DNA of 44,785 nt from an uncultured Clostridia bacterium (GTDB lineage Bacteria; Bacillota; Clostridia; TANB77; CAG-465), in assembly GCA_944386345.1 (NCBI GenBank), contig CALXAR010000007.1, positions 1 through 44,785 of the forward strand. Reading direction: 5' to 3'. Both the position numbers and the translations under genes were made by a program. The notes below the pieces were generated by a model. That model was not told the origin of the DNA and searched no databases. It saw only the letters and a program-made list of their open reading frames with translations. Each line of letters begins with the position of its first letter. The first letter of the stretch is position 1. Shown one piece after another: positions 1 through 44,785 of this stretch.

Positions 1-21
1 GTATTTTTAGGAGGTTTTTAT

Positions 22-984
22 ATGTATGATGATATACCAAATTTCTTAAGAGAATTCTTATTATATATGCAAAATATTAAAAATAGATCTCAAAGTACAA
101 TTCGTGAATATCATTATGATTTACGTGATACTTTTAGATTCTTAAAGTTATATAAATTAAATAAAATTAAACTAAACTCAATTAATAATGAGCTAATTGA
201 GAAAACTGATATTTCAGATTTAAATATAGAATTTGTAAGAAAAATTGAATTAACAGACTTATATGAATATTTAAATTACTTGTCGAACATTCGTTCAGAC
301 AAACCAGCAACACGTGCAAGAAAAATTGCAGCAATAAAATCATTTTTTAATTTTATGACTTTTAAACAAAAAGCTCTAGAAAAAAATCCTGCGGTTGAGC
401 TAGAAACACCTAAACTTGGTAAAAGGTTACCAAAATATTTATCTTTAGATGAAAGTGTAGCTCTCCTCCACTCCATCGAAGGAAAAAACGAAAAAAGAGA
501 TAAATGCATTATTACACTATTTTTAAACTGTGGATTACGACTTTCTGAGCTTGTTGCGATAAACTTTAAAGATATAAAAGATAATACTTTAAAAGTTATA
601 GGAAAAGGAGATAAAGAGCGTTCTGTATACCTAAATGAAGCTTGTCAAAAGGCATTAAAAGAGTATGTTTCAGTACGTCCTAAGGATGTTAAAGATCATG
701 AAGCTTTATTTATATCTGAACGTGGCACAAGAATAGGAAAAAGAACAGTTGAAATGATGGTCAAAAAATACATTACTTTAGCAGGACTTGATCCAAAGAA
801 GTATTCTCCTCATAAACTAAGACATACTGCAGCCACTCTTATGCATAAATATGGTGGTGTTGATATTCGTTCCTTACAGCAAATTCTTGGACACGAAAGT
901 GTTTCTACAACTGAAATATATACACATGTAGATAATGAACAGGTAAAAGAGGCATTAGAAAAGAATCCGCTAAATAATATGTAA
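22..984 (+). CDS. Tyrosine recombinase, XerC/XerD type
   Basis: This 320-residue protein is a site-specific tyrosine recombinase. The N-terminal SAM-like core-binding domain covers about residues 1-120 and the catalytic domain about 140-310. The catalytic set is complete: R173 (CGLRLSEL), the lysine hairpin GKGDKERS, H264 and R267 (SPHKLRHT), H291 (LGHES) and nucleophile Y300 (IYTHV). Length and motifs fit XerC/XerD, which resolve chromosome dimers at dif, but a mobile-element integrase of the same size cannot be excluded. AGGAGG lies 6-7 bases before the ATG. No dif-like site was recognised nearby. Upstream context is outside the window, and no strong terminator follows the gene. A LexA-like GAAC-N4-GTTC occurs inside the coding region at 285-296 and is probably chance. 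Confidence 0.9.
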   Translation: MYDDIPNFLREFLLYMQNIKNRSQSTIREYHYDLRDTFRFLKLYKLNKIKLNSINNELIEKTDISDLNIEFVRKIELTDLYEYLNYLSNIRSDKPATRARKIAAIKSFFNFMTFKQKALEKNPAVELETPKLGKRLPKYLSLDESVALLHSIEGKNEKRDKCIITLFLNCGLRLSELVAINFKDIKDNTLKVIGKGDKERSVYLNEACQKALKEYVSVRPKDVKDHEALFISERGTRIGKRTVEMMVKKYITLAGLDPKKYSPHKLRHTAATLMHKYGGVDIRSLQQILGHESVSTTEIYTHVDNEQVKEALEKNPLNNM

Positions 985-1050
985 TGTTTGCCTCTTTAGT
1001 AAAAAAGTTTATTAATTTATTTTTTATTATTTAGTACTAATTTTATGTAT

Positions 1051-1084
1051 AAAAAAAGTAAGCTATATATTAAGCTTACTTTTA
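1051..1084 (-). terminator. Intrinsic terminator of the 1063-1647 gene
   Basis: The stem AAGTAAGCTT pairs across a short AT loop and is followed on the minus strand by a run of T. The hairpin overlaps the last codons and stop of the minus-strand gene. It also faces the end of the recombinase gene and may act in both directions. Confidence 0.7.
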
Positions 1085-1647
1085 ATTTTTTTAAGTACCT
1101 TTTTGGGTGTAATTCTTTTTGCCTTTTTCTCCTCTTCTTCTTTTTGTAATGCTATACGCCTTTTTATTGCCATCATTTCTCTTACAGAATAATTATAGCA
1201 TCTAATTTGTTGCTTTAAAGCAAATCTTGCTCTTTCTTGCTCTTTAGGTGGTCTTGAACTATCAAGAAAAGCAATTACGTTTTTATCAATACACGATAGA
1301 GAATTTAAAAAAGCAAGTGTGTCTGTCGAGATCTCATCATTCCCATCAAACATTAGAATTAACCTTTGCAAATCAAAACTATTTTTGGTCTCTATTGAAT
1401 TTAATGTAAATGTATCCATATCCATAAAAGTATCATATTCTGGTATATATGGTAATTGATTTAGATATTTTATGTTTTCAGGATTTGTAATCTTATAATA
1501 TCCATTAACATTTACATCTCCATTTAAAATAGATTTCTCATTAAATAGCTCTGGATTTACAAATTCCTTCATAGAGAATAATATTTCTACATCCCTATTT
1601 TTCACATAGGCAACTAATCTGTTACCTTCTTTACCAGTGATTTTCAT
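1063..1647 (-). CDS. Hypothetical protein, 194 residues
   Basis: I do not recognise this family. The protein is soluble with no signal peptide or membrane segment. The N-terminal part (about 1-55) looks like beta strands (VAYVKNRDVEILFS, then NGDVNVNGYYKI). The middle is mixed, and the C-terminal 60 residues are strongly basic and helical (RRIALQKEEEEKKAKR, then KKVLKKIKSKL), which could bind nucleic acid or be a coiled tail. It is a single-gene unit with its own promoter at 1690-1718, ribosome site AAGGAGG and a terminator overlapping its stop. Expression is therefore plausible, but no function can be assigned. Confidence 0.75.
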   Translation of the reverse strand: MKITGKEGNRLVAYVKNRDVEILFSMKEFVNPELFNEKSILNGDVNVNGYYKITNPENIKYLNQLPYIPEYDTFMDMDTFTLNSIETKNSFDLQRLILMFDGNDEISTDTLAFLNSLSCIDKNVIAFLDSSRPPKEQERARFALKQQIRCYNYSVREMMAIKRRIALQKEEEEKKAKRITPKKVLKKIKSKLNI

Positions 1648-1689
1648 TAGAAAGCCTCCTTTTTATATTTTTTGTATCATATACTATAT

Positions 1690-1718
1690 ATTATAACGTA
1701 TAATTAACTTTTATTCAA
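1690..1718 (-). promoter_or_regulatory. Sigma-A promoter for the 1063-1647 gene
   Basis: TTGAAT (1713-1718 read on the minus strand), a 17-base spacer and TATAAT (1690-1695). The start would lie about 40 bases before the ATG at 1647. Confidence 0.7.
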
Positions 1719-1795
1719 CCAAAATAGAAGTATTTTGATATCAAAGCTTAAAAATACTATTTTCTGTAATGTTATTTCATTACTTAAAAATAAAA

Positions 1796-1888
1796 ATGCC
1801 TTAAAATGGCAATTAGAAGTTCACTATATTTATATAGCCGTTTTAAGTTACTGCAGTTTACAATAATATAGCAATTCTAACTTTTTTA
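1796..1888 (+). ncRNA. Candidate structured RNA or palindromic element
   Basis: This lies in the 330-base gap 1648-1977, which holds no credible gene. A long imperfect hairpin is seen: 1813-1818 (TTAGAA) with 1875-1880 (TTCTAA), and 1824-1830 (CTATATT) with 1865-1871 (AATATAG), followed on the plus strand by CTTTTTT. A competing stem joins 1800-1810 (CTTAAAATGGC) to 1837-1847 (GCCGTTTTAAG). It is complete on the plus strand with one G-U pair but has a C-A mismatch on the minus strand. A plus-strand promoter-like TTGATA-17-TATTTT sits at 1735-1763, and a weaker minus-strand one (TTGTTG-17-TAGAAT) at 1874-1902. Strand and function are uncertain; nothing on the plus strand lies downstream to be regulated. 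Confidence 0.3.
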
Positions 1889-1932
1889 TGATTTTTCAAC
1901 AAATAAATTTAATTTTTTTCTATGAATAAAAA

Positions 1933-1960
1933 AATTAAAGAGGCAAAATCCTCTTTAATT
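1933..1960 (-). terminator. Intrinsic terminator after the 1978-2577 gene
   Basis: An 11-bp stem, AATTAAAGAGG with CCTCTTTAATT, and a 6-base loop, followed by a T tract on the minus strand, just past the stop of the small dockerin gene. Confidence 0.8.
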
Positions 1961-1977
1961 CGTTATAAAATGAATTA

Positions 1978-2577
1978 TTAATTTCCGTATCTATACATGT
2001 CAAGTACTTGAGCTGCATCATCTGAGTTTATTGTTCCGTTTTTATCGATATCGGCAACATTTAAATCGTCTTCAGTGATATTACCATATCTATACATATC
2101 AAGAATAAGGGCAGAGTCATCTGAATTTATAACACCATCACCATTTACATCTCCTAGAGTTATACCATTTCCTACTACCATCTTTTTTTCAACTTCTATA
2201 TCACCTAATTCATCCATTTCATAATTTGCACTAACTAATCCTTTTATATCTAATTTAATAGTATTTTGACCATTACCAAGAGCTGTAAAAGAATATACTT
2301 TTTTATTTATACCATTAGACTCATATGATGTATCCCACCATAAGCCTTCGATTAATTCATATGGAGAATTATACTTCATAATTGTATCATTGTATGTAAG
2401 TCTATATGAGTCATATGCAGCTATATTTTCTTCGAAGTCAACAGTTACAAGTACTTCTTCTCCTACTTCTACATGTGATTTGGTATCTATTTTAACAGCT
2501 TCTACTTTATTTAACCCAAGACTTATCGTTAACATTATAATAACTAGAGTTAATTTATTTAAAACTTTCGCCTTCAT
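1978..2577 (-). CDS. Small secreted protein: cohesin-like domain plus dockerin
   Basis: This 199-residue secreted protein has a signal peptide (about 1-27, ending near VEA) and a ~110-residue beta-rich domain (about 28-138). Features such as VGEEVLVTVDF and YRLTYND resemble the start of the cohesin/Ig-like fold. A C-terminal type I dockerin (about 140-199) has two calcium-binding repeats, GDVNGDGVINSDD and ADIDKNGTINSDD, each ending in LDMYRYGN. If the middle domain is a true cohesin, the protein would be an adaptor that both docks and is docked. It is shorter than a typical ~140-residue cohesin, so the call is tentative. AGGAGG-type ribosome site GGAGG, own promoter and own terminator make it monocistronic. 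Confidence 0.8.
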   Translation of the reverse strand: MKAKVLNKLTLVIIMLTISLGLNKVEAVKIDTKSHVEVGEEVLVTVDFEENIAAYDSYRLTYNDTIMKYNSPYELIEGLWWDTSYESNGINKKVYSFTALGNGQNTIKLDIKGLVSANYEMDELGDIEVEKKMVVGNGITLGDVNGDGVINSDDSALILDMYRYGNITEDDLNVADIDKNGTINSDDAAQVLDMYRYGN

Positions 2578-2608
2578 ATTTTTACCTCCAAAAATAACTT
2601 ACAATTAA

Positions 2609-2637
2609 TATATATCATTAAATGTATAATTTTTCAA
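2609..2637 (-). promoter_or_regulatory. Promoter for the small dockerin gene
   Basis: TTGAAA (2632-2637), a 17-base spacer and TATATA (2609-2614) on the minus strand, about 30 bases before the ATG at 2577. Confidence 0.55.
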
Positions 2638-2657
2638 GTTGTTATATAAAATAAAAA

Positions 2658-2680
2658 TAAAGAGGCTTTATGCCTCTTTA
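2658..2680 (-). terminator. Terminator of the two-gene dockerin operon
   Basis: TAAAGAGGC pairs with GCCTCTTTA around a 5-base loop. On the minus strand it is followed by TTTTTATTTTA. It lies about 30 bases beyond the stop of the 2713-4521 gene. Confidence 0.85.
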
Positions 2681-2712
2681 AATCGTATGTTAATCATATC
2701 TTTTATTATTCT

Positions 2713-4521
2713 TTATTTACCATACCTATATACATCAAGAATAAGCGCAGCATCATCTGAATTTATTAGTCCATTTTCATCCATATCACCAATTTGTAAA
2801 TCTTCATCACTTACATTTCCATATCTATATAGATCTAGTGCAATTGCTGCATCATCTGAGTTTACTGCTCCATTTCTATCTAAGTCACCTTTTTCTATTT
2901 GTTCTGAAGGCTTAGATATAGACTCACTTATATCTAAAACATTTATTGTTATTTTATTTTGATTACCATTTGCTGTTGTCCAATAAATTTTACCATCATT
3001 ATATGAATATAATTCTTCCTCATTTAATTTGACTCCATCAACTTTTACAGGATTACATATAATATTTGCATCTTTATCTATAATCATATAGTATACATCT
3101 CCATTAGTACTTGATAGAGAATATCCTCTAGATTCATCTTCATTTTTTTCAATAGGTAATTGCTCGTATAAGATAACAATATTTTCATCTTCTATTTCTA
3201 CAGCTCTTACTAGCAAAGTCATATACTCATTATTAAAATCAGTAAGCCATTTTATCCCGTAATCCTTTTCATCACCTGTAAGATATAGTCTACCCAAAGG
3301 TGCATTAACTCCTAATTCTGCATCTTCTGGGGGAGTTCCTTGCGTTTCTCTTACATATGTATTAAATACTTGCATATTTCCTATAGAATCTTCTTCCCAA
3401 AAATTTGGTTTATATTTCTGAGCAAAAATATTCCATGATTCGTTTATGCTATTACCATATTCTAAGCTTAATGTTGGTTCCATACTACCAATATACATAT
3501 ATCCATCACTTAGCTCTATAATATTTCCAAGTGATGAGTATGTATAATTATATCCATTTGAGCCCATACCACCTTCACTAAAATGTAGCATTTTATTTTT
3601 ACTTACTTTTAATATTTCTTCTTGAGGATAGATTTTTGATATCATTAGTCCTCTTGTGGCTCCTAAAGTCCCGGCATCACCAAGTTCAGCTGAAATATAT
3701 CCACCATCGCTTGTACCTATTATTCTTTGTCCCATTGAATGAGACGTATAATACCCACCAGGCTCTTCATACTTTTTTGCATTTTCATCAGAAGTATAAT
3801 ATTTGTTACTTACAAATTCCAACGAATCTGCATCAATAAAAAACATCATACTGGATGAATGTGATATATACATTTGTCTTCCAAAAAAGCATGCAATTAC
3901 GCCATTACTTATTGTTAAACTACAATTTGAATTAGGATAGAAAGGTAAGTAGGTTCCATATGTCCAATCTCCACCACCTAAATTCCAATGAGTAGTGGGA
4001 TTAAGCTGAGTTCCTACTAGATCATTTTTACCAATTTGATTTCCCTCTTTATCATATTTTACTATTGCCATTGTAACATCCCAGAACCCATCAGAGGTTG
4101 CAGTATAACCTTCTCTTCCATATACAATATATAAATTTCCGTTATAGTATAAAGCGTTACCAAAGTTAAATACTAAATCTTTCATAAAATCACTTGAATT
4201 AGATTTATCAAAATACATTGGTATTTTTCTTGTTTTTATTGCATTAATTTGTGAATCAAATGTAGTCCAATATACATTGTTTTCACTTGTATATACACTA
4301 TTATACATTCCATCTTCGTCTATAAAATCATATACAGATGATGGCTTAGAATACTGCATTGTTCCCATATTTATTATTCTTTCTGTGTCTAGAGTAATTT
4401 CTTCTGTATTTATTTCATAAGTAGTTATATTAGCACTTGTACTAGCATAGATATTACTACCTTTAATAAGAATAAACGAAATAGCACCTATAAAAAGAAT
4501 TCTTTTAATAAATTTCTTCAT
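2713..4521 (-). CDS. Secreted beta-propeller-like protein with dockerin
   Basis: This 602-residue exported protein has a signal peptide (about 1-26), a long beta-rich region (about 40-535) and a C-terminal dockerin (about 543-602; GDLDRNGAVNSDD and GDMDENGLINSDD, each with YRYG). The middle region has recurring units of the type 'NNVYWTTFDSQ', 'GNLYIVYGREG', 'GDVYYMIIDKD', 'GKIYWTTANGN', as in beta-propeller or YVTN/WD-like surface proteins. No catalytic signature was recognised, so the ligand is unknown. It starts 15 bases after the stop of the 4537-5763 gene with ribosome site AGGAGG, so the two form an operon ended by the hairpin at 2658-2680. The dockerin DNA is nearly identical to that of its neighbour. 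Confidence 0.8.
   Translation of the reverse strand: MKKFIKRILFIGAISFILIKGSNIYASTSANITTYEINTEEITLDTERIINMGTMQYSKPSSVYDFIDEDGMYNSVYTSENNVYWTTFDSQINAIKTRKIPMYFDKSNSSDFMKDLVFNFGNALYYNGNLYIVYGREGYTATSDGFWDVTMAIVKYDKEGNQIGKNDLVGTQLNPTTHWNLGGGDWTYGTYLPFYPNSNCSLTISNGVIACFFGRQMYISHSSSMMFFIDADSLEFVSNKYYTSDENAKKYEEPGGYYTSHSMGQRIIGTSDGGYISAELGDAGTLGATRGLMISKIYPQEEILKVSKNKMLHFSEGGMGSNGYNYTYSSLGNIIELSDGYMYIGSMEPTLSLEYGNSINESWNIFAQKYKPNFWEEDSIGNMQVFNTYVRETQGTPPEDAELGVNAPLGRLYLTGDEKDYGIKWLTDFNNEYMTLLVRAVEIEDENIVILYEQLPIEKNEDESRGYSLSSTNGDVYYMIIDKDANIICNPVKVDGVKLNEEELYSYNDGKIYWTTANGNQNKITINVLDISESISKPSEQIEKGDLDRNGAVNSDDAAIALDLYRYGNVSDEDLQIGDMDENGLINSDDAALILDVYRYGK
2716..2900 (-). repeat. Dockerin-coding repeat, copy 1 of 4 near-identical
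   Basis: The DNA encoding the dockerin is nearly the same at 2716-2900, 4540-4724, about 38877-39050 and 41216-41390, differing mostly at third codon positions, whereas the upstream domains of the four genes differ. A fifth, more diverged dockerin is at about 1981-2155. This points to module shuffling or gene conversion. Confidence 0.8.
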
Positions 4522-4536
4522 ATATTTCCTCCTAAA

Positions 4537-5763
4537 TTAATATCCATACCTATATACATCAAGAATAAGTGCTGCGTCATCTGAGTTTATTAGTCCATTT
4601 TCATCCATATCACCAATTTGTAAATCCTCATCACTTACATTTCCATATCTATATAAATCTAGTGCTATTGCTGCATCGTCTGAGTTTACTGCTCCATTTC
4701 TATCTAGATCACCTTTTATGAAATCATATTTTGTAAAATAAATAGTATATTCTCTTTCTGGATTTGTTGTAAAGGAAGTATCAGCATATTCTCCTAAAGA
4801 GGCGTACATGTCATATACAACTTTAACTGTTGCTGTTCCCATTCCATTTACAAGCTGTATAGTATCATCTTGTACAGATATATTTAAATCAGAGTCTTCA
4901 AGATTTTCTTGCTCTAAAATACTATTCATATATCCAACAGATGATGTAGTTATAGTTGCATTATCAGGTACACTATCATCTAGTTTTATTGTATATGTAT
5001 ATGTGTCTTTATCAAAATCTGGTACATATACGTAGTCATCTGAATTGTTTATATTATATCTCATTGACAGTACTCTTAAATCTCTAAATATTATTGAGTA
5101 TAAATAATATGTTGGCTCTAGAGATATTGAAACAGAGTCGTCGTCTGGATTATATCCTATATTCTTTAATTCATTATAATTTACTCCTAAGCAAGGAATT
5201 GTTGAAATTAAATCTTTTTGAATATTTTCAACTTTTAAATTATTTATTCTTCGAATTTCTTCATTAAAATTATTTACTATAGATGTATATTCTTTTATCT
5301 TTGATTCATCTTCTTCTGATTGAAGTTTTTCAATGTATTCGACTGCTTTATCATGTAACTTACTTCCCAATTCATTTTTTTCAAAATAATTCTTTAAAAT
5401 ATCATAATCTATATTGCTTTGCAATAATCCTGTATTTCCAACAATTGGAACATATTCGTTACTAACAGTAGTTTGTATAAAATTTCCTAAGTATGTAAGC
5501 GTTCCATTAGAATATTCAATCGAATCAGTCATATCTGAAGCTACTTGTAAATTTTGTTTTAAAAATTCTGTATTAATATTCACATTTCCTTCATCAAAAG
5601 AAATACTATCAGGAATTTGATATGATTGTCCATCTAATATTACCTTATATTTTGCCTTTGCAGGTTTAAAGTTATATTCTATATTAGTCACAGCATATAT
5701 ACTTGGACTTATTATAGAGATAATACCTAAAGCTGCAATTATAGCTTTAAATTTTATTTTCAT
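4537..5763 (-). CDS. Secreted protein with cadherin-like domain and dockerin
   Basis: This 408-residue exported protein has a signal peptide (about 1-24). A region at about 38-115 (YKVILDGQSYQIP, VNINTEFLKQ) recalls stalk domains of the copper-amine-oxidase N-terminal type. A helical stretch (about 120-180) follows, then a cadherin-like beta-sandwich at about 240-345 with the hallmark VPDFDKDTYTYTIKL, and a C-terminal dockerin (about 350-408). No enzyme motif was seen, so it is more likely a binding or structural component of a cell-surface complex. It is the first gene of a two-gene operon, with its own promoter at 5792-5820 and ribosome site AGGAGG. The domain names are fold-level recognitions only. 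Confidence 0.8.
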   Translation of the reverse strand: MKIKFKAIIAALGIISIISPSIYAVTNIEYNFKPAKAKYKVILDGQSYQIPDSISFDEGNVNINTEFLKQNLQVASDMTDSIEYSNGTLTYLGNFIQTTVSNEYVPIVGNTGLLQSNIDYDILKNYFEKNELGSKLHDKAVEYIEKLQSEEDESKIKEYTSIVNNFNEEIRRINNLKVENIQKDLISTIPCLGVNYNELKNIGYNPDDDSVSISLEPTYYLYSIIFRDLRVLSMRYNINNSDDYVYVPDFDKDTYTYTIKLDDSVPDNATITTSSVGYMNSILEQENLEDSDLNISVQDDTIQLVNGMGTATVKVVYDMYASLGEYADTSFTTNPEREYTIYFTKYDFIKGDLDRNGAVNSDDAAIALDLYRYGNVSDEDLQIGDMDENGLINSDDAALILDVYRYGY

Positions 5764-5791
5764 ATACCTACCTCCTTAATCATTCATTTTC

Positions 5792-5820
5792 ATTATCTCA
5801 TAAATAGGTATTTATTTCAA
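5792..5820 (-). promoter_or_regulatory. Promoter of the two-gene dockerin operon
   Basis: TTGAAA (5815-5820), a 17-base spacer and GATAAT (5792-5797) on the minus strand, about 30 bases before the ATG at 5763. Confidence 0.65.
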
Positions 5821-5866
5821 TATATTTCTATATAAATAATAGAGGTAATAAAGAGGCAAAAAAAGA

Positions 5867-5884
5867 ACTAGAAATTAATCTAGT
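5867..5884 (-). terminator. Terminator overlapping the end of the 5880-6482 gene
   Basis: ACTAGA pairs with TCTAGT around a 6-base loop, and on the minus strand it is followed by TCTTTTTTT. The stop codon lies inside the stem. Confidence 0.7.
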
Positions 5885-6482
5885 CCAATAATGTTAATAT
5901 AATCTGTTGACTCTCTTTATCTATTTCAACATCATACCTTTTATGTTTGAAAATATTTCTTTGAATCTTATCAATAAAATAACTTAAATCATTTCTTTGC
6001 TCAAAATTTAATTTATATTCTATAGGTACAATAATTTTTTTACTTTTGTTATCTTTTACTGTATCATAGAATACTCTTAAAACTCTAAATAATTTATTTA
6101 TAGATGTTTTTGAATAGGTTGATTCAAGATATTCTTCTAAGATCGTTTTTTCCTTTAAAGTATTTATTTCATCTAGATTATTGCTATATTTTGTACTATC
6201 TACTAAAACAAAATCTTCAAGACAATATGATATTGTAAAATGAAGTATTGAATTTAATAACAATGTATATTGCTCCAGTATTTTTTCAATAATAGCAATC
6301 CGTTCATCTTGTTTTAATTCCTCATTATTTTTACTTGTTATTTCAATCACATTTTTGTGTAATACAAAATAAATGTTAAATTCTTTGCCATTACTTAGTT
6401 TTACTTCTCCAGAAATTTCGTCTTCTTCTGAGAACCTCCTTTTAAAAAAATTTTTCTTTTCTAACTTAATGTTAGCTTCCAT
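5880..6482 (-). CDS. Hypothetical protein, 200 residues (possible family member 1)
   Basis: Not recognised. The start at 6482 is chosen because AGGAGG lies 8 bases before ATG GAA GCT; an upstream in-frame start at 6509 has no ribosome site. The protein is soluble. It shows N-terminal beta strands (EFNIYFVLHKNVIEI), a long hydrophobic helix (IIEKILEQYTLLLNSIL), a charged middle with ILEEYLE, then YDTVKDNKSKKI and an alternating strand (IVPIEYKLNF). The same order of elements is visible in the 7086-7724 and 23692-24330 proteins, suggesting a divergent paralogous family. It is a single-gene unit with promoter TTGCAA-17-TATAAT at 6539-6567. Confidence 0.75.
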   Translation of the reverse strand: MEANIKLEKKNFFKRRFSEEDEISGEVKLSNGKEFNIYFVLHKNVIEITSKNNEELKQDERIAIIEKILEQYTLLLNSILHFTISYCLEDFVLVDSTKYSNNLDEINTLKEKTILEEYLESTYSKTSINKLFRVLRVFYDTVKDNKSKKIIVPIEYKLNFEQRNDLSYFIDKIQRNIFKHKRYDVEIDKESQQIILTLLD

Positions 6483-6538
6483 TAAACATTCCTCCTTCTT
6501 CAATTGCATCAGGTGTAAATAATATATTGTACATATAA

Positions 6539-6567
6539 ATTATACTATATTTATGTAAACATTGCAA
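6539..6567 (-). promoter_or_regulatory. Promoter for the 5880-6482 gene
   Basis: TTGCAA (6562-6567), a 17-base spacer and TATAAT (6539-6544) on the minus strand. The leader is about 50 bases. Confidence 0.7.
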
Positions 6568-6578
6568 GTATAAAATAA

Positions 6579-6603
6579 AAAACTAGACAAAAAGCCTAGT
6601 TTT
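6579..6603 (-). terminator. Terminator of the LysM gene
   Basis: AAAACTAG pairs with CTAGTTTT around a 9-base loop and is followed on the minus strand by TTTTATTTTA. It lies 11 bases past the stop codon. Confidence 0.75.
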
Positions 6604-6613
6604 CATATAATAA

Positions 6614-6895
6614 TTAGTTATAAATTGGAAGCTGTATAGTCTGTCCTACATATATTATAGGATCTGTCATATTATTAATTTCCTTTATGTCAGATATAAC
6701 TTTTCGTATATATATATCTTTATTTTCATTACAAATATCTGCAGCAATATTCCATAATGTATCATTACTACATACAGTATAGTTATAAGTAGAATATTCA
6801 GTTTTAGCCAACTGATATGATAGAATACTCTTAAATAGTAATATTACAATTAATATAAATATAATATTTTTAATCATTTCTCTAAATTTTTTCAT
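6614..6895 (-). CDS. YneA-like membrane-anchored LysM protein, probable SOS cell-division inhibitor
   Basis: This 93-residue protein has an N-terminal membrane anchor (about 10-25, NIIFILIVILLFKSIL) and one C-terminal LysM domain (about 40-91: YTVCSNDTLWNIA through PIIYVGQTIQLP) facing outside. The layout and size match Bacillus YneA, an SOS-induced suppressor of division that binds peptidoglycan. The start at 6895 is set by AGGGGTG 6-7 bases upstream; a longer 116-residue reading to 6964 would begin upstream of the promoter -10 and is rejected. Two LexA-like boxes overlap its consensus promoter. Unlike Bacillus yneA, it is not next to lexA in this window. The family call is inferred from architecture plus regulation, since small LysM proteins diverge fast. 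Confidence 0.8.
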   Translation of the reverse strand: MKKFREMIKNIIFILIVILLFKSILSYQLAKTEYSTYNYTVCSNDTLWNIAADICNENKDIYIRKVISDIKEINNMTDPIIYVGQTIQLPIYN

Positions 6896-6909
6896 ATAAT
6901 CACCCCTAA

Positions 6910-6921
6910 GAACGTTTGTTC
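6910..6921. promoter_or_regulatory. LexA-like operator, proximal box
   Basis: A perfect GAAC-GTTT-GTTC, matching the Gram-positive LexA (SOS) core GAAC-N4-GTTC. It lies between the predicted transcription start and the ribosome site of the LysM gene, where a bound repressor would block transcription. Confidence 0.75.
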
Positions 6922-6935
6922 TTTTATCTATTAAT

Positions 6936-6964
6936 ATTATACAAAAAGAACATTTGTTTGTCAA
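6936..6964 (-). promoter_or_regulatory. Consensus sigma-A promoter of the LysM gene
   Basis: A perfect TTGACA (6959-6964), a 17-base spacer and a perfect TATAAT (6936-6941) on the minus strand. Such a strong promoter fits a gene kept silent by repression. Confidence 0.85.
6948..6959. promoter_or_regulatory. LexA-like operator, distal box in promoter spacer
   Basis: GAAC-ATTT-GTTT, one base from the GAAC-N4-GTTC core. It touches the -35 element and fills most of the spacer. With the 6910-6921 box it brackets the -10. Confidence 0.65.
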
Positions 6965-7062
6965 TAACTTTTATTATTTTTAGCTATAAATTTTGCGAAG
7001 CATTTTTTAATTTTTTATAATATATAGTTCACAAATAATGTATTTTATATTTTAAAGGCAAA

Positions 7063-7092
7063 AAAATAAAGATATCTAAATATCTTTATTTT
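7063..7092 (-). terminator. Terminator of the 7086-8352 gene pair
   Basis: AAAATAAAGATAT pairs with ATATCTTTATTTT, with a 4-base loop. The stop codon of the 7086-7724 gene is inside the stem, and the minus-strand tail is T-rich. Confidence 0.75.
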
Positions 7093-7724
7093 TCAATCTT
7101 TAAAGCTTTTTTAGGAACAATGAAAATTCTTTTATTTCCACCCAAAAATCCACTTCTTTTAAACACTATACATTCTTTTTTCTTTTTACTTAAAATATCA
7201 TCTTTTTCAAACATATATAATATAATTCTAAAAACATCTTTAAAATCAGGCATTATTCCATTAAATGCAATACATATTGGTCTATTCCCTATCTCATCTT
7301 TATTTCTTTTTAACATTTCATATATATCTCGTATTCTTGATAACTTTTCAGGTTCATCCTTTTGCCTTGGTATTTCAAATAATAGTTCTGCAAGAATTCC
7401 TTTAGGTTCTCCCTCGATATTATTAAATTCATGATATGTATATCCATTTTCTTTTACAACATAGTCCTCGATATTTTCTCCCGCATATTCTTTATTTATA
7501 ACTCTTAAAGGACAAAAATAAAATCTATCTAAAATTGCATAGTATATCATTACTTTCTCTTCAAAAGTTAAAATTCTTGGAACATCATATAATCTTATTT
7601 CCTTTTCCTCTTTATCTACTCTGTACCCTATTTTTAAATCAAGACTAATATTTATATTAGTTTTGCTATACAAAATAAGTTCATTTCCTATAGCAATACG
7701 TTTTTCAAGATCGTTAATTACCAT
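7086..7724 (-). CDS. Hypothetical protein, 212 residues (possible family member 2)
   Basis: Not recognised. It is soluble with no signal peptide. It has N-terminal beta strands (ISLDLKIGYRV, KEIRLYDVP), a helix (FEEKVMIYYAILDRFY), a segment GILAELLFEI, then YEMLKRNKDEI followed by a strand (RPICIAFNG) and a helix (VFRIILYMFE). The C-terminus is basic (KKKKECIVFKRSG, KALKIEK). The middle-to-C-terminal pattern parallels the proteins at 5880-6482 and 23692-24330. Its ATG overlaps the last codons of the upstream yigZ-like gene by 11 bases, so the two are translationally coupled. The overlap does not reveal a function. Confidence 0.75.
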   Translation of the reverse strand: MVINDLEKRIAIGNELILYSKTNINISLDLKIGYRVDKEEKEIRLYDVPRILTFEEKVMIYYAILDRFYFCPLRVINKEYAGENIEDYVVKENGYTYHEFNNIEGEPKGILAELLFEIPRQKDEPEKLSRIRDIYEMLKRNKDEIGNRPICIAFNGIMPDFKDVFRIILYMFEKDDILSKKKKECIVFKRSGFLGGNKRIFIVPKKALKIEK

Positions 7725-8352
7725 ATTTTATCTCATCCACCACCTTTTTTATATAATCAAGCTTAAAATCTACGACTTTAATTACCATGCTTACATTCTC
7801 TTTAAATTCACACTTTATTATTTTTACATACTCACATTCTATATATTCATCTAATTTATTCTTAATTGTATTATATTCATTATATGAGCATTCAAATGAA
7901 AAATCTAAATAGTTATATACTTCTTTTTTTTCACACATATCTATACATATTCTAGCACTATTTAAGTATGCTCTAGCTAAAGGACCAGCTCCTAAGAGTA
8001 TTCCTCCAAAATAACGAACAATAACAATACATACATTAGTTATTGATTCTTTTTCTAATAACTCATATATTGCTTTTGTTCCAGTTCCTTTAGGCTCACC
8101 ATCATCTGAGAATCTAATATTAGCAACATTATTTTGTAAATATGAATATATATATACCACATGTCTGGCTTGTAAGTTATCTTTTTTTATTTTATCTATT
8201 TTTTCTAAAGCATCTTTCTCATTATCTATATAAAATAGGTATGAGAAAAATTTAGATTGCTTTTGAGTAATTAAACCGTCACAAATTTGCCCGTATTTGG
8301 CGTTATAATCAATTTTTTTATCTAAGTAGTAATATTTCACTTTATCACCCAA
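7714..8352 (-). CDS. YigZ/IMPACT-family protein (UPF0029)
   Basis: This 212-residue YigZ-family protein has the family's signatures: ARHVVYIY (about 63-70), SDDGEPKGTG (about 81-90) and IVRYFGGILLGAGPLARAY (about 110-128) in the N-terminal UPF0029 domain, then a C-terminal ferredoxin-like domain (about 145-205). The family is widely conserved and linked to translation or nucleic-acid binding, but its bacterial biochemical role is not settled. The start is uncertain: TTG at 8352 follows AAGGA closely, and GTG at 8340 is an alternative. It is the first gene of a pair with the unknown 7086-7724 gene. Confidence 0.9.
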   Translation of the reverse strand: MGDKVKYYYLDKKIDYNAKYGQICDGLITQKQSKFFSYLFYIDNEKDALEKIDKIKKDNLQARHVVYIYSYLQNNVANIRFSDDGEPKGTGTKAIYELLEKESITNVCIVIVRYFGGILLGAGPLARAYLNSARICIDMCEKKEVYNYLDFSFECSYNEYNTIKNKLDEYIECEYVKIIKCEFKENVSMVIKVVDFKLDYIKKVVDEIKYGN

Positions 8353-8368
8353 ATTTTCCTTTTTAGAT

Positions 8369-8398
8369 ATTATATCAGAGTAAACAATAAAAAAGCAA
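8369..8398 (-). promoter_or_regulatory. Promoter of the yigZ-like operon
   Basis: TTGCTT (8393-8398), an 18-base spacer and TATAAT (8369-8374) on the minus strand. The -35 lies inside the clpX terminator. Confidence 0.5.
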
Positions 8399-8416
8399 GG
8401 TACTAGCCTTACTTTT
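8391..8416 (-). terminator. Terminator of tig-clpP-clpX
   Basis: AAAAGTAAGG pairs with CCTTGCTTTT on the minus strand (one G-U), with a 6-base loop and a following T tract. It overlaps the clpX stop. Confidence 0.75.
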
Positions 8417-9692
8417 TGTTTTCTGACATAATATATTTTGGTTTATCATGTTTTGTAACTACATCTTTGGTAATTACACATTTTACTATATCTTTGTTTG
8501 ATGGGACCTCATACATTGCATCAATCATAACATTCTCCATAATTGCCCTTAATCCTCTTGCTCCAGTTTTTCTTTCTACAGCACATTCAACTATTGCATT
8601 TAAGGCATCATCATTTATGTCAAGCTCTACATTATCCATTTTAAATAGCTTTTTATATTGCTTTAATAATGCATTCTTTGGCTTTGTCACAATATCTATA
8701 AGTGCTTCTTCTGATAATTGGTTTAGGCTTGTTATAATTGGTAACCTTCCTATTAGCTCTGGAATAAGTCCATATTTTACAATATCTTGAGGCTGAACTT
8801 GAGAAAAGATTTTTCCAACATCAAGATCTTTTTTAGATTCAACTTTTGCTCCAAATCCCATTGTTTTTGTATCTATACGAGATTCTATTATTTTTTCTAA
8901 TCCATCAAATGCTCCACCACAAATAAATAATATATTAGTAGTATCTATTTTCAAAAATTCTTGTTGAGGATGTTTTCTTCCACCTTGAGGAGGAACATTT
9001 GCAACTGTACCCTCAATGATTTTTAAAAGTGCTTGCTGAACTCCTTCTCCACTTACATCTCTAGTTATTGAAACATTCTCGCTTTTTCTAGAAATTTTAT
9101 CTAGCTCATCAATATATATTATTCCTTTTTCTGCTTTTTTTATATCATAATCTGCAGCTTGTATTAATCTTAAAAGTATATTTTCTACATCTTCTCCGAC
9201 ATATCCAGCTTCAGTAAGCGTAGTTGCATCAGCAATTGCAAATGGAACATGAAGTATTTTTGCAAGTGTTTGCGCTAGTAATGTTTTTCCACATCCTGTT
9301 GGTCCAAGTAATAAAATATTACTTTTTTGTATCTCAACATCATCTAGTTTATCCATATTTCTTATTCTTTTATAATGATTATATACAGCAACAGATAAAA
9401 CTTTTTTGGCTTCATCTTGCCCTATTACATATTCATCTAAAACACTTTTTATAGCTTCTGGAGATGGTAACTCATCTGTAGAAACTAAGTCTTTAGCTCC
9501 CATACTATCTTCTTGTGTTAGATTCTCCTCATCTTTCATTATCTTATGACAAATCTCAACACATTCATCGCAAATATATACATTATTAGGTCCTTCTATT
9601 AATTTGTCTACTTCCTGTCTTAATCTTCCACAAAATGAGCAAAATATGGGTTTTTGGTTATGATTACCATTATTTGTACCCTTATTTGCCAT
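8409..9692 (-). CDS. clpX: ClpX, ATP-dependent unfoldase of ClpXP
   Basis: This 427-residue AAA+ protein unfolds substrates and feeds them to ClpP. The N-terminal zinc-binding domain has C18, C21, C41 and C44. The AAA+ module shows Walker A GPTGCGKT near residue 130, Walker [11 protein letters not shown], the pore-loop motif [10 protein letters not shown] and sensor-2 region GARGLRAI. The IGF-type ClpP-contact loop is replaced here by a GFGAK-containing stretch. Length is normal. The gene follows clpP by a single base, so it is cotranscribed, and its own ribosome site AAGGAG is 10 bases before the ATG. Confidence 0.98.
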
Positions 9693-9693
9693 A

Positions 9694-10317
9694 CTATTTA
9701 TTCTCCTTACCTATATTATTTATATTATCCATAACTTCATCAATAAGACCATATTCTTTTGCCTCTTGAGCTGTCATATAATGATCTCTTTCTGTGTCCT
9801 TTTGAATTGTCTCAATTGATTGACCTGTTCTTTCACTTAAAATCTTATTTAATTTTTCTCTTGTTCTGACCATGTGATCAGCATGTATTTTTATTTCTGT
9901 AGTTTGACCAGAAAGACCGCCACCACCAATTAATGGTTGATGTATTAGAATCTCTGAATTAGGCAATGCATATCTTTTTCCTTTTGTTCCAGCAGCAAGT
10001 AATACAGAACCCATTGATGCAGCCATTCCAACACAAATTGTACATACATCTGATTTTATATATTGCATAGTATCATATATAGCCATACCATCTGTAATGC
10101 TACCACCAGGAGTATTTATATATAGATAAATATCCTTTCCTGGATCTTCTGCATCTAGGAATAATAATTGTGCAACAACTACAGATGCAGATGCACTATC
10201 AACTGGCTCAGATAAGAATATAATTCTTTCTTTTAAAAGTCTTGAGAAAATATCATAAGATCTTTCACCTTTACTTGTTTGTTCTATTACATATGGAACT
10301 AAACTATTGTTAATCAT
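9694..10317 (-). CDS. clpP: ClpP, ATP-dependent protease proteolytic subunit
   Basis: This 207-residue serine protease forms the tetradecameric barrel of ClpXP. The catalytic triad is S101 (GMAASMGSV), H126 (LIHQP) and D178 (DTERDHY), with the spacing of the E. coli enzyme apart from a 3-residue longer loop after the histidine. The oxyanion motif PGGSITDG is present. It sits between tig and clpX in the common tig-clpP-clpX arrangement with an AGGAGG ribosome site. No CtsR-type operator was seen just upstream, which fits expression from the tig promoter. Confidence 0.98.
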
Positions 10318-10342
10318 ACGTTAAACCTCCTTAAACTATATA

Positions 10343-11632
10343 TTATTTTTCTACTATATTATCTGTTATAATTTTCATAGTCTTTTCATGAACTAGCTCT
10401 TGTCTCATATAATTTCTTGCATTCTCATTTTTTAGTAATGATTCTTCATCACCTGCACCATATTGAGCAGCTAATTCTTTAATTTTTGTATCAATATCTT
10501 CGTCTGATACTTCAACCTTTTCTTGTGTAGCTACAGCTTCAAGACCTAGATTTAATTTTATTCTCTTTTCAGCTTGCCCTCTCATCTCTTTTTTATAATC
10601 GTCTAAAGTTATTCCCATATATTGTAAGTATTGATCAATGTTTAATCCTTGATATGATAGGTTAGCATTCATCTCCTCTACCATTTTTTCAACTTCCTCA
10701 TCAATCATTCCCTCTGGAATTACAACTTCAACTTTTTTAATAAACTTCTCTATAGCTTCTTGCTCTTTTTCTGCTTTAGCTTGATTTTCTTTTCTTTGTT
10801 TTACTTTTTTATTTACATCTTTTCTATAATCTTCTAATGTATCAAATTCAGATATATCTTTTGCAAATTCATCATCTAACTCTGGTAATATTTTTTCTTT
10901 TATTTCGTGTAATTTTACTTTAAAAGTAGCATCTTTTCCTGCTAAATCTGCAGCATGATATTCTTCTGGAAACTTAACATTTATATCTCTTTCTTCTTCT
11001 ACTTTCATTCCTACCATTTGATCTTCAAATCCTGGTATAAATTGGCCAGATCCAATTGTAAGTTCAAAGTTTTCTGCTTTTCCTCCTTCAAAGGCTTTAC
11101 CATCAACAAAGCCTTCAAAATCAATAACAGAAATATCCCCATTTTTTAGTTCTCTTTCTTTATCTTCTACAGTAACAATTCTAGCATTTTTTTCTCTTGT
11201 TCTTTCAATTTCTTCTTCAACTTCTTTTTTTGTTACTCTAGTACTTACTTTTTTAACTTCAATTCCTTTGTAATCTGATACTTTAGCTTCTGGTTTTACA
11301 CAAACATTTACTACAAATATAAAATCTTTATCTTTTCCAATTTGTTTTATGTCAAGCTCTGGTCTAGAAACAATTTCAAGTCCATTTTCAATTACTGCAT
11401 TTCTATATGCTTCATCTACTGTATTTTCTATTACATATTCATATAATACAGCTTCACCATATGTTTTTTCAACTACAGCTCTTGGAACCATTCCGTTTCT
11501 AAAACCTGGAACTTTAAATTTCTTTGCGTTTTGTTTAAAAGCTTTATCAAGCTCTTCGTTAAATTGTTCTTTATCCATTGTAAATTCAATTTCTACAACA
11601 GAATTTTCTTTTTTCTCTACTTTAACATTCAT
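10343..11632 (-). CDS. tig: Trigger factor, ribosome-bound chaperone and prolyl isomerase
   Basis: This 429-residue protein has the three-domain trigger factor layout. The N-terminal ribosome-binding domain has the signature GFRNGMVP at 43-50. The FKBP-type isomerase domain lies at about 155-245 (NGDISVIDFEG, FIPGFEDQMVGM). The C-terminal helical chaperone cradle covers about 250-429 and is rich in Lys/Glu. It shields nascent chains at the ribosome exit. It is the first gene of tig-clpP-clpX, with promoter TTGAAA-16-TATAAT at 11676-11703 and ribosome site GGAGG. Confidence 0.98.
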   Translation of the reverse strand: MNVKVEKKENSVVEIEFTMDKEQFNEELDKAFKQNAKKFKVPGFRNGMVPRAVVEKTYGEAVLYEYVIENTVDEAYRNAVIENGLEIVSRPELDIKQIGKDKDFIFVVNVCVKPEAKVSDYKGIEVKKVSTRVTKKEVEEEIERTREKNARIVTVEDKERELKNGDISVIDFEGFVDGKAFEGGKAENFELTIGSGQFIPGFEDQMVGMKVEEERDINVKFPEEYHAADLAGKDATFKVKLHEIKEKILPELDDEFAKDISEFDTLEDYRKDVNKKVKQRKENQAKAEKEQEAIEKFIKKVEVVIPEGMIDEEVEKMVEEMNANLSYQGLNIDQYLQYMGITLDDYKKEMRGQAEKRIKLNLGLEAVATQEKVEVSDEDIDTKIKELAAQYGAGDEESLLKNENARNYMRQELVHEKTMKIITDNIVEK

Positions 11633-11675
11633 TTTAATTCCTCCATTACATAATATTTGATATTTTAACTCCTAT

Positions 11676-11703
11676 ATTATATCATAAAATATATATTTTT
11701 CAA
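11676..11703 (-). promoter_or_regulatory. Promoter of tig-clpP-clpX
   Basis: TTGAAA (11698-11703), a 16-base spacer and TATAAT (11676-11681) on the minus strand. The leader to the ATG at 11632 is about 35-40 bases. Confidence 0.7.
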
Positions 11704-11814
11704 CCCCTTTTGCCAATAATATCCTATTGATTTTATATGTTGCGAAGCTATAATTATTCATAATTTTCGTTGTACTTCACATATAATATATCTTACACAT
11801 TTTGAATTAAAAAT

Positions 11815-11841
11815 AAAGAGTCTAATTTATACTGACTCTTT
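11815..11841 (-). terminator. Terminator after the 11868-12179 gene
   Basis: AAAGAGTC pairs with GACTCTTT around an 11-base AT-rich loop and is followed on the minus strand by TATTTTTAATT. Confidence 0.65.
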
Positions 11842-11867
11842 TCTAGCTAAACATCTTTTTTAATCTA

Positions 11868-12179
11868 CTAATTTGCCTCTTTATATGAATTCTCAAAAAA
11901 TATATATAAAGAGAGCATAGTATAAACCACATCTAAATATGTATTTTCTTCTCTATATTCAACATGAGTTAATGTTATAATATCTTGAGTATAGTTAGGA
12001 TAATAATCTGGTATGAGTATTGCAAGTTGCCTATAATTTAAATTTTCATCTACTTTGACACTTTTATATTTTAACATTTCAATAAATAGTTTTTTAAATA
12101 ATTTTTCTAAAAGTAATACTACATTATTGTATTTTTTTTGATCAAACAAATCTTTCATATTATTATCCAATTCCTTCAC
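11868..12179 (-). CDS. Small hypothetical all-helical protein
   Basis: Up to 103 residues and not recognised. The sequence looks entirely helical and amphipathic (NNVVLLLEKLFKKLFIEMLKY, read as two short helices, then TYLDVVYTMLSLYIFFE) with no signal peptide. It loosely recalls small HEPN-like or DUF helical bundles, but no HEPN catalytic R-x4-6-H motif was seen. The start is uncertain: GTG at 12179 sits on top of GAGG, while TTG at about 12167 or ATG at about 12158 have better spacing. It has its own promoter-like TTGTTT-17-TAATAT at 12209-12237 and its own terminator, so it is a single-gene unit between the glucan synthase locus and tig. Confidence 0.65.
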   Translation of the reverse strand: MKELDNNMKDLFDQKKYNNVVLLLEKLFKKLFIEMLKYKSVKVDENLNYRQLAILIPDYYPNYTQDIITLTHVEYREENTYLDVVYTMLSLYIFFENSYKEAN

Positions 12180-12208
12180 CTCATTAATCTTTTTCTTATT
12201 TCATATAA

Positions 12209-12237
12209 ATATTAACATAAAATAAAAAAATAAACAA
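12209..12237 (-). promoter_or_regulatory. Possible promoter of the 11868-12179 gene
   Basis: TTGTTT (12232-12237), a 17-base spacer and TAATAT (12209-12214) on the minus strand. It overlaps the T tract of the preceding terminator. Confidence 0.45.
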
Positions 12238-12240
12238 CAA

Positions 12241-12266
12241 AAAAGTAAGCCCTTATGCTTACTTTT
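12241..12266 (-). terminator. Terminator of the glucan synthase operon
   Basis: AAAAGTAAGC pairs with GCTTACTTTT around a 6-base loop, with a T6 tail on the minus strand. It lies just past the stop of the GH94 gene. Confidence 0.85.
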
Positions 12267-12272
12267 TTAATC

Positions 12273-14330
12273 TTATTTACTCTTTTTATTATCAGAAAGA
12301 TAGTCTTCTATTACTTTGTACATCCATGCAGCTGAACCTGTATACCAAGTCCATCCGCCTCTTCCTGGATGTTCCTCATTTGAATATATATCTGCTGCAA
12401 CAACATAAGGCTCAACCATATAAACATCAGCTTTTTCTTTTGTGTCTGAATGAGAAATAGGATTTATCATCTTTAATATTTCCTCTCCTGCTTTGTAATC
12501 ATTCAATTCAAAATATGCTTTTGCAAACCAAGTTGCAGCGTGAGTATATTGTCCTCCATTTTCTCTTATTCCAGGAACATATGCTCTTATATATCCAGGA
12601 TTGTTTCTCTCTTTATTATTAAATGCTGGATAAAGCAATTTAACTATTCCAAGTTTTCTATCTACTAGATATTTATCTGCTGTCTCCAAGCACTTTTTCA
12701 ATTTATCCTGTACATCAGAATAACTCTTCATAGAGATTACAGCCCATGCCTGAGAAATCAAATCAATCTTGCACTCCTTATTAATATAAGAGCCAAGAAT
12801 TTCACCATTTTCATAGAAAGCTCTTACAAAGTGATCTGTATCCCATGTATTCTTTAAAATACTCTCTTTAAGTTCCTCTATCTCTTTCTCATAATCTTTT
12901 ATTAGCTCATAATCAAACTTAATATTTGCAAGATAAATAAATTTTTCTAAAACATTCATCATAAAGAAAGTTAGCCAAACTGATTCTCCTCTAATATTAC
13001 TAAAGCCGTCATTCCAATCTCCATCGCCAATTTTTAGTATACCTGTCTTTTCATTTTTTCTACTTAAGCCATAATTAATAGCTTTTTTGGCATGCTCATA
13101 TACAGAATCATATTTATCTATATTCCTATATACATCATATACCTCATGCTTACCATTCATCGGTTTATCTTCAAGATATGGTGTATTCTCATCAAGAACT
13201 GATATATCTCCTGTTCTAGTTACATATTCAGAGAGTACATATGGAAGCCATAAGTAGTCATCACTAAAATACGTTCTAATTCCAGCGCCACTATGCTCAT
13301 GCCACCAGTGAAGTACATCTCCTTTTTCAAATTGTTTACTAGAATGTAAGACTATTTGCTGTCTTGTTCTTTCTGGCCAACTACTAATTAAAGCAAGAGT
13401 ATCTTGAAGCTGATCTCTATAACCTATAGCTCCACCACACTGATAAAGTCCTGATCTTGCAAACAATCTACAAACAATAGTCTGATAAAGTAGCCAACCA
13501 TTTGCCATTATTTCTAGATACTCGTCTCCAAGCTTCATATTTTTTACAACAAGTTTTCTCCAATATTCTCTTGTGTTCTCAAATTCTCTATTTATTGCAT
13601 CAACACTATCAAAGTTTTGTTGAATTCTTTTTATATCTTCTTGGTTTTCAGTGCATCCAAGAATTATTGTAAATTCTGCTTCTTCTCTGCAAGAAAGTGA
13701 AATATTTACCTCAACTTTATAGTTGTCATCATCATAAAAGACATCACACTCTTTGCTTTTTGCCAAAACAGTCATATAAGCTATACAGTTAGAAAACTCT
13801 ATACTATATGGATTTTTAAGTTCCAATCCATTATCTATTTTCTTGCATAGAACATAGTTTCTATCTACATCTTTTACTACACCCAAAACTGGATCAATTG
13901 CATATGATATTTTAACATCTTTTTTCTCTGTTGACTTATTTACTAGCTTTATTCTTTGAAGCTTTATATTTTCATAACTTGAAATAAATATATCTAATTC
14001 TTTTTTTACTTCACAATCTTCTTGTAAAACTTTAGTATATCCAAATCCATAAATTAAGTTGTAGTTGTTATCGTATATACCTTCAAAAGTCTCTCCTTGT
14101 CTAAAACTAATCCAATCATTACACCAATTAGATATTTTAAAACTCTGTGAATTTTTATAATATGAGTATACAGTACCATAGCTTGATACTATAGTACCGA
14201 AATGCTCATTTGCCATAACATTACACCAAGGCACTGGTGTTTTAGTATTTAATATGTGATATTCGTCACCTTCTTGATTAAATCCGCCATACATATTAAA
14301 AGCTTTAAGATTTAGTTCATCTTCTTCCAT
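12273..14330 (-). CDS. GH94 phosphorylase-type protein, detached C-terminal module of a beta-1,2-glucan synthase
   Basis: This 685-residue protein has a GH94 layout: an N-terminal beta-sandwich (about 1-240), a helical linker, then an alpha/alpha-barrel (about 270-680). Barrel motifs are clear: QCGGAIGYRDQLQDTLAL, LHWWHEHSGAGIRTYFSDD, and GDGDWNDG with candidate catalytic acid D438, then GESVW, ENGGQYTHAATW and the C-terminal WYTGSAAWMY. GH94 members phosphorolyse beta-glucosidic bonds, and in cyclic beta-1,2-glucan synthases this module trims chain length. It has no signal peptide or membrane segment, so it acts in the cytosol. It begins 34 bases after the synthase stop with AGGAGG 11 bases before its ATG. 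A nearer ATG 3 bases after AGGAGG opens only an 8-codon out-of-frame reading. Confidence 0.88.
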   Translation of the reverse strand: MEEDELNLKAFNMYGGFNQEGDEYHILNTKTPVPWCNVMANEHFGTIVSSYGTVYSYYKNSQSFKISNWCNDWISFRQGETFEGIYDNNYNLIYGFGYTKVLQEDCEVKKELDIFISSYENIKLQRIKLVNKSTEKKDVKISYAIDPVLGVVKDVDRNYVLCKKIDNGLELKNPYSIEFSNCIAYMTVLAKSKECDVFYDDDNYKVEVNISLSCREEAEFTIILGCTENQEDIKRIQQNFDSVDAINREFENTREYWRKLVVKNMKLGDEYLEIMANGWLLYQTIVCRLFARSGLYQCGGAIGYRDQLQDTLALISSWPERTRQQIVLHSSKQFEKGDVLHWWHEHSGAGIRTYFSDDYLWLPYVLSEYVTRTGDISVLDENTPYLEDKPMNGKHEVYDVYRNIDKYDSVYEHAKKAINYGLSRKNEKTGILKIGDGDWNDGFSNIRGESVWLTFFMMNVLEKFIYLANIKFDYELIKDYEKEIEELKESILKNTWDTDHFVRAFYENGEILGSYINKECKIDLISQAWAVISMKSYSDVQDKLKKCLETADKYLVDRKLGIVKLLYPAFNNKERNNPGYIRAYVPGIRENGGQYTHAATWFAKAYFELNDYKAGEEILKMINPISHSDTKEKADVYMVEPYVVAADIYSNEEHPGRGGWTWYTGSAAWMYKVIEDYLSDNKKSK

Positions 14331-14364
14331 GTCTTCATATACCTCCTATGTATATACTCTCTTT

Positions 14365-17300
14365 TTAGTTTAGCAAACTTTTCTCTTGATTTTTATCTAC
14401 ATATAGAAAATCATTAATATCTTTTATATCTTTTCTACACAAAAATGATAATAAAGTATATTCTTGTTTTGATAAACTATTAAGATTTAATACATAAATA
14501 TTACCCTTTGTATAGTCCATATAAACAGCTCTATCTAGTCTCTGTCTTACATATGTATACACTGGTCCATTTTCTCTTATTTTTTCGTTTATTATCACTA
14601 CTATATCTAAATCTATTTTTCTATTTTTTACATAATCCATAAATCTAATTACTTCTGATATTATACCTGCATCCTTTATATTATCAATATGAACTAGAAT
14701 AATTGGCAAATCACCAGATATAGAATATTTCCATAGTAAAGATTGATTTAATGATTCATTCCAAAACTCTTCATTTTCTCCAAGATCTTTTTTAGTAAAT
14801 AAAACTTCTTTTAATATATTATTATATATTTCTGCTTTAGTAGGCTCAAGATTTAAATATCTTGCAATTACAGAGTTTAACTCTGCAGTTAATTTAAACT
14901 GATCTTCTATTCCCTTTTCATTTAAATTTACAACAGCATTAGATATCTTATATTTTGTATCTGATGCACCTACTATGTAGTAAAATTCTTGTCTTTCGTA
15001 AGGGTCTAGGATGATTTTTCCTCTAAATGATAATACTGGCCATAAAGGATATCTTGTAAGCTCGCCATTATATGCTTCATCATCATTATCATATAGCTTC
15101 TTTTTCTCTGTTTCAAAGTCTTTATCTAAAGATACATTAACAAGTCTTGTAAACACATATAAATCACTCTCGTCATCAGCTCTTTTTCTCTTACTTGCAA
15201 CTAAAGTATCAAGCTCTTTATCATAGTATGTTTCAATTTGAAGATTTGCAAATGAAGGATGTACTAAATTTGTCATATAGTCTGTCATTGCTGGCTCTAT
15301 ATATGTATTTACTAAGATTTCTCTTCTTTCATTTGTAGTATTATATACACTAACTTTTCTAAGCTCAACATTATACTCTTGTGAGATACAAATATCGGTT
15401 GTCACTTCTATCTCACTTGTATTAACAAAGCATTCTATTTTATTTAATGAACTTATCCACTTACAGCTTTCTGTATCCCTATTAAACTTGCTATGTATAT
15501 TACAGTCACTTGCTGAAATAGTCTTTCCTGTAGATAAATCTGTAAGGTAAATATAATTTCCAGTCATATCAGGATTACTATAGCTTTGTCTATTAATCAT
15601 CTTATCTTTATATCTTAAATAAGTAGCGCCTGTATTACTAACTATAGAAGAAACTCTTGAGCCTCTTAAAAATGCTATATTCATTTTTGTACTAGCATCA
15701 TTTAATGTCGCATATTTCTTCTCTGCGTATGTAGAGCTTACATAAGTTGTATATTTATTTACATCTTTTTGCTTAAATTCATGCTCTTTATCTCTTGTTC
15801 TCTTTTGAATTTTAACTCTTACTCTTTCTCTTTCTTTTAAAAGTATTTCTGAAGCTTTCACCCCAGCATCACTATGAAATCTATTTCTTACTATTCCATG
15901 ATTTATATAGTTATTTATTGCTGTAAGAGCCATTCCTTGATGATGAGCCATATATGTACGAATTATCTCACTATCTACATTATCGTGAAGATTTTCTTTA
16001 GTATAATCTATTGACTCATAAAATCCAAAAGAAGAATATAATCCTAGTTTCTTTAGTCTAACAAGATTATCGTAGACTTTTTTAGGAGCGACTTCTAGCA
16101 TTAAAATTGAAGCATAAGGAGCAACAACAAGTGAAGAATTAAGCCCACGTTTTAGTCCAAGCCAAGGAATACCAAAAGACTTATACTGATAATTTAAGTC
16201 TGTATCTCTCTTTGCATAAGCAGACTCAGAAATACCAAATGGCACTTTATATTTCTTTGCATATTTTATTTGTGAATACTCACATAAAAACATAGATTGA
16301 TCAATTAATGTATACTCATATGATTTCATAAATAAATATGGCATAAAGTATTCAAAAGATGTACCTGCCCAAGACATTAGTCCCTTATATCCATCAACAT
16401 CAACTAAATTTCTAGCTAAAGCAAACCAATGCTTTGATGTTACATCTTTTTTAGCTATAGAAACTAAACTTGTTATCCTATTTTCTGACATTAGCATATC
16501 ATAATAGCTATCTACAAGCATACCTGATTCAACATCAAATCCGATTGAGAAAAGATTTCTTGAGGTATTGTATAATACGCTAAAATCTGTTTGCTTAATT
16601 AAAGTTAGTGTATCTTCTAGTAATTTATCTAGCGCTTCATTAAATTTTTCGACATTTGTTCCTGGCATATAATTATATAACTTATTCTTTTCGCTAATAA
16701 AAAACTCTTTTGCTACAAATAGTATAGATACAAAATTTCCACTATCAACAGTAGATACAAATCTAGGTCTTAAAGGCTCTAATGTTTTTATATTATACCA
16801 GTTATATAAATGGCCATGCCACTTTTCTAGCTTCATTATAGTTTTATATATTTTAACAAGTCTCTCAACTGCATCTTCTTTAGTAATAAACCCTAAATCA
16901 TATGCATCGATAATAGCCATTATTCCAAATCCAATGTTTGTTGAAGATGTTCTATTTGCAATTTTATATCTTCTATTTTCTTGAAAGTTATCTGTTGGCA
17001 AATAATTATTAGTATCATTCATCATACTATCAAAAAATCCCCAAGTCCTTTTTGCAACTTCAATTAAATTCTTCTCCTGATTTTTATCAAGTCTTTTTAT
17101 TCTTCCAAACAAATGATCTTTACCAAGAAGATATGTTAAAAATGGAGCAAGAGCAAAACCAATAGCCACAAAAAGTTTAAAGTTTACAATTACAATTTCA
17201 CTTGTATGTAAAGCATATGGAACTAGTGCAATAAATAATGCTACTACTATATTTGGAACCATATTCCTGTAGTAGTATGATAATTTGCTTTTTGCTTGCT

Positions 17301-19926
17301 TTTCAAGCATTTCTCCAGTTGTCCATTCTAGAAGCTTCTTATGTGATATAAGCATTCTGTATATAGATAGTGAAAAAGCACTCAAACATATATATGACTT
17401 ATATGGTATAGTAATAAAATTATATACCATTGTTAATAGGTCAGCTCCTATACCATGAATTAAAGGTATATATTGTAATTCTTTTTTATGTATTTTACTT
17501 CCAAATAAAAGTATATCTATAAAAGAAATAAAATATCCTATATTTACTGCAACAAAACTTGCAAGAGTTGTACAAATAAATGCATTTGATGATATAAATA
17601 ATGATACAATTATCGCAAAAAGAGCTACAACATCAAGCATTGGTCTTCTAATATTATCAAAAATTTTCCATTTAGATAATATAGAAAGCTTGGATTTAGG
17701 ACTAATTAGCCATCTTATAATTTGCATATCTCCTCTATACCATCTATGATTTCTCTTCATATATGCAATATAATTATTTGGAAAACCATCTTGCACGTCT
17801 ACATCTGATGCAAGACCAGCCTTAATAATTGAGCCTTCTAATAGATCATGACTTAGGACTAGATTTTCTGGTATTTCTGGAGCAACAAGTCTCTCAAATA
17901 ATGCTATATCATAAATACCTTTTCCACAAAAAATTGCTTCTTGAAAAGCATCTTGATATGTATTTGAAACAGCATTAGTATAGATATCTATACCTCCAAA
18001 CCCTCCAAATAGCTTTGAAAATAGGCTTTTATTTGCTGATTCTATATCAAGTGATACTGCAGGCTGAATAAGTCCAAAGCCCTCTACCACTCTATTTTTC
18101 TTTTTATTTAGTCTTGGCTTATTTAATGGATGAGCCATAATTGCAATTAAATCTTTAGCTGTATTTAATGATAGCTCTGTATCTTCATCTATAGTAATTG
18201 CATACTTACATCTTACTATATCATCATATATAAGCCACATTGCATCATCTATTTGCTCTTGAGAAAGTTTTCCAAGTACTAACCAGTTAAACTGCATTAG
18301 TCCTCCTCTTTTTCTTTCCCATCCCATATATGAGCTTTCACCTTTTGAATATACACGCTTTCTATACATAAAATTAAATAAAACATGACCATCTTCTGTT
18401 GGATACTTCTCATTTAACTTATCAAGTCTTTTCTTTGCATAATCTACTATATCCTTATCCATTTTTATTTCTTTAGTATTTGCTGCACAACAATCCCCAA
18501 GTAGCATGTAGTAGATATTCTTAGACTTATTTGCAAGATAAGTAACCTCCATTTTTTCTATCATCTTGTCAAGCTTATCTAAAGAAGAAATAATAGTAGG
18601 CATTACTACATATGTTTTGTTTTTATCATCAACATTTTTTGAAAAATTAAATCTAGGAAGTATTTTAGGTTTAACTGTTTTTCTAATAAAGTAATTTACA
18701 ATCTTATCTGCAAATTCAAGATAGAATGAAAACGAAATAATAACCGTACAAATTTTTAAAAATAAATTCTGTGCATTAATAATATTATATGTAAAAATTG
18801 TAAGTGCACTAGCAATCAATAAAAGAGTTGCTATAAATAAAAACTGTCTAATAGGTACAAAGACTTTATATAGTAGCCTTTGTGATAGTCCAGATTTACC
18901 AAGTGCTTCTTTTAAAAGATATTTTTGATCTCCTATAAGGAAAAATCCAACATGTTTTTTATATTTTTTTGAGCATTCTATAGCTTTTTTTGCTACATAA
19001 ACTTCAGATAAACTATACTTTTCAGCAAGTTTAATAATATAGCCTCTATATCTTGCTTTAGTTTTATAATCACATTTTTCAAACTCTCTTGTATAGTCAT
19101 CCATTAAAGTCTCATCTATTTTATTTACAGCTTCAAATATCTCTCTAAAGTTTAGGCCTTGTAACACCTTAAATGAAGAAATTGCTCTACCAATATAATC
19201 TGTTGTCTTTGCAATTTCCATGTGCTCTTTTACAATTGCCTCTTCTATTGAAAATCCAAGTTTAGATATTTCTTCTTGTAGCTTATTATAATATTTTTCG
19301 CCCTCAATTCCCATTTCTTTTAGTCTATAAGACATATACTCTACAAAAGCTGTATTAGTATTTTTTATTTTTGTTAAATCTGATAACTTACTATCTTTAC
19401 CTACTCCTTTGAAGAAATTTAAATCTTTAGATATATCTATACCACGATCATTGCCTAAAATATTTTCAACCTCAAGCTTCTTCATCTGAGAATTTGAAAT
19501 ATTTAAAGCAATTCTTGCAATAAATTTAAGCAATGCAACTTTTAGCATTAAAACAAATAAATCTAGCTCTTCAGAAGATAGATATGTAAGTTTTTGATGC
19601 TCTCTTAAGCAATTATATATTATATTTTTATCTATATAACCAGTATTTTTTTCAACAAGCTCATATGCTAAATAAAAAATAGCAACACATTTTTGTGAGT
19701 CATGTGTCTTAATTACTGGCAATTTCTTATTTTTTAAAACCCTTTTGTTCTCAATTATATCATTATATTGTTCCTCAATAATATACATATTATCGAGAAT
19801 CCATTGTCCTGCTGAATGCATCTGTATTTTCATGTCAAAAGTCTTGACTAGAATCTTATATGTTTTGGATATAATTTTATAATCTCTTTGTGCCTCTTTA
19901 AAAATACCATTAAGTTTTCCTTTCAT
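14365..19926 (-). CDS. NdvB/ChvB-like beta-1,2-glucan synthase lacking its GH94 domain
   Basis: This 1853-residue membrane enzyme has a helical N-terminal region (about 1-340), transmembrane segments (about 350-410), and a GT84 glycosyltransferase domain with DEDTEL near 577, LSHDLLEG near 690 and HRWYRGDMQ near 729. Further membrane segments follow (about 745-930), then a glycoamylase-like/GH189 domain (about 960-1400; NRTSSTNIGFG, LYNWYNIKTLEPLRPRF, TYMAHHQGMAL). The end (about 1430-1853) resembles the first GH94-type beta-sandwich. In the fused enzymes, UDP-glucose is polymerised to beta-1,2-glucan and closed or cleaved by the GH189 domain. Here translation stops before the catalytic GH94 barrel, which is encoded by the next gene. 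A promoter lies at 19969-19997. Whether the product is cyclic or linear is unknown. Confidence 0.88.
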   Translation of the reverse strand: MKGKLNGIFKEAQRDYKIISKTYKILVKTFDMKIQMHSAGQWILDNMYIIEEQYNDIIENKRVLKNKKLPVIKTHDSQKCVAIFYLAYELVEKNTGYIDKNIIYNCLREHQKLTYLSSEELDLFVLMLKVALLKFIARIALNISNSQMKKLEVENILGNDRGIDISKDLNFFKGVGKDSKLSDLTKIKNTNTAFVEYMSYRLKEMGIEGEKYYNKLQEEISKLGFSIEEAIVKEHMEIAKTTDYIGRAISSFKVLQGLNFREIFEAVNKIDETLMDDYTREFEKCDYKTKARYRGYIIKLAEKYSLSEVYVAKKAIECSKKYKKHVGFFLIGDQKYLLKEALGKSGLSQRLLYKVFVPIRQFLFIATLLLIASALTIFTYNIINAQNLFLKICTVIISFSFYLEFADKIVNYFIRKTVKPKILPRFNFSKNVDDKNKTYVVMPTIISSLDKLDKMIEKMEVTYLANKSKNIYYMLLGDCCAANTKEIKMDKDIVDYAKKRLDKLNEKYPTEDGHVLFNFMYRKRVYSKGESSYMGWERKRGGLMQFNWLVLGKLSQEQIDDAMWLIYDDIVRCKYAITIDEDTELSLNTAKDLIAIMAHPLNKPRLNKKKNRVVEGFGLIQPAVSLDIESANKSLFSKLFGGFGGIDIYTNAVSNTYQDAFQEAIFCGKGIYDIALFERLVAPEIPENLVLSHDLLEGSIIKAGLASDVDVQDGFPNNYIAYMKRNHRWYRGDMQIIRWLISPKSKLSILSKWKIFDNIRRPMLDVVALFAIIVSLFISSNAFICTTLASFVAVNIGYFISFIDILLFGSKIHKKELQYIPLIHGIGADLLTMVYNFITIPYKSYICLSAFSLSIYRMLISHKKLLEWTTGEMLEKQAKSKLSYYYRNMVPNIVVALFIALVPYALHTSEIVIVNFKLFVAIGFALAPFLTYLLGKDHLFGRIKRLDKNQEKNLIEVAKRTWGFFDSMMNDTNNYLPTDNFQENRRYKIANRTSSTNIGFGIMAIIDAYDLGFITKEDAVERLVKIYKTIMKLEKWHGHLYNWYNIKTLEPLRPRFVSTVDSGNFVSILFVAKEFFISEKNKLYNYMPGTNVEKFNEALDKLLEDTLTLIKQTDFSVLYNTSRNLFSIGFDVESGMLVDSYYDMLMSENRITSLVSIAKKDVTSKHWFALARNLVDVDGYKGLMSWAGTSFEYFMPYLFMKSYEYTLIDQSMFLCEYSQIKYAKKYKVPFGISESAYAKRDTDLNYQYKSFGIPWLGLKRGLNSSLVVAPYASILMLEVAPKKVYDNLVRLKKLGLYSSFGFYESIDYTKENLHDNVDSEIIRTYMAHHQGMALTAINNYINHGIVRNRFHSDAGVKASEILLKERERVRVKIQKRTRDKEHEFKQKDVNKYTTYVSSTYAEKKYATLNDASTKMNIAFLRGSRVSSIVSNTGATYLRYKDKMINRQSYSNPDMTGNYIYLTDLSTGKTISASDCNIHSKFNRDTESCKWISSLNKIECFVNTSEIEVTTDICISQEYNVELRKVSVYNTTNERREILVNTYIEPAMTDYMTNLVHPSFANLQIETYYDKELDTLVASKRKRADDESDLYVFTRLVNVSLDKDFETEKKKLYDNDDEAYNGELTRYPLWPVLSFRGKIILDPYERQEFYYIVGASDTKYKISNAVVNLNEKGIEDQFKLTAELNSVIARYLNLEPTKAEIYNNILKEVLFTKKDLGENEEFWNESLNQSLLWKYSISGDLPIILVHIDNIKDAGIISEVIRFMDYVKNRKIDLDIVVIINEKIRENGPVYTYVRQRLDRAVYMDYTKGNIYVLNLNSLSKQEYTLLSFLCRKDIKDINDFLYVDKNQEKSLLN

Positions 19927-19968
19927 TTTAAATCCAACCTTTCATATATATATTTTCCAATTATCTCA

Positions 19969-19997
19969 ATTATATAATAAACAGCTATATTTTGCAA
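19969..19997 (-). promoter_or_regulatory. Promoter of the glucan synthase operon
   Basis: TTGCAA (19992-19997), a 17-base spacer and TATAAT (19969-19974) on the minus strand, about 40 bases before the ATG at 19926. Confidence 0.75.
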
Positions 19998-20046
19998 CAC
20001 AGTTTTTGCTAATAAATAGCAGATTTTTTTCTTTTATGTCAAAAAA

Positions 20047-20073
20047 AATACACACACTAATAGTGTATGTATT
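20047..20073 (-). terminator. Terminator after the ProX-like gene
   Basis: AATACACACAC pairs with GTGTATGTATT (one mismatch), with a 5-base loop. The minus strand continues with eight T. It lies about 50 bases past the stop at 20122. Confidence 0.7.
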
Positions 20074-20121
20074 TATGTAAAAAATATTATTTATTTTATG
20101 TTTACATATAGACCGTGTATA

Positions 20122-20610
20122 TTAAATATTTATATACTCAACATAGTTTCCATGCTCTTTAATAATACTCTCTATATCACTTGTTGCAATAAATATAGTT
20201 GATGTATTTTCATTAGGATGTAAGCCTATTTTCTTTTCTTCCTTAAGGGCTGAATCTATAAATACTCTAACTTCATTTAATTCATCATTTAATATTCCAA
20301 AAGGTGATACACATCCTCGAGTAAGATGCAAGTACTTATCAAGTCTCTCTTCAGATGCAAAAGATAGTCTTGTAGAATTAATAATGTTTTTTAGCTCTTT
20401 CATATCAATTTTAGTATCCTCTTTTGCAACTATAAGAAAATGATTCTTTCCTTTTTCATCTCTTAGGAATAGATTTTTTACTCGAGTACCATTATCTTTA
20501 ATATCTAACTTATCTATATCCTCCATAGTATAAACAGCTTCATGTTCAATTAAATCGAATTTGATATTTTTATCTTTTAATAATTTTACAATCTCTTCTT
20601 TTCCTATCAA
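20122..20610 (-). CDS. ProX-type aminoacyl-tRNA deacylase (prolyl-tRNA editing protein)
   Basis: This 162-residue YbaK/ProRS-editing-domain protein is of the freestanding ProX/PrdX kind, which hydrolyses misacylated Ala-tRNA(Pro) in trans. Typical motifs are KNLFLRD (about 45-51), FLIVAKEDTKID (about 58-69) with the conserved lysine, GCVSPFGILND (about 99-109) and LHPNENTSTIFI (about 134-145). The start is TTG at 20610, chosen because AGGAGG lies 8 bases upstream. It follows typA by about 50 bases on the same strand, separated by a GC-rich hairpin. Exact tRNA specificity cannot be read from sequence. Confidence 0.88.
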   Translation of the reverse strand: MIGKEEIVKLLKDKNIKFDLIEHEAVYTMEDIDKLDIKDNGTRVKNLFLRDEKGKNHFLIVAKEDTKIDMKELKNIINSTRLSFASEERLDKYLHLTRGCVSPFGILNDELNEVRVFIDSALKEEKKIGLHPNENTSTIFIATSDIESIIKEHGNYVEYINI

Positions 20611-20635
20611 ATCAAACGCCTCCTTATATAATATA

Positions 20636-20654
20636 AGCGAGCATCTAGCTCGCT
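20636..20654 (-). terminator. Hairpin between typA and the ProX-like gene
   Basis: AGCGAGC pairs with GCTCGCT around a 5-base loop. The minus-strand tail is TATATTATATAAGGAGG, with only scattered T, so this may be a weak terminator or an intercistronic stem allowing read-through to the deacylase gene. Confidence 0.55.
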
Positions 20655-20659
20655 ATATT

Positions 20660-22474
20660 TTACTTTTTTCCTTGTTGTCTAAATCTTTGTGTTGGATCAA
20701 GTATTTTCTTTCTTAGTCTTATATTTAATGGAGTAACCTCAACTAGCTCATCATCTCCAATAAACTCTAAAGATTGCTCTAAAGACATTATTTTTGGTGG
20801 AACTAATTTTAATGCATCATCGCTTCCTGATGCTCTTGTATTAGTTAAGTGTTTTTCTTTACAAACATTTATAGTTAAATCATCACTTCTAGAGTTTTCT
20901 CCAACAATCATTCCAACATAAACTGCAGTACCTGGTCCTATAAATAATGTAGCTCTCTCTTGTGCTTGATATAATCCATATCCTGTAGCCTTTCCTTGTT
21001 CAAAAGCAATAACTGCTCCTCTTTGACGAGTTGTCATATCACCTTTATATGGTTCATATCCACTGAAAGTATGATTCATTATTCCATTACCTTTTGTATC
21101 AGTCATAAATTCTCCTCTATAACCAATAAGGCCTCTTGCAGGAATTTTAAATTCAAGTCTTGAATATCCAGCTTGAGAATGAGACGCTGCCATATTTGTC
21201 ATTTCACCTTTTCTAAGTCCAACTTTTTCCATAACTGCTCCAACAAATTCTTCTGGAACATCTATAGTTAAATCTTCCATAGGCTCACATTTTACGCCAT
21301 TAATCTCTTTATATATAACAGTTGGTCTTGATACTAATAGTTCAAAGCCCTCTCTTCTCATATTCTCTATTAAAATAGAAAGATGTAGCTCTCCTCTACC
21401 AGATACTTTAAAGCTATCTGATGAATCTGTATCCTCTACTCTTAATGAAACATTCTTCTCTAGCTCTTTATATAGTCTTTCTCTTAAATGTCTAGATGTA
21501 ATAAATTTTCCTTCTTGTCCAGCAAAAGGTCCATTATTTACACTAAATGTCATTGATACTGTTGGTTCGTCAATATCGACAAAATCTATTTTTTCTGGAT
21601 GATTTACGTCTGCAATTGTCTCTCCAATTTCAATTCCTGTAACACCAGTAACAGCTATTATATCTCCGCAATATGCTTCATCTGTCTCAACTCTATTTAA
21701 GCCCTTATATGTATATAATTTACCAATTTTTAAGTTTTCAACATGTCCGTCCTTTTTGCATATTGCTATTGTCTCACCATTATGAATTGTTCCTCTTTCA
21801 ATTCTTCCTATAGCAACTCTTCCTGTGTATTCATCAAAATCTATATTACTAACTAATAGTTGTAATGGCTCATCTTTTGAGCCTTTTGGCTCTGGAACTG
21901 TTTCTATAATAGTATCAAATAATGGTTTCATATCTATATTTTCGTCATCTAAAGAAAGCTTTGCGAATCCATTTTTGCCTGATGCATAAACAACTTTAAA
22001 ATCTAATTGCTCATCAGAAGCATCTAAGTCCATAAATAGCTCTAAAATTTCATCTTCTACTTCTTTTGGTCTTGCTCCAGGTCTATCTATTTTATTTATA
22101 ACAACAATTGGTACTAAATCCAAATCTAGCGCTTTAGATAGTACAAATCTTGTTTGAGGCATAGGTCCATCAAAAGCATCTACAAGTAAGATAACTCCAT
22201 CTACCATTTTTAATACACGCTCTACTTCTCCACCAAAATCTGCATGTCCTGGAGTATCAACAATATTAATTTTTATTCCATTATATTCTATAGCTGTATT
22301 TTTCGAAAGAATTGTTATTCCTCTTTCTCTTTCTAGATCATTTGAATCCATTACTCTATCAGCTACTTGTTCATTTTGCCTAAATGTACCACTTTGTCTA
22401 AGTAATGCATCTACAAGTGTTGTTTTACCATGGTCAACATGGGCAATAATTGCAACATTTCTTAAATTTTTCAT
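20660..22474 (-). CDS. typA: TypA/BipA ribosome-associated translational GTPase
   Basis: This 604-residue elongation-factor-like GTPase binds ribosomes and aids 50S assembly, especially in stress or cold. The G1 motif AHVDHGKTT is at 11-19, the switch region has RERGITI, the G3 motif DTPGHADF is at about 73-80 and NKID is the G4 motif near 127. Domains II, III and V follow, and the BipA-specific C-terminal domain carries GNGIMNHTF and the basic LRKKILDPTQR end. Length is typical. A perfect promoter lies at 22569-22597, and the ~90-base leader contains a terminator-like hairpin. Confidence 0.97.
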   Translation of the reverse strand: MKNLRNVAIIAHVDHGKTTLVDALLRQSGTFRQNEQVADRVMDSNDLERERGITILSKNTAIEYNGIKINIVDTPGHADFGGEVERVLKMVDGVILLVDAFDGPMPQTRFVLSKALDLDLVPIVVINKIDRPGARPKEVEDEILELFMDLDASDEQLDFKVVYASGKNGFAKLSLDDENIDMKPLFDTIIETVPEPKGSKDEPLQLLVSNIDFDEYTGRVAIGRIERGTIHNGETIAICKKDGHVENLKIGKLYTYKGLNRVETDEAYCGDIIAVTGVTGIEIGETIADVNHPEKIDFVDIDEPTVSMTFSVNNGPFAGQEGKFITSRHLRERLYKELEKNVSLRVEDTDSSDSFKVSGRGELHLSILIENMRREGFELLVSRPTVIYKEINGVKCEPMEDLTIDVPEEFVGAVMEKVGLRKGEMTNMAASHSQAGYSRLEFKIPARGLIGYRGEFMTDTKGNGIMNHTFSGYEPYKGDMTTRQRGAVIAFEQGKATGYGLYQAQERATLFIGPGTAVYVGMIVGENSRSDDLTINVCKEKHLTNTRASGSDDALKLVPPKIMSLEQSLEFIGDDELVEVTPLNIRLRKKILDPTQRFRQQGKK

Positions 22475-22506
22475 TATAAATTCTTCCTTTCATAAAATAA
22501 TTAAAA

Positions 22507-22532
22507 TAACCTAAAGATAAAATCTTAGGTTA
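22507..22532 (-). terminator. Terminator-like hairpin in the typA leader
   Basis: On the minus strand TAACCTAAGAT pairs with ATCTTTAGGTTA (one bulged base), with a 3-base loop, followed by TTTTAATTATTTT. It can end the MarR operon transcript. Because it lies downstream of the typA promoter at 22569-22597, it would also be within the typA leader. Confidence 0.6.
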
Positions 22533-22568
22533 CTTAGTTCACGGCCATCAAACAAAATAGTCTTTAAT

Positions 22569-22597
22569 ATTATACAATATTTAGAAATAATTGTCAA
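22569..22597 (-). promoter_or_regulatory. Consensus promoter of typA
   Basis: TTGACA (22592-22597), a 17-base spacer and TATAAT (22569-22574) on the minus strand: a perfect match to the sigma-A consensus. The predicted start is about 90 bases before the typA ATG. Confidence 0.8.
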
Positions 22598-22612
22598 TTT
22601 TTATACGTAATT

Positions 22613-23125
22613 TTAATAATATATTTGCTCAATATCTATATTATAATACTCTTCTACTTGTTTAATAATTTCATTTTTTAAGTAATCATCTTCATAGACT
22701 TTATCAAACTTTGTACGAACAGAAAAAGGAAATATTTCAGTTATAGACTGCTGATATTCTCTACCATCTTTTGGTACATCATATTTTACATATTCCCCAT
22801 TTTTAAACGTAAACTTATACGGCATTGATGAGCCATGATACATTTCTACTCTTCCTTCTTCATTTTCAAAAAAACTTTCTGTTTGAATCCAACAATAAAT
22901 ATAGGTTTCATCACCTTTTATATCATATCCAAATCTCTTTAGACTTAGAAATACTTTATAATTTTGTAGCTTCTCTTGATGCTCATCTAATACTATATTC
23001 TCAATCTGTGAGTATAGCATATTTTCCTCATCACTTTGTAATTTAGGTCTTAATAAATACATAAAAAAGACTATAATTGCCAAAATAATAGCAAAACCAA
23101 TTCCTATACAAATTCTTTTTTTCAT
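22613..23125 (-). CDS. Hypothetical signal-anchored extracytoplasmic protein
   Basis: A 170-residue protein of unrecognised family. Residues 1-26 form a strong N-terminal membrane anchor (RICIGIGFAIILAIIVFFMY). The remaining ~145 residues are charged and soluble, probably outside the membrane, with YKVFLSLKRFGYDIKGDE and ETYIYCWIQTESFF suggesting a small alpha/beta domain like those in short DUF proteins next to regulators. It follows the MarR gene by 10 bases with ribosome site GGAGAG, so the two form one operon, and it may be the output or sensor partner of that regulator. No enzymatic motif was found. Confidence 0.75.
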   Translation of the reverse strand: MKKRICIGIGFAIILAIIVFFMYLLRPKLQSDEENMLYSQIENIVLDEHQEKLQNYKVFLSLKRFGYDIKGDETYIYCWIQTESFFENEEGRVEMYHGSSMPYKFTFKNGEYVKYDVPKDGREYQQSITEIFPFSVRTKFDKVYEDDYLKNEIIKQVEEYYNIDIEQIYY

Positions 23126-23135
23126 ATTATCTCTC

Positions 23136-23570
23136 CTATTTTTTTGTAAATAACTTTTTCATTATCTCATATGAATCAACTAACTTTTCCTTTTCTTCTT
23201 CACTTAAATTATTCCATTTAGTTTTATATCTTTTATTCAAAACATCATTTAATTCAGCAATAACAAGTCTTCCGCTTCTTGTAAGAGAAACATCAACTAC
23301 ACGCTCATCAAACTTTTTTCTCATTCTTAGTGTATATCCCTTTTGCTCCAGTCTTTTGCACTGAGCGGACATGTTACCAGTATCCATACTCATTTTCTCG
23401 CTTAAATCTCCTATAGTAAGTGCTCCATCTTCAAATAGAACTGCTAAAATTTGGTATTGTAAATATGTTATCTTATGTTTATAACAGTAGGGTCTTAACT
23501 CCTCTTGAATTGCATTATCTATATCTCTATTATACTTATCTATTAAATTTTTATATGTTATAAAATTCAT
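23136..23570 (-). CDS. MarR-family transcriptional regulator
   Basis: This 144-residue winged-helix protein is of the MarR family. It has a dimerising N-terminal helix, helix-turn-helix LTIGDLSEKMSMDTGNMSA (about 51-69), a recognition helix around CKRLEQKGYTLR, and the wing RKKFDERVVDVSLTRSG with the family's D-x-R motif and LTRSGR. The C-terminal helix completes the dimer interface. Ligand and targets are unknown. It is the first gene of an operon with a membrane-anchored protein. The promoter at 23631-23659 carries an inverted repeat ACTTCA-N18-TGAAGT, a candidate autoregulatory site. Confidence 0.92.
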   Translation of the reverse strand: MNFITYKNLIDKYNRDIDNAIQEELRPYCYKHKITYLQYQILAVLFEDGALTIGDLSEKMSMDTGNMSAQCKRLEQKGYTLRMRKKFDERVVDVSLTRSGRLVIAELNDVLNKRYKTKWNNLSEEEKEKLVDSYEIMKKLFTKK

Positions 23571-23621
23571 AAAATCCCTCCTAAAAATAAAAATAGATAT
23601 TATTTTTAAATTTATATTTGT

Positions 23622-23651
23622 ACTTCACATATTATATAACATACATGAAGT
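23622..23651. promoter_or_regulatory. Inverted repeat across the marR promoter, candidate operator
   Basis: ACTTCA (23622-23627) and TGAAGT (23646-23651), 18 bases apart, bracket the -10. Position favours repressor binding. The arms are short and widely spaced for a classic MarR operator, so this is inference. Confidence 0.4.
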
Positions 23652-23659
23652 TTAGTCAA
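23631..23659 (-). promoter_or_regulatory. Promoter of the MarR operon
   Basis: TTGACT (23654-23659), a 17-base spacer and TATAAT (23631-23636) on the minus strand. Confidence 0.75.
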
Positions 23660-23662
23660 GAA

Positions 23663-23689
23663 AAAAGTACTGATATTTTCAGTACTTTT
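23663..23689 (-). terminator. Terminator of the 23692-24330 gene
   Basis: AAAAGTACTGA pairs with TCAGTACTTTT (11 bp) around a 5-base loop, with a T-rich tail on the minus strand. It lies immediately after the stop. Confidence 0.85.
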
Positions 23690-23691
23690 AT

Positions 23692-24330
23692 TTACCTTTC
23701 TATATTTACATATTTTAATGCATAAAAAAGATTCAAATTATAAAAATAAGGATACATTCCTTTAAAGCTTTCATTATATTCTCTACTAACATCTTGTAAA
23801 ACGCCATTAAACTTTTTTCTTTTTAAATACTTTTGTAATATGTTTTTATATACTTTTTCTTCCTTGCTTGAAAAGTTACATATTGGATCAAGTTTTATTT
23901 CTATTTGCTTATTTTTTACCCCCTTACATATGCTATCATATGATTTTTTAATTTGTGCTATAATTTTTTCCTTTCTTCTATATTCGTCAAAATCTTTTAA
24001 ATCATACTCTAATAAATACTCTATTATAGTTTTACCTATTTTCCGTTTTGGTACATCTATAAATTCAAATTCTTCTATATGCTGTGACGTCTTATTCTTT
24101 ACTCTCTTTGCCTCTGTAATACAAAAAGAATAAAATATAGCTTTTAAAACAGCTAGTTGAGACTCATCACTTAGTGGTATTTTAAAGTCTGTACTTATAG
24201 TTTTTTTGGTAAAATCTATAACCAAAATTCCTTTCTGAATATACTCATTAGTCTTTAGTGTTATATCAAAAGATGTAGGTTCGCTAGAAACAGCAAATTT
24301 TCTCACTTTTGAAATTTTCACCTTGATCAT
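23692..24330 (-). CDS. Hypothetical protein, 212 residues (possible family member 3)
   Basis: Not recognised. The protein is soluble and basic. It has N-terminal strands (GILVIDFTKKTIS), a helix (LAVLKAIFYSFCITEAKRV), a segment IIEYLLEYDL, a long helix ending YDSICKGVKNKQ, an alternating strand (IEIKLDPICNF), a Lys-rich helix (YKNILQKYLKRKKF) and an aromatic C-terminus (YPYFYNLNLFYALKY). The order of strand, helix, 'EYL', helix, 'NK' and strand matches the 5880-6482 and 7086-7724 proteins. It is a single gene behind a perfect TTGACA-17-TATAAT promoter with a ~75-base leader. The GGAGG-to-ATG distance of 13 bases is long, so the start is slightly uncertain. Confidence 0.75.
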   Translation of the reverse strand: MIKVKISKVRKFAVSSEPTSFDITLKTNEYIQKGILVIDFTKKTISTDFKIPLSDESQLAVLKAIFYSFCITEAKRVKNKTSQHIEEFEFIDVPKRKIGKTIIEYLLEYDLKDFDEYRRKEKIIAQIKKSYDSICKGVKNKQIEIKLDPICNFSSKEEKVYKNILQKYLKRKKFNGVLQDVSREYNESFKGMYPYFYNLNLFYALKYVNIER

Positions 24331-24411
24331 TTTAATTAATCATCCTCCCTTAAAATTAATCACACGCAAAAATAAAAATATTTATTTTTTTCTTTTCTAA
24401 GCTGTTCCTGT

Positions 24412-24440
24412 ATTATATAACTTTTATGTAAATTTGTCAA
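24412..24440 (-). promoter_or_regulatory. Consensus promoter of the 23692-24330 gene
   Basis: TTGACA (24435-24440), a 17-base spacer and TATAAT (24412-24417) on the minus strand: a perfect consensus match. Confidence 0.8.
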
Positions 24441-24441
24441 C

Positions 24442-24477
24442 AAAAAAGCACTATAAATTTAATTATAGTACTTTTTT
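24442..24477 (-). terminator. Terminator of cmk-plsC
   Basis: Two arms of about 15 bp (24442-24456 with 24463-24477, one mismatch) and a 6-base loop, flanked by A6 and T6. The stem overlaps the end of plsC. Confidence 0.85.
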
Positions 24478-25056
24478 ATCATCTAACTCATATATTTTTT
24501 CAAGTATCATATTCGATTCTTTTTGAAGCTCCTCTTTTTTATCATGAATTCCTTGTGGTATGTCTATTGGTTTGCCAAACTTAACTATTACCTTTGAGAA
24601 TAATTTAGGATTTTTTGTAATATGAACAGGTATAACTGGAACACCTGCCTTTGATGCTATAAAAGCAGGTCCAACTTTTGCTTTACCTCTTTCTTTATCC
24701 TTTTTTATTCTAGTTCCCTCAATAAACACTAATAGCTTAGCATCCTCTTCTTTTTCTATTACATTTATAGCATGAATTAAACTTCCCGCATCCTTTTGTC
24801 CACGCTTAATTGGGAAAACATTATATGCTTTAAGAAGAGCTCCTAGTAGCTTGTTTTTAAATAATTCCGCTTTTGCCATTATCCACATATTCTTTGATTT
24901 AAAATATACCCAAAATGGATCAAATATAGTAGAATGATTAGGACAAACTACACATTTACCAGCGTTTTGTATATTTTCTAATCCTAAATATTTAACTCTA
25001 AATAAAACATGAGAAAATAGGAACCTTATTACTGCTAAAAAACCTTTTTTAATCAT
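24463..25056 (-). CDS. plsC: 1-acyl-sn-glycerol-3-phosphate acyltransferase (PlsC family)
   Basis: This 197-residue membrane-associated acyltransferase makes phosphatidic acid from lysophosphatidic acid. The catalytic NHSTIFD motif gives H41 and D46. FPIKRG (about 81-86) and the substrate-binding FIEGTR (E113-R116) follow, then VPVIPVHI near 140. The N-terminal hydrophobic stretch (about 5-20) anchors it to the inner membrane face. Its ATG overlaps the cmk end by 8 bases, a coupling common in Clostridia, so lipid synthesis and nucleotide kinase genes are cotranscribed here. Confidence 0.93.
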   Translation of the reverse strand: MIKKGFLAVIRFLFSHVLFRVKYLGLENIQNAGKCVVCPNHSTIFDPFWVYFKSKNMWIMAKAELFKNKLLGALLKAYNVFPIKRGQKDAGSLIHAINVIEKEEDAKLLVFIEGTRIKKDKERGKAKVGPAFIASKAGVPVIPVHITKNPKLFSKVIVKFGKPIDIPQGIHDKKEELQKESNMILEKIYELDDKKVL

Positions 25057-25741
25057 CTAAAGCCACCCTTTCTCTTATTTTACTTACTACAATGTTTTCA
25101 ACTTCCTCAATACTATAGTTTGTTGTATCAAGTTCGAATGCATCATCTGCTTTCTTTAAAGGTGCAACACTACTTGTCTTGTCATTATTGTCTCTAAACA
25201 TTACATTTTTTAAAATTTCATCATAAGGAATATCTATTCCTTTCTTTTTGTTTTGCTCATATCTTCTTCTAGCTCTTTCAGGAGCGGATGCTGTAAGATA
25301 TATTTTAACTTGCGCATTAGGAAAAACATTAGTTCCGATATCTCTACCTTCCATTACAATTTTCTTTCCCTTTGCAAGTTTTCTTTGAAGTTCAACCATT
25401 CTCTCTCTTACAATTGGTATATGTGACACTTGTGATACTAAATCATTAACCTGTTTTTCTCTGATCTGTTTTGTAACCTCTACTCCATTAAGGAAAAACT
25501 TGTCTTCTCCTTCTTCTTTTTCCATATCTATTTTTATATTATCTAATAATTTTGAAATTTTCTCTTCATCATCAAGAGAAATATTATTCCAGATCATATT
25601 AAGAGTCACGCATCTATACATTGCGCCAGTATCCATATATACTAAATTATATTTTTCCGCAATACTTTTAGCAAGTCCAGATTTTCCTGTTCCTGCTTCT
25701 CCATCAATTGCAATAACATAATTTTTACACATATTTTCCAT
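25049..25741 (-). CDS. cmk: Cytidylate kinase
   Basis: This 230-residue protein is a (d)CMP kinase, phosphorylating CMP and dCMP to diphosphates. The P-loop GEAGTGKS is at 14-21, YMDTGAMYRCVT (about 35-46) is the family signature, MEGRDIGTNVFP (about 130-141) binds the substrate, and RRRYEQ followed by RDNNDKTSSVAPL form the lid and CMP-binding region. Length fits bacterial Cmk. It begins a two-gene operon with plsC from a TTTACA-17-TAACAT promoter. The ribosome site AGAGG lies 9 bases upstream of the ATG. Confidence 0.96.
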   Translation of the reverse strand: MENMCKNYVIAIDGEAGTGKSGLAKSIAEKYNLVYMDTGAMYRCVTLNMIWNNISLDDEEKISKLLDNIKIDMEKEEGEDKFFLNGVEVTKQIREKQVNDLVSQVSHIPIVRERMVELQRKLAKGKKIVMEGRDIGTNVFPNAQVKIYLTASAPERARRRYEQNKKKGIDIPYDEILKNVMFRDNNDKTSSVAPLKKADDAFELDTTNYSIEEVENIVVSKIRERVALDD

Positions 25742-25777
25742 GTTTTTTGCCTCTTCTCTTTATTTTTAACTAGAAAT

Positions 25778-25806
25778 ATGTTATCATATATCAAAAGATT
25801 TGTAAA
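25778..25806 (-). promoter_or_regulatory. Promoter of cmk-plsC
   Basis: TTTACA (25801-25806), a 17-base spacer and TAACAT (25778-25783) on the minus strand. It is divergent from the DUF4364 gene. Confidence 0.5.
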
Positions 25807-25826
25807 GAAAAATTTATGAAAGGGTC

Positions 25827-26378
25827 GTGATTTATTTGACTGGCGATTTAGAACTATTTGATAACAAAATCATAATATTATATATACTAGAAAAAAACTC
25901 TAAGCCACTTACAATAGAACAAATTGCTAAGTTTTGTGAAGATTTTGAAGATATCACTTATTTTGATATCTGTTCATATGTTCAAGAATTAAAGAGTAAT
26001 AATTATATTGAAGAAGTATTTAATGAATCCGGCGGTTTAATGTATAATATTACAAATTCGGGTCTTTCGACCCTACAAGAGCTATTAGAACTAATCCCTG
26101 GAGTTAATCTTCATAATATAAAGAAAATAATTAATAAAAATATTGTAAAATTAAAAACCGACTTTTCCATAGATAATGTTGTAATACCAGTAAAAGAAGA
26201 TGAATTTAAAGTAACTTGCTATATAAAAGAAGGAAATGACGAGCTGGTAAGTATTACTATGTATGCAACAAATAAAGATCAGGCACGTAATATAACTAAA
26301 AACTGGAATAATAACGCAGAAGAAATATATGAAAAGCTTTTAGACATGATGACAAAAGAGATTTCTGACGATGAATAA
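25827..26378 (+). CDS. DUF4364-family protein, winged-helix type
   Basis: About 183 residues, matching the DUF4364 family found in Clostridia. The N-terminal half is helical with a winged-helix look (KIIILYILEKNSKPLTIEQIAKFC, in two helices, then ITYFDICSYVQELKSNNYIEE). A short linker follows, then a beta-rich C-terminal domain (FKVTCYIKEGNDELVSITMYATN). A transcriptional-regulator role is suggested by the fold, not shown. The start is ambiguous: GTG at 25827 is only 2 bases from AAAGGG, whereas TTG at 25836 is 11 bases away. It is divergent from cmk and precedes serS. Confidence 0.8.
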   Translation: MIYLTGDLELFDNKIIILYILEKNSKPLTIEQIAKFCEDFEDITYFDICSYVQELKSNNYIEEVFNESGGLMYNITNSGLSTLQELLELIPGVNLHNIKKIINKNIVKLKTDFSIDNVVIPVKEDEFKVTCYIKEGNDELVSITMYATNKDQARNITKNWNNNAEEIYEKLLDMMTKEISDDE

Positions 26379-26381
26379 CAC

Positions 26382-26410
26382 TTGAATTTATTAGTGTTTT
26401 ATCATATAAT
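26382..26410 (+). promoter_or_regulatory. Promoter of serS
   Basis: TTGAAT (26382-26387), a 17-base spacer and TATAAT (26405-26410). It overlaps a small hairpin (AACACT with AGTGTT) following the DUF4364 stop. No T-box leader fits in the short gap. Confidence 0.75.
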
Positions 26411-26438
26411 TTAGATATTATTAGAAGGAGTGAATAGA

Positions 26439-27719
26439 ATGTTAGATATAAAATATATTAGAGAAAATAGTGATATTGTAAAAGAAGCCGCAAAAAACAA
26501 GCTTATTGATGTAGATATTGACAGGCTTCTTGAAGTTGATGAAAAACTTCGTAAACTAAACCAAGAAGCTGATAAAATAAAAGAAGAAAGAAACACAATT
26601 TCTTCTTCTATTCCAAAATTATCTGATGATGAAAAAAAAGATGCAATTGCTCATGTAAAGGAACTTAAAGAAAAAATATCAAAATATGATGATGAAATTA
26701 CACCACTAAAGGAAGAATTTGATGCCCTAATGTATGAAGTTCCTGGTGTTCCTCTTCCTGAAGTTCCTATTGGAAAAACAGATGAAGATAACGTATTATA
26801 TAAAACAGTTGGACAAATACCTACTTTCGACTTTGAATTAAAAGATCATGTTGATCTTGCAGAATCTTTAGACTTAATTGATATTCCAAGAGGTGTTAAA
26901 GTAGCAGGCTCAAGATCATATTATCTAAAAAATGAAGGGCTTTTACTTGAAATGGCACTATCTAGATATGTAATAGATAAACTAATTAAAAAAGGATTTA
27001 CTCCTATGAGCGTACCTACTCTTGTAAAAGAAGAACCAATGTATGGAACAAGCTACTTTCCAAGTGGTCGTGAACAATCATATGCCGTAACAGAAGATAA
27101 TCTATACTTAGTAGGAACTGCTGAAGTATCACTTGTTTCATATCATAGTGGAGAAACTTTTGAAAGTGAAGATGAGCTTCCAAAACTATATTGTGGACTA
27201 TCTCCTTGCTACAGACGAGAAGCTGGTACATATGGAAAAGATACAAGAGGTCTTTATAGAGTACATCAATTTACAAAAGTTGAACAAGTTATACTTTGTA
27301 AAGCTGACTATGAAGAGCAATATAAACTACACGACTTTCTTCTTAATAATGCAGAAGAAATTATGCAAGAACTTAAGATACCATATAGAGTTGTAAAAGT
27401 ATGTACTGGTGATATGGGTGTAGGTCAAGTAAGAAAACATGATATTGAAGCTTGGATGCCAAGTCGTGGAAAATATAGTGAGACACATTCTTGTTCTTCA
27501 TTTAATGATTTCCAAGCAAGAAGAAGCAATATTAAATATAAAGATAAAGATGGCACAACTAAGTATTGTTTCTCATTAAACAATACAGCTATTGCATCAC
27601 CTAGAATATTAATTCCACTTCTAGAGCTTAATCAAAACCCAGACGGTTCTGTTAATATTCCAGAAGTATTAGTTCCATATATGGGTGGTATGACTAAAAT
27701 TATGCCAAAGAAAAAATAA
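26439..27719 (+). CDS. serS: Seryl-tRNA synthetase
   Basis: This 426-residue class II synthetase charges tRNA(Ser), and in bacteria also starts selenocysteine synthesis on tRNA(Sec). It has an N-terminal antiparallel coiled-coil arm for tRNA contact (about 25-105, Lys/Glu-rich), then the catalytic domain with TAEVSLVSYH, CYRREAGTYGKDTRGLYRVHQF (split here as CYRREAG, GKDTRG and RVHQF; motif 2) and NNTAIASPRILIPLLE (motif 3). The start ATG at 26439 has AGAAGGAG 7 bases upstream; a GTG three codons earlier overlaps that ribosome site and is not used. Its terminator is shared with the convergent 27772-28170 gene. Confidence 0.97.
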   Translation: MLDIKYIRENSDIVKEAAKNKLIDVDIDRLLEVDEKLRKLNQEADKIKEERNTISSSIPKLSDDEKKDAIAHVKELKEKISKYDDEITPLKEEFDALMYEVPGVPLPEVPIGKTDEDNVLYKTVGQIPTFDFELKDHVDLAESLDLIDIPRGVKVAGSRSYYLKNEGLLLEMALSRYVIDKLIKKGFTPMSVPTLVKEEPMYGTSYFPSGREQSYAVTEDNLYLVGTAEVSLVSYHSGETFESEDELPKLYCGLSPCYRREAGTYGKDTRGLYRVHQFTKVEQVILCKADYEEQYKLHDFLLNNAEEIMQELKIPYRVVKVCTGDMGVGQVRKHDIEAWMPSRGKYSETHSCSSFNDFQARRSNIKYKDKDGTTKYCFSLNNTAIASPRILIPLLELNQNPDGSVNIPEVLVPYMGGMTKIMPKKK

Positions 27720-27740
27720 ATTTTAAATATTATAAAATTA

Positions 27741-27770
27741 AAATCCTTGAAACAATGTTCAAGGATTTTT
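27741..27770. terminator. Bidirectional terminator between serS and the 27772-28170 gene
   Basis: AAATCCTTGAA pairs with TTCAAGGATTT (11 bp) around a 6-base loop, with T8 on the plus side and an AT-rich minus side. It serves the convergent genes. Confidence 0.85.
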
Positions 27771-27771
27771 T

Positions 27772-28170
27772 TTAATAAAACTTATATTTAGAAATTTGAG
27801 AATTGCTTTGTGTATATATAACAGCTTTTTCTGTAACTTTATATACTTTCTCAAAATCATACTCTTTTAAGCATTTTATTTTAAACAATACTTCTGTTCC
27901 TTCTTCATCTCTAAATACTAAATATGAATTACCATTATTAAAATAAAACTCTTCTTCTAAAGTTTTAAACTCTAGTCCATCATAAGGATCGTCAACAGGT
28001 ACACCATCAAAATATAATATGAATTTATCCTCTAATGCTATGTCAAAAAGTTGTTTTATTTGTTTTTTAGTAATATCATATTCATTATTTTTACAATTGT
28101 CTAAATTTAAGTCATATGCTTTACTTTTACCATCTAGATTTAAAAATTCTTTTAAAGTATTCTTATTCAT
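27772..28170 (-). CDS. Small hypothetical acidic protein
   Basis: A 132-residue soluble protein of unrecognised family. The start at 28170 has AAAGGAG about 10 bases upstream; a longer reading to 28239 lacks a ribosome site. Acidic stretches (DGVPVDDPYDGLEF, TLEEEFYF) alternate with strands (KFILYFDG, SYLVFRDEEG, VLFKIKCL), suggesting a small beta or alpha/beta domain. It is a single gene, convergent with serS and divergent from engB, behind a perfect TTGACA-17-TATAAT promoter. The ~88-base leader contains the inverted repeat CAACATA-N10-TATGTTG at about 28193-28216, which could be an operator or an mRNA hairpin. Confidence 0.7.
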   Translation of the reverse strand: MNKNTLKEFLNLDGKSKAYDLNLDNCKNNEYDITKKQIKQLFDIALEDKFILYFDGVPVDDPYDGLEFKTLEEEFYFNNGNSYLVFRDEEGTEVLFKIKCLKEYDFEKVYKVTEKAVIYTQSNSQISKYKFY

Positions 28171-28192
28171 AAAAAAAACACTCCTTTCTGAC

Positions 28193-28216
28193 CAACATAG
28201 AATAATCATTATGTTG
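28193..28216. repeat. Inverted repeat in the leader of the 27772-28170 gene
   Basis: CAACATA and TATGTTG separated by 10 bases, between the promoter and the ribosome site. This is a possible regulator site or RNA stem. Confidence 0.4.
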
Positions 28217-28265
28217 AACATATATATTATTAAATACATACTGCTATAATTTTTACGATATCCTC

Positions 28266-28294
28266 ATTATATCATAGTTATAATATAGTGTCAA
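28266..28294 (-). promoter_or_regulatory. Consensus promoter of the 27772-28170 gene
   Basis: TTGACA (28289-28294), a 17-base spacer and TATAAT (28266-28271) on the minus strand. It is a perfect match. Confidence 0.8.
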
Positions 28295-28328
28295 ATTAGA
28301 TTTATAGTTATACAAACATAGATAAAAT

Positions 28329-28357
28329 TTTACAAATATATAAAAATATGTTATTAT
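28329..28357 (+). promoter_or_regulatory. Promoter of engB
   Basis: TTTACA (28329-28334), a 17-base spacer and TATTAT (28352-28357), about 28 bases before the ATG. It is divergent from the 28266-28294 promoter. Confidence 0.6.
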
Positions 28358-28385
28358 ATACATATTAAGAAAGGAATATTATGTT

Positions 28386-28964
28386 ATGTTAAAAAATGTC
28401 AAATTTGAAACTTCTGTCTTTGAATATAATAAGCTTTTAAAAACAGATAAACCACAGATTGTTCTTGTTGGAAAATCAAATGTTGGAAAATCATCATTTA
28501 TAAATGCAATCTCTAATCAAAAAAAACTTGCAAAAGTTGGACAAACTCCAGGAAAGACAAGAAGCATTAATTATTATAATGTTAATAATGAATTTTACAT
28601 AGTAGACCTTCCTGGATATGGGTACTCTACAATGTCTGAAAAAGAAAAAATGAAAATAAATAAACTAATAGATACTTATATAAGTAAAACTTCACAAATA
28701 AAGCATATTTATTTTTTAGTTGATATTCGCAACAATCCATCAATTAATGATAGACAAATGTATGAATGGCTATTAAGTAAAAATATATCGTTTAGTATAA
28801 TTGCAACTAAGGCTGATAAAATAGCAAAAACAAAACTTGAAGATTATACAAAAAATATTTCTAAGTGTTTATTTGCAAAAGAAAAAATAACTCCTTTTTC
28901 AAGTGATAAGAAAATAAATGTTGATGTGATTTGTAATGAAATTGAGAAAATAATAGAAGGGTAG
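28386..28964 (+). CDS. engB: EngB/YsxC ribosome-biogenesis GTPase
   Basis: This 192-residue GTPase is needed for 50S subunit assembly. G1 is GKSNVGKS at 29-36, the switch region has PGKTRSINYY, G3 is DLPGYGYS from residue 74, the family signature FLVDIRNNP follows near 115, and G4 is TKADK near 142. Length is standard. The ATG at 28386 has AAGGA 10 bases upstream; a nearer ATG at 28381 is out of frame and stops at once. It is monocistronic and ends in a hairpin shared with the convergent 28971-29345 gene. Confidence 0.95.
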   Translation: MLKNVKFETSVFEYNKLLKTDKPQIVLVGKSNVGKSSFINAISNQKKLAKVGQTPGKTRSINYYNVNNEFYIVDLPGYGYSTMSEKEKMKINKLIDTYISKTSQIKHIYFLVDIRNNPSINDRQMYEWLLSKNISFSIIATKADKIAKTKLEDYTKNISKCLFAKEKITPFSSDKKINVDVICNEIEKIIEG

Positions 28965-28980
28965 AAATCTCTACCCTTCT
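28955..28980. terminator. Hairpin shared by the ends of engB and the 28971-29345 gene
   Basis: AGAAGGGTAGA pairs with TCTACCCTTCT (11 bp) around a 4-base loop. It contains the stop codons of both convergent genes. U tracts are weak on both sides. Confidence 0.65.
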
Positions 28981-29345
28981 TGCCATTTCCTATCAAAAAG
29001 TTTTTCAAAAAGCTTTCCTTTAGGATTATAGTAATATCGTTTTAATATAAAGCCATTAATACTTTTTACATCAACATCAGCATACTCTTCAAAGTTAATA
29101 CATGATGGATCTTTTATATGACCAAATAAATACTTTGCAGCATATCCAATTCTTGCAACACTAATTTTATTATATAGTAATCTTAGAAAATCTTGTAAAC
29201 TATTATCTTCTACTTTATTTAATTCAAATTCTAATTTACTATCACCAACTACTCTAAATAAAACGACATTATGATTTGTTTTTATTAATTCAAATAATTC
29301 CCCATTTGCACTAATAACATATTTTTCAATTATATATTCCTTCAT
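28971..29345 (-). CDS. Small hypothetical protein, 124 residues
   Basis: Not recognised. The N-terminal half is beta-rich (YIIEKYVISANGELFELI, NHNVVLFRVVGDSKLEFEL), then a helix (SLQDFLRLLYNKISVARIGY) and a charged tail. No signal peptide, membrane segment or catalytic motif is visible. It is a single gene with a good promoter (TTTACA-17-TATAAT) and ribosome site AAAAGGAGAAGG. The leader contains a perfect 22-base palindrome preceded by a second AGGAG, so translation or transcription may be controlled there. It is convergent with engB. Confidence 0.7.
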   Translation of the reverse strand: MKEYIIEKYVISANGELFELIKTNHNVVLFRVVGDSKLEFELNKVEDNSLQDFLRLLYNKISVARIGYAAKYLFGHIKDPSCINFEEYADVDVKSINGFILKRYYYNPKGKLFEKLFDRKWQEG

Positions 29346-29368
29346 ACCTTCTCCTTTTAATAATTTTT

Positions 29369-29390
29369 TATAATATAAATTTATATTATA
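29369..29390. repeat. Perfect 22-bp palindrome in a 5' leader
   Basis: Two 11-base arms, TATAATATAAA and its exact complement, meet without a spacer. It lies between the promoter and the ribosome site of the 28971-29345 gene, with AGGAG motifs on both sides. It could be an operator or an AU-rich mRNA hairpin. Confidence 0.6.
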
Positions 29391-29411
29391 CTCCTTTCTT
29401 TTTTCCTCTAT

Positions 29412-29440
29412 ATTATATCATAATTTTTGTTTTATGTAAA
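29412..29440 (-). promoter_or_regulatory. Promoter of the 28971-29345 gene
   Basis: TTTACA (29435-29440), a 17-base spacer and TATAAT (29412-29417) on the minus strand. Confidence 0.75.
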
Positions 29441-29450
29441 ATAAAATCTA

Positions 29451-30830
29451 TTAGATTATTTTTACACTCTTACCTTTTATGCTACCATTTTCAAACGCCC
29501 TTTCAATCTCATATAAATACTCTTTAGCAACTTCAACAGTAGTTTTATCTTCATAGACTTCTATTATACCAATATTTGATGAATTTATTCCAACAAGAGC
29601 TGATATAGCACCTACTATGTCTTTTGCCTTAATTCCGTCTTTTTTACCTAAACTAAAAGTAACTATATACAGTCCCCTTTTTGATATAGGATAATTACCA
29701 CTAATTTCTTTTGATATAATTGGTACATCCTGATAATGCATTTTTGTATGAGTATATTGCTCAATTTCTCTAATTTTCTCAATTTGTTTTCCTGTATATA
29801 ATGTATATGCAACTCCACTATTTCCTCTTCTTGCTGTTCTTCCTACTCTATGTACATACGACTCTACTTCAATTGGTATATCATAATTAATTACTAGCTC
29901 TAGATCATTAATATCTATTCCTCTTGACAATACATCTGTTACAACTATTGTGTCAAGTTTTCCATTCTTTAATTTTTCTATTACTTTTTCTCTTTGTGCT
30001 TGCTCTACATCACTATTTAGCATCTCAACTTTTAGACTATTTGATAAAAGAAATTTATATAAATTAGTAGTCTCTTTTTTGGTATTACAAAATACTATAC
30101 TATTTTTTGCTTTCTCTTTTTGTAAAATTCTTAGTATACATTGATTTTTAAATTTTTCTTTAACGTTAATAGCAATTTGAAAAATATTATCTACTAGCAT
30201 TGTGTCATTATCTTTACACTCAATATATATAGCATCTTTCATAACCTCATCTGCGACTAACTTTACTCTTTTATCAATTGTAGCTGAAAATAGTAACTTT
30301 TGTATATCTTGATTTAAGTATGTTAATATTTTTTTTACATCTTTGTAAAAACCCATACTAAGCATTTGATCTGCCTCATCTAGCACAACTGAACTTATGT
30401 TTTTAAGATTAATTTGTTTTCTTTTAAATATATCTAGTATTCTTCCTGGTGTACCCACTATTATATTAGTTTTATTTCTTATAGAAGATATCTGTTTTAT
30501 AATATCCCTTCCACCATATACTGCACTAATTTTTATCTCTTTTACATATCTACAAAATTTATTAGCTTCATTAAAAATTTGAATTGCAAGCTCTCTTGTA
30601 GGAGTAACAATTAAAACTTGAGACTGCTTATTTAAAATATCTACATTATTTATAAGAGGTAATAAAAAAGCAGCTGTTTTTCCAGAGCCAGTACTTGCCA
30701 TTGCAATTACATCTTTTTTATCTAATATATAATTTAAAGTTTTCTCTTGTATTTTTGTGAGATCTTTATATCCAATCTCATCTATTGCTTTTATAATATT
30801 TTTATTTAGTTTAGTATCTATAAATTTCAT
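29451..30830 (-). CDS. DEAD-box RNA helicase with DbpA-type RNA-binding domain
   Basis: This 459-residue ATP-dependent RNA helicase is likely involved in ribosome assembly or mRNA turnover. Helicase motifs are all present: Q-motif region KIQEKTL, Walker A ASTGSGKT (45-52), PTRELA, GTPGR, DEAD (151-154), SAT, SRGID and HRVGRTARRG. The C-terminal ~75 residues (TFSLGKKDGIKAKDIVGAIS and the IGIIEVYEDKTTVEV strand) match the DbpA/CsdA RNA-binding domain. The start at 30830 is preferred, with GGGA 10 bases upstream; ATG at 30839 abuts the ribosome site and a TTG at 30857 lies in the promoter -10. Substrate RNA is unknown. Confidence 0.93.
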   Translation of the reverse strand: MKFIDTKLNKNIIKAIDEIGYKDLTKIQEKTLNYILDKKDVIAMASTGSGKTAAFLLPLINNVDILNKQSQVLIVTPTRELAIQIFNEANKFCRYVKEIKISAVYGGRDIIKQISSIRNKTNIIVGTPGRILDIFKRKQINLKNISSVVLDEADQMLSMGFYKDVKKILTYLNQDIQKLLFSATIDKRVKLVADEVMKDAIYIECKDNDTMLVDNIFQIAINVKEKFKNQCILRILQKEKAKNSIVFCNTKKETTNLYKFLLSNSLKVEMLNSDVEQAQREKVIEKLKNGKLDTIVVTDVLSRGIDINDLELVINYDIPIEVESYVHRVGRTARRGNSGVAYTLYTGKQIEKIREIEQYTHTKMHYQDVPIISKEISGNYPISKRGLYIVTFSLGKKDGIKAKDIVGAISALVGINSSNIGIIEVYEDKTTVEVAKEYLYEIERAFENGSIKGKSVKII

Positions 30831-30856
30831 ATTTTTCATTCCCTTTTTTAGGGACA

Positions 30857-30885
30857 ATTATACCATAATTATATTTATTATTCAA
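30857..30885 (-). promoter_or_regulatory. Promoter of the DEAD-box helicase gene
   Basis: TTGAAT (30880-30885), a 17-base spacer and TATAAT (30857-30862) on the minus strand. The leader is about 20 bases. Confidence 0.7.
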
Positions 30886-30890
30886 TAAAA

Positions 30891-31130
30891 AAGGAGACCA
30901 AGAAATATATCTTGGCCTTAAGGTTTATATATGAAAAAATAATTATTGCTGTCTTATTTATTACAACTATATTATAATAATAAATTATGTTAGTTTTATG
31001 ATTATTTTTTGTTTTTTATTAGAAATGGAAACAGAGGACAAAATGTCCTCTTTAGGTTTATATATGAAAAATTATGATTATATAATATAGCTTAAATGTG
31101 ATAATTTTATGATTATTTTTTGTTGCTTAA
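30891..31130. repeat. Tandem two-copy intergenic element upstream of dapA
   Basis: This 354-base gap between the helicase and dapA holds no gene but two copies of one element. Each has a hairpin (CCAAGA with TCTTGG at 30898-30915; AGAGGACA with TGTCCTCT at 31033-31051), then the identical AGGTTTATATATGAAAAA (30921-30938; 31054-31071), a non-matching spacer of 55 or 33 bases, then the identical block starting TTTTATGATTATTTTTT (30994-31013; 31105-31124). Repeat period is 111-133 bases. Conserved blocks with unrelated spacers suggest function rather than simple duplication: twin small RNAs, regulatory leaders, or protein-binding sites. The strand is not settled. Confidence 0.65.
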
Positions 31131-31184
31131 GTAAAAAGTTCTATTCTATACTAAGATACAATATATTGATATTGAGGTGATTTA

Positions 31185-32045
31185 ATGAAAAATATTTCTG
31201 GAAGCGGTGTTGCTCTTGTTACTCCATTTACTCATGACAATAAAATAAACTATGATAAATTGGATGAACTAATTGAATATCATATTAAAAATGAAACAGA
31301 TTTTATCGTTATATGTGGGACTACTGGTGAATCCTCTACTCTGTCAGAAGATGAAAAAAAAGAAATCATTTACCATACATCAAAAAAATTTAAAAATAAA
31401 ATACCTATTATTGCTGGTACTGGCTCTAATGACACGAAAAAAACTATAAACTTAAGTACATTTGCCAAAAAAGCCAATGTAGATGGTCTACTTATAGTTA
31501 CTCCATACTATAATAAATGTAATCAAAAAGGACTTTATGAGCATTACAAGAAAATTGCAGAAAGTGTGTATCCACTTCCAATAATTCTATATAATGTTCC
31601 ATCTAGGACCTGTGTCGATATAGCTTTAGATACGATAATTAAATTATCTAAAATCGAAAATATTATAGCTATTAAAGAAGCCAATCCATCATTAGAAAAG
31701 ATCTCTCAAATTATATATAATACTCAAAATAATAATTTTAAAGTTTTCTCAGGAAACGATAACTTAACTTATCCTATTTTATCTTTAGGAGGAGATGGTG
31801 TAATATCAGTTTGTGCTAATATTATACCAAAAGAAATGCATCTAATATGTAAAAATCACGATAAAGATTTGTTCTTTAAATATTTAAATTTAATGAACGA
31901 CTTATTTTTAGATGTAAATCCAATAATGATAAAAGAAGCAATGAACTATCTAAATTTTGATGTTGGAGATGTTAGACTTCCCTTATACAAATCTGACAAC
32001 GAAAAAATAAATAAGCTAAAAAATACAATTGACGAGGTTATTTAG
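31185..32045 (+). CDS. dapA: 4-hydroxy-tetrahydrodipicolinate synthase
   Basis: This 286-residue aldolase-fold enzyme condenses pyruvate with aspartate semialdehyde, the first committed step to diaminopimelate and lysine. The Schiff-base lysine is K164 (IAIKEAN), the catalytic tyrosine Y136 (YNVPSRT) and the pyruvate-binding GTTGES begins at 45. GDGVISV near the C-terminal third is also conserved. No lysine riboswitch or dapB neighbour is seen. The repeated element at 30891-31130 lies upstream. Ribosome site GAGGTGA precedes the ATG, and the hairpin overlapping its stop ends the unit. Related N-acetylneuraminate lyases lack this exact motif set, but confusion is possible. Confidence 0.93.
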   Translation: MKNISGSGVALVTPFTHDNKINYDKLDELIEYHIKNETDFIVICGTTGESSTLSEDEKKEIIYHTSKKFKNKIPIIAGTGSNDTKKTINLSTFAKKANVDGLLIVTPYYNKCNQKGLYEHYKKIAESVYPLPIILYNVPSRTCVDIALDTIIKLSKIENIIAIKEANPSLEKISQIIYNTQNNNFKVFSGNDNLTYPILSLGGDGVISVCANIIPKEMHLICKNHDKDLFFKYLNLMNDLFLDVNPIMIKEAMNYLNFDVGDVRLPLYKSDNEKINKLKNTIDEVI

Positions 32046-32052
32046 CCTCGTC
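32031..32052 (+). terminator. Terminator of dapA
   Basis: GACGAGG pairs with CCTCGTC around an 8-base loop containing the stop codon, then a T-rich tail. Confidence 0.7.
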
Positions 32053-32056
32053 ATAT

Positions 32057-32437
32057 TTATAAAACATTATCTATTTTTAATTCTTGTCTTTTTACAGTAT
32101 GCTCTAAATTTCTTTTTACTTTTTCTATTGCAACAATACATTCCTCTTTATTTTCATAATTAATATATTCCTTAAGTTCAATCATTGCATCATCTATATC
32201 ATCAATTTCCTCATGAATAATAAACATATTCCATGTATTTTTTAAACTTTCCCATGTTTGCCATGATTTATCAATTTGCTCTTTAGCTAGCAAAAAATTA
32301 TCACTATTTATCGCGCTCTTTATATAGTCCATATCTGTTGATAGATATATAGAGCTTTTTTCTAAGTACTTAATTTCAAAAATGCCTCCAGTAACTAAAA
32401 CAATAATACATATAATCATTATACTAAACTGTTTCAT
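32057..32437 (-). CDS. DUF4363-family membrane-anchored protein
   Basis: This 126-residue protein has an N-terminal membrane segment (about 5-22, IMIICIIVLVTGGIFEI) and an external four-helix-like region rich in W and acidic residues (WQTWESLKNTWNMFI, EEIDDIDDAMIELKEYI). This matches DUF4363, which in Clostridia commonly sits beside a DUF421 protein. It begins one base after the DUF421 gene ends, so the two are cotranscribed. The function is unknown; a role with the DUF421 partner at the membrane, possibly linked to sporulation or stress, is inference from conserved pairing only. Confidence 0.85.
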   Translation of the reverse strand: MKQFSIMIICIIVLVTGGIFEIKYLEKSSIYLSTDMDYIKSAINSDNFLLAKEQIDKSWQTWESLKNTWNMFIIHEEIDDIDDAMIELKEYINYENKEECIVAIEKVKRNLEHTVKRQELKIDNVL

Positions 32438-32438
32438 A

Positions 32439-33086
32439 CTACACCTCTTTTTCTTTTAATTGATAAGTAAACTTAAAATTAGAATCCATTTGACCTACTA
32501 ATATATCTTCTATTTTTACTTTTTTGGCTTTTACAAGCCTTTCTACTTCGCCTTTAGTAAGCCCAATAAGCTCCATATTACTTTCTGATATTTTTCCGTC
32601 TTCAATAATATTTACTGGTATTGACTCTATATTTTGATCTTTGGTTATCACACTTAAGTTCCCGTTAGTCTCAATTATTGCATATTTAACATCAGATATT
32701 GAAAAAACATCTTTTTCATGTAACTGTGACATCAAATCAGACACAGTATACTTTTGACTATTGAATTCTTTTTCAACTATCCTTCCATCCTTAATAATAA
32801 GTATTGGTTTACCACATACTATATCTTGAACTTTATTACTAGAATGATTTAAAAGTAAAAATATTAAATAAGCTAATAGTAATGTGATTATTGGAACTAT
32901 TCCATCAAGTAATGATAATCCTCTAGATGACATAGGTGCAGACGCCAAATCTGATATTACAATAATAATTGCAAGCTCAAAAGGTTGAACTTTAGATAGC
33001 TCTTTTTTTCCCATAAGTCTTATAACTAAAAAAACAACACAATATAGTATAAGTGCTCTAAAAAAAACAATTAACATTTTTATCAC
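32439..33086 (-). CDS. DUF421/YetF-family membrane protein
   Basis: This 215-residue protein has three N-terminal membrane segments (about 3-20, 35-52 and 58-80) and a cytoplasmic DUF421 region (about 90-200). Family marks are VIRLMGKKELSKVQPFE (about 20-36), ISDLASAPM, and KPILIIKDGRIVEKEF (about 93-108), followed by DLMSQLHEKDVFSISDVKYAIIE (as DLMSQL and VKYAIIE) and a GEVERLVKAK tail. YetF-type proteins lack a settled biochemical function. It heads the operon with DUF4363 and is divergent from the small membrane protein at 33152-33493. Ribosome site AGGTGA. Confidence 0.9.
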   Translation of the reverse strand: MIKMLIVFFRALILYCVVFLVIRLMGKKELSKVQPFELAIIIVISDLASAPMSSRGLSLLDGIVPIITLLLAYLIFLLLNHSSNKVQDIVCGKPILIIKDGRIVEKEFNSQKYTVSDLMSQLHEKDVFSISDVKYAIIETNGNLSVITKDQNIESIPVNIIEDGKISESNMELIGLTKGEVERLVKAKKVKIEDILVGQMDSNFKFTYQLKEKEV

Positions 33087-33151
33087 CTATATATATTTTT
33101 TCATATTTATTAAATATTATACAAATAATATAAGTAAATAGAGGTGAACTT

Positions 33152-33493
33152 ATGTCAAAAAGATTAAAACAAAATATCATACGATTTATCTTATCACTTG
33201 CAATTTTTATTTTTACTGTTTTTTTAACCCCTAATTTTAATATAGCAAATACATACATTCTGTTTATTTCTGCCTTTTTTGTCTTATTACTTGATTACTT
33301 AGTAGCAACTATAACAGGTATTCATGACTATCCTCTAGGAAGAGGAGTTGTAGGATTTTTTAGTTGTATTGTTATATTATATGCAACACAATTTTTTATT
33401 TCTGGATATTATATATCAATATTTTCAAGCATTATTGCCGCTTTAATTTATTCTGTAACAGATTATGTTTTAGACAATGAAAAAATGGAATAG
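33152..33493 (+). CDS. Small four-segment membrane protein, hypothetical
   Basis: This 113-residue protein appears to cross the membrane four times (about 8-25, 31-48, 65-82 and 88-105). Between segments 2 and 3 is a conserved-looking loop, LLDYLVATITGIHDYPLGRG. The size and topology resemble small Firmicute membrane DUFs (for example the DUF2512 kind), but I cannot assign it firmly. It is divergent from DUF421-DUF4363 with a 65-base gap, so a shared regulatory region is possible. Ribosome site AGAGGTGA; a strong terminator overlaps its stop. Confidence 0.8.
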   Translation: MSKRLKQNIIRFILSLAIFIFTVFLTPNFNIANTYILFISAFFVLLLDYLVATITGIHDYPLGRGVVGFFSCIVILYATQFFISGYYISIFSSIIAALIYSVTDYVLDNEKME

Positions 33494-33510
33494 AATAAAC
33501 ATTCTATTCC
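33487..33510 (+). terminator. Terminator of the small membrane protein gene
   Basis: GGAATAGAAT pairs with ATTCTATTCC around a 4-base loop and is followed by ACTTTTTATT. The stop codon is in the stem. It faces the end of the 33524-35563 gene. Confidence 0.85.
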
Positions 33511-33523
33511 ACTTTTTATTATA

Positions 33524-35563
33524 CTAATGTAAAATAATATCAATAGTAAGTAATTTTTCTATATCACTATTTGTTACTATACCATCGTCATCACTAACTT
33601 CAACAGAATAAATATATTCATCAGTTATTGGTAAATAGTAATATGTTTGTTTACTTGTATATGTATAACTTCCACTACCATAAGAATATGTAAAATCCTT
33701 TTTATAATATGTTCTTCCGGCAATTTCAACTTCTTCTCTATCTGACAAACTAACATCAAAGTATTCATCCTCTTCTGTATAATATTCAGATAAAGATGCA
33801 ATGTTATCCTCATATTCATCCAAAGTATACCAGTCAACATTTACATCTATATATGCAGTTGCTCTATTATTTAGCTCTTTTGAAAAGCTTTGATATGAAA
33901 GCCCTGCATATTCTTCTTCTATAGAATTAGGTACTTCAAAAATTACTGTATCATCATCATATGATTGAACAAAACTTTGTCCTGGCTCTAAAGTTATTCC
34001 TTTTGGAACCTCTCTTTCACTTGATGTATCTGTACCAGGATTTAAAGAGCTACCCATATCAATACCATAATCTGATAAAACTTCATATAATTTTGAATTT
34101 TCATAATTTTCAGATATTGTCTCTAAATCTTCATCTGTTAATTCTTCAGATGAAACTGAATTAGCTGTATCAATAGTCTCAATTCCACTATTATATACTT
34201 CTGATACTAAAATTTTAAAATCAATTGTTCCTGATTGAGGAATATTAACAGAAATAAGCATATCTTTTTCTGTATTAGTTGATTTATTAATTGTAATAGT
34301 AGCATTAAGTATATCTTGAGTTTCACCATTATAGTTTGCTACTTTTAGATTTGACTCATATAGATTCTTATCTGTATTAATAAGCTCAAAAACAAATTCC
34401 ATTTGTTGTGCATCCTCTAAAACCACAGCTACTCCAACAAATTTATTTGTAATACCAGATGTATAATAATGTATAGTTACATTTCCCTCTAAATCAGATA
34501 TTGAATCTAAAGACTCTGCTAATGTATCTAGACTAGCTGTTATCTGCTCTCTATCTACATATAAATTTAGAAAATCTTCATCTAGCTTTAAAGTGCTAAT
34601 TGCGTTACTAAATACAGTTTTAAATTGTTCTAGGCTTAATGTTAGAGTATTATCTTTAACATTCTTATCCTCACCATTAATATTTACAGTTACATTTTGT
34701 TTTGCAAACATATCTTCTGTTAAATTATTATTTATAGCATCTGCTATTTTAACAGCAGCTTTCTTCTGCGCTGACTTATCTACTGAAGCTGTATTTTCAA
34801 ATGCTTCATTTAAGATTTCAAGATTCTCTTCAGGAATATCATACTTAATTAATTTATCATATAAATTTGATTCACTTAAATACATTGCCTTATTATTTAT
34901 ATCCATAAGAGCCTTCAAATTAAGATATGAATCCGAATTCTTATCTACATTTAATCCCAAAATCATTTGCTTTGATGCAGAATCATATTGAGTGTTTATA
35001 TTTACCTTTAAACCTTCAAGAGCCTCTTTAAGCTCTTCAATTGTTGTAGCTGTTTCTACTGTAGCATTTATATTTGCACTAGATGCTGTATTTAAATCTC
35101 CTGCATATAGATCAGATAAAGCAGATTTTATAAAATCTTTATATAGGCTATCTGGTCCTTTAGAGCTAAATACTACTACTAAAATAATTATTGCAATAAG
35201 TGCAACAATTACAGCTCCTAAAACAATCATAGTTATTACACTATGTCTTTTTTTATTTTGAGAATCACTAGCTTTTTTGTTATCTTCTTTATTTTCAGTC
35301 TCTTTTTTTACTTCTGTTTTTGTATTCTCTTTTACAACCTCTTTTGTTTTTTCCTTTACAACTTCTTTTTCTTCAACTTTTACTTCTTCTTTTGGTTCGT
35401 CTGATGCTGGTTGAGTCTCTTCTTTAGTATCATTTTCTTCTTGAACTATACTTTCGTCTTGCTCTTCCTGTTGTGTTTTTTCTTCTTTTTCAACTGGTGC
35501 TCCACAAAATGGACAAAAAGCACTAGTCTCTTCAATTTCTTGATTACATTTAGAACACTTCAT
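33524..35563 (-). CDS. Zinc-ribbon membrane protein with large extracytoplasmic region
   Basis: This 679-residue protein starts with a zinc ribbon (C3, C6, C17, C20: CSKCNQ and CPFCGAP) in the cytosol. A ~80-residue linker made mostly of Glu, Lys, Gln and Val follows (EEVKVEEKEVVKEKTKEVV type). One membrane segment lies at about 108-132, and ~540 extracytoplasmic residues follow, acidic and Ser/Thr/Asp-rich, with repeated alpha/beta character and a C-terminal domain (about 575-679) with YTEEDEYFDVSLSDRE and TYYKKDFTYSYGSGS. This layout recalls TcaA/YvbJ-like Firmicute proteins; function is unknown. The start at 35563 has AGGAGG 7 bases upstream; the TTG one codon earlier is not needed. It follows the U32 gene by 100 bases. 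Confidence 0.85.
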   Translation of the reverse strand: MKCSKCNQEIEETSAFCPFCGAPVEKEEKTQQEEQDESIVQEENDTKEETQPASDEPKEEVKVEEKEVVKEKTKEVVKENTKTEVKKETENKEDNKKASDSQNKKRHSVITMIVLGAVIVALIAIIILVVVFSSKGPDSLYKDFIKSALSDLYAGDLNTASSANINATVETATTIEELKEALEGLKVNINTQYDSASKQMILGLNVDKNSDSYLNLKALMDINNKAMYLSESNLYDKLIKYDIPEENLEILNEAFENTASVDKSAQKKAAVKIADAINNNLTEDMFAKQNVTVNINGEDKNVKDNTLTLSLEQFKTVFSNAISTLKLDEDFLNLYVDREQITASLDTLAESLDSISDLEGNVTIHYYTSGITNKFVGVAVVLEDAQQMEFVFELINTDKNLYESNLKVANYNGETQDILNATITINKSTNTEKDMLISVNIPQSGTIDFKILVSEVYNSGIETIDTANSVSSEELTDEDLETISENYENSKLYEVLSDYGIDMGSSLNPGTDTSSEREVPKGITLEPGQSFVQSYDDDTVIFEVPNSIEEEYAGLSYQSFSKELNNRATAYIDVNVDWYTLDEYEDNIASLSEYYTEEDEYFDVSLSDREEVEIAGRTYYKKDFTYSYGSGSYTYTSKQTYYYLPITDEYIYSVEVSDDDGIVTNSDIEKLLTIDIILH

Positions 35564-35663
35564 CAAATTTCCTCCTTTTTTTTCATATATTACTTGTAGT
35601 AACTACTATTATAATATAATAAATGTTAAAAAAAGTAAATAGAATAGATTTTTTTAATAAGTT

Positions 35664-37994
35664 TTATATCATATTATTTCTAATATGTGACAAATTTTTA
35701 TCTAATCTTTCTCTTTCTAATTTATGTGACTTTAATATTTTCATGACACAATCAATATTGTCACAGACAATATCATATCTTTCTCCATATGTATCTTCTA
35801 TATAATATTCTTCTTTTAAAGTACAAGGAGCTGAACACACGCTATTTTCCATCCTATTTTCTATAAAAGCTCCTAAAATACAGTATCTAGATGTCATTGC
35901 TGTAATATAGTCATCTACAAGTTCTACATTTACATATTGATTTAGCCTATTTATCTGTTCATTATTTGAATCAAATCCTGGTGTAATAACATCAAAACCA
36001 AGACTATTATATAATATCGCACTATAACTATTAGTAATATTTAAAGAATAATCTGCAATTAGAGTAAATTCATACCTATTTTTTAGACTTAAAATCATGT
36101 CAATATATCTTGTTGTCCCAAGTACAATAGTATTTACTCCCTCTTTAAGTAGCTTTTCTAAATTATTCTCTATATATTTATCTAAGTTTTCAAGAACAAA
36201 ATTAGATATATTTATTCCTAGATTATATTTTGAATATTTATGTAATATATCATTTTCATTTTTTACAAAATCTGATATTTGAAAATCTATCCTCTCAAAA
36301 TTAGTTTTGTATTTATTAAAATATTCTTTTACATAGTCTTTATCCTTATCATATCTATATATTGAAAGAATTTTTTGTGGTTGCAAACTAGCTTGAGTTT
36401 TTAAATTTTCTTGTAGATTTAATACCCTCTCTAAATTACTACTAATATTAGTTATATCGTTTTTTATCTTTAATTTATTCTCTACTTCGTCTACAAAATT
36501 TCTTCTAATCTCATTAAGTCCAGAAATTTTTAAGAACAATCCATTTTCAATTAAAGCATCTATCTTTTCAAACTTTATACCTGTATCTTGAGTCTTAGAA
36601 AAGACTCCATAAATATCTTCTGGGGTAATACTTCTACTTATTGCTTCTTGTGGTATTAAATTTGTATTATATGTGTATGTTTGCCCATTTATCATTGTAC
36701 TTAAAGCAACTGGCAAATCTCTTTTTATGCTAATAGTTAGTACAAGACTTCTTTGTCTTATATTCTTTTGTATATATTTATTTTGTAATTCCTGTTTTAA
36801 TTTATAGTTTGATGTCTTATATACTTCATCTCTCGAAATTATATAATTTTCTTTTATATCTCCTAAATAAACAATATCACCTTTTTTACAATCCCTATTT
36901 AATAGTCTCATATTGTTATCTTTTATGCAAGTAACAATATTTGATGCAACTCCCTTTTTAGAATGAATTTCAATGCCATCATGAAGTGAGATTTCATCTT
37001 CAAGTTTGATTTTTATATAATCTCCTTTTTTCTCTATTACGTTTCCTAAAAAAATACCAGTATTTTTAGGTGAAAGTGTAGTTATACTATCTTTATATCT
37101 TACTCCATTTAAATATCCAAAGCTCTTACCGTTTCTATTAAACATCTGTAATAACTTTTTTTCATCATTCTTTTGAATATTTAACTTATTTTCTTTTATA
37201 TATTTGTCTATATATTTCCTATATGTACTAACAACTAAAGCAACATATTCAGGTGTTTTATTTCTACCTTCTATTTTTAAAGAAGTTATATTACTCTCTA
37301 TAATTTTATCTAAAATGTCTAATCCATATATATCTTTTTTACTTAATAAATATGTCCTTGGAGACTTTTTTTCATTTCCTTTATACAAGGTATATCTCAT
37401 TCTACATGGTTGAGCACAAGCTCCTCTATTAGCACTTCTTGTTCCTATAGCAAGGCTTAGCAAACACTGCCCTGACACGCTTACACATAAGGCTCCATGT
37501 ATAAAAGCTTCTATTTCCACATTAGTATTATCAGTAATATATTTAATTTCTTCTAATGTAAGCTCTCTTGCAAGAACAACTCTTTTAAATCCTAACTTTT
37601 CTAAGAACCTCACCTGTTCAAGTGAATATGCACTCATTTGTGTACTAGCATGCATATGTAAATTGGGCATTAATTTATGTATTATTTCTGCAAGTCCTAT
37701 ATCTTGTATGATCACAGCGTCAAGCCCAGCCTCATAAAGTTTAATTACCATATCAACTGCTTCTTTTATCTCATTATCCTGTAATAATGTATTTAATGTT
37801 AGATATACTTTTACTCCTCTAATATGGGCATAGTTTATACATTCTATATATGACTTTAATGTAAAATTTCTTGCCATAACTCTTGCATTATGCTTACCAA
37901 GTCCCATATAAACGGCATCAGCACCAGCATTTACTGCTGCTTTAAAGCTCTCTTCATTTCCAGCCGGAGCTAATAATTCTATGTTTTTATTCAT
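35664..37994 (-). CDS. U32-family protein, RlhA/YdcP-like with DUF3656
   Basis: This 776-residue member of the peptidase U32 family most resembles the long RlhA (YdcP) kind, which in E. coli hydroxylates C2501 of 23S rRNA. The N-terminal U32 domain opens with ELLAPAGNEESFKAAVNAGADAVY (ELLAPAGN and GADAVYMG) and has MHASTQMSAY, AFIHGALCVSVSGQC, GACAQPCR and SLKIEGR. A DUF3656-like region covers about 370-500, and the end carries a second Cys cluster (NSVCSAPC, VCDNIDC), suiting an Fe-S or metal site. A peptidase role, historically assigned to U32, is less likely. A promoter (TTTACA-17-TATAAT) lies at 38029-38057. Confidence 0.88.
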   Translation of the reverse strand: MNKNIELLAPAGNEESFKAAVNAGADAVYMGLGKHNARVMARNFTLKSYIECINYAHIRGVKVYLTLNTLLQDNEIKEAVDMVIKLYEAGLDAVIIQDIGLAEIIHKLMPNLHMHASTQMSAYSLEQVRFLEKLGFKRVVLARELTLEEIKYITDNTNVEIEAFIHGALCVSVSGQCLLSLAIGTRSANRGACAQPCRMRYTLYKGNEKKSPRTYLLSKKDIYGLDILDKIIESNITSLKIEGRNKTPEYVALVVSTYRKYIDKYIKENKLNIQKNDEKKLLQMFNRNGKSFGYLNGVRYKDSITTLSPKNTGIFLGNVIEKKGDYIKIKLEDEISLHDGIEIHSKKGVASNIVTCIKDNNMRLLNRDCKKGDIVYLGDIKENYIISRDEVYKTSNYKLKQELQNKYIQKNIRQRSLVLTISIKRDLPVALSTMINGQTYTYNTNLIPQEAISRSITPEDIYGVFSKTQDTGIKFEKIDALIENGLFLKISGLNEIRRNFVDEVENKLKIKNDITNISSNLERVLNLQENLKTQASLQPQKILSIYRYDKDKDYVKEYFNKYKTNFERIDFQISDFVKNENDILHKYSKYNLGINISNFVLENLDKYIENNLEKLLKEGVNTIVLGTTRYIDMILSLKNRYEFTLIADYSLNITNSYSAILYNSLGFDVITPGFDSNNEQINRLNQYVNVELVDDYITAMTSRYCILGAFIENRMENSVCSAPCTLKEEYYIEDTYGERYDIVCDNIDCVMKILKSHKLERERLDKNLSHIRNNMI

Positions 37995-38028
37995 AAAGCT
38001 CTCCTTATATATTGATTTTATATAATAA

Positions 38029-38057
38029 ATTATATCATTTTATCAAAATAGTGTAAA
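38029..38057 (-). promoter_or_regulatory. Promoter of the U32 gene
   Basis: TTTACA (38052-38057), a 17-base spacer and TATAAT (38029-38034) on the minus strand. It directly abuts the rlmB terminator. Confidence 0.75.
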
Positions 38058-38058
38058 C

Positions 38059-38092
38059 AAAAAGTGTAGTAAAATATTTTACTACACTTTTT
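38059..38092 (-). terminator. Strong terminator of rlmB and the CAP-dockerin operon
   Basis: A perfect 34-bp palindrome: arms AAAAAGTGTAGTAAAAT and its complement with no fixed loop, then TTTTTGTTT on the minus strand. Confidence 0.9.
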
Positions 38093-38102
38093 AACTAATA
38101 AC

Positions 38103-38849
38103 TTACTTTTTAGAATTCTTCTGCCTTACAATTTCATACATACTTATTGCTGCAGATACAGAGGCATTTAAAGACTCTATATGTCCTACCATAGGTATTT
38201 TAATAACAAAATCGCAATTTTGTAATACAAGCTTTGATATTCCAGAGCCCTCATTTCCAATTACTAGTCCTATAGGACCTGTAAGATCTGTATCATATAT
38301 ATCCGATGCTCCTTCCATATCTAAACCATAAATCCATAAACCATTTTTCTTTAAATATTTTATACTCTCTGTTATGTTAGTTACTCTTGCAATTTTTACA
38401 TAATTACAAGCTCCAGCAGCTACCTTTTCCACAGTCTCTGTTACTTGAGCTGCGTTTCTTTTTTGAATAATTACCCCATGTGCACCTAAACACTCTGCAC
38501 TTCTTACTATAGCTCCTAAATTTTGAGGATCTTCGATTTTATCTAATATGATTATAAAAGGGGATTCATTTCTTTTATAAGCTTCTTGCAAAATATCATC
38601 TATAGTAAAATAATTATAATCTGTGACAGAGGCTACAATCCCCTGTGAATTTTTTAGCTTTTCGTTTTCAGAAGTAATCATTCTATCTAACTTTAATTTT
38701 TCTGCCTCGACAACTACTATTTTCTTGTCTTTTGCCTTTTGAATAACTTGATATACCTCTTTATTACCTTTTTGAGCATATATCTTATTAATTGTTTTTC
38801 CTGAAACTATGGCTTCAGTAACTGGGTTTATTCCATATATTAAACTCAT
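38103..38849 (-). CDS. rlmB: RlmB-like SPOUT rRNA 2'-O-methyltransferase (TrmH family)
   Basis: This 248-residue TrmH-family enzyme uses S-adenosylmethionine to methylate a ribose 2'-O, most likely G2251 of 23S rRNA. The N-terminal substrate-binding domain (about 1-75) has IYGINPVTEAI. The SPOUT domain has motif 1 DKIEDPQNLGAIVRSAE (about 103-119), motif 2 GLVIGNEGSGIS (about 191-202) and motif 3 IPMVGHIESLNASVSAAI (about 214-231), including the catalytic Arg in VRSAE and the knot-forming N-S. The gene starts 24 bases after the stop of a secreted dockerin gene, with its own AAGGAG, and no promoter was seen between them. Confidence 0.92.
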   Translation of the reverse strand: MSLIYGINPVTEAIVSGKTINKIYAQKGNKEVYQVIQKAKDKKIVVVEAEKLKLDRMITSENEKLKNSQGIVASVTDYNYFTIDDILQEAYKRNESPFIIILDKIEDPQNLGAIVRSAECLGAHGVIIQKRNAAQVTETVEKVAAGACNYVKIARVTNITESIKYLKKNGLWIYGLDMEGASDIYDTDLTGPIGLVIGNEGSGISKLVLQNCDFVIKIPMVGHIESLNASVSAAISMYEIVRQKNSKK

Positions 38850-38873
38850 TTAAATATTTCTCCTTTTACTATA

Positions 38874-41141
38874 TTACTTTCCATATCTGTAAACATCAAG
38901 AATAAGTGCTGCATCATCTGAATTAATTAAGCCATTTTCATCCATATCTCCTATTAGTAAATCTTCTGCACTAACATTACCATATCTATATAAATCTAAA
39001 GCAATAGCTGCATCATCTGAATTTACTACACTATTTCTATCTAGATCACCTTTTATATATTCTCCTGGTGTTTCTGGTTCTTCTTGAGTATCTCCATTTA
39101 CAACAATACTAATTGTCTTACTAAGACCGGTTGTACTATAACTTGTAACAGTTATTATAGCTTTTCCTGCAGATCTCGCATAAATTGTTCCATCCTGTCT
39201 TACAGTTACTATGTCTTCATCCGATGAAGTATATCTTAAAAGTTTATTTGTCGCATTATCTGGAGCAACTGTTGTATCAATTTTTATACTTTCTCCTGGT
39301 AATAATTCTATACTCTCTTTACTTAATTTAATATCTGATACACCAACTTTATTGATTTGTGACATATTCATAAAAACACTTCTATATGTATAATCAGTAC
39401 TATTACCTTTAGCTCTATCTATAACATTATGTAATGTTATTTCAAATACATCACCATTTTCATATGCTATTGTATCATCACGAAAAGTTATTAGATTTGA
39501 GCCTGTAACTTGCAAAAACCTGCCAGAATTGTTTTTATTTTCTTGTGTTATCTCATAAGTTTTCCCTGTATTTAAGCATTTTATTGTAACCTCTGTATTA
39601 GATGACACACTATAATTTTTATAAAATCTAGCAGTCCAATTTCCAATACCTTTATAAGCTAAATCCATAGTAAATATTCCATTACTTGGCCATGCTACAA
39701 GCTCATTTGTATAGCTTTCAAAGCCAGAAACCTTATGAACTCCTTGCCATCCCAAAGATAGTCCTCCTGATCCAACTGCGCCTACTCCCCACTGTGTAGC
39801 TGATGGGTCAAGTAAATTATATCTATGACCACATTCAATAGGATCACCATATCCATCGTTTAATGCTGATACTATACTTGTTTGTATATCTCCAGTATAT
39901 AAGTTTTCTGTCATATAGCTTTGTGCTTTACTAAAGAAATCATCATCAACCCCTTCTGGTTGCTCTGGAAAATGACCACCAGTATATCCATGAGACTTAT
40001 TATATACAACTAATGCTGCTTTATGCTGTGCTGCATCAGCAATATCTTGATTTAATTCAAGCTCGTGTAACCCTAAACCTAATCTTGCAAGGTTTATATA
40101 ATCTGTTACCATAAGTAAAGCCATATCGGACCACTTACCTGCAACAAGAGGCAATTCTTTATACTGTGGCTCAATATCAAAATTTTTAGTAATAGATTGT
40201 CCATGCTGAGTAAATTCTTGATATTTAGCTCTTACTGCATCTAACAATGATATTTCATTACTAGTTAGAGGTACTGTTTCCTTTTGCTCTAAGAAAGCTG
40301 GATCTACAAATAGTATTGTTGTATACAATCTAAATGAATCTTTATCTTGCACTTTCATATCATAAAATACATATTTATAATTTTCAGCTCTTGTATAGTT
40401 TTCTGTTTGTTTTCCAAGCATAAGTGGATTTGGGAGCTCATAATCACAAAAATCTGTTCCAGATAAAACTAAAGAAATATATGTAGTTTTTCCTGTAGAT
40501 CTTGCAAAATTATATAAGTCAGTTCCATTGTCTTTTAACTCTTCATTCATATAGAATATATCTTCATCTATATATGTTTGTGGAAAATCATAGTTATGCT
40601 TTTTGGCAAGTATTTTACTTACAACTAAAGAGCTTTTTTGCAAATTATATAAATAATCAGACGAACTTATATAATTTGCTTTGTATAACTCAACATCTTT
40701 ACTTGTAACATTATATTCATATACTCCAACAACTTTTCCATCATCATCATCATCTATAACAGTACCTGACATATACCACACTACAGAAGAATAGTCATCA
40801 CCTTGTGAATAGTTTCTAGCAATAAAATCTCCATTAATGCAACCATATCCCTTTATCTCTCCACTAGCATTTGTCTCTATATGTAGCATCCACATATATT
40901 CATCATCATAATAGGTACACGCTTTCCCACCAAAAGGTGAGTCATACTCTATCCTTGGCTTACCAAAATTTTCATTTATTTGCTCTATGGTTGTATCTTT
41001 TTTTATTGTATAATTATTAAATTTTAAAAGCTCATTTGATGACAATGAACTTGAAGCATTCACTTGTGTTTTAGAAAATAATGTAAAACAAACAAATATA
41101 ATACCTATCAAAAATAATTTTAATTTATTTCGTTTAATCAT
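38874..41141 (-). CDS. Secreted CAP-domain protein with Ig-like domain and dockerin
   Basis: This 755-residue exported protein has a signal peptide (about 1-29), a CAP-associated N-terminal domain (about 35-200; INENFGKPRIEY), a CAP/SCP domain (about 335-480) with the conserved GGHFPEQPEG, MTENLY and ECGHRYNLLDPSATQWGVG (His-Glu-His set), a beta-rich region with WTARFYKNY, a Big_2 Ig-like domain (about 608-690) and a dockerin (about 698-755). CAP proteins occur on bacterial surfaces and in spore coats; their activity is unclear. It lies downstream of a similar, larger CAP protein and directly upstream of rlmB. No clear promoter was seen, so read-through from upstream is possible. Confidence 0.88.
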   Translation of the reverse strand: MIKRNKLKLFLIGIIFVCFTLFSKTQVNASSSLSSNELLKFNNYTIKKDTTIEQINENFGKPRIEYDSPFGGKACTYYDDEYMWMLHIETNASGEIKGYGCINGDFIARNYSQGDDYSSVVWYMSGTVIDDDDDGKVVGVYEYNVTSKDVELYKANYISSSDYLYNLQKSSLVVSKILAKKHNYDFPQTYIDEDIFYMNEELKDNGTDLYNFARSTGKTTYISLVLSGTDFCDYELPNPLMLGKQTENYTRAENYKYVFYDMKVQDKDSFRLYTTILFVDPAFLEQKETVPLTSNEISLLDAVRAKYQEFTQHGQSITKNFDIEPQYKELPLVAGKWSDMALLMVTDYINLARLGLGLHELELNQDIADAAQHKAALVVYNKSHGYTGGHFPEQPEGVDDDFFSKAQSYMTENLYTGDIQTSIVSALNDGYGDPIECGHRYNLLDPSATQWGVGAVGSGGLSLGWQGVHKVSGFESYTNELVAWPSNGIFTMDLAYKGIGNWTARFYKNYSVSSNTEVTIKCLNTGKTYEITQENKNNSGRFLQVTGSNLITFRDDTIAYENGDVFEITLHNVIDRAKGNSTDYTYRSVFMNMSQINKVGVSDIKLSKESIELLPGESIKIDTTVAPDNATNKLLRYTSSDEDIVTVRQDGTIYARSAGKAIITVTSYSTTGLSKTISIVVNGDTQEEPETPGEYIKGDLDRNSVVNSDDAAIALDLYRYGNVSAEDLLIGDMDENGLINSDDAALILDVYRYGK

Positions 41142-41170
41142 ATAAATTTACCTCACCTTTTATTAGTTTT

Positions 41171-41207
41171 CTAAGGGTCAATTTAAATTAGATAAATTGA
41201 CTCTTAG
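41171..41207. other. Intercistronic 15-bp hairpin without U tract
   Basis: CTAAGGGTCAATTTA (41171-41185) pairs with TAAATTGACTCTTAG (41193-41207), one G-U, with a 7-base loop. Neither strand has a following T tract. It lies between the two CAP-dockerin genes and could be an mRNA processing or stabilising stem, or a weak terminator. Confidence 0.6.
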
Positions 41208-41212
41208 AATTA

Positions 41213-44200
41213 TTATAATCCATATCTATATACATCTAATATTAAAGCTGCATCATCTGAATTTATTAAACCATTTTCATCCATATCTCCAATTTGAAGA
41301 TCTTCATATGATTCATTTCCATATCTATATAAATCTAAAGCAATAGCTGCATCGTCAGAGTTTACAACACCATTTCTATCCAAATCACCTTTTAAATATT
41401 TTGGATCGTTTATACTCTTTAATGTTACTATCGTTGTGCTTTTAAATGTAGTTGTACCCCTTCCATTTGTAGCTGTTACAATGGCTGTAACAGTTGCTTT
41501 TCCTGATTTTATAGGTGTTATTTTACCACTTGAACTATCTACTGTCAATACACTTGTATCGCTACTTTCCCATCTAACGCTTACATCATCTGTTGTATTT
41601 TCTGGATTAATCTCAACTGTAAGTGTATATGGCTCTTCTTCAATCATAACAGTACATTTATCTTCTGTAGATACACTTTCTACTGGAATATGTACTCTTA
41701 CAGTATAATAGCTTGTCATTGTATTGCCAGTACTTGTATATTTTCCATCTAATGTAGCTGTAATTGTAGTTACACCTGTTGATTTTGTATTTACAATACC
41801 ATTTTTATCAACTGTTGCAACACTTGGATTACTTGATGTATATTTTATGTAATTTTTAACATCAGACTGTAGTGGTCTATATACTGCCTCATACTGTATA
41901 CTTTCACCAAGTTTTACATATTGAGTTGAATATGCATAATTAAAATACATTGATGTAGCAGGAATACTAACATTATATGTAAACTCATCTTTTATATCTT
42001 CATCTGCTTGACTATAAGCAGTAATAGTAACTATTCCCTTATCTTTAAATGTAACTTTACCATTTTCATCCACTGTTGCTATTTCTTCATTTGAAGATTT
42101 ATATAGTATTTTATCAGTATCTATACTTGGATATTTTTCTGTTTTTAGGGTATCTTCTGCAGTAAACTCTCCATTACTGTTTTGCTTTAATTTAATATCT
42201 GAATTTTCACTACTAATAGATACGCTCTCTAACTCAGAGGAAATATCGACATACATATATGCAGTAAAATTAGAATCTTTATTATATGCAGTAATAACTG
42301 CTTGTCCCTCACTATCTATTCTATATTTTCCTGAGACATCATAATCTGTTAATACGTTTGCATTATCTACATTCCAAACCAAAGTTCTATCAACTGTTGT
42401 GTTTTCTGGTGCAAAATCAGTAGCCAAATCTAAAATATTATCTCCATTTTTTTCATAAAACTCATTAAAATCGATTGTTACATATTGAGGTAAATTTAAG
42501 CCCTCACTTGATGTAGTTACTCCATCAGATGTTGCTTTAATTCTAATATAATCTAATGGTACATTAACATCTATATTATATATTCCAGTATATGTACCAC
42601 TTATACCTCTTGCATATGCTTTTAATATATATTTGTTGTTATTTAATTCAGCATCAACAGCAGTAACTCTTATTAAGCTGTTATTTTCATCTAATATATC
42701 TACAGCAATATATTTTCTAATATCTGGGTCATCAATACTATACTCTACACTTTCACTAGATTTGCTTATTACTTTCCATTCAATATCAGCTTCCTCTGTT
42801 GCATAATTTGGAATATACTCAATTTGTAAATCAACACTTTCTCCTTTTAATACTTCATATGAATTTTCATCTGTATCTGGTACATCGTCTGGCGAAGTAG
42901 GTACTCTTCCTATCTTAATTTGCTCTATTTTATAAAAAGGAATAAGAGTTATACTAGCTCCAGTCTCACTTCCATCATATGTAACAGTAATTGTTACTTC
43001 CTCATCTAACGCACCTTCTGCTAAAACTATACCATTTTGTGTTACTTTCACATTTTCATTTGATGATGTCCATGTAACTTTATTATCTAAAACAGCTTCT
43101 GTTTCTTTTGCACTAAGCTTAACTTCAACTCCAATTGGAATATTATATACATTTTCTCTTCCATCTACTTTATACATGTTCTCACTGTCAATTTCAATGC
43201 TTAAAGCCCCATTTGCACTTGGAATATTTGCCTCATCAGCATATTCAAATACTGATCTATATGTATAATCCTCAGTCGAATTTGTATCATCATTTTTTAA
43301 ATTATGTACAGTTATCTCATATACATATCCATTTTCAGGAACAATTTGTGAATTAAAAAATGCCACCTTATTATTTATTGATTGAATTGAAGTTGTATAT
43401 CTTTTAAAGTATACAGAGCTTGTATCTGTTTCCTCATTAAACTCCCATGTCTCTTCTGTATTTAAGCACTTTACAGTTACTGTTGTATTGGATGTAACTG
43501 TGTATTTATCTAAAAATCTAGCTGTCCATTTAAATTTTCTATTATCTGGTAAAACAGACTCTAAGAAAGTAATACCTTCTGCAGGCCAAGCCTCTAAAAA
43601 TATATCAGTGTCTCTTGTTCCACCAAATTCGTTAGAAAATGTATATGGACTTATACCAAATCCAAACTTTGTATAACTAGGATTTAAAATTCTAGCTCTA
43701 TGCGAAAAAACTTGTGGATCTTCTGAGCCATCTTCTAAAAACATATTAATGTATCTCATCATTACTCTTTCTGTAGATGCTGTTGAAGAATAACCCAAAT
43801 TTTCTGCAAAACCTAGCCCATTTTGTACAGCTATTTTATAATATTCATCTGATAAGCCGTCCGGTTGTGGTGGAATATGCTGTATAGGAAGCCCAAGTTC
43901 TGTTAATCTATAACTAATTAATGTTGAAATATGCTGTGCCACAAGAAAAGCATCTTCATCTATACTTAACTTTGGTAACCCCGCAGCAACTCTTATTGCA
44001 TTTACATAACTTGTTATACCTTGCTTTTTACTGTCTTTTAATTCTCCAGCAGTTAAAGTTGTAACATCAGTTGATTGCGGCTCAACATCATAAAGTCCAC
44101 CTTCTTCGTATAATTTTTCTATCGCTTCTGCGTATTCAGCTCTACCTGCTACAAGTTTTGATTTTTCTTCTGTTGTTAATTCAATAGGATCATATCTTCT

Positions 44201-44785
44201 AAATATATCCTCAGAAACAGTGATTGCAACTAATGATTTTGTATCAACATTATAATCAAATATTGCAATATTTTTATCACCAAAATTTGAAGTAATTCCA
44301 CTTGGGAAAAACCACGCTGGATTCATTATATAATATGAACGATTTGATAGTTCAATATTTTGCTTATTACTTATAGCTTTTAACTCGCTTTCTTTATTTA
44401 AATCAAACAAATATTCTCTAATTGAAGTACCAAATTCTTTAAACTGTTCGTTTATATAGAAAAAATCCTCATTAAATTCTAAATGCGTCTCATACCCATT
44501 GTGTGTACATAAAGCATTATAGATTAGTACGCTTTGTTGTGATAATCCCTTTAAATATTTTGTTGGATTACTCATATATGTAGACTCAAAAAGGCTATAT
44601 AATTCATTAAAGCCTCCAACCGCTTTATTATAAAATATTCCTCCATCAATTTTACCATTGTTGTTATGTATACAGCCATGTAACACGCCTCTTTCATCAT
44701 AATTATAGTTATCTCCATAACTATATGAATTTGTTTTAAAAGAAGGATCTACAGAACCATAGGAAACAATTTTTCCATCTGCAAG
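41213..44785 (-). CDS. Large secreted CAP/Ig-like/dockerin protein, N-terminus beyond the window
   Basis: At least 1190 residues are visible, and the frame stays open to the right edge, so the true start and signal peptide are outside. In order: the end of a CAP-associated N-terminal domain, a CAP domain (PIQHIPPQPDGLS, GFAENLGY, VFSHRARILNPSYTKFGFG), a beta-rich segment (KWTARFLDKY), about five Big_2/Ig-like repeats with hallmarks TWTSSNENVKV, LYKSSNEEIATVDENGKV (as KSSNEEIATV) and YTSSNPSVATVDKNGIV, and a dockerin at the extreme C-terminus. It is paralogous to the 38874-41141 protein, with more Ig spacers. It is probably a long surface adhesin-like protein. An internal GTG at 44686 is not the start. 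Confidence 0.85.
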   Translation of the reverse strand, partial: LADGKIVSYGSVDPSFKTNSYSYGDNYNYDERGVLHGCIHNNNGKIDGGIFYNKAVGGFNELYSLFESTYMSNPTKYLKGLSQQSVLIYNALCTHNGYETHLEFNEDFFYINEQFKEFGTSIREYLFDLNKESELKAISNKQNIELSNRSYYIMNPAWFFPSGITSNFGDKNIAIFDYNVDTKSLVAITVSEDIFRRYDPIELTTEEKSKLVAGRAEYAEAIEKLYEEGGLYDVEPQSTDVTTLTAGELKDSKKQGITSYVNAIRVAAGLPKLSIDEDAFLVAQHISTLISYRLTELGLPIQHIPPQPDGLSDEYYKIAVQNGLGFAENLGYSSTASTERVMMRYINMFLEDGSEDPQVFSHRARILNPSYTKFGFGISPYTFSNEFGGTRDTDIFLEAWPAEGITFLESVLPDNRKFKWTARFLDKYTVTSNTTVTVKCLNTEETWEFNEETDTSSVYFKRYTTSIQSINNKVAFFNSQIVPENGYVYEITVHNLKNDDTNSTEDYTYRSVFEYADEANIPSANGALSIEIDSENMYKVDGRENVYNIPIGVEVKLSAKETEAVLDNKVTWTSSNENVKVTQNGIVLAEGALDEEVTITVTYDGSETGASITLIPFYKIEQIKIGRVPTSPDDVPDTDENSYEVLKGESVDLQIEYIPNYATEEADIEWKVISKSSESVEYSIDDPDIRKYIAVDILDENNSLIRVTAVDAELNNNKYILKAYARGISGTYTGIYNIDVNVPLDYIRIKATSDGVTTSSEGLNLPQYVTIDFNEFYEKNGDNILDLATDFAPENTTVDRTLVWNVDNANVLTDYDVSGKYRIDSEGQAVITAYNKDSNFTAYMYVDISSELESVSISSENSDIKLKQNSNGEFTAEDTLKTEKYPSIDTDKILYKSSNEEIATVDENGKVTFKDKGIVTITAYSQADEDIKDEFTYNVSIPATSMYFNYAYSTQYVKLGESIQYEAVYRPLQSDVKNYIKYTSSNPSVATVDKNGIVNTKSTGVTTITATLDGKYTSTGNTMTSYYTVRVHIPVESVSTEDKCTVMIEEEPYTLTVEINPENTTDDVSVRWESSDTSVLTVDSSSGKITPIKSGKATVTAIVTATNGRGTTTFKSTTIVTLKSINDPKYLKGDLDRNGVVNSDDAAIALDLYRYGNESYEDLQIGDMDENGLINSDDAALILDVYRYGL

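Follow-up and report, generated by a model that had tools for sequence, protein, structure and literature searches.

Tandem candidate small RNA genes beside dapA share a regulator-type box and an antisense seed with a two-component locus in uncultured gut Clostridia

Introduction

What is the role of two tandem copies of a noncoding element that lie between dapA and a divergent helicase gene in an uncultured gut Clostridia bacterium? The window, by which we mean the whole 44,785-nt stretch analyzed here, is a single contig from genome G000, an assembly of 66 contigs totaling 1.29 Mb. A preliminary description had noted the element and offered three readings of it: twin small RNAs (sRNAs), a tandem regulatory leader for dapA, or paired binding sites shared with the helicase gene. 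Its interpretation is in part supported. We consider it likely, from comparative sequence analysis, that the copies are tandem minus-strand sRNA genes that are controlled by a two-component system and block translation of mRNAs for exported proteins. This takes up the first of the three readings, with the RNAs pointing away from dapA. None of the titles found in a literature search names the element, which is no proof of absence.

Results

The element and its conservation beside dapA

The blocks are arranged as the preliminary description had them. The 18-base block AGGTTTATATATGAAAAA (block A, plus strand) is identical at 30921-30938 and 31054-31071, and the 20-base block TTTTATGATTATTTTTTGTT (block B, plus strand) is identical at 30994-31013 and 31105-31124, in the same order in both copies and with spacers of unequal length, 55 and 33 nt. 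Directly before each copy on the plus strand is a hairpin, as had also been claimed, and both hairpins stand out from shuffles in folding (z −3.70, 2/200; z −3.89, 0/200). A search for the 20-base block as a 21-mer, allowing 3 mismatches, gives an expectation of 0.09 matches per shuffled window, with two matches in 0/100 shuffles; this is far beyond chance in this AT-rich window. The 18-base block alone is not rare at up to 3 mismatches (shuffle mean, 0.90; at least two matches in 23/100 shuffles), but both copies are exact. Two ideas about how the blocks relate were dropped: helical phasing, because copy 1 spacing varies irregularly, and a conserved pairing of A with B, because the part of B involved would differ from species to species.

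Stronger proof that the element is real than these shuffle statistics comes from its conservation among genomes of the genus. We found dapA in 27 of 28 genomes (G006 had no match; in G021 the gene is in two pieces), and 13 of these have the element upstream of the gene. Two units are present in G000, G019, G007, G010, G012, G014, G020, and G004, the first unit of G004 being without the box described below, and one unit is present in G003, G005, G025, G026, and G016. Kinase identity to G000 (see below) is 76% or more in the 13 element-bearing genomes and at most 60% in the 14 genomes with dapA and without the element. The position is syntenic, not scattered. In G025 and G004, the helicase is not the neighbor (its place is taken by what we presume to be an engB-like GTPase gene in G025 and by another gene in G004), and the element is kept beside dapA. 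Of the proposal of paired binding sites shared with the helicase, this speaks against the helicase part; the binding-site part stands, since block B belongs to a response-regulator-type site.

A minus-strand gene order

On the minus strand, the parts of both copies follow the same order: a direct repeat, 9 nt, a TAWWAT −10 hexamer, the invariant 18-nt stretch UUUUUCAUAUAUAAACCU (the seed), and a hairpin, followed in copy 1 by a T-tract (Table 1). In minus-strand alignments the repeat is ATCATA-N5-ATCAYA, with an 11-bp period, and the 20-base block forms part of it; some units have AACAYA or ATCAAA as the second half or TACATA as the first. The repeat, the fixed 9-nt spacing, and TAWWAT occur on the minus strand in 20 units from 13 genomes. 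Between the −10 and the TTTTTCATATATAAACC stretch are about 10 to 45 variable nucleotides; TTTTTCATATATAAACC has variants of 1 to 2 nt in some species, and the hairpin comes next. The seed is downstream of the −10 in every dapA-linked unit. It is the comparison of genomes that shows the strand, the box, the −10, the seed, the copy 1 terminator, and the link to the two-component operon. The parts of a two-component-controlled sRNA gene (regulator-type site, −10, RNA, and terminator) are ordered on one strand, with the terminator clear only for copy 1.

Table 1. Positions of the predicted sRNA gene parts and of the flanking genes in the window
Feature	Position	Strand	Remarks
Copy 2 promoter	31082..31113	-	ATCATA (31108-31113) and ATCACA (31097-31102), 9 nt, −10 TATTAT (31082-31087); exact pattern match; 26.6 bits
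Predicted sRNA copy 2, ~53 nt	31023..31075	-	Ends inferred from −10 and hairpin
Copy 2 seed TTTTTCATATATAAACCT	31054..31071	-	Unpaired in predicted fold
Copy 2 hairpin, 8 bp, 3-nt loop	31033..31051	-	Minus-strand tail T-poor, 4/8
Copy 1 promoter	30971..31002	-	ATCATA (30997-31002) and AACATA (30986-30991), 9 nt, −10 TATAAT (30971-30976); one mismatch to pattern; 15.9 bits
Predicted sRNA copy 1, ~82 nt	30883..30964	-	Ends inferred
Copy 1 seed, same sequence as copy 2 seed	30921..30938	-	Mostly unpaired in predicted fold
Copy 1 putative terminator	30883..30918	-	Hairpin 30895-30918 and T-rich tail 30883-30894; covariation; 6 T in first 8 tail bases
dapA, 4-hydroxy-tetrahydrodipicolinate synthase, divergent neighbor	31185..32045	+	TIGR00674, 320.1 bits (cutoff, 206.15)
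DEAD-box RNA helicase with DbpA-type RNA-binding domain, downstream neighbor	29451..30857	-	PF00270, PF00271, PF03880

The preliminary description had also proposed that the hairpins change in a compensating way, and copy 1 bears this out. Across 10 sequences, one per genome, 7 of its 9 pairs have changes on both sides with 95.6% of cells paired, which 0/500 shuffles reach. Its minus-strand tail has 6 to 7 T in 8 bases in 9 of the 10 genomes (the tail of G026 scored 0 because it folded into a second hairpin), against 2 to 5 in the plus-strand tail. By covariation and T-tract, the copy 1 hairpin reads as a terminator. For copy 2, the minus-strand tail has 6 T of 8 in G012, G014, G020, and G003, 4 in G000, G019, G007, and G010, and 2 in G004, where it is folded through its tail; plus-strand tails have 3 to 5, with 5 of 8 in G000, G019, G007, and G010. 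Because the minus-strand tail is T-poor in G000, terminator function is doubtful there, and copy 2 of this genome may be poorly terminated.

A two-component locus with the same box and seed

Searches of the genus with the box and with the seed complement both led to one second locus, which encodes a response regulator of the OmpR/PhoB type (PF00072 and PF00486) and a histidine kinase. The kinase was found in 28/28 genomes. We trained a weight matrix on 34 kinase-locus boxes only, leaving out the dapA-linked sites. On the coding strand, boxes of at least 15 bits lie upstream of the regulator in 25/28 loci (none in G015 or G018; the locus is truncated in G024) and downstream of the kinase in 22/28, counts that hold partly by construction because the matrix was trained on such boxes; an opposite-strand site was present in 1/28 loci (G021). 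When 432 kb of G000 was ranked, the regulator and kinase sites, both in the training set, came first and second, and the window copies, which were not, came third and fourth at 26.6 and 15.9 bits; the fifth site scored 14.6. Outside the genus, we searched 12 genomes and found a regulator relative in 9; at 5 of these loci, the gene strand has a box-like site of at least 15 bits; in two other genera, with one locus scanned in each (L239 and L241), there was no box. The box upstream of the regulator is probably an old autoregulatory site.

Downstream of the kinase in G000 is a noncoding stretch with boxes (L129:3230-3700, minus strand; counterparts in L141, L142, L143, and L206-L212); at its end, TTTTTTCATATATAAACTTGA is followed by a hairpin and a T-rich tail. 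Downstream of the kinase in at least 15 of the 28 loci, the 18-nt seed (up to 2 substitutions allowed) precedes a hairpin; G003 has a variant of the seed, and further variants, for example TTTTTCATATAAGAAC, occur in more distant members. In G006, the kinase-linked RNA is on a contig other than that of the kinase (C87, L237), with two boxes and the seed. The core CATAATT-N5..30-CAATTCCTATACA was found, as an exact match, in 18/28 genomes of the genus and 4/357 others of the order, and a scan with the kinase-linked seed matched 14 named stretches, 13 of them from Clostridia, Clostridiaceae, or Erysipelotrichaceae MAGs and one from a Desulfobacterales MAG. In our reading, the kinase-linked RNA, which has the same box and nearly the same seed, is the more widespread member, with the dapA-linked pair as its compact relatives. 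In several species, the kinase-linked RNA has repeated GGAGGTGATATATG stretches that resemble ribosome-binding sites with start codons and are followed by short frames. Another RNA, in which CTAATCTCTAAC is conserved, seems to be driven by a second box farther upstream at the kinase locus.

The seed and its candidate targets

Reverse complementing the seed gives AGG-TTTATAT-ATG-AAA-AA, made up of a Shine-Dalgarno sequence, a spacer, and AUG-AAA-AA. Being complementary to AGG-N7-AUG-AAA-AA, it can cover both the Shine-Dalgarno sequence and the start codon. In G005 and G014, exact 18-nt matches include the start regions of long, surface-protein-like genes with signal-peptide-like starts, some of them with dockerin-like repeats (the repeat was named by eye). 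Over the 28 genomes, the seed complement (up to 2 mismatches) occurs 204 times, a number that includes the sRNA genes themselves, versus 107 for the reversed pattern. The excess is not seen in every genome (G027, 7 versus 10 reversed).

We then compared the pairing of the seed with start regions in 432 kb of G000 (372 genes with a Shine-Dalgarno sequence, 99 exported) and 354 kb of G014 (304 genes, 65 exported), where gene calls are ORF based and the exported label comes from a crude hydrophobicity rule. Exported start regions pair better than others in G000 (P = 7.2e-6, 1.9e-5, 1.4e-3, and 1.0e-4 for four versions of the seed) and in G014 (P = 4e-5). We set the threshold for strong pairing at −11 kcal/mol. 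With the 18-nt seed, 22 exported regions of G000 reach it (shuffle mean, 3.67; 0/200 shuffles reach 22), as do 20 nonexported ones (mean, 8.62; 11/200). In G014, 16 exported regions (mean, 2.36; 0/200) and 21 others do so. Among the best-pairing 10, 20, and 30 start regions, 9, 15, and 21 are exported in G000 and 8, 13, and 16 in G014. The bias persists when only Met-Lys genes are considered, both in G000 (31 versus 49 genes; P = 1.7e-5) and in G014 (27 versus 38; P = 1.1e-3).

These first samples included hand-picked pieces (the window and L129 in G000; L136, chosen for carrying matches, in G014), and we repeated the statistics with all three excluded and 150 shuffles. Strong pairing was reached in G000 by 18/86 exported regions (shuffle mean, 2.86; 1 shuffle reaches) and 18/242 others (7.42; 7 reach), and in G014 by 12/59 exported regions (1.80; 1 reaches) and 20/232 others (6.94; 3 reach). 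The exported-minus-other difference was reached by 0/150 shuffled seeds in either genome. As a main target, dapA itself was rejected: its duplex, at −9.6 kcal/mol, is short of the threshold. Many of the 28 genomes also have AGGTTGATATATGAAAAC, a sequence two mismatches from block A, ahead of a short frame (L136:12734, G000:C21:19983, and others); in G014 this frame reads MKTKVFP-stop. The sequence is a conserved element.

Discussion

How might these parts work together? We infer the binding and activation by the regulator, the production of the RNAs, and the block of translation. The OmpR-type regulator, encoded with its kinase on another contig, would bind the 11-bp-period direct repeat, which would replace a −35 box, and activate transcription from the TAWWAT −10. 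Two RNAs of about 82 and 53 nt would be made, with an identical 18-nt seed and a hairpin end, and the seed would cover the Shine-Dalgarno sequence and the start codon of target mRNAs. Since the seed matches exported- and membrane-protein start regions best, the likely effect of an active two-component system would be lower translation of these predicted proteins. A search for Hfq found none in 28/28 genomes of the genus and was positive in 5/14 control genomes. With no Hfq found, the pairing would be Hfq independent.

The same minus-strand sRNAs under the same control could instead have a few specific targets or act in some other way, such as by binding ribosomes or proteins, and the exported bias would then reflect generic composition. 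We regard this as unlikely, and the outgroup G031 gives it some weight. G031 is of the same family and has a regulator that is 75% identical; it has no match to the core of the kinase-linked RNA. In G031, 8/71 exported regions pair strongly (shuffle mean, 2.03; 3/150 shuffles reach), the exported-minus-other difference is reached by 1/150, the Mann-Whitney P value is 0.052, and the best 10 regions hold 4 exported ones. Strong exported pairings in the genomes with the RNA, G000 and G014 together, compared with those in G031 (30/145 versus 8/71) give a Fisher P value of 0.06, and nonexported genes also match the seed better than shuffles do. Given the weaker bias of the outgroup, the seed match is in part a property that such start regions have in general and of which the seed can take advantage, and much of the target bias may be of this kind. 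A shift of exported start regions toward the seed (co-evolution) is suggestive at most, and is not established because the outgroup shows the bias too, more weakly. On the other side are the exact matches at surface-protein-like start regions in G005 and G014 and the persistence of the bias among Met-Lys genes.

The dapA leader that had been proposed would turn the element around: TATWAT would be a plus-strand −10, the 20-base block would lie near the 5′ end, and AGG-N7-AUG-AAA would start a leader peptide (MKK-stop in copy 1). TAWWATA is nearly palindromic, a −10-like hexamer lies on the plus strand 12 nt before TGATA in nearly all units (by eye), the copy 1 ORF reads Met-Lys-Lys-stop in G000, G019, and G007, and the units stay upstream of dapA. 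However, the box, the −10, and the copy 1 T-tract are all on the minus strand; the matrix, whose best site in each of the 13 dapA regions is on the minus strand, scored no plus-strand box there at 3 bits or higher; and box and seed are also present at the two-component locus, where there is no dapA. The leader peptide was rejected, as its frames are not conserved (by eye) and the AUG is lost in copy 2 of G020. We consider such a leader very unlikely. Still less probable, to the point that we give it hardly any credence, is a pure DNA element without an RNA product, made of paired regulator sites between divergent genes or of a mobile repeat. The box is a DNA site and there are two tandem copies, as such an element would have, but its hairpin is maintained by compensatory change, its position is syntenic, and the seed follows the −10 in every unit.

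The sRNA genes that we favor have parallels in two described systems. According to the parts of two reports on which we draw (PMC3091779 and PMC8186281), the csRNAs of Streptococcus, controlled by CiaRH, have predicted lengths of 51 to 202 nt, an intrinsic terminator, and an anti-Shine-Dalgarno and anti-AUG stretch in an unpaired region; tandem copies occur, and their promoters have a response-regulator direct repeat with N5 spacing just upstream of the −10. Here, too, a repeat with N5 precedes the −10, copies are in tandem, and the stretch complementary to the Shine-Dalgarno sequence and start codon is unpaired in copy 2 and mostly unpaired in copy 1; copy 1 has an intrinsic terminator by the signs given above, and copy 2 has a weak T-tract in G000. 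The details differ. As given in those parts, the CiaR box is NTTAAG-N5-TTTAAG at 10 nt from the −10, in contrast to ATCATA-N5-ATCAYA at 9 nt here, and the CiaR recognition helix is VVEVYVSKVRKKL, whereas the regulator of the boxed operon reads RTVDTHVKMLRNNL in the corresponding region (by eye). Unlike csRNAs, copy 2 here has a single stem-loop, and the host belongs to the uncultured gut Clostridia, not to the streptococci.

The second parallel is LhrC of Listeria. In the portion of the report used here (PMC4132741), LhrC is a multicopy sRNA under control of the two-component system LisRK that pairs through UCCC motifs, binds Hfq, and blocks its target lapB, which encodes a cell-wall-associated protein, at the Shine-Dalgarno sequence. 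The present element is likewise multicopy and linked to a two-component system, with a proposed anti-Shine-Dalgarno action on mRNAs of exported proteins; unlike LhrC as described there, neither predicted RNA has a UCCC, and the genus gave no Hfq match. Rfam had no gathering-level match in the window, and seven two-component loci yielded only a tRNA. Around the element, matches at E values up to 10 were limited to PreQ1 at 13.7 bits, against a threshold of 39, and a snoRNA at 18.5 bits, against one of 45. The kinase locus had four subthreshold matches, among them LhrC at 21.1 bits against a threshold of 110; the LhrC model had no gathering-level match in the window or the seven loci. By analogy, the element would work like csRNAs and LhrC, and it belongs to neither.

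If this is right, an sRNA family under two-component control is present in uncultured gut Clostridia where no Hfq was found, one that parallels csRNAs and LhrC and differs from them in its regulator box. More tentatively, and with considerable doubt, we suggest that one seed could be aimed at a class of proteins: as the antisense of a generic start of signal-peptide genes (Shine-Dalgarno sequence, AU-rich spacer, AUG, and Lys codons), it could let a two-component system throttle much of the secretome at once. Should the target bias be functional, it would illustrate how exported proteins can be targeted collectively by a short RNA, through the code at the start of signal-peptide genes. The box and seed provide a ready test set in the two-component operon, the adjoining noncoding RNA, and the ranked mRNA start regions.

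The signal that the two-component system senses would be envelope related, to judge from the exported-protein matches and from boxed FtsX-type permease genes by the kinase. In G023 and G001, a box lies before such a permease gene adjoining the kinase (L206:270 and L210:3704); the G023 permease has FtsX and MacB_PCD domains, and the gene after it encodes an ABC ATPase (Pfam, G023 proteins only). Elsewhere, in G019 and G007, a box of 23.4 bits directly precedes a gene that by eye is galE-like (L215:1613 and L216:1791), which is a possible further member of the regulon.
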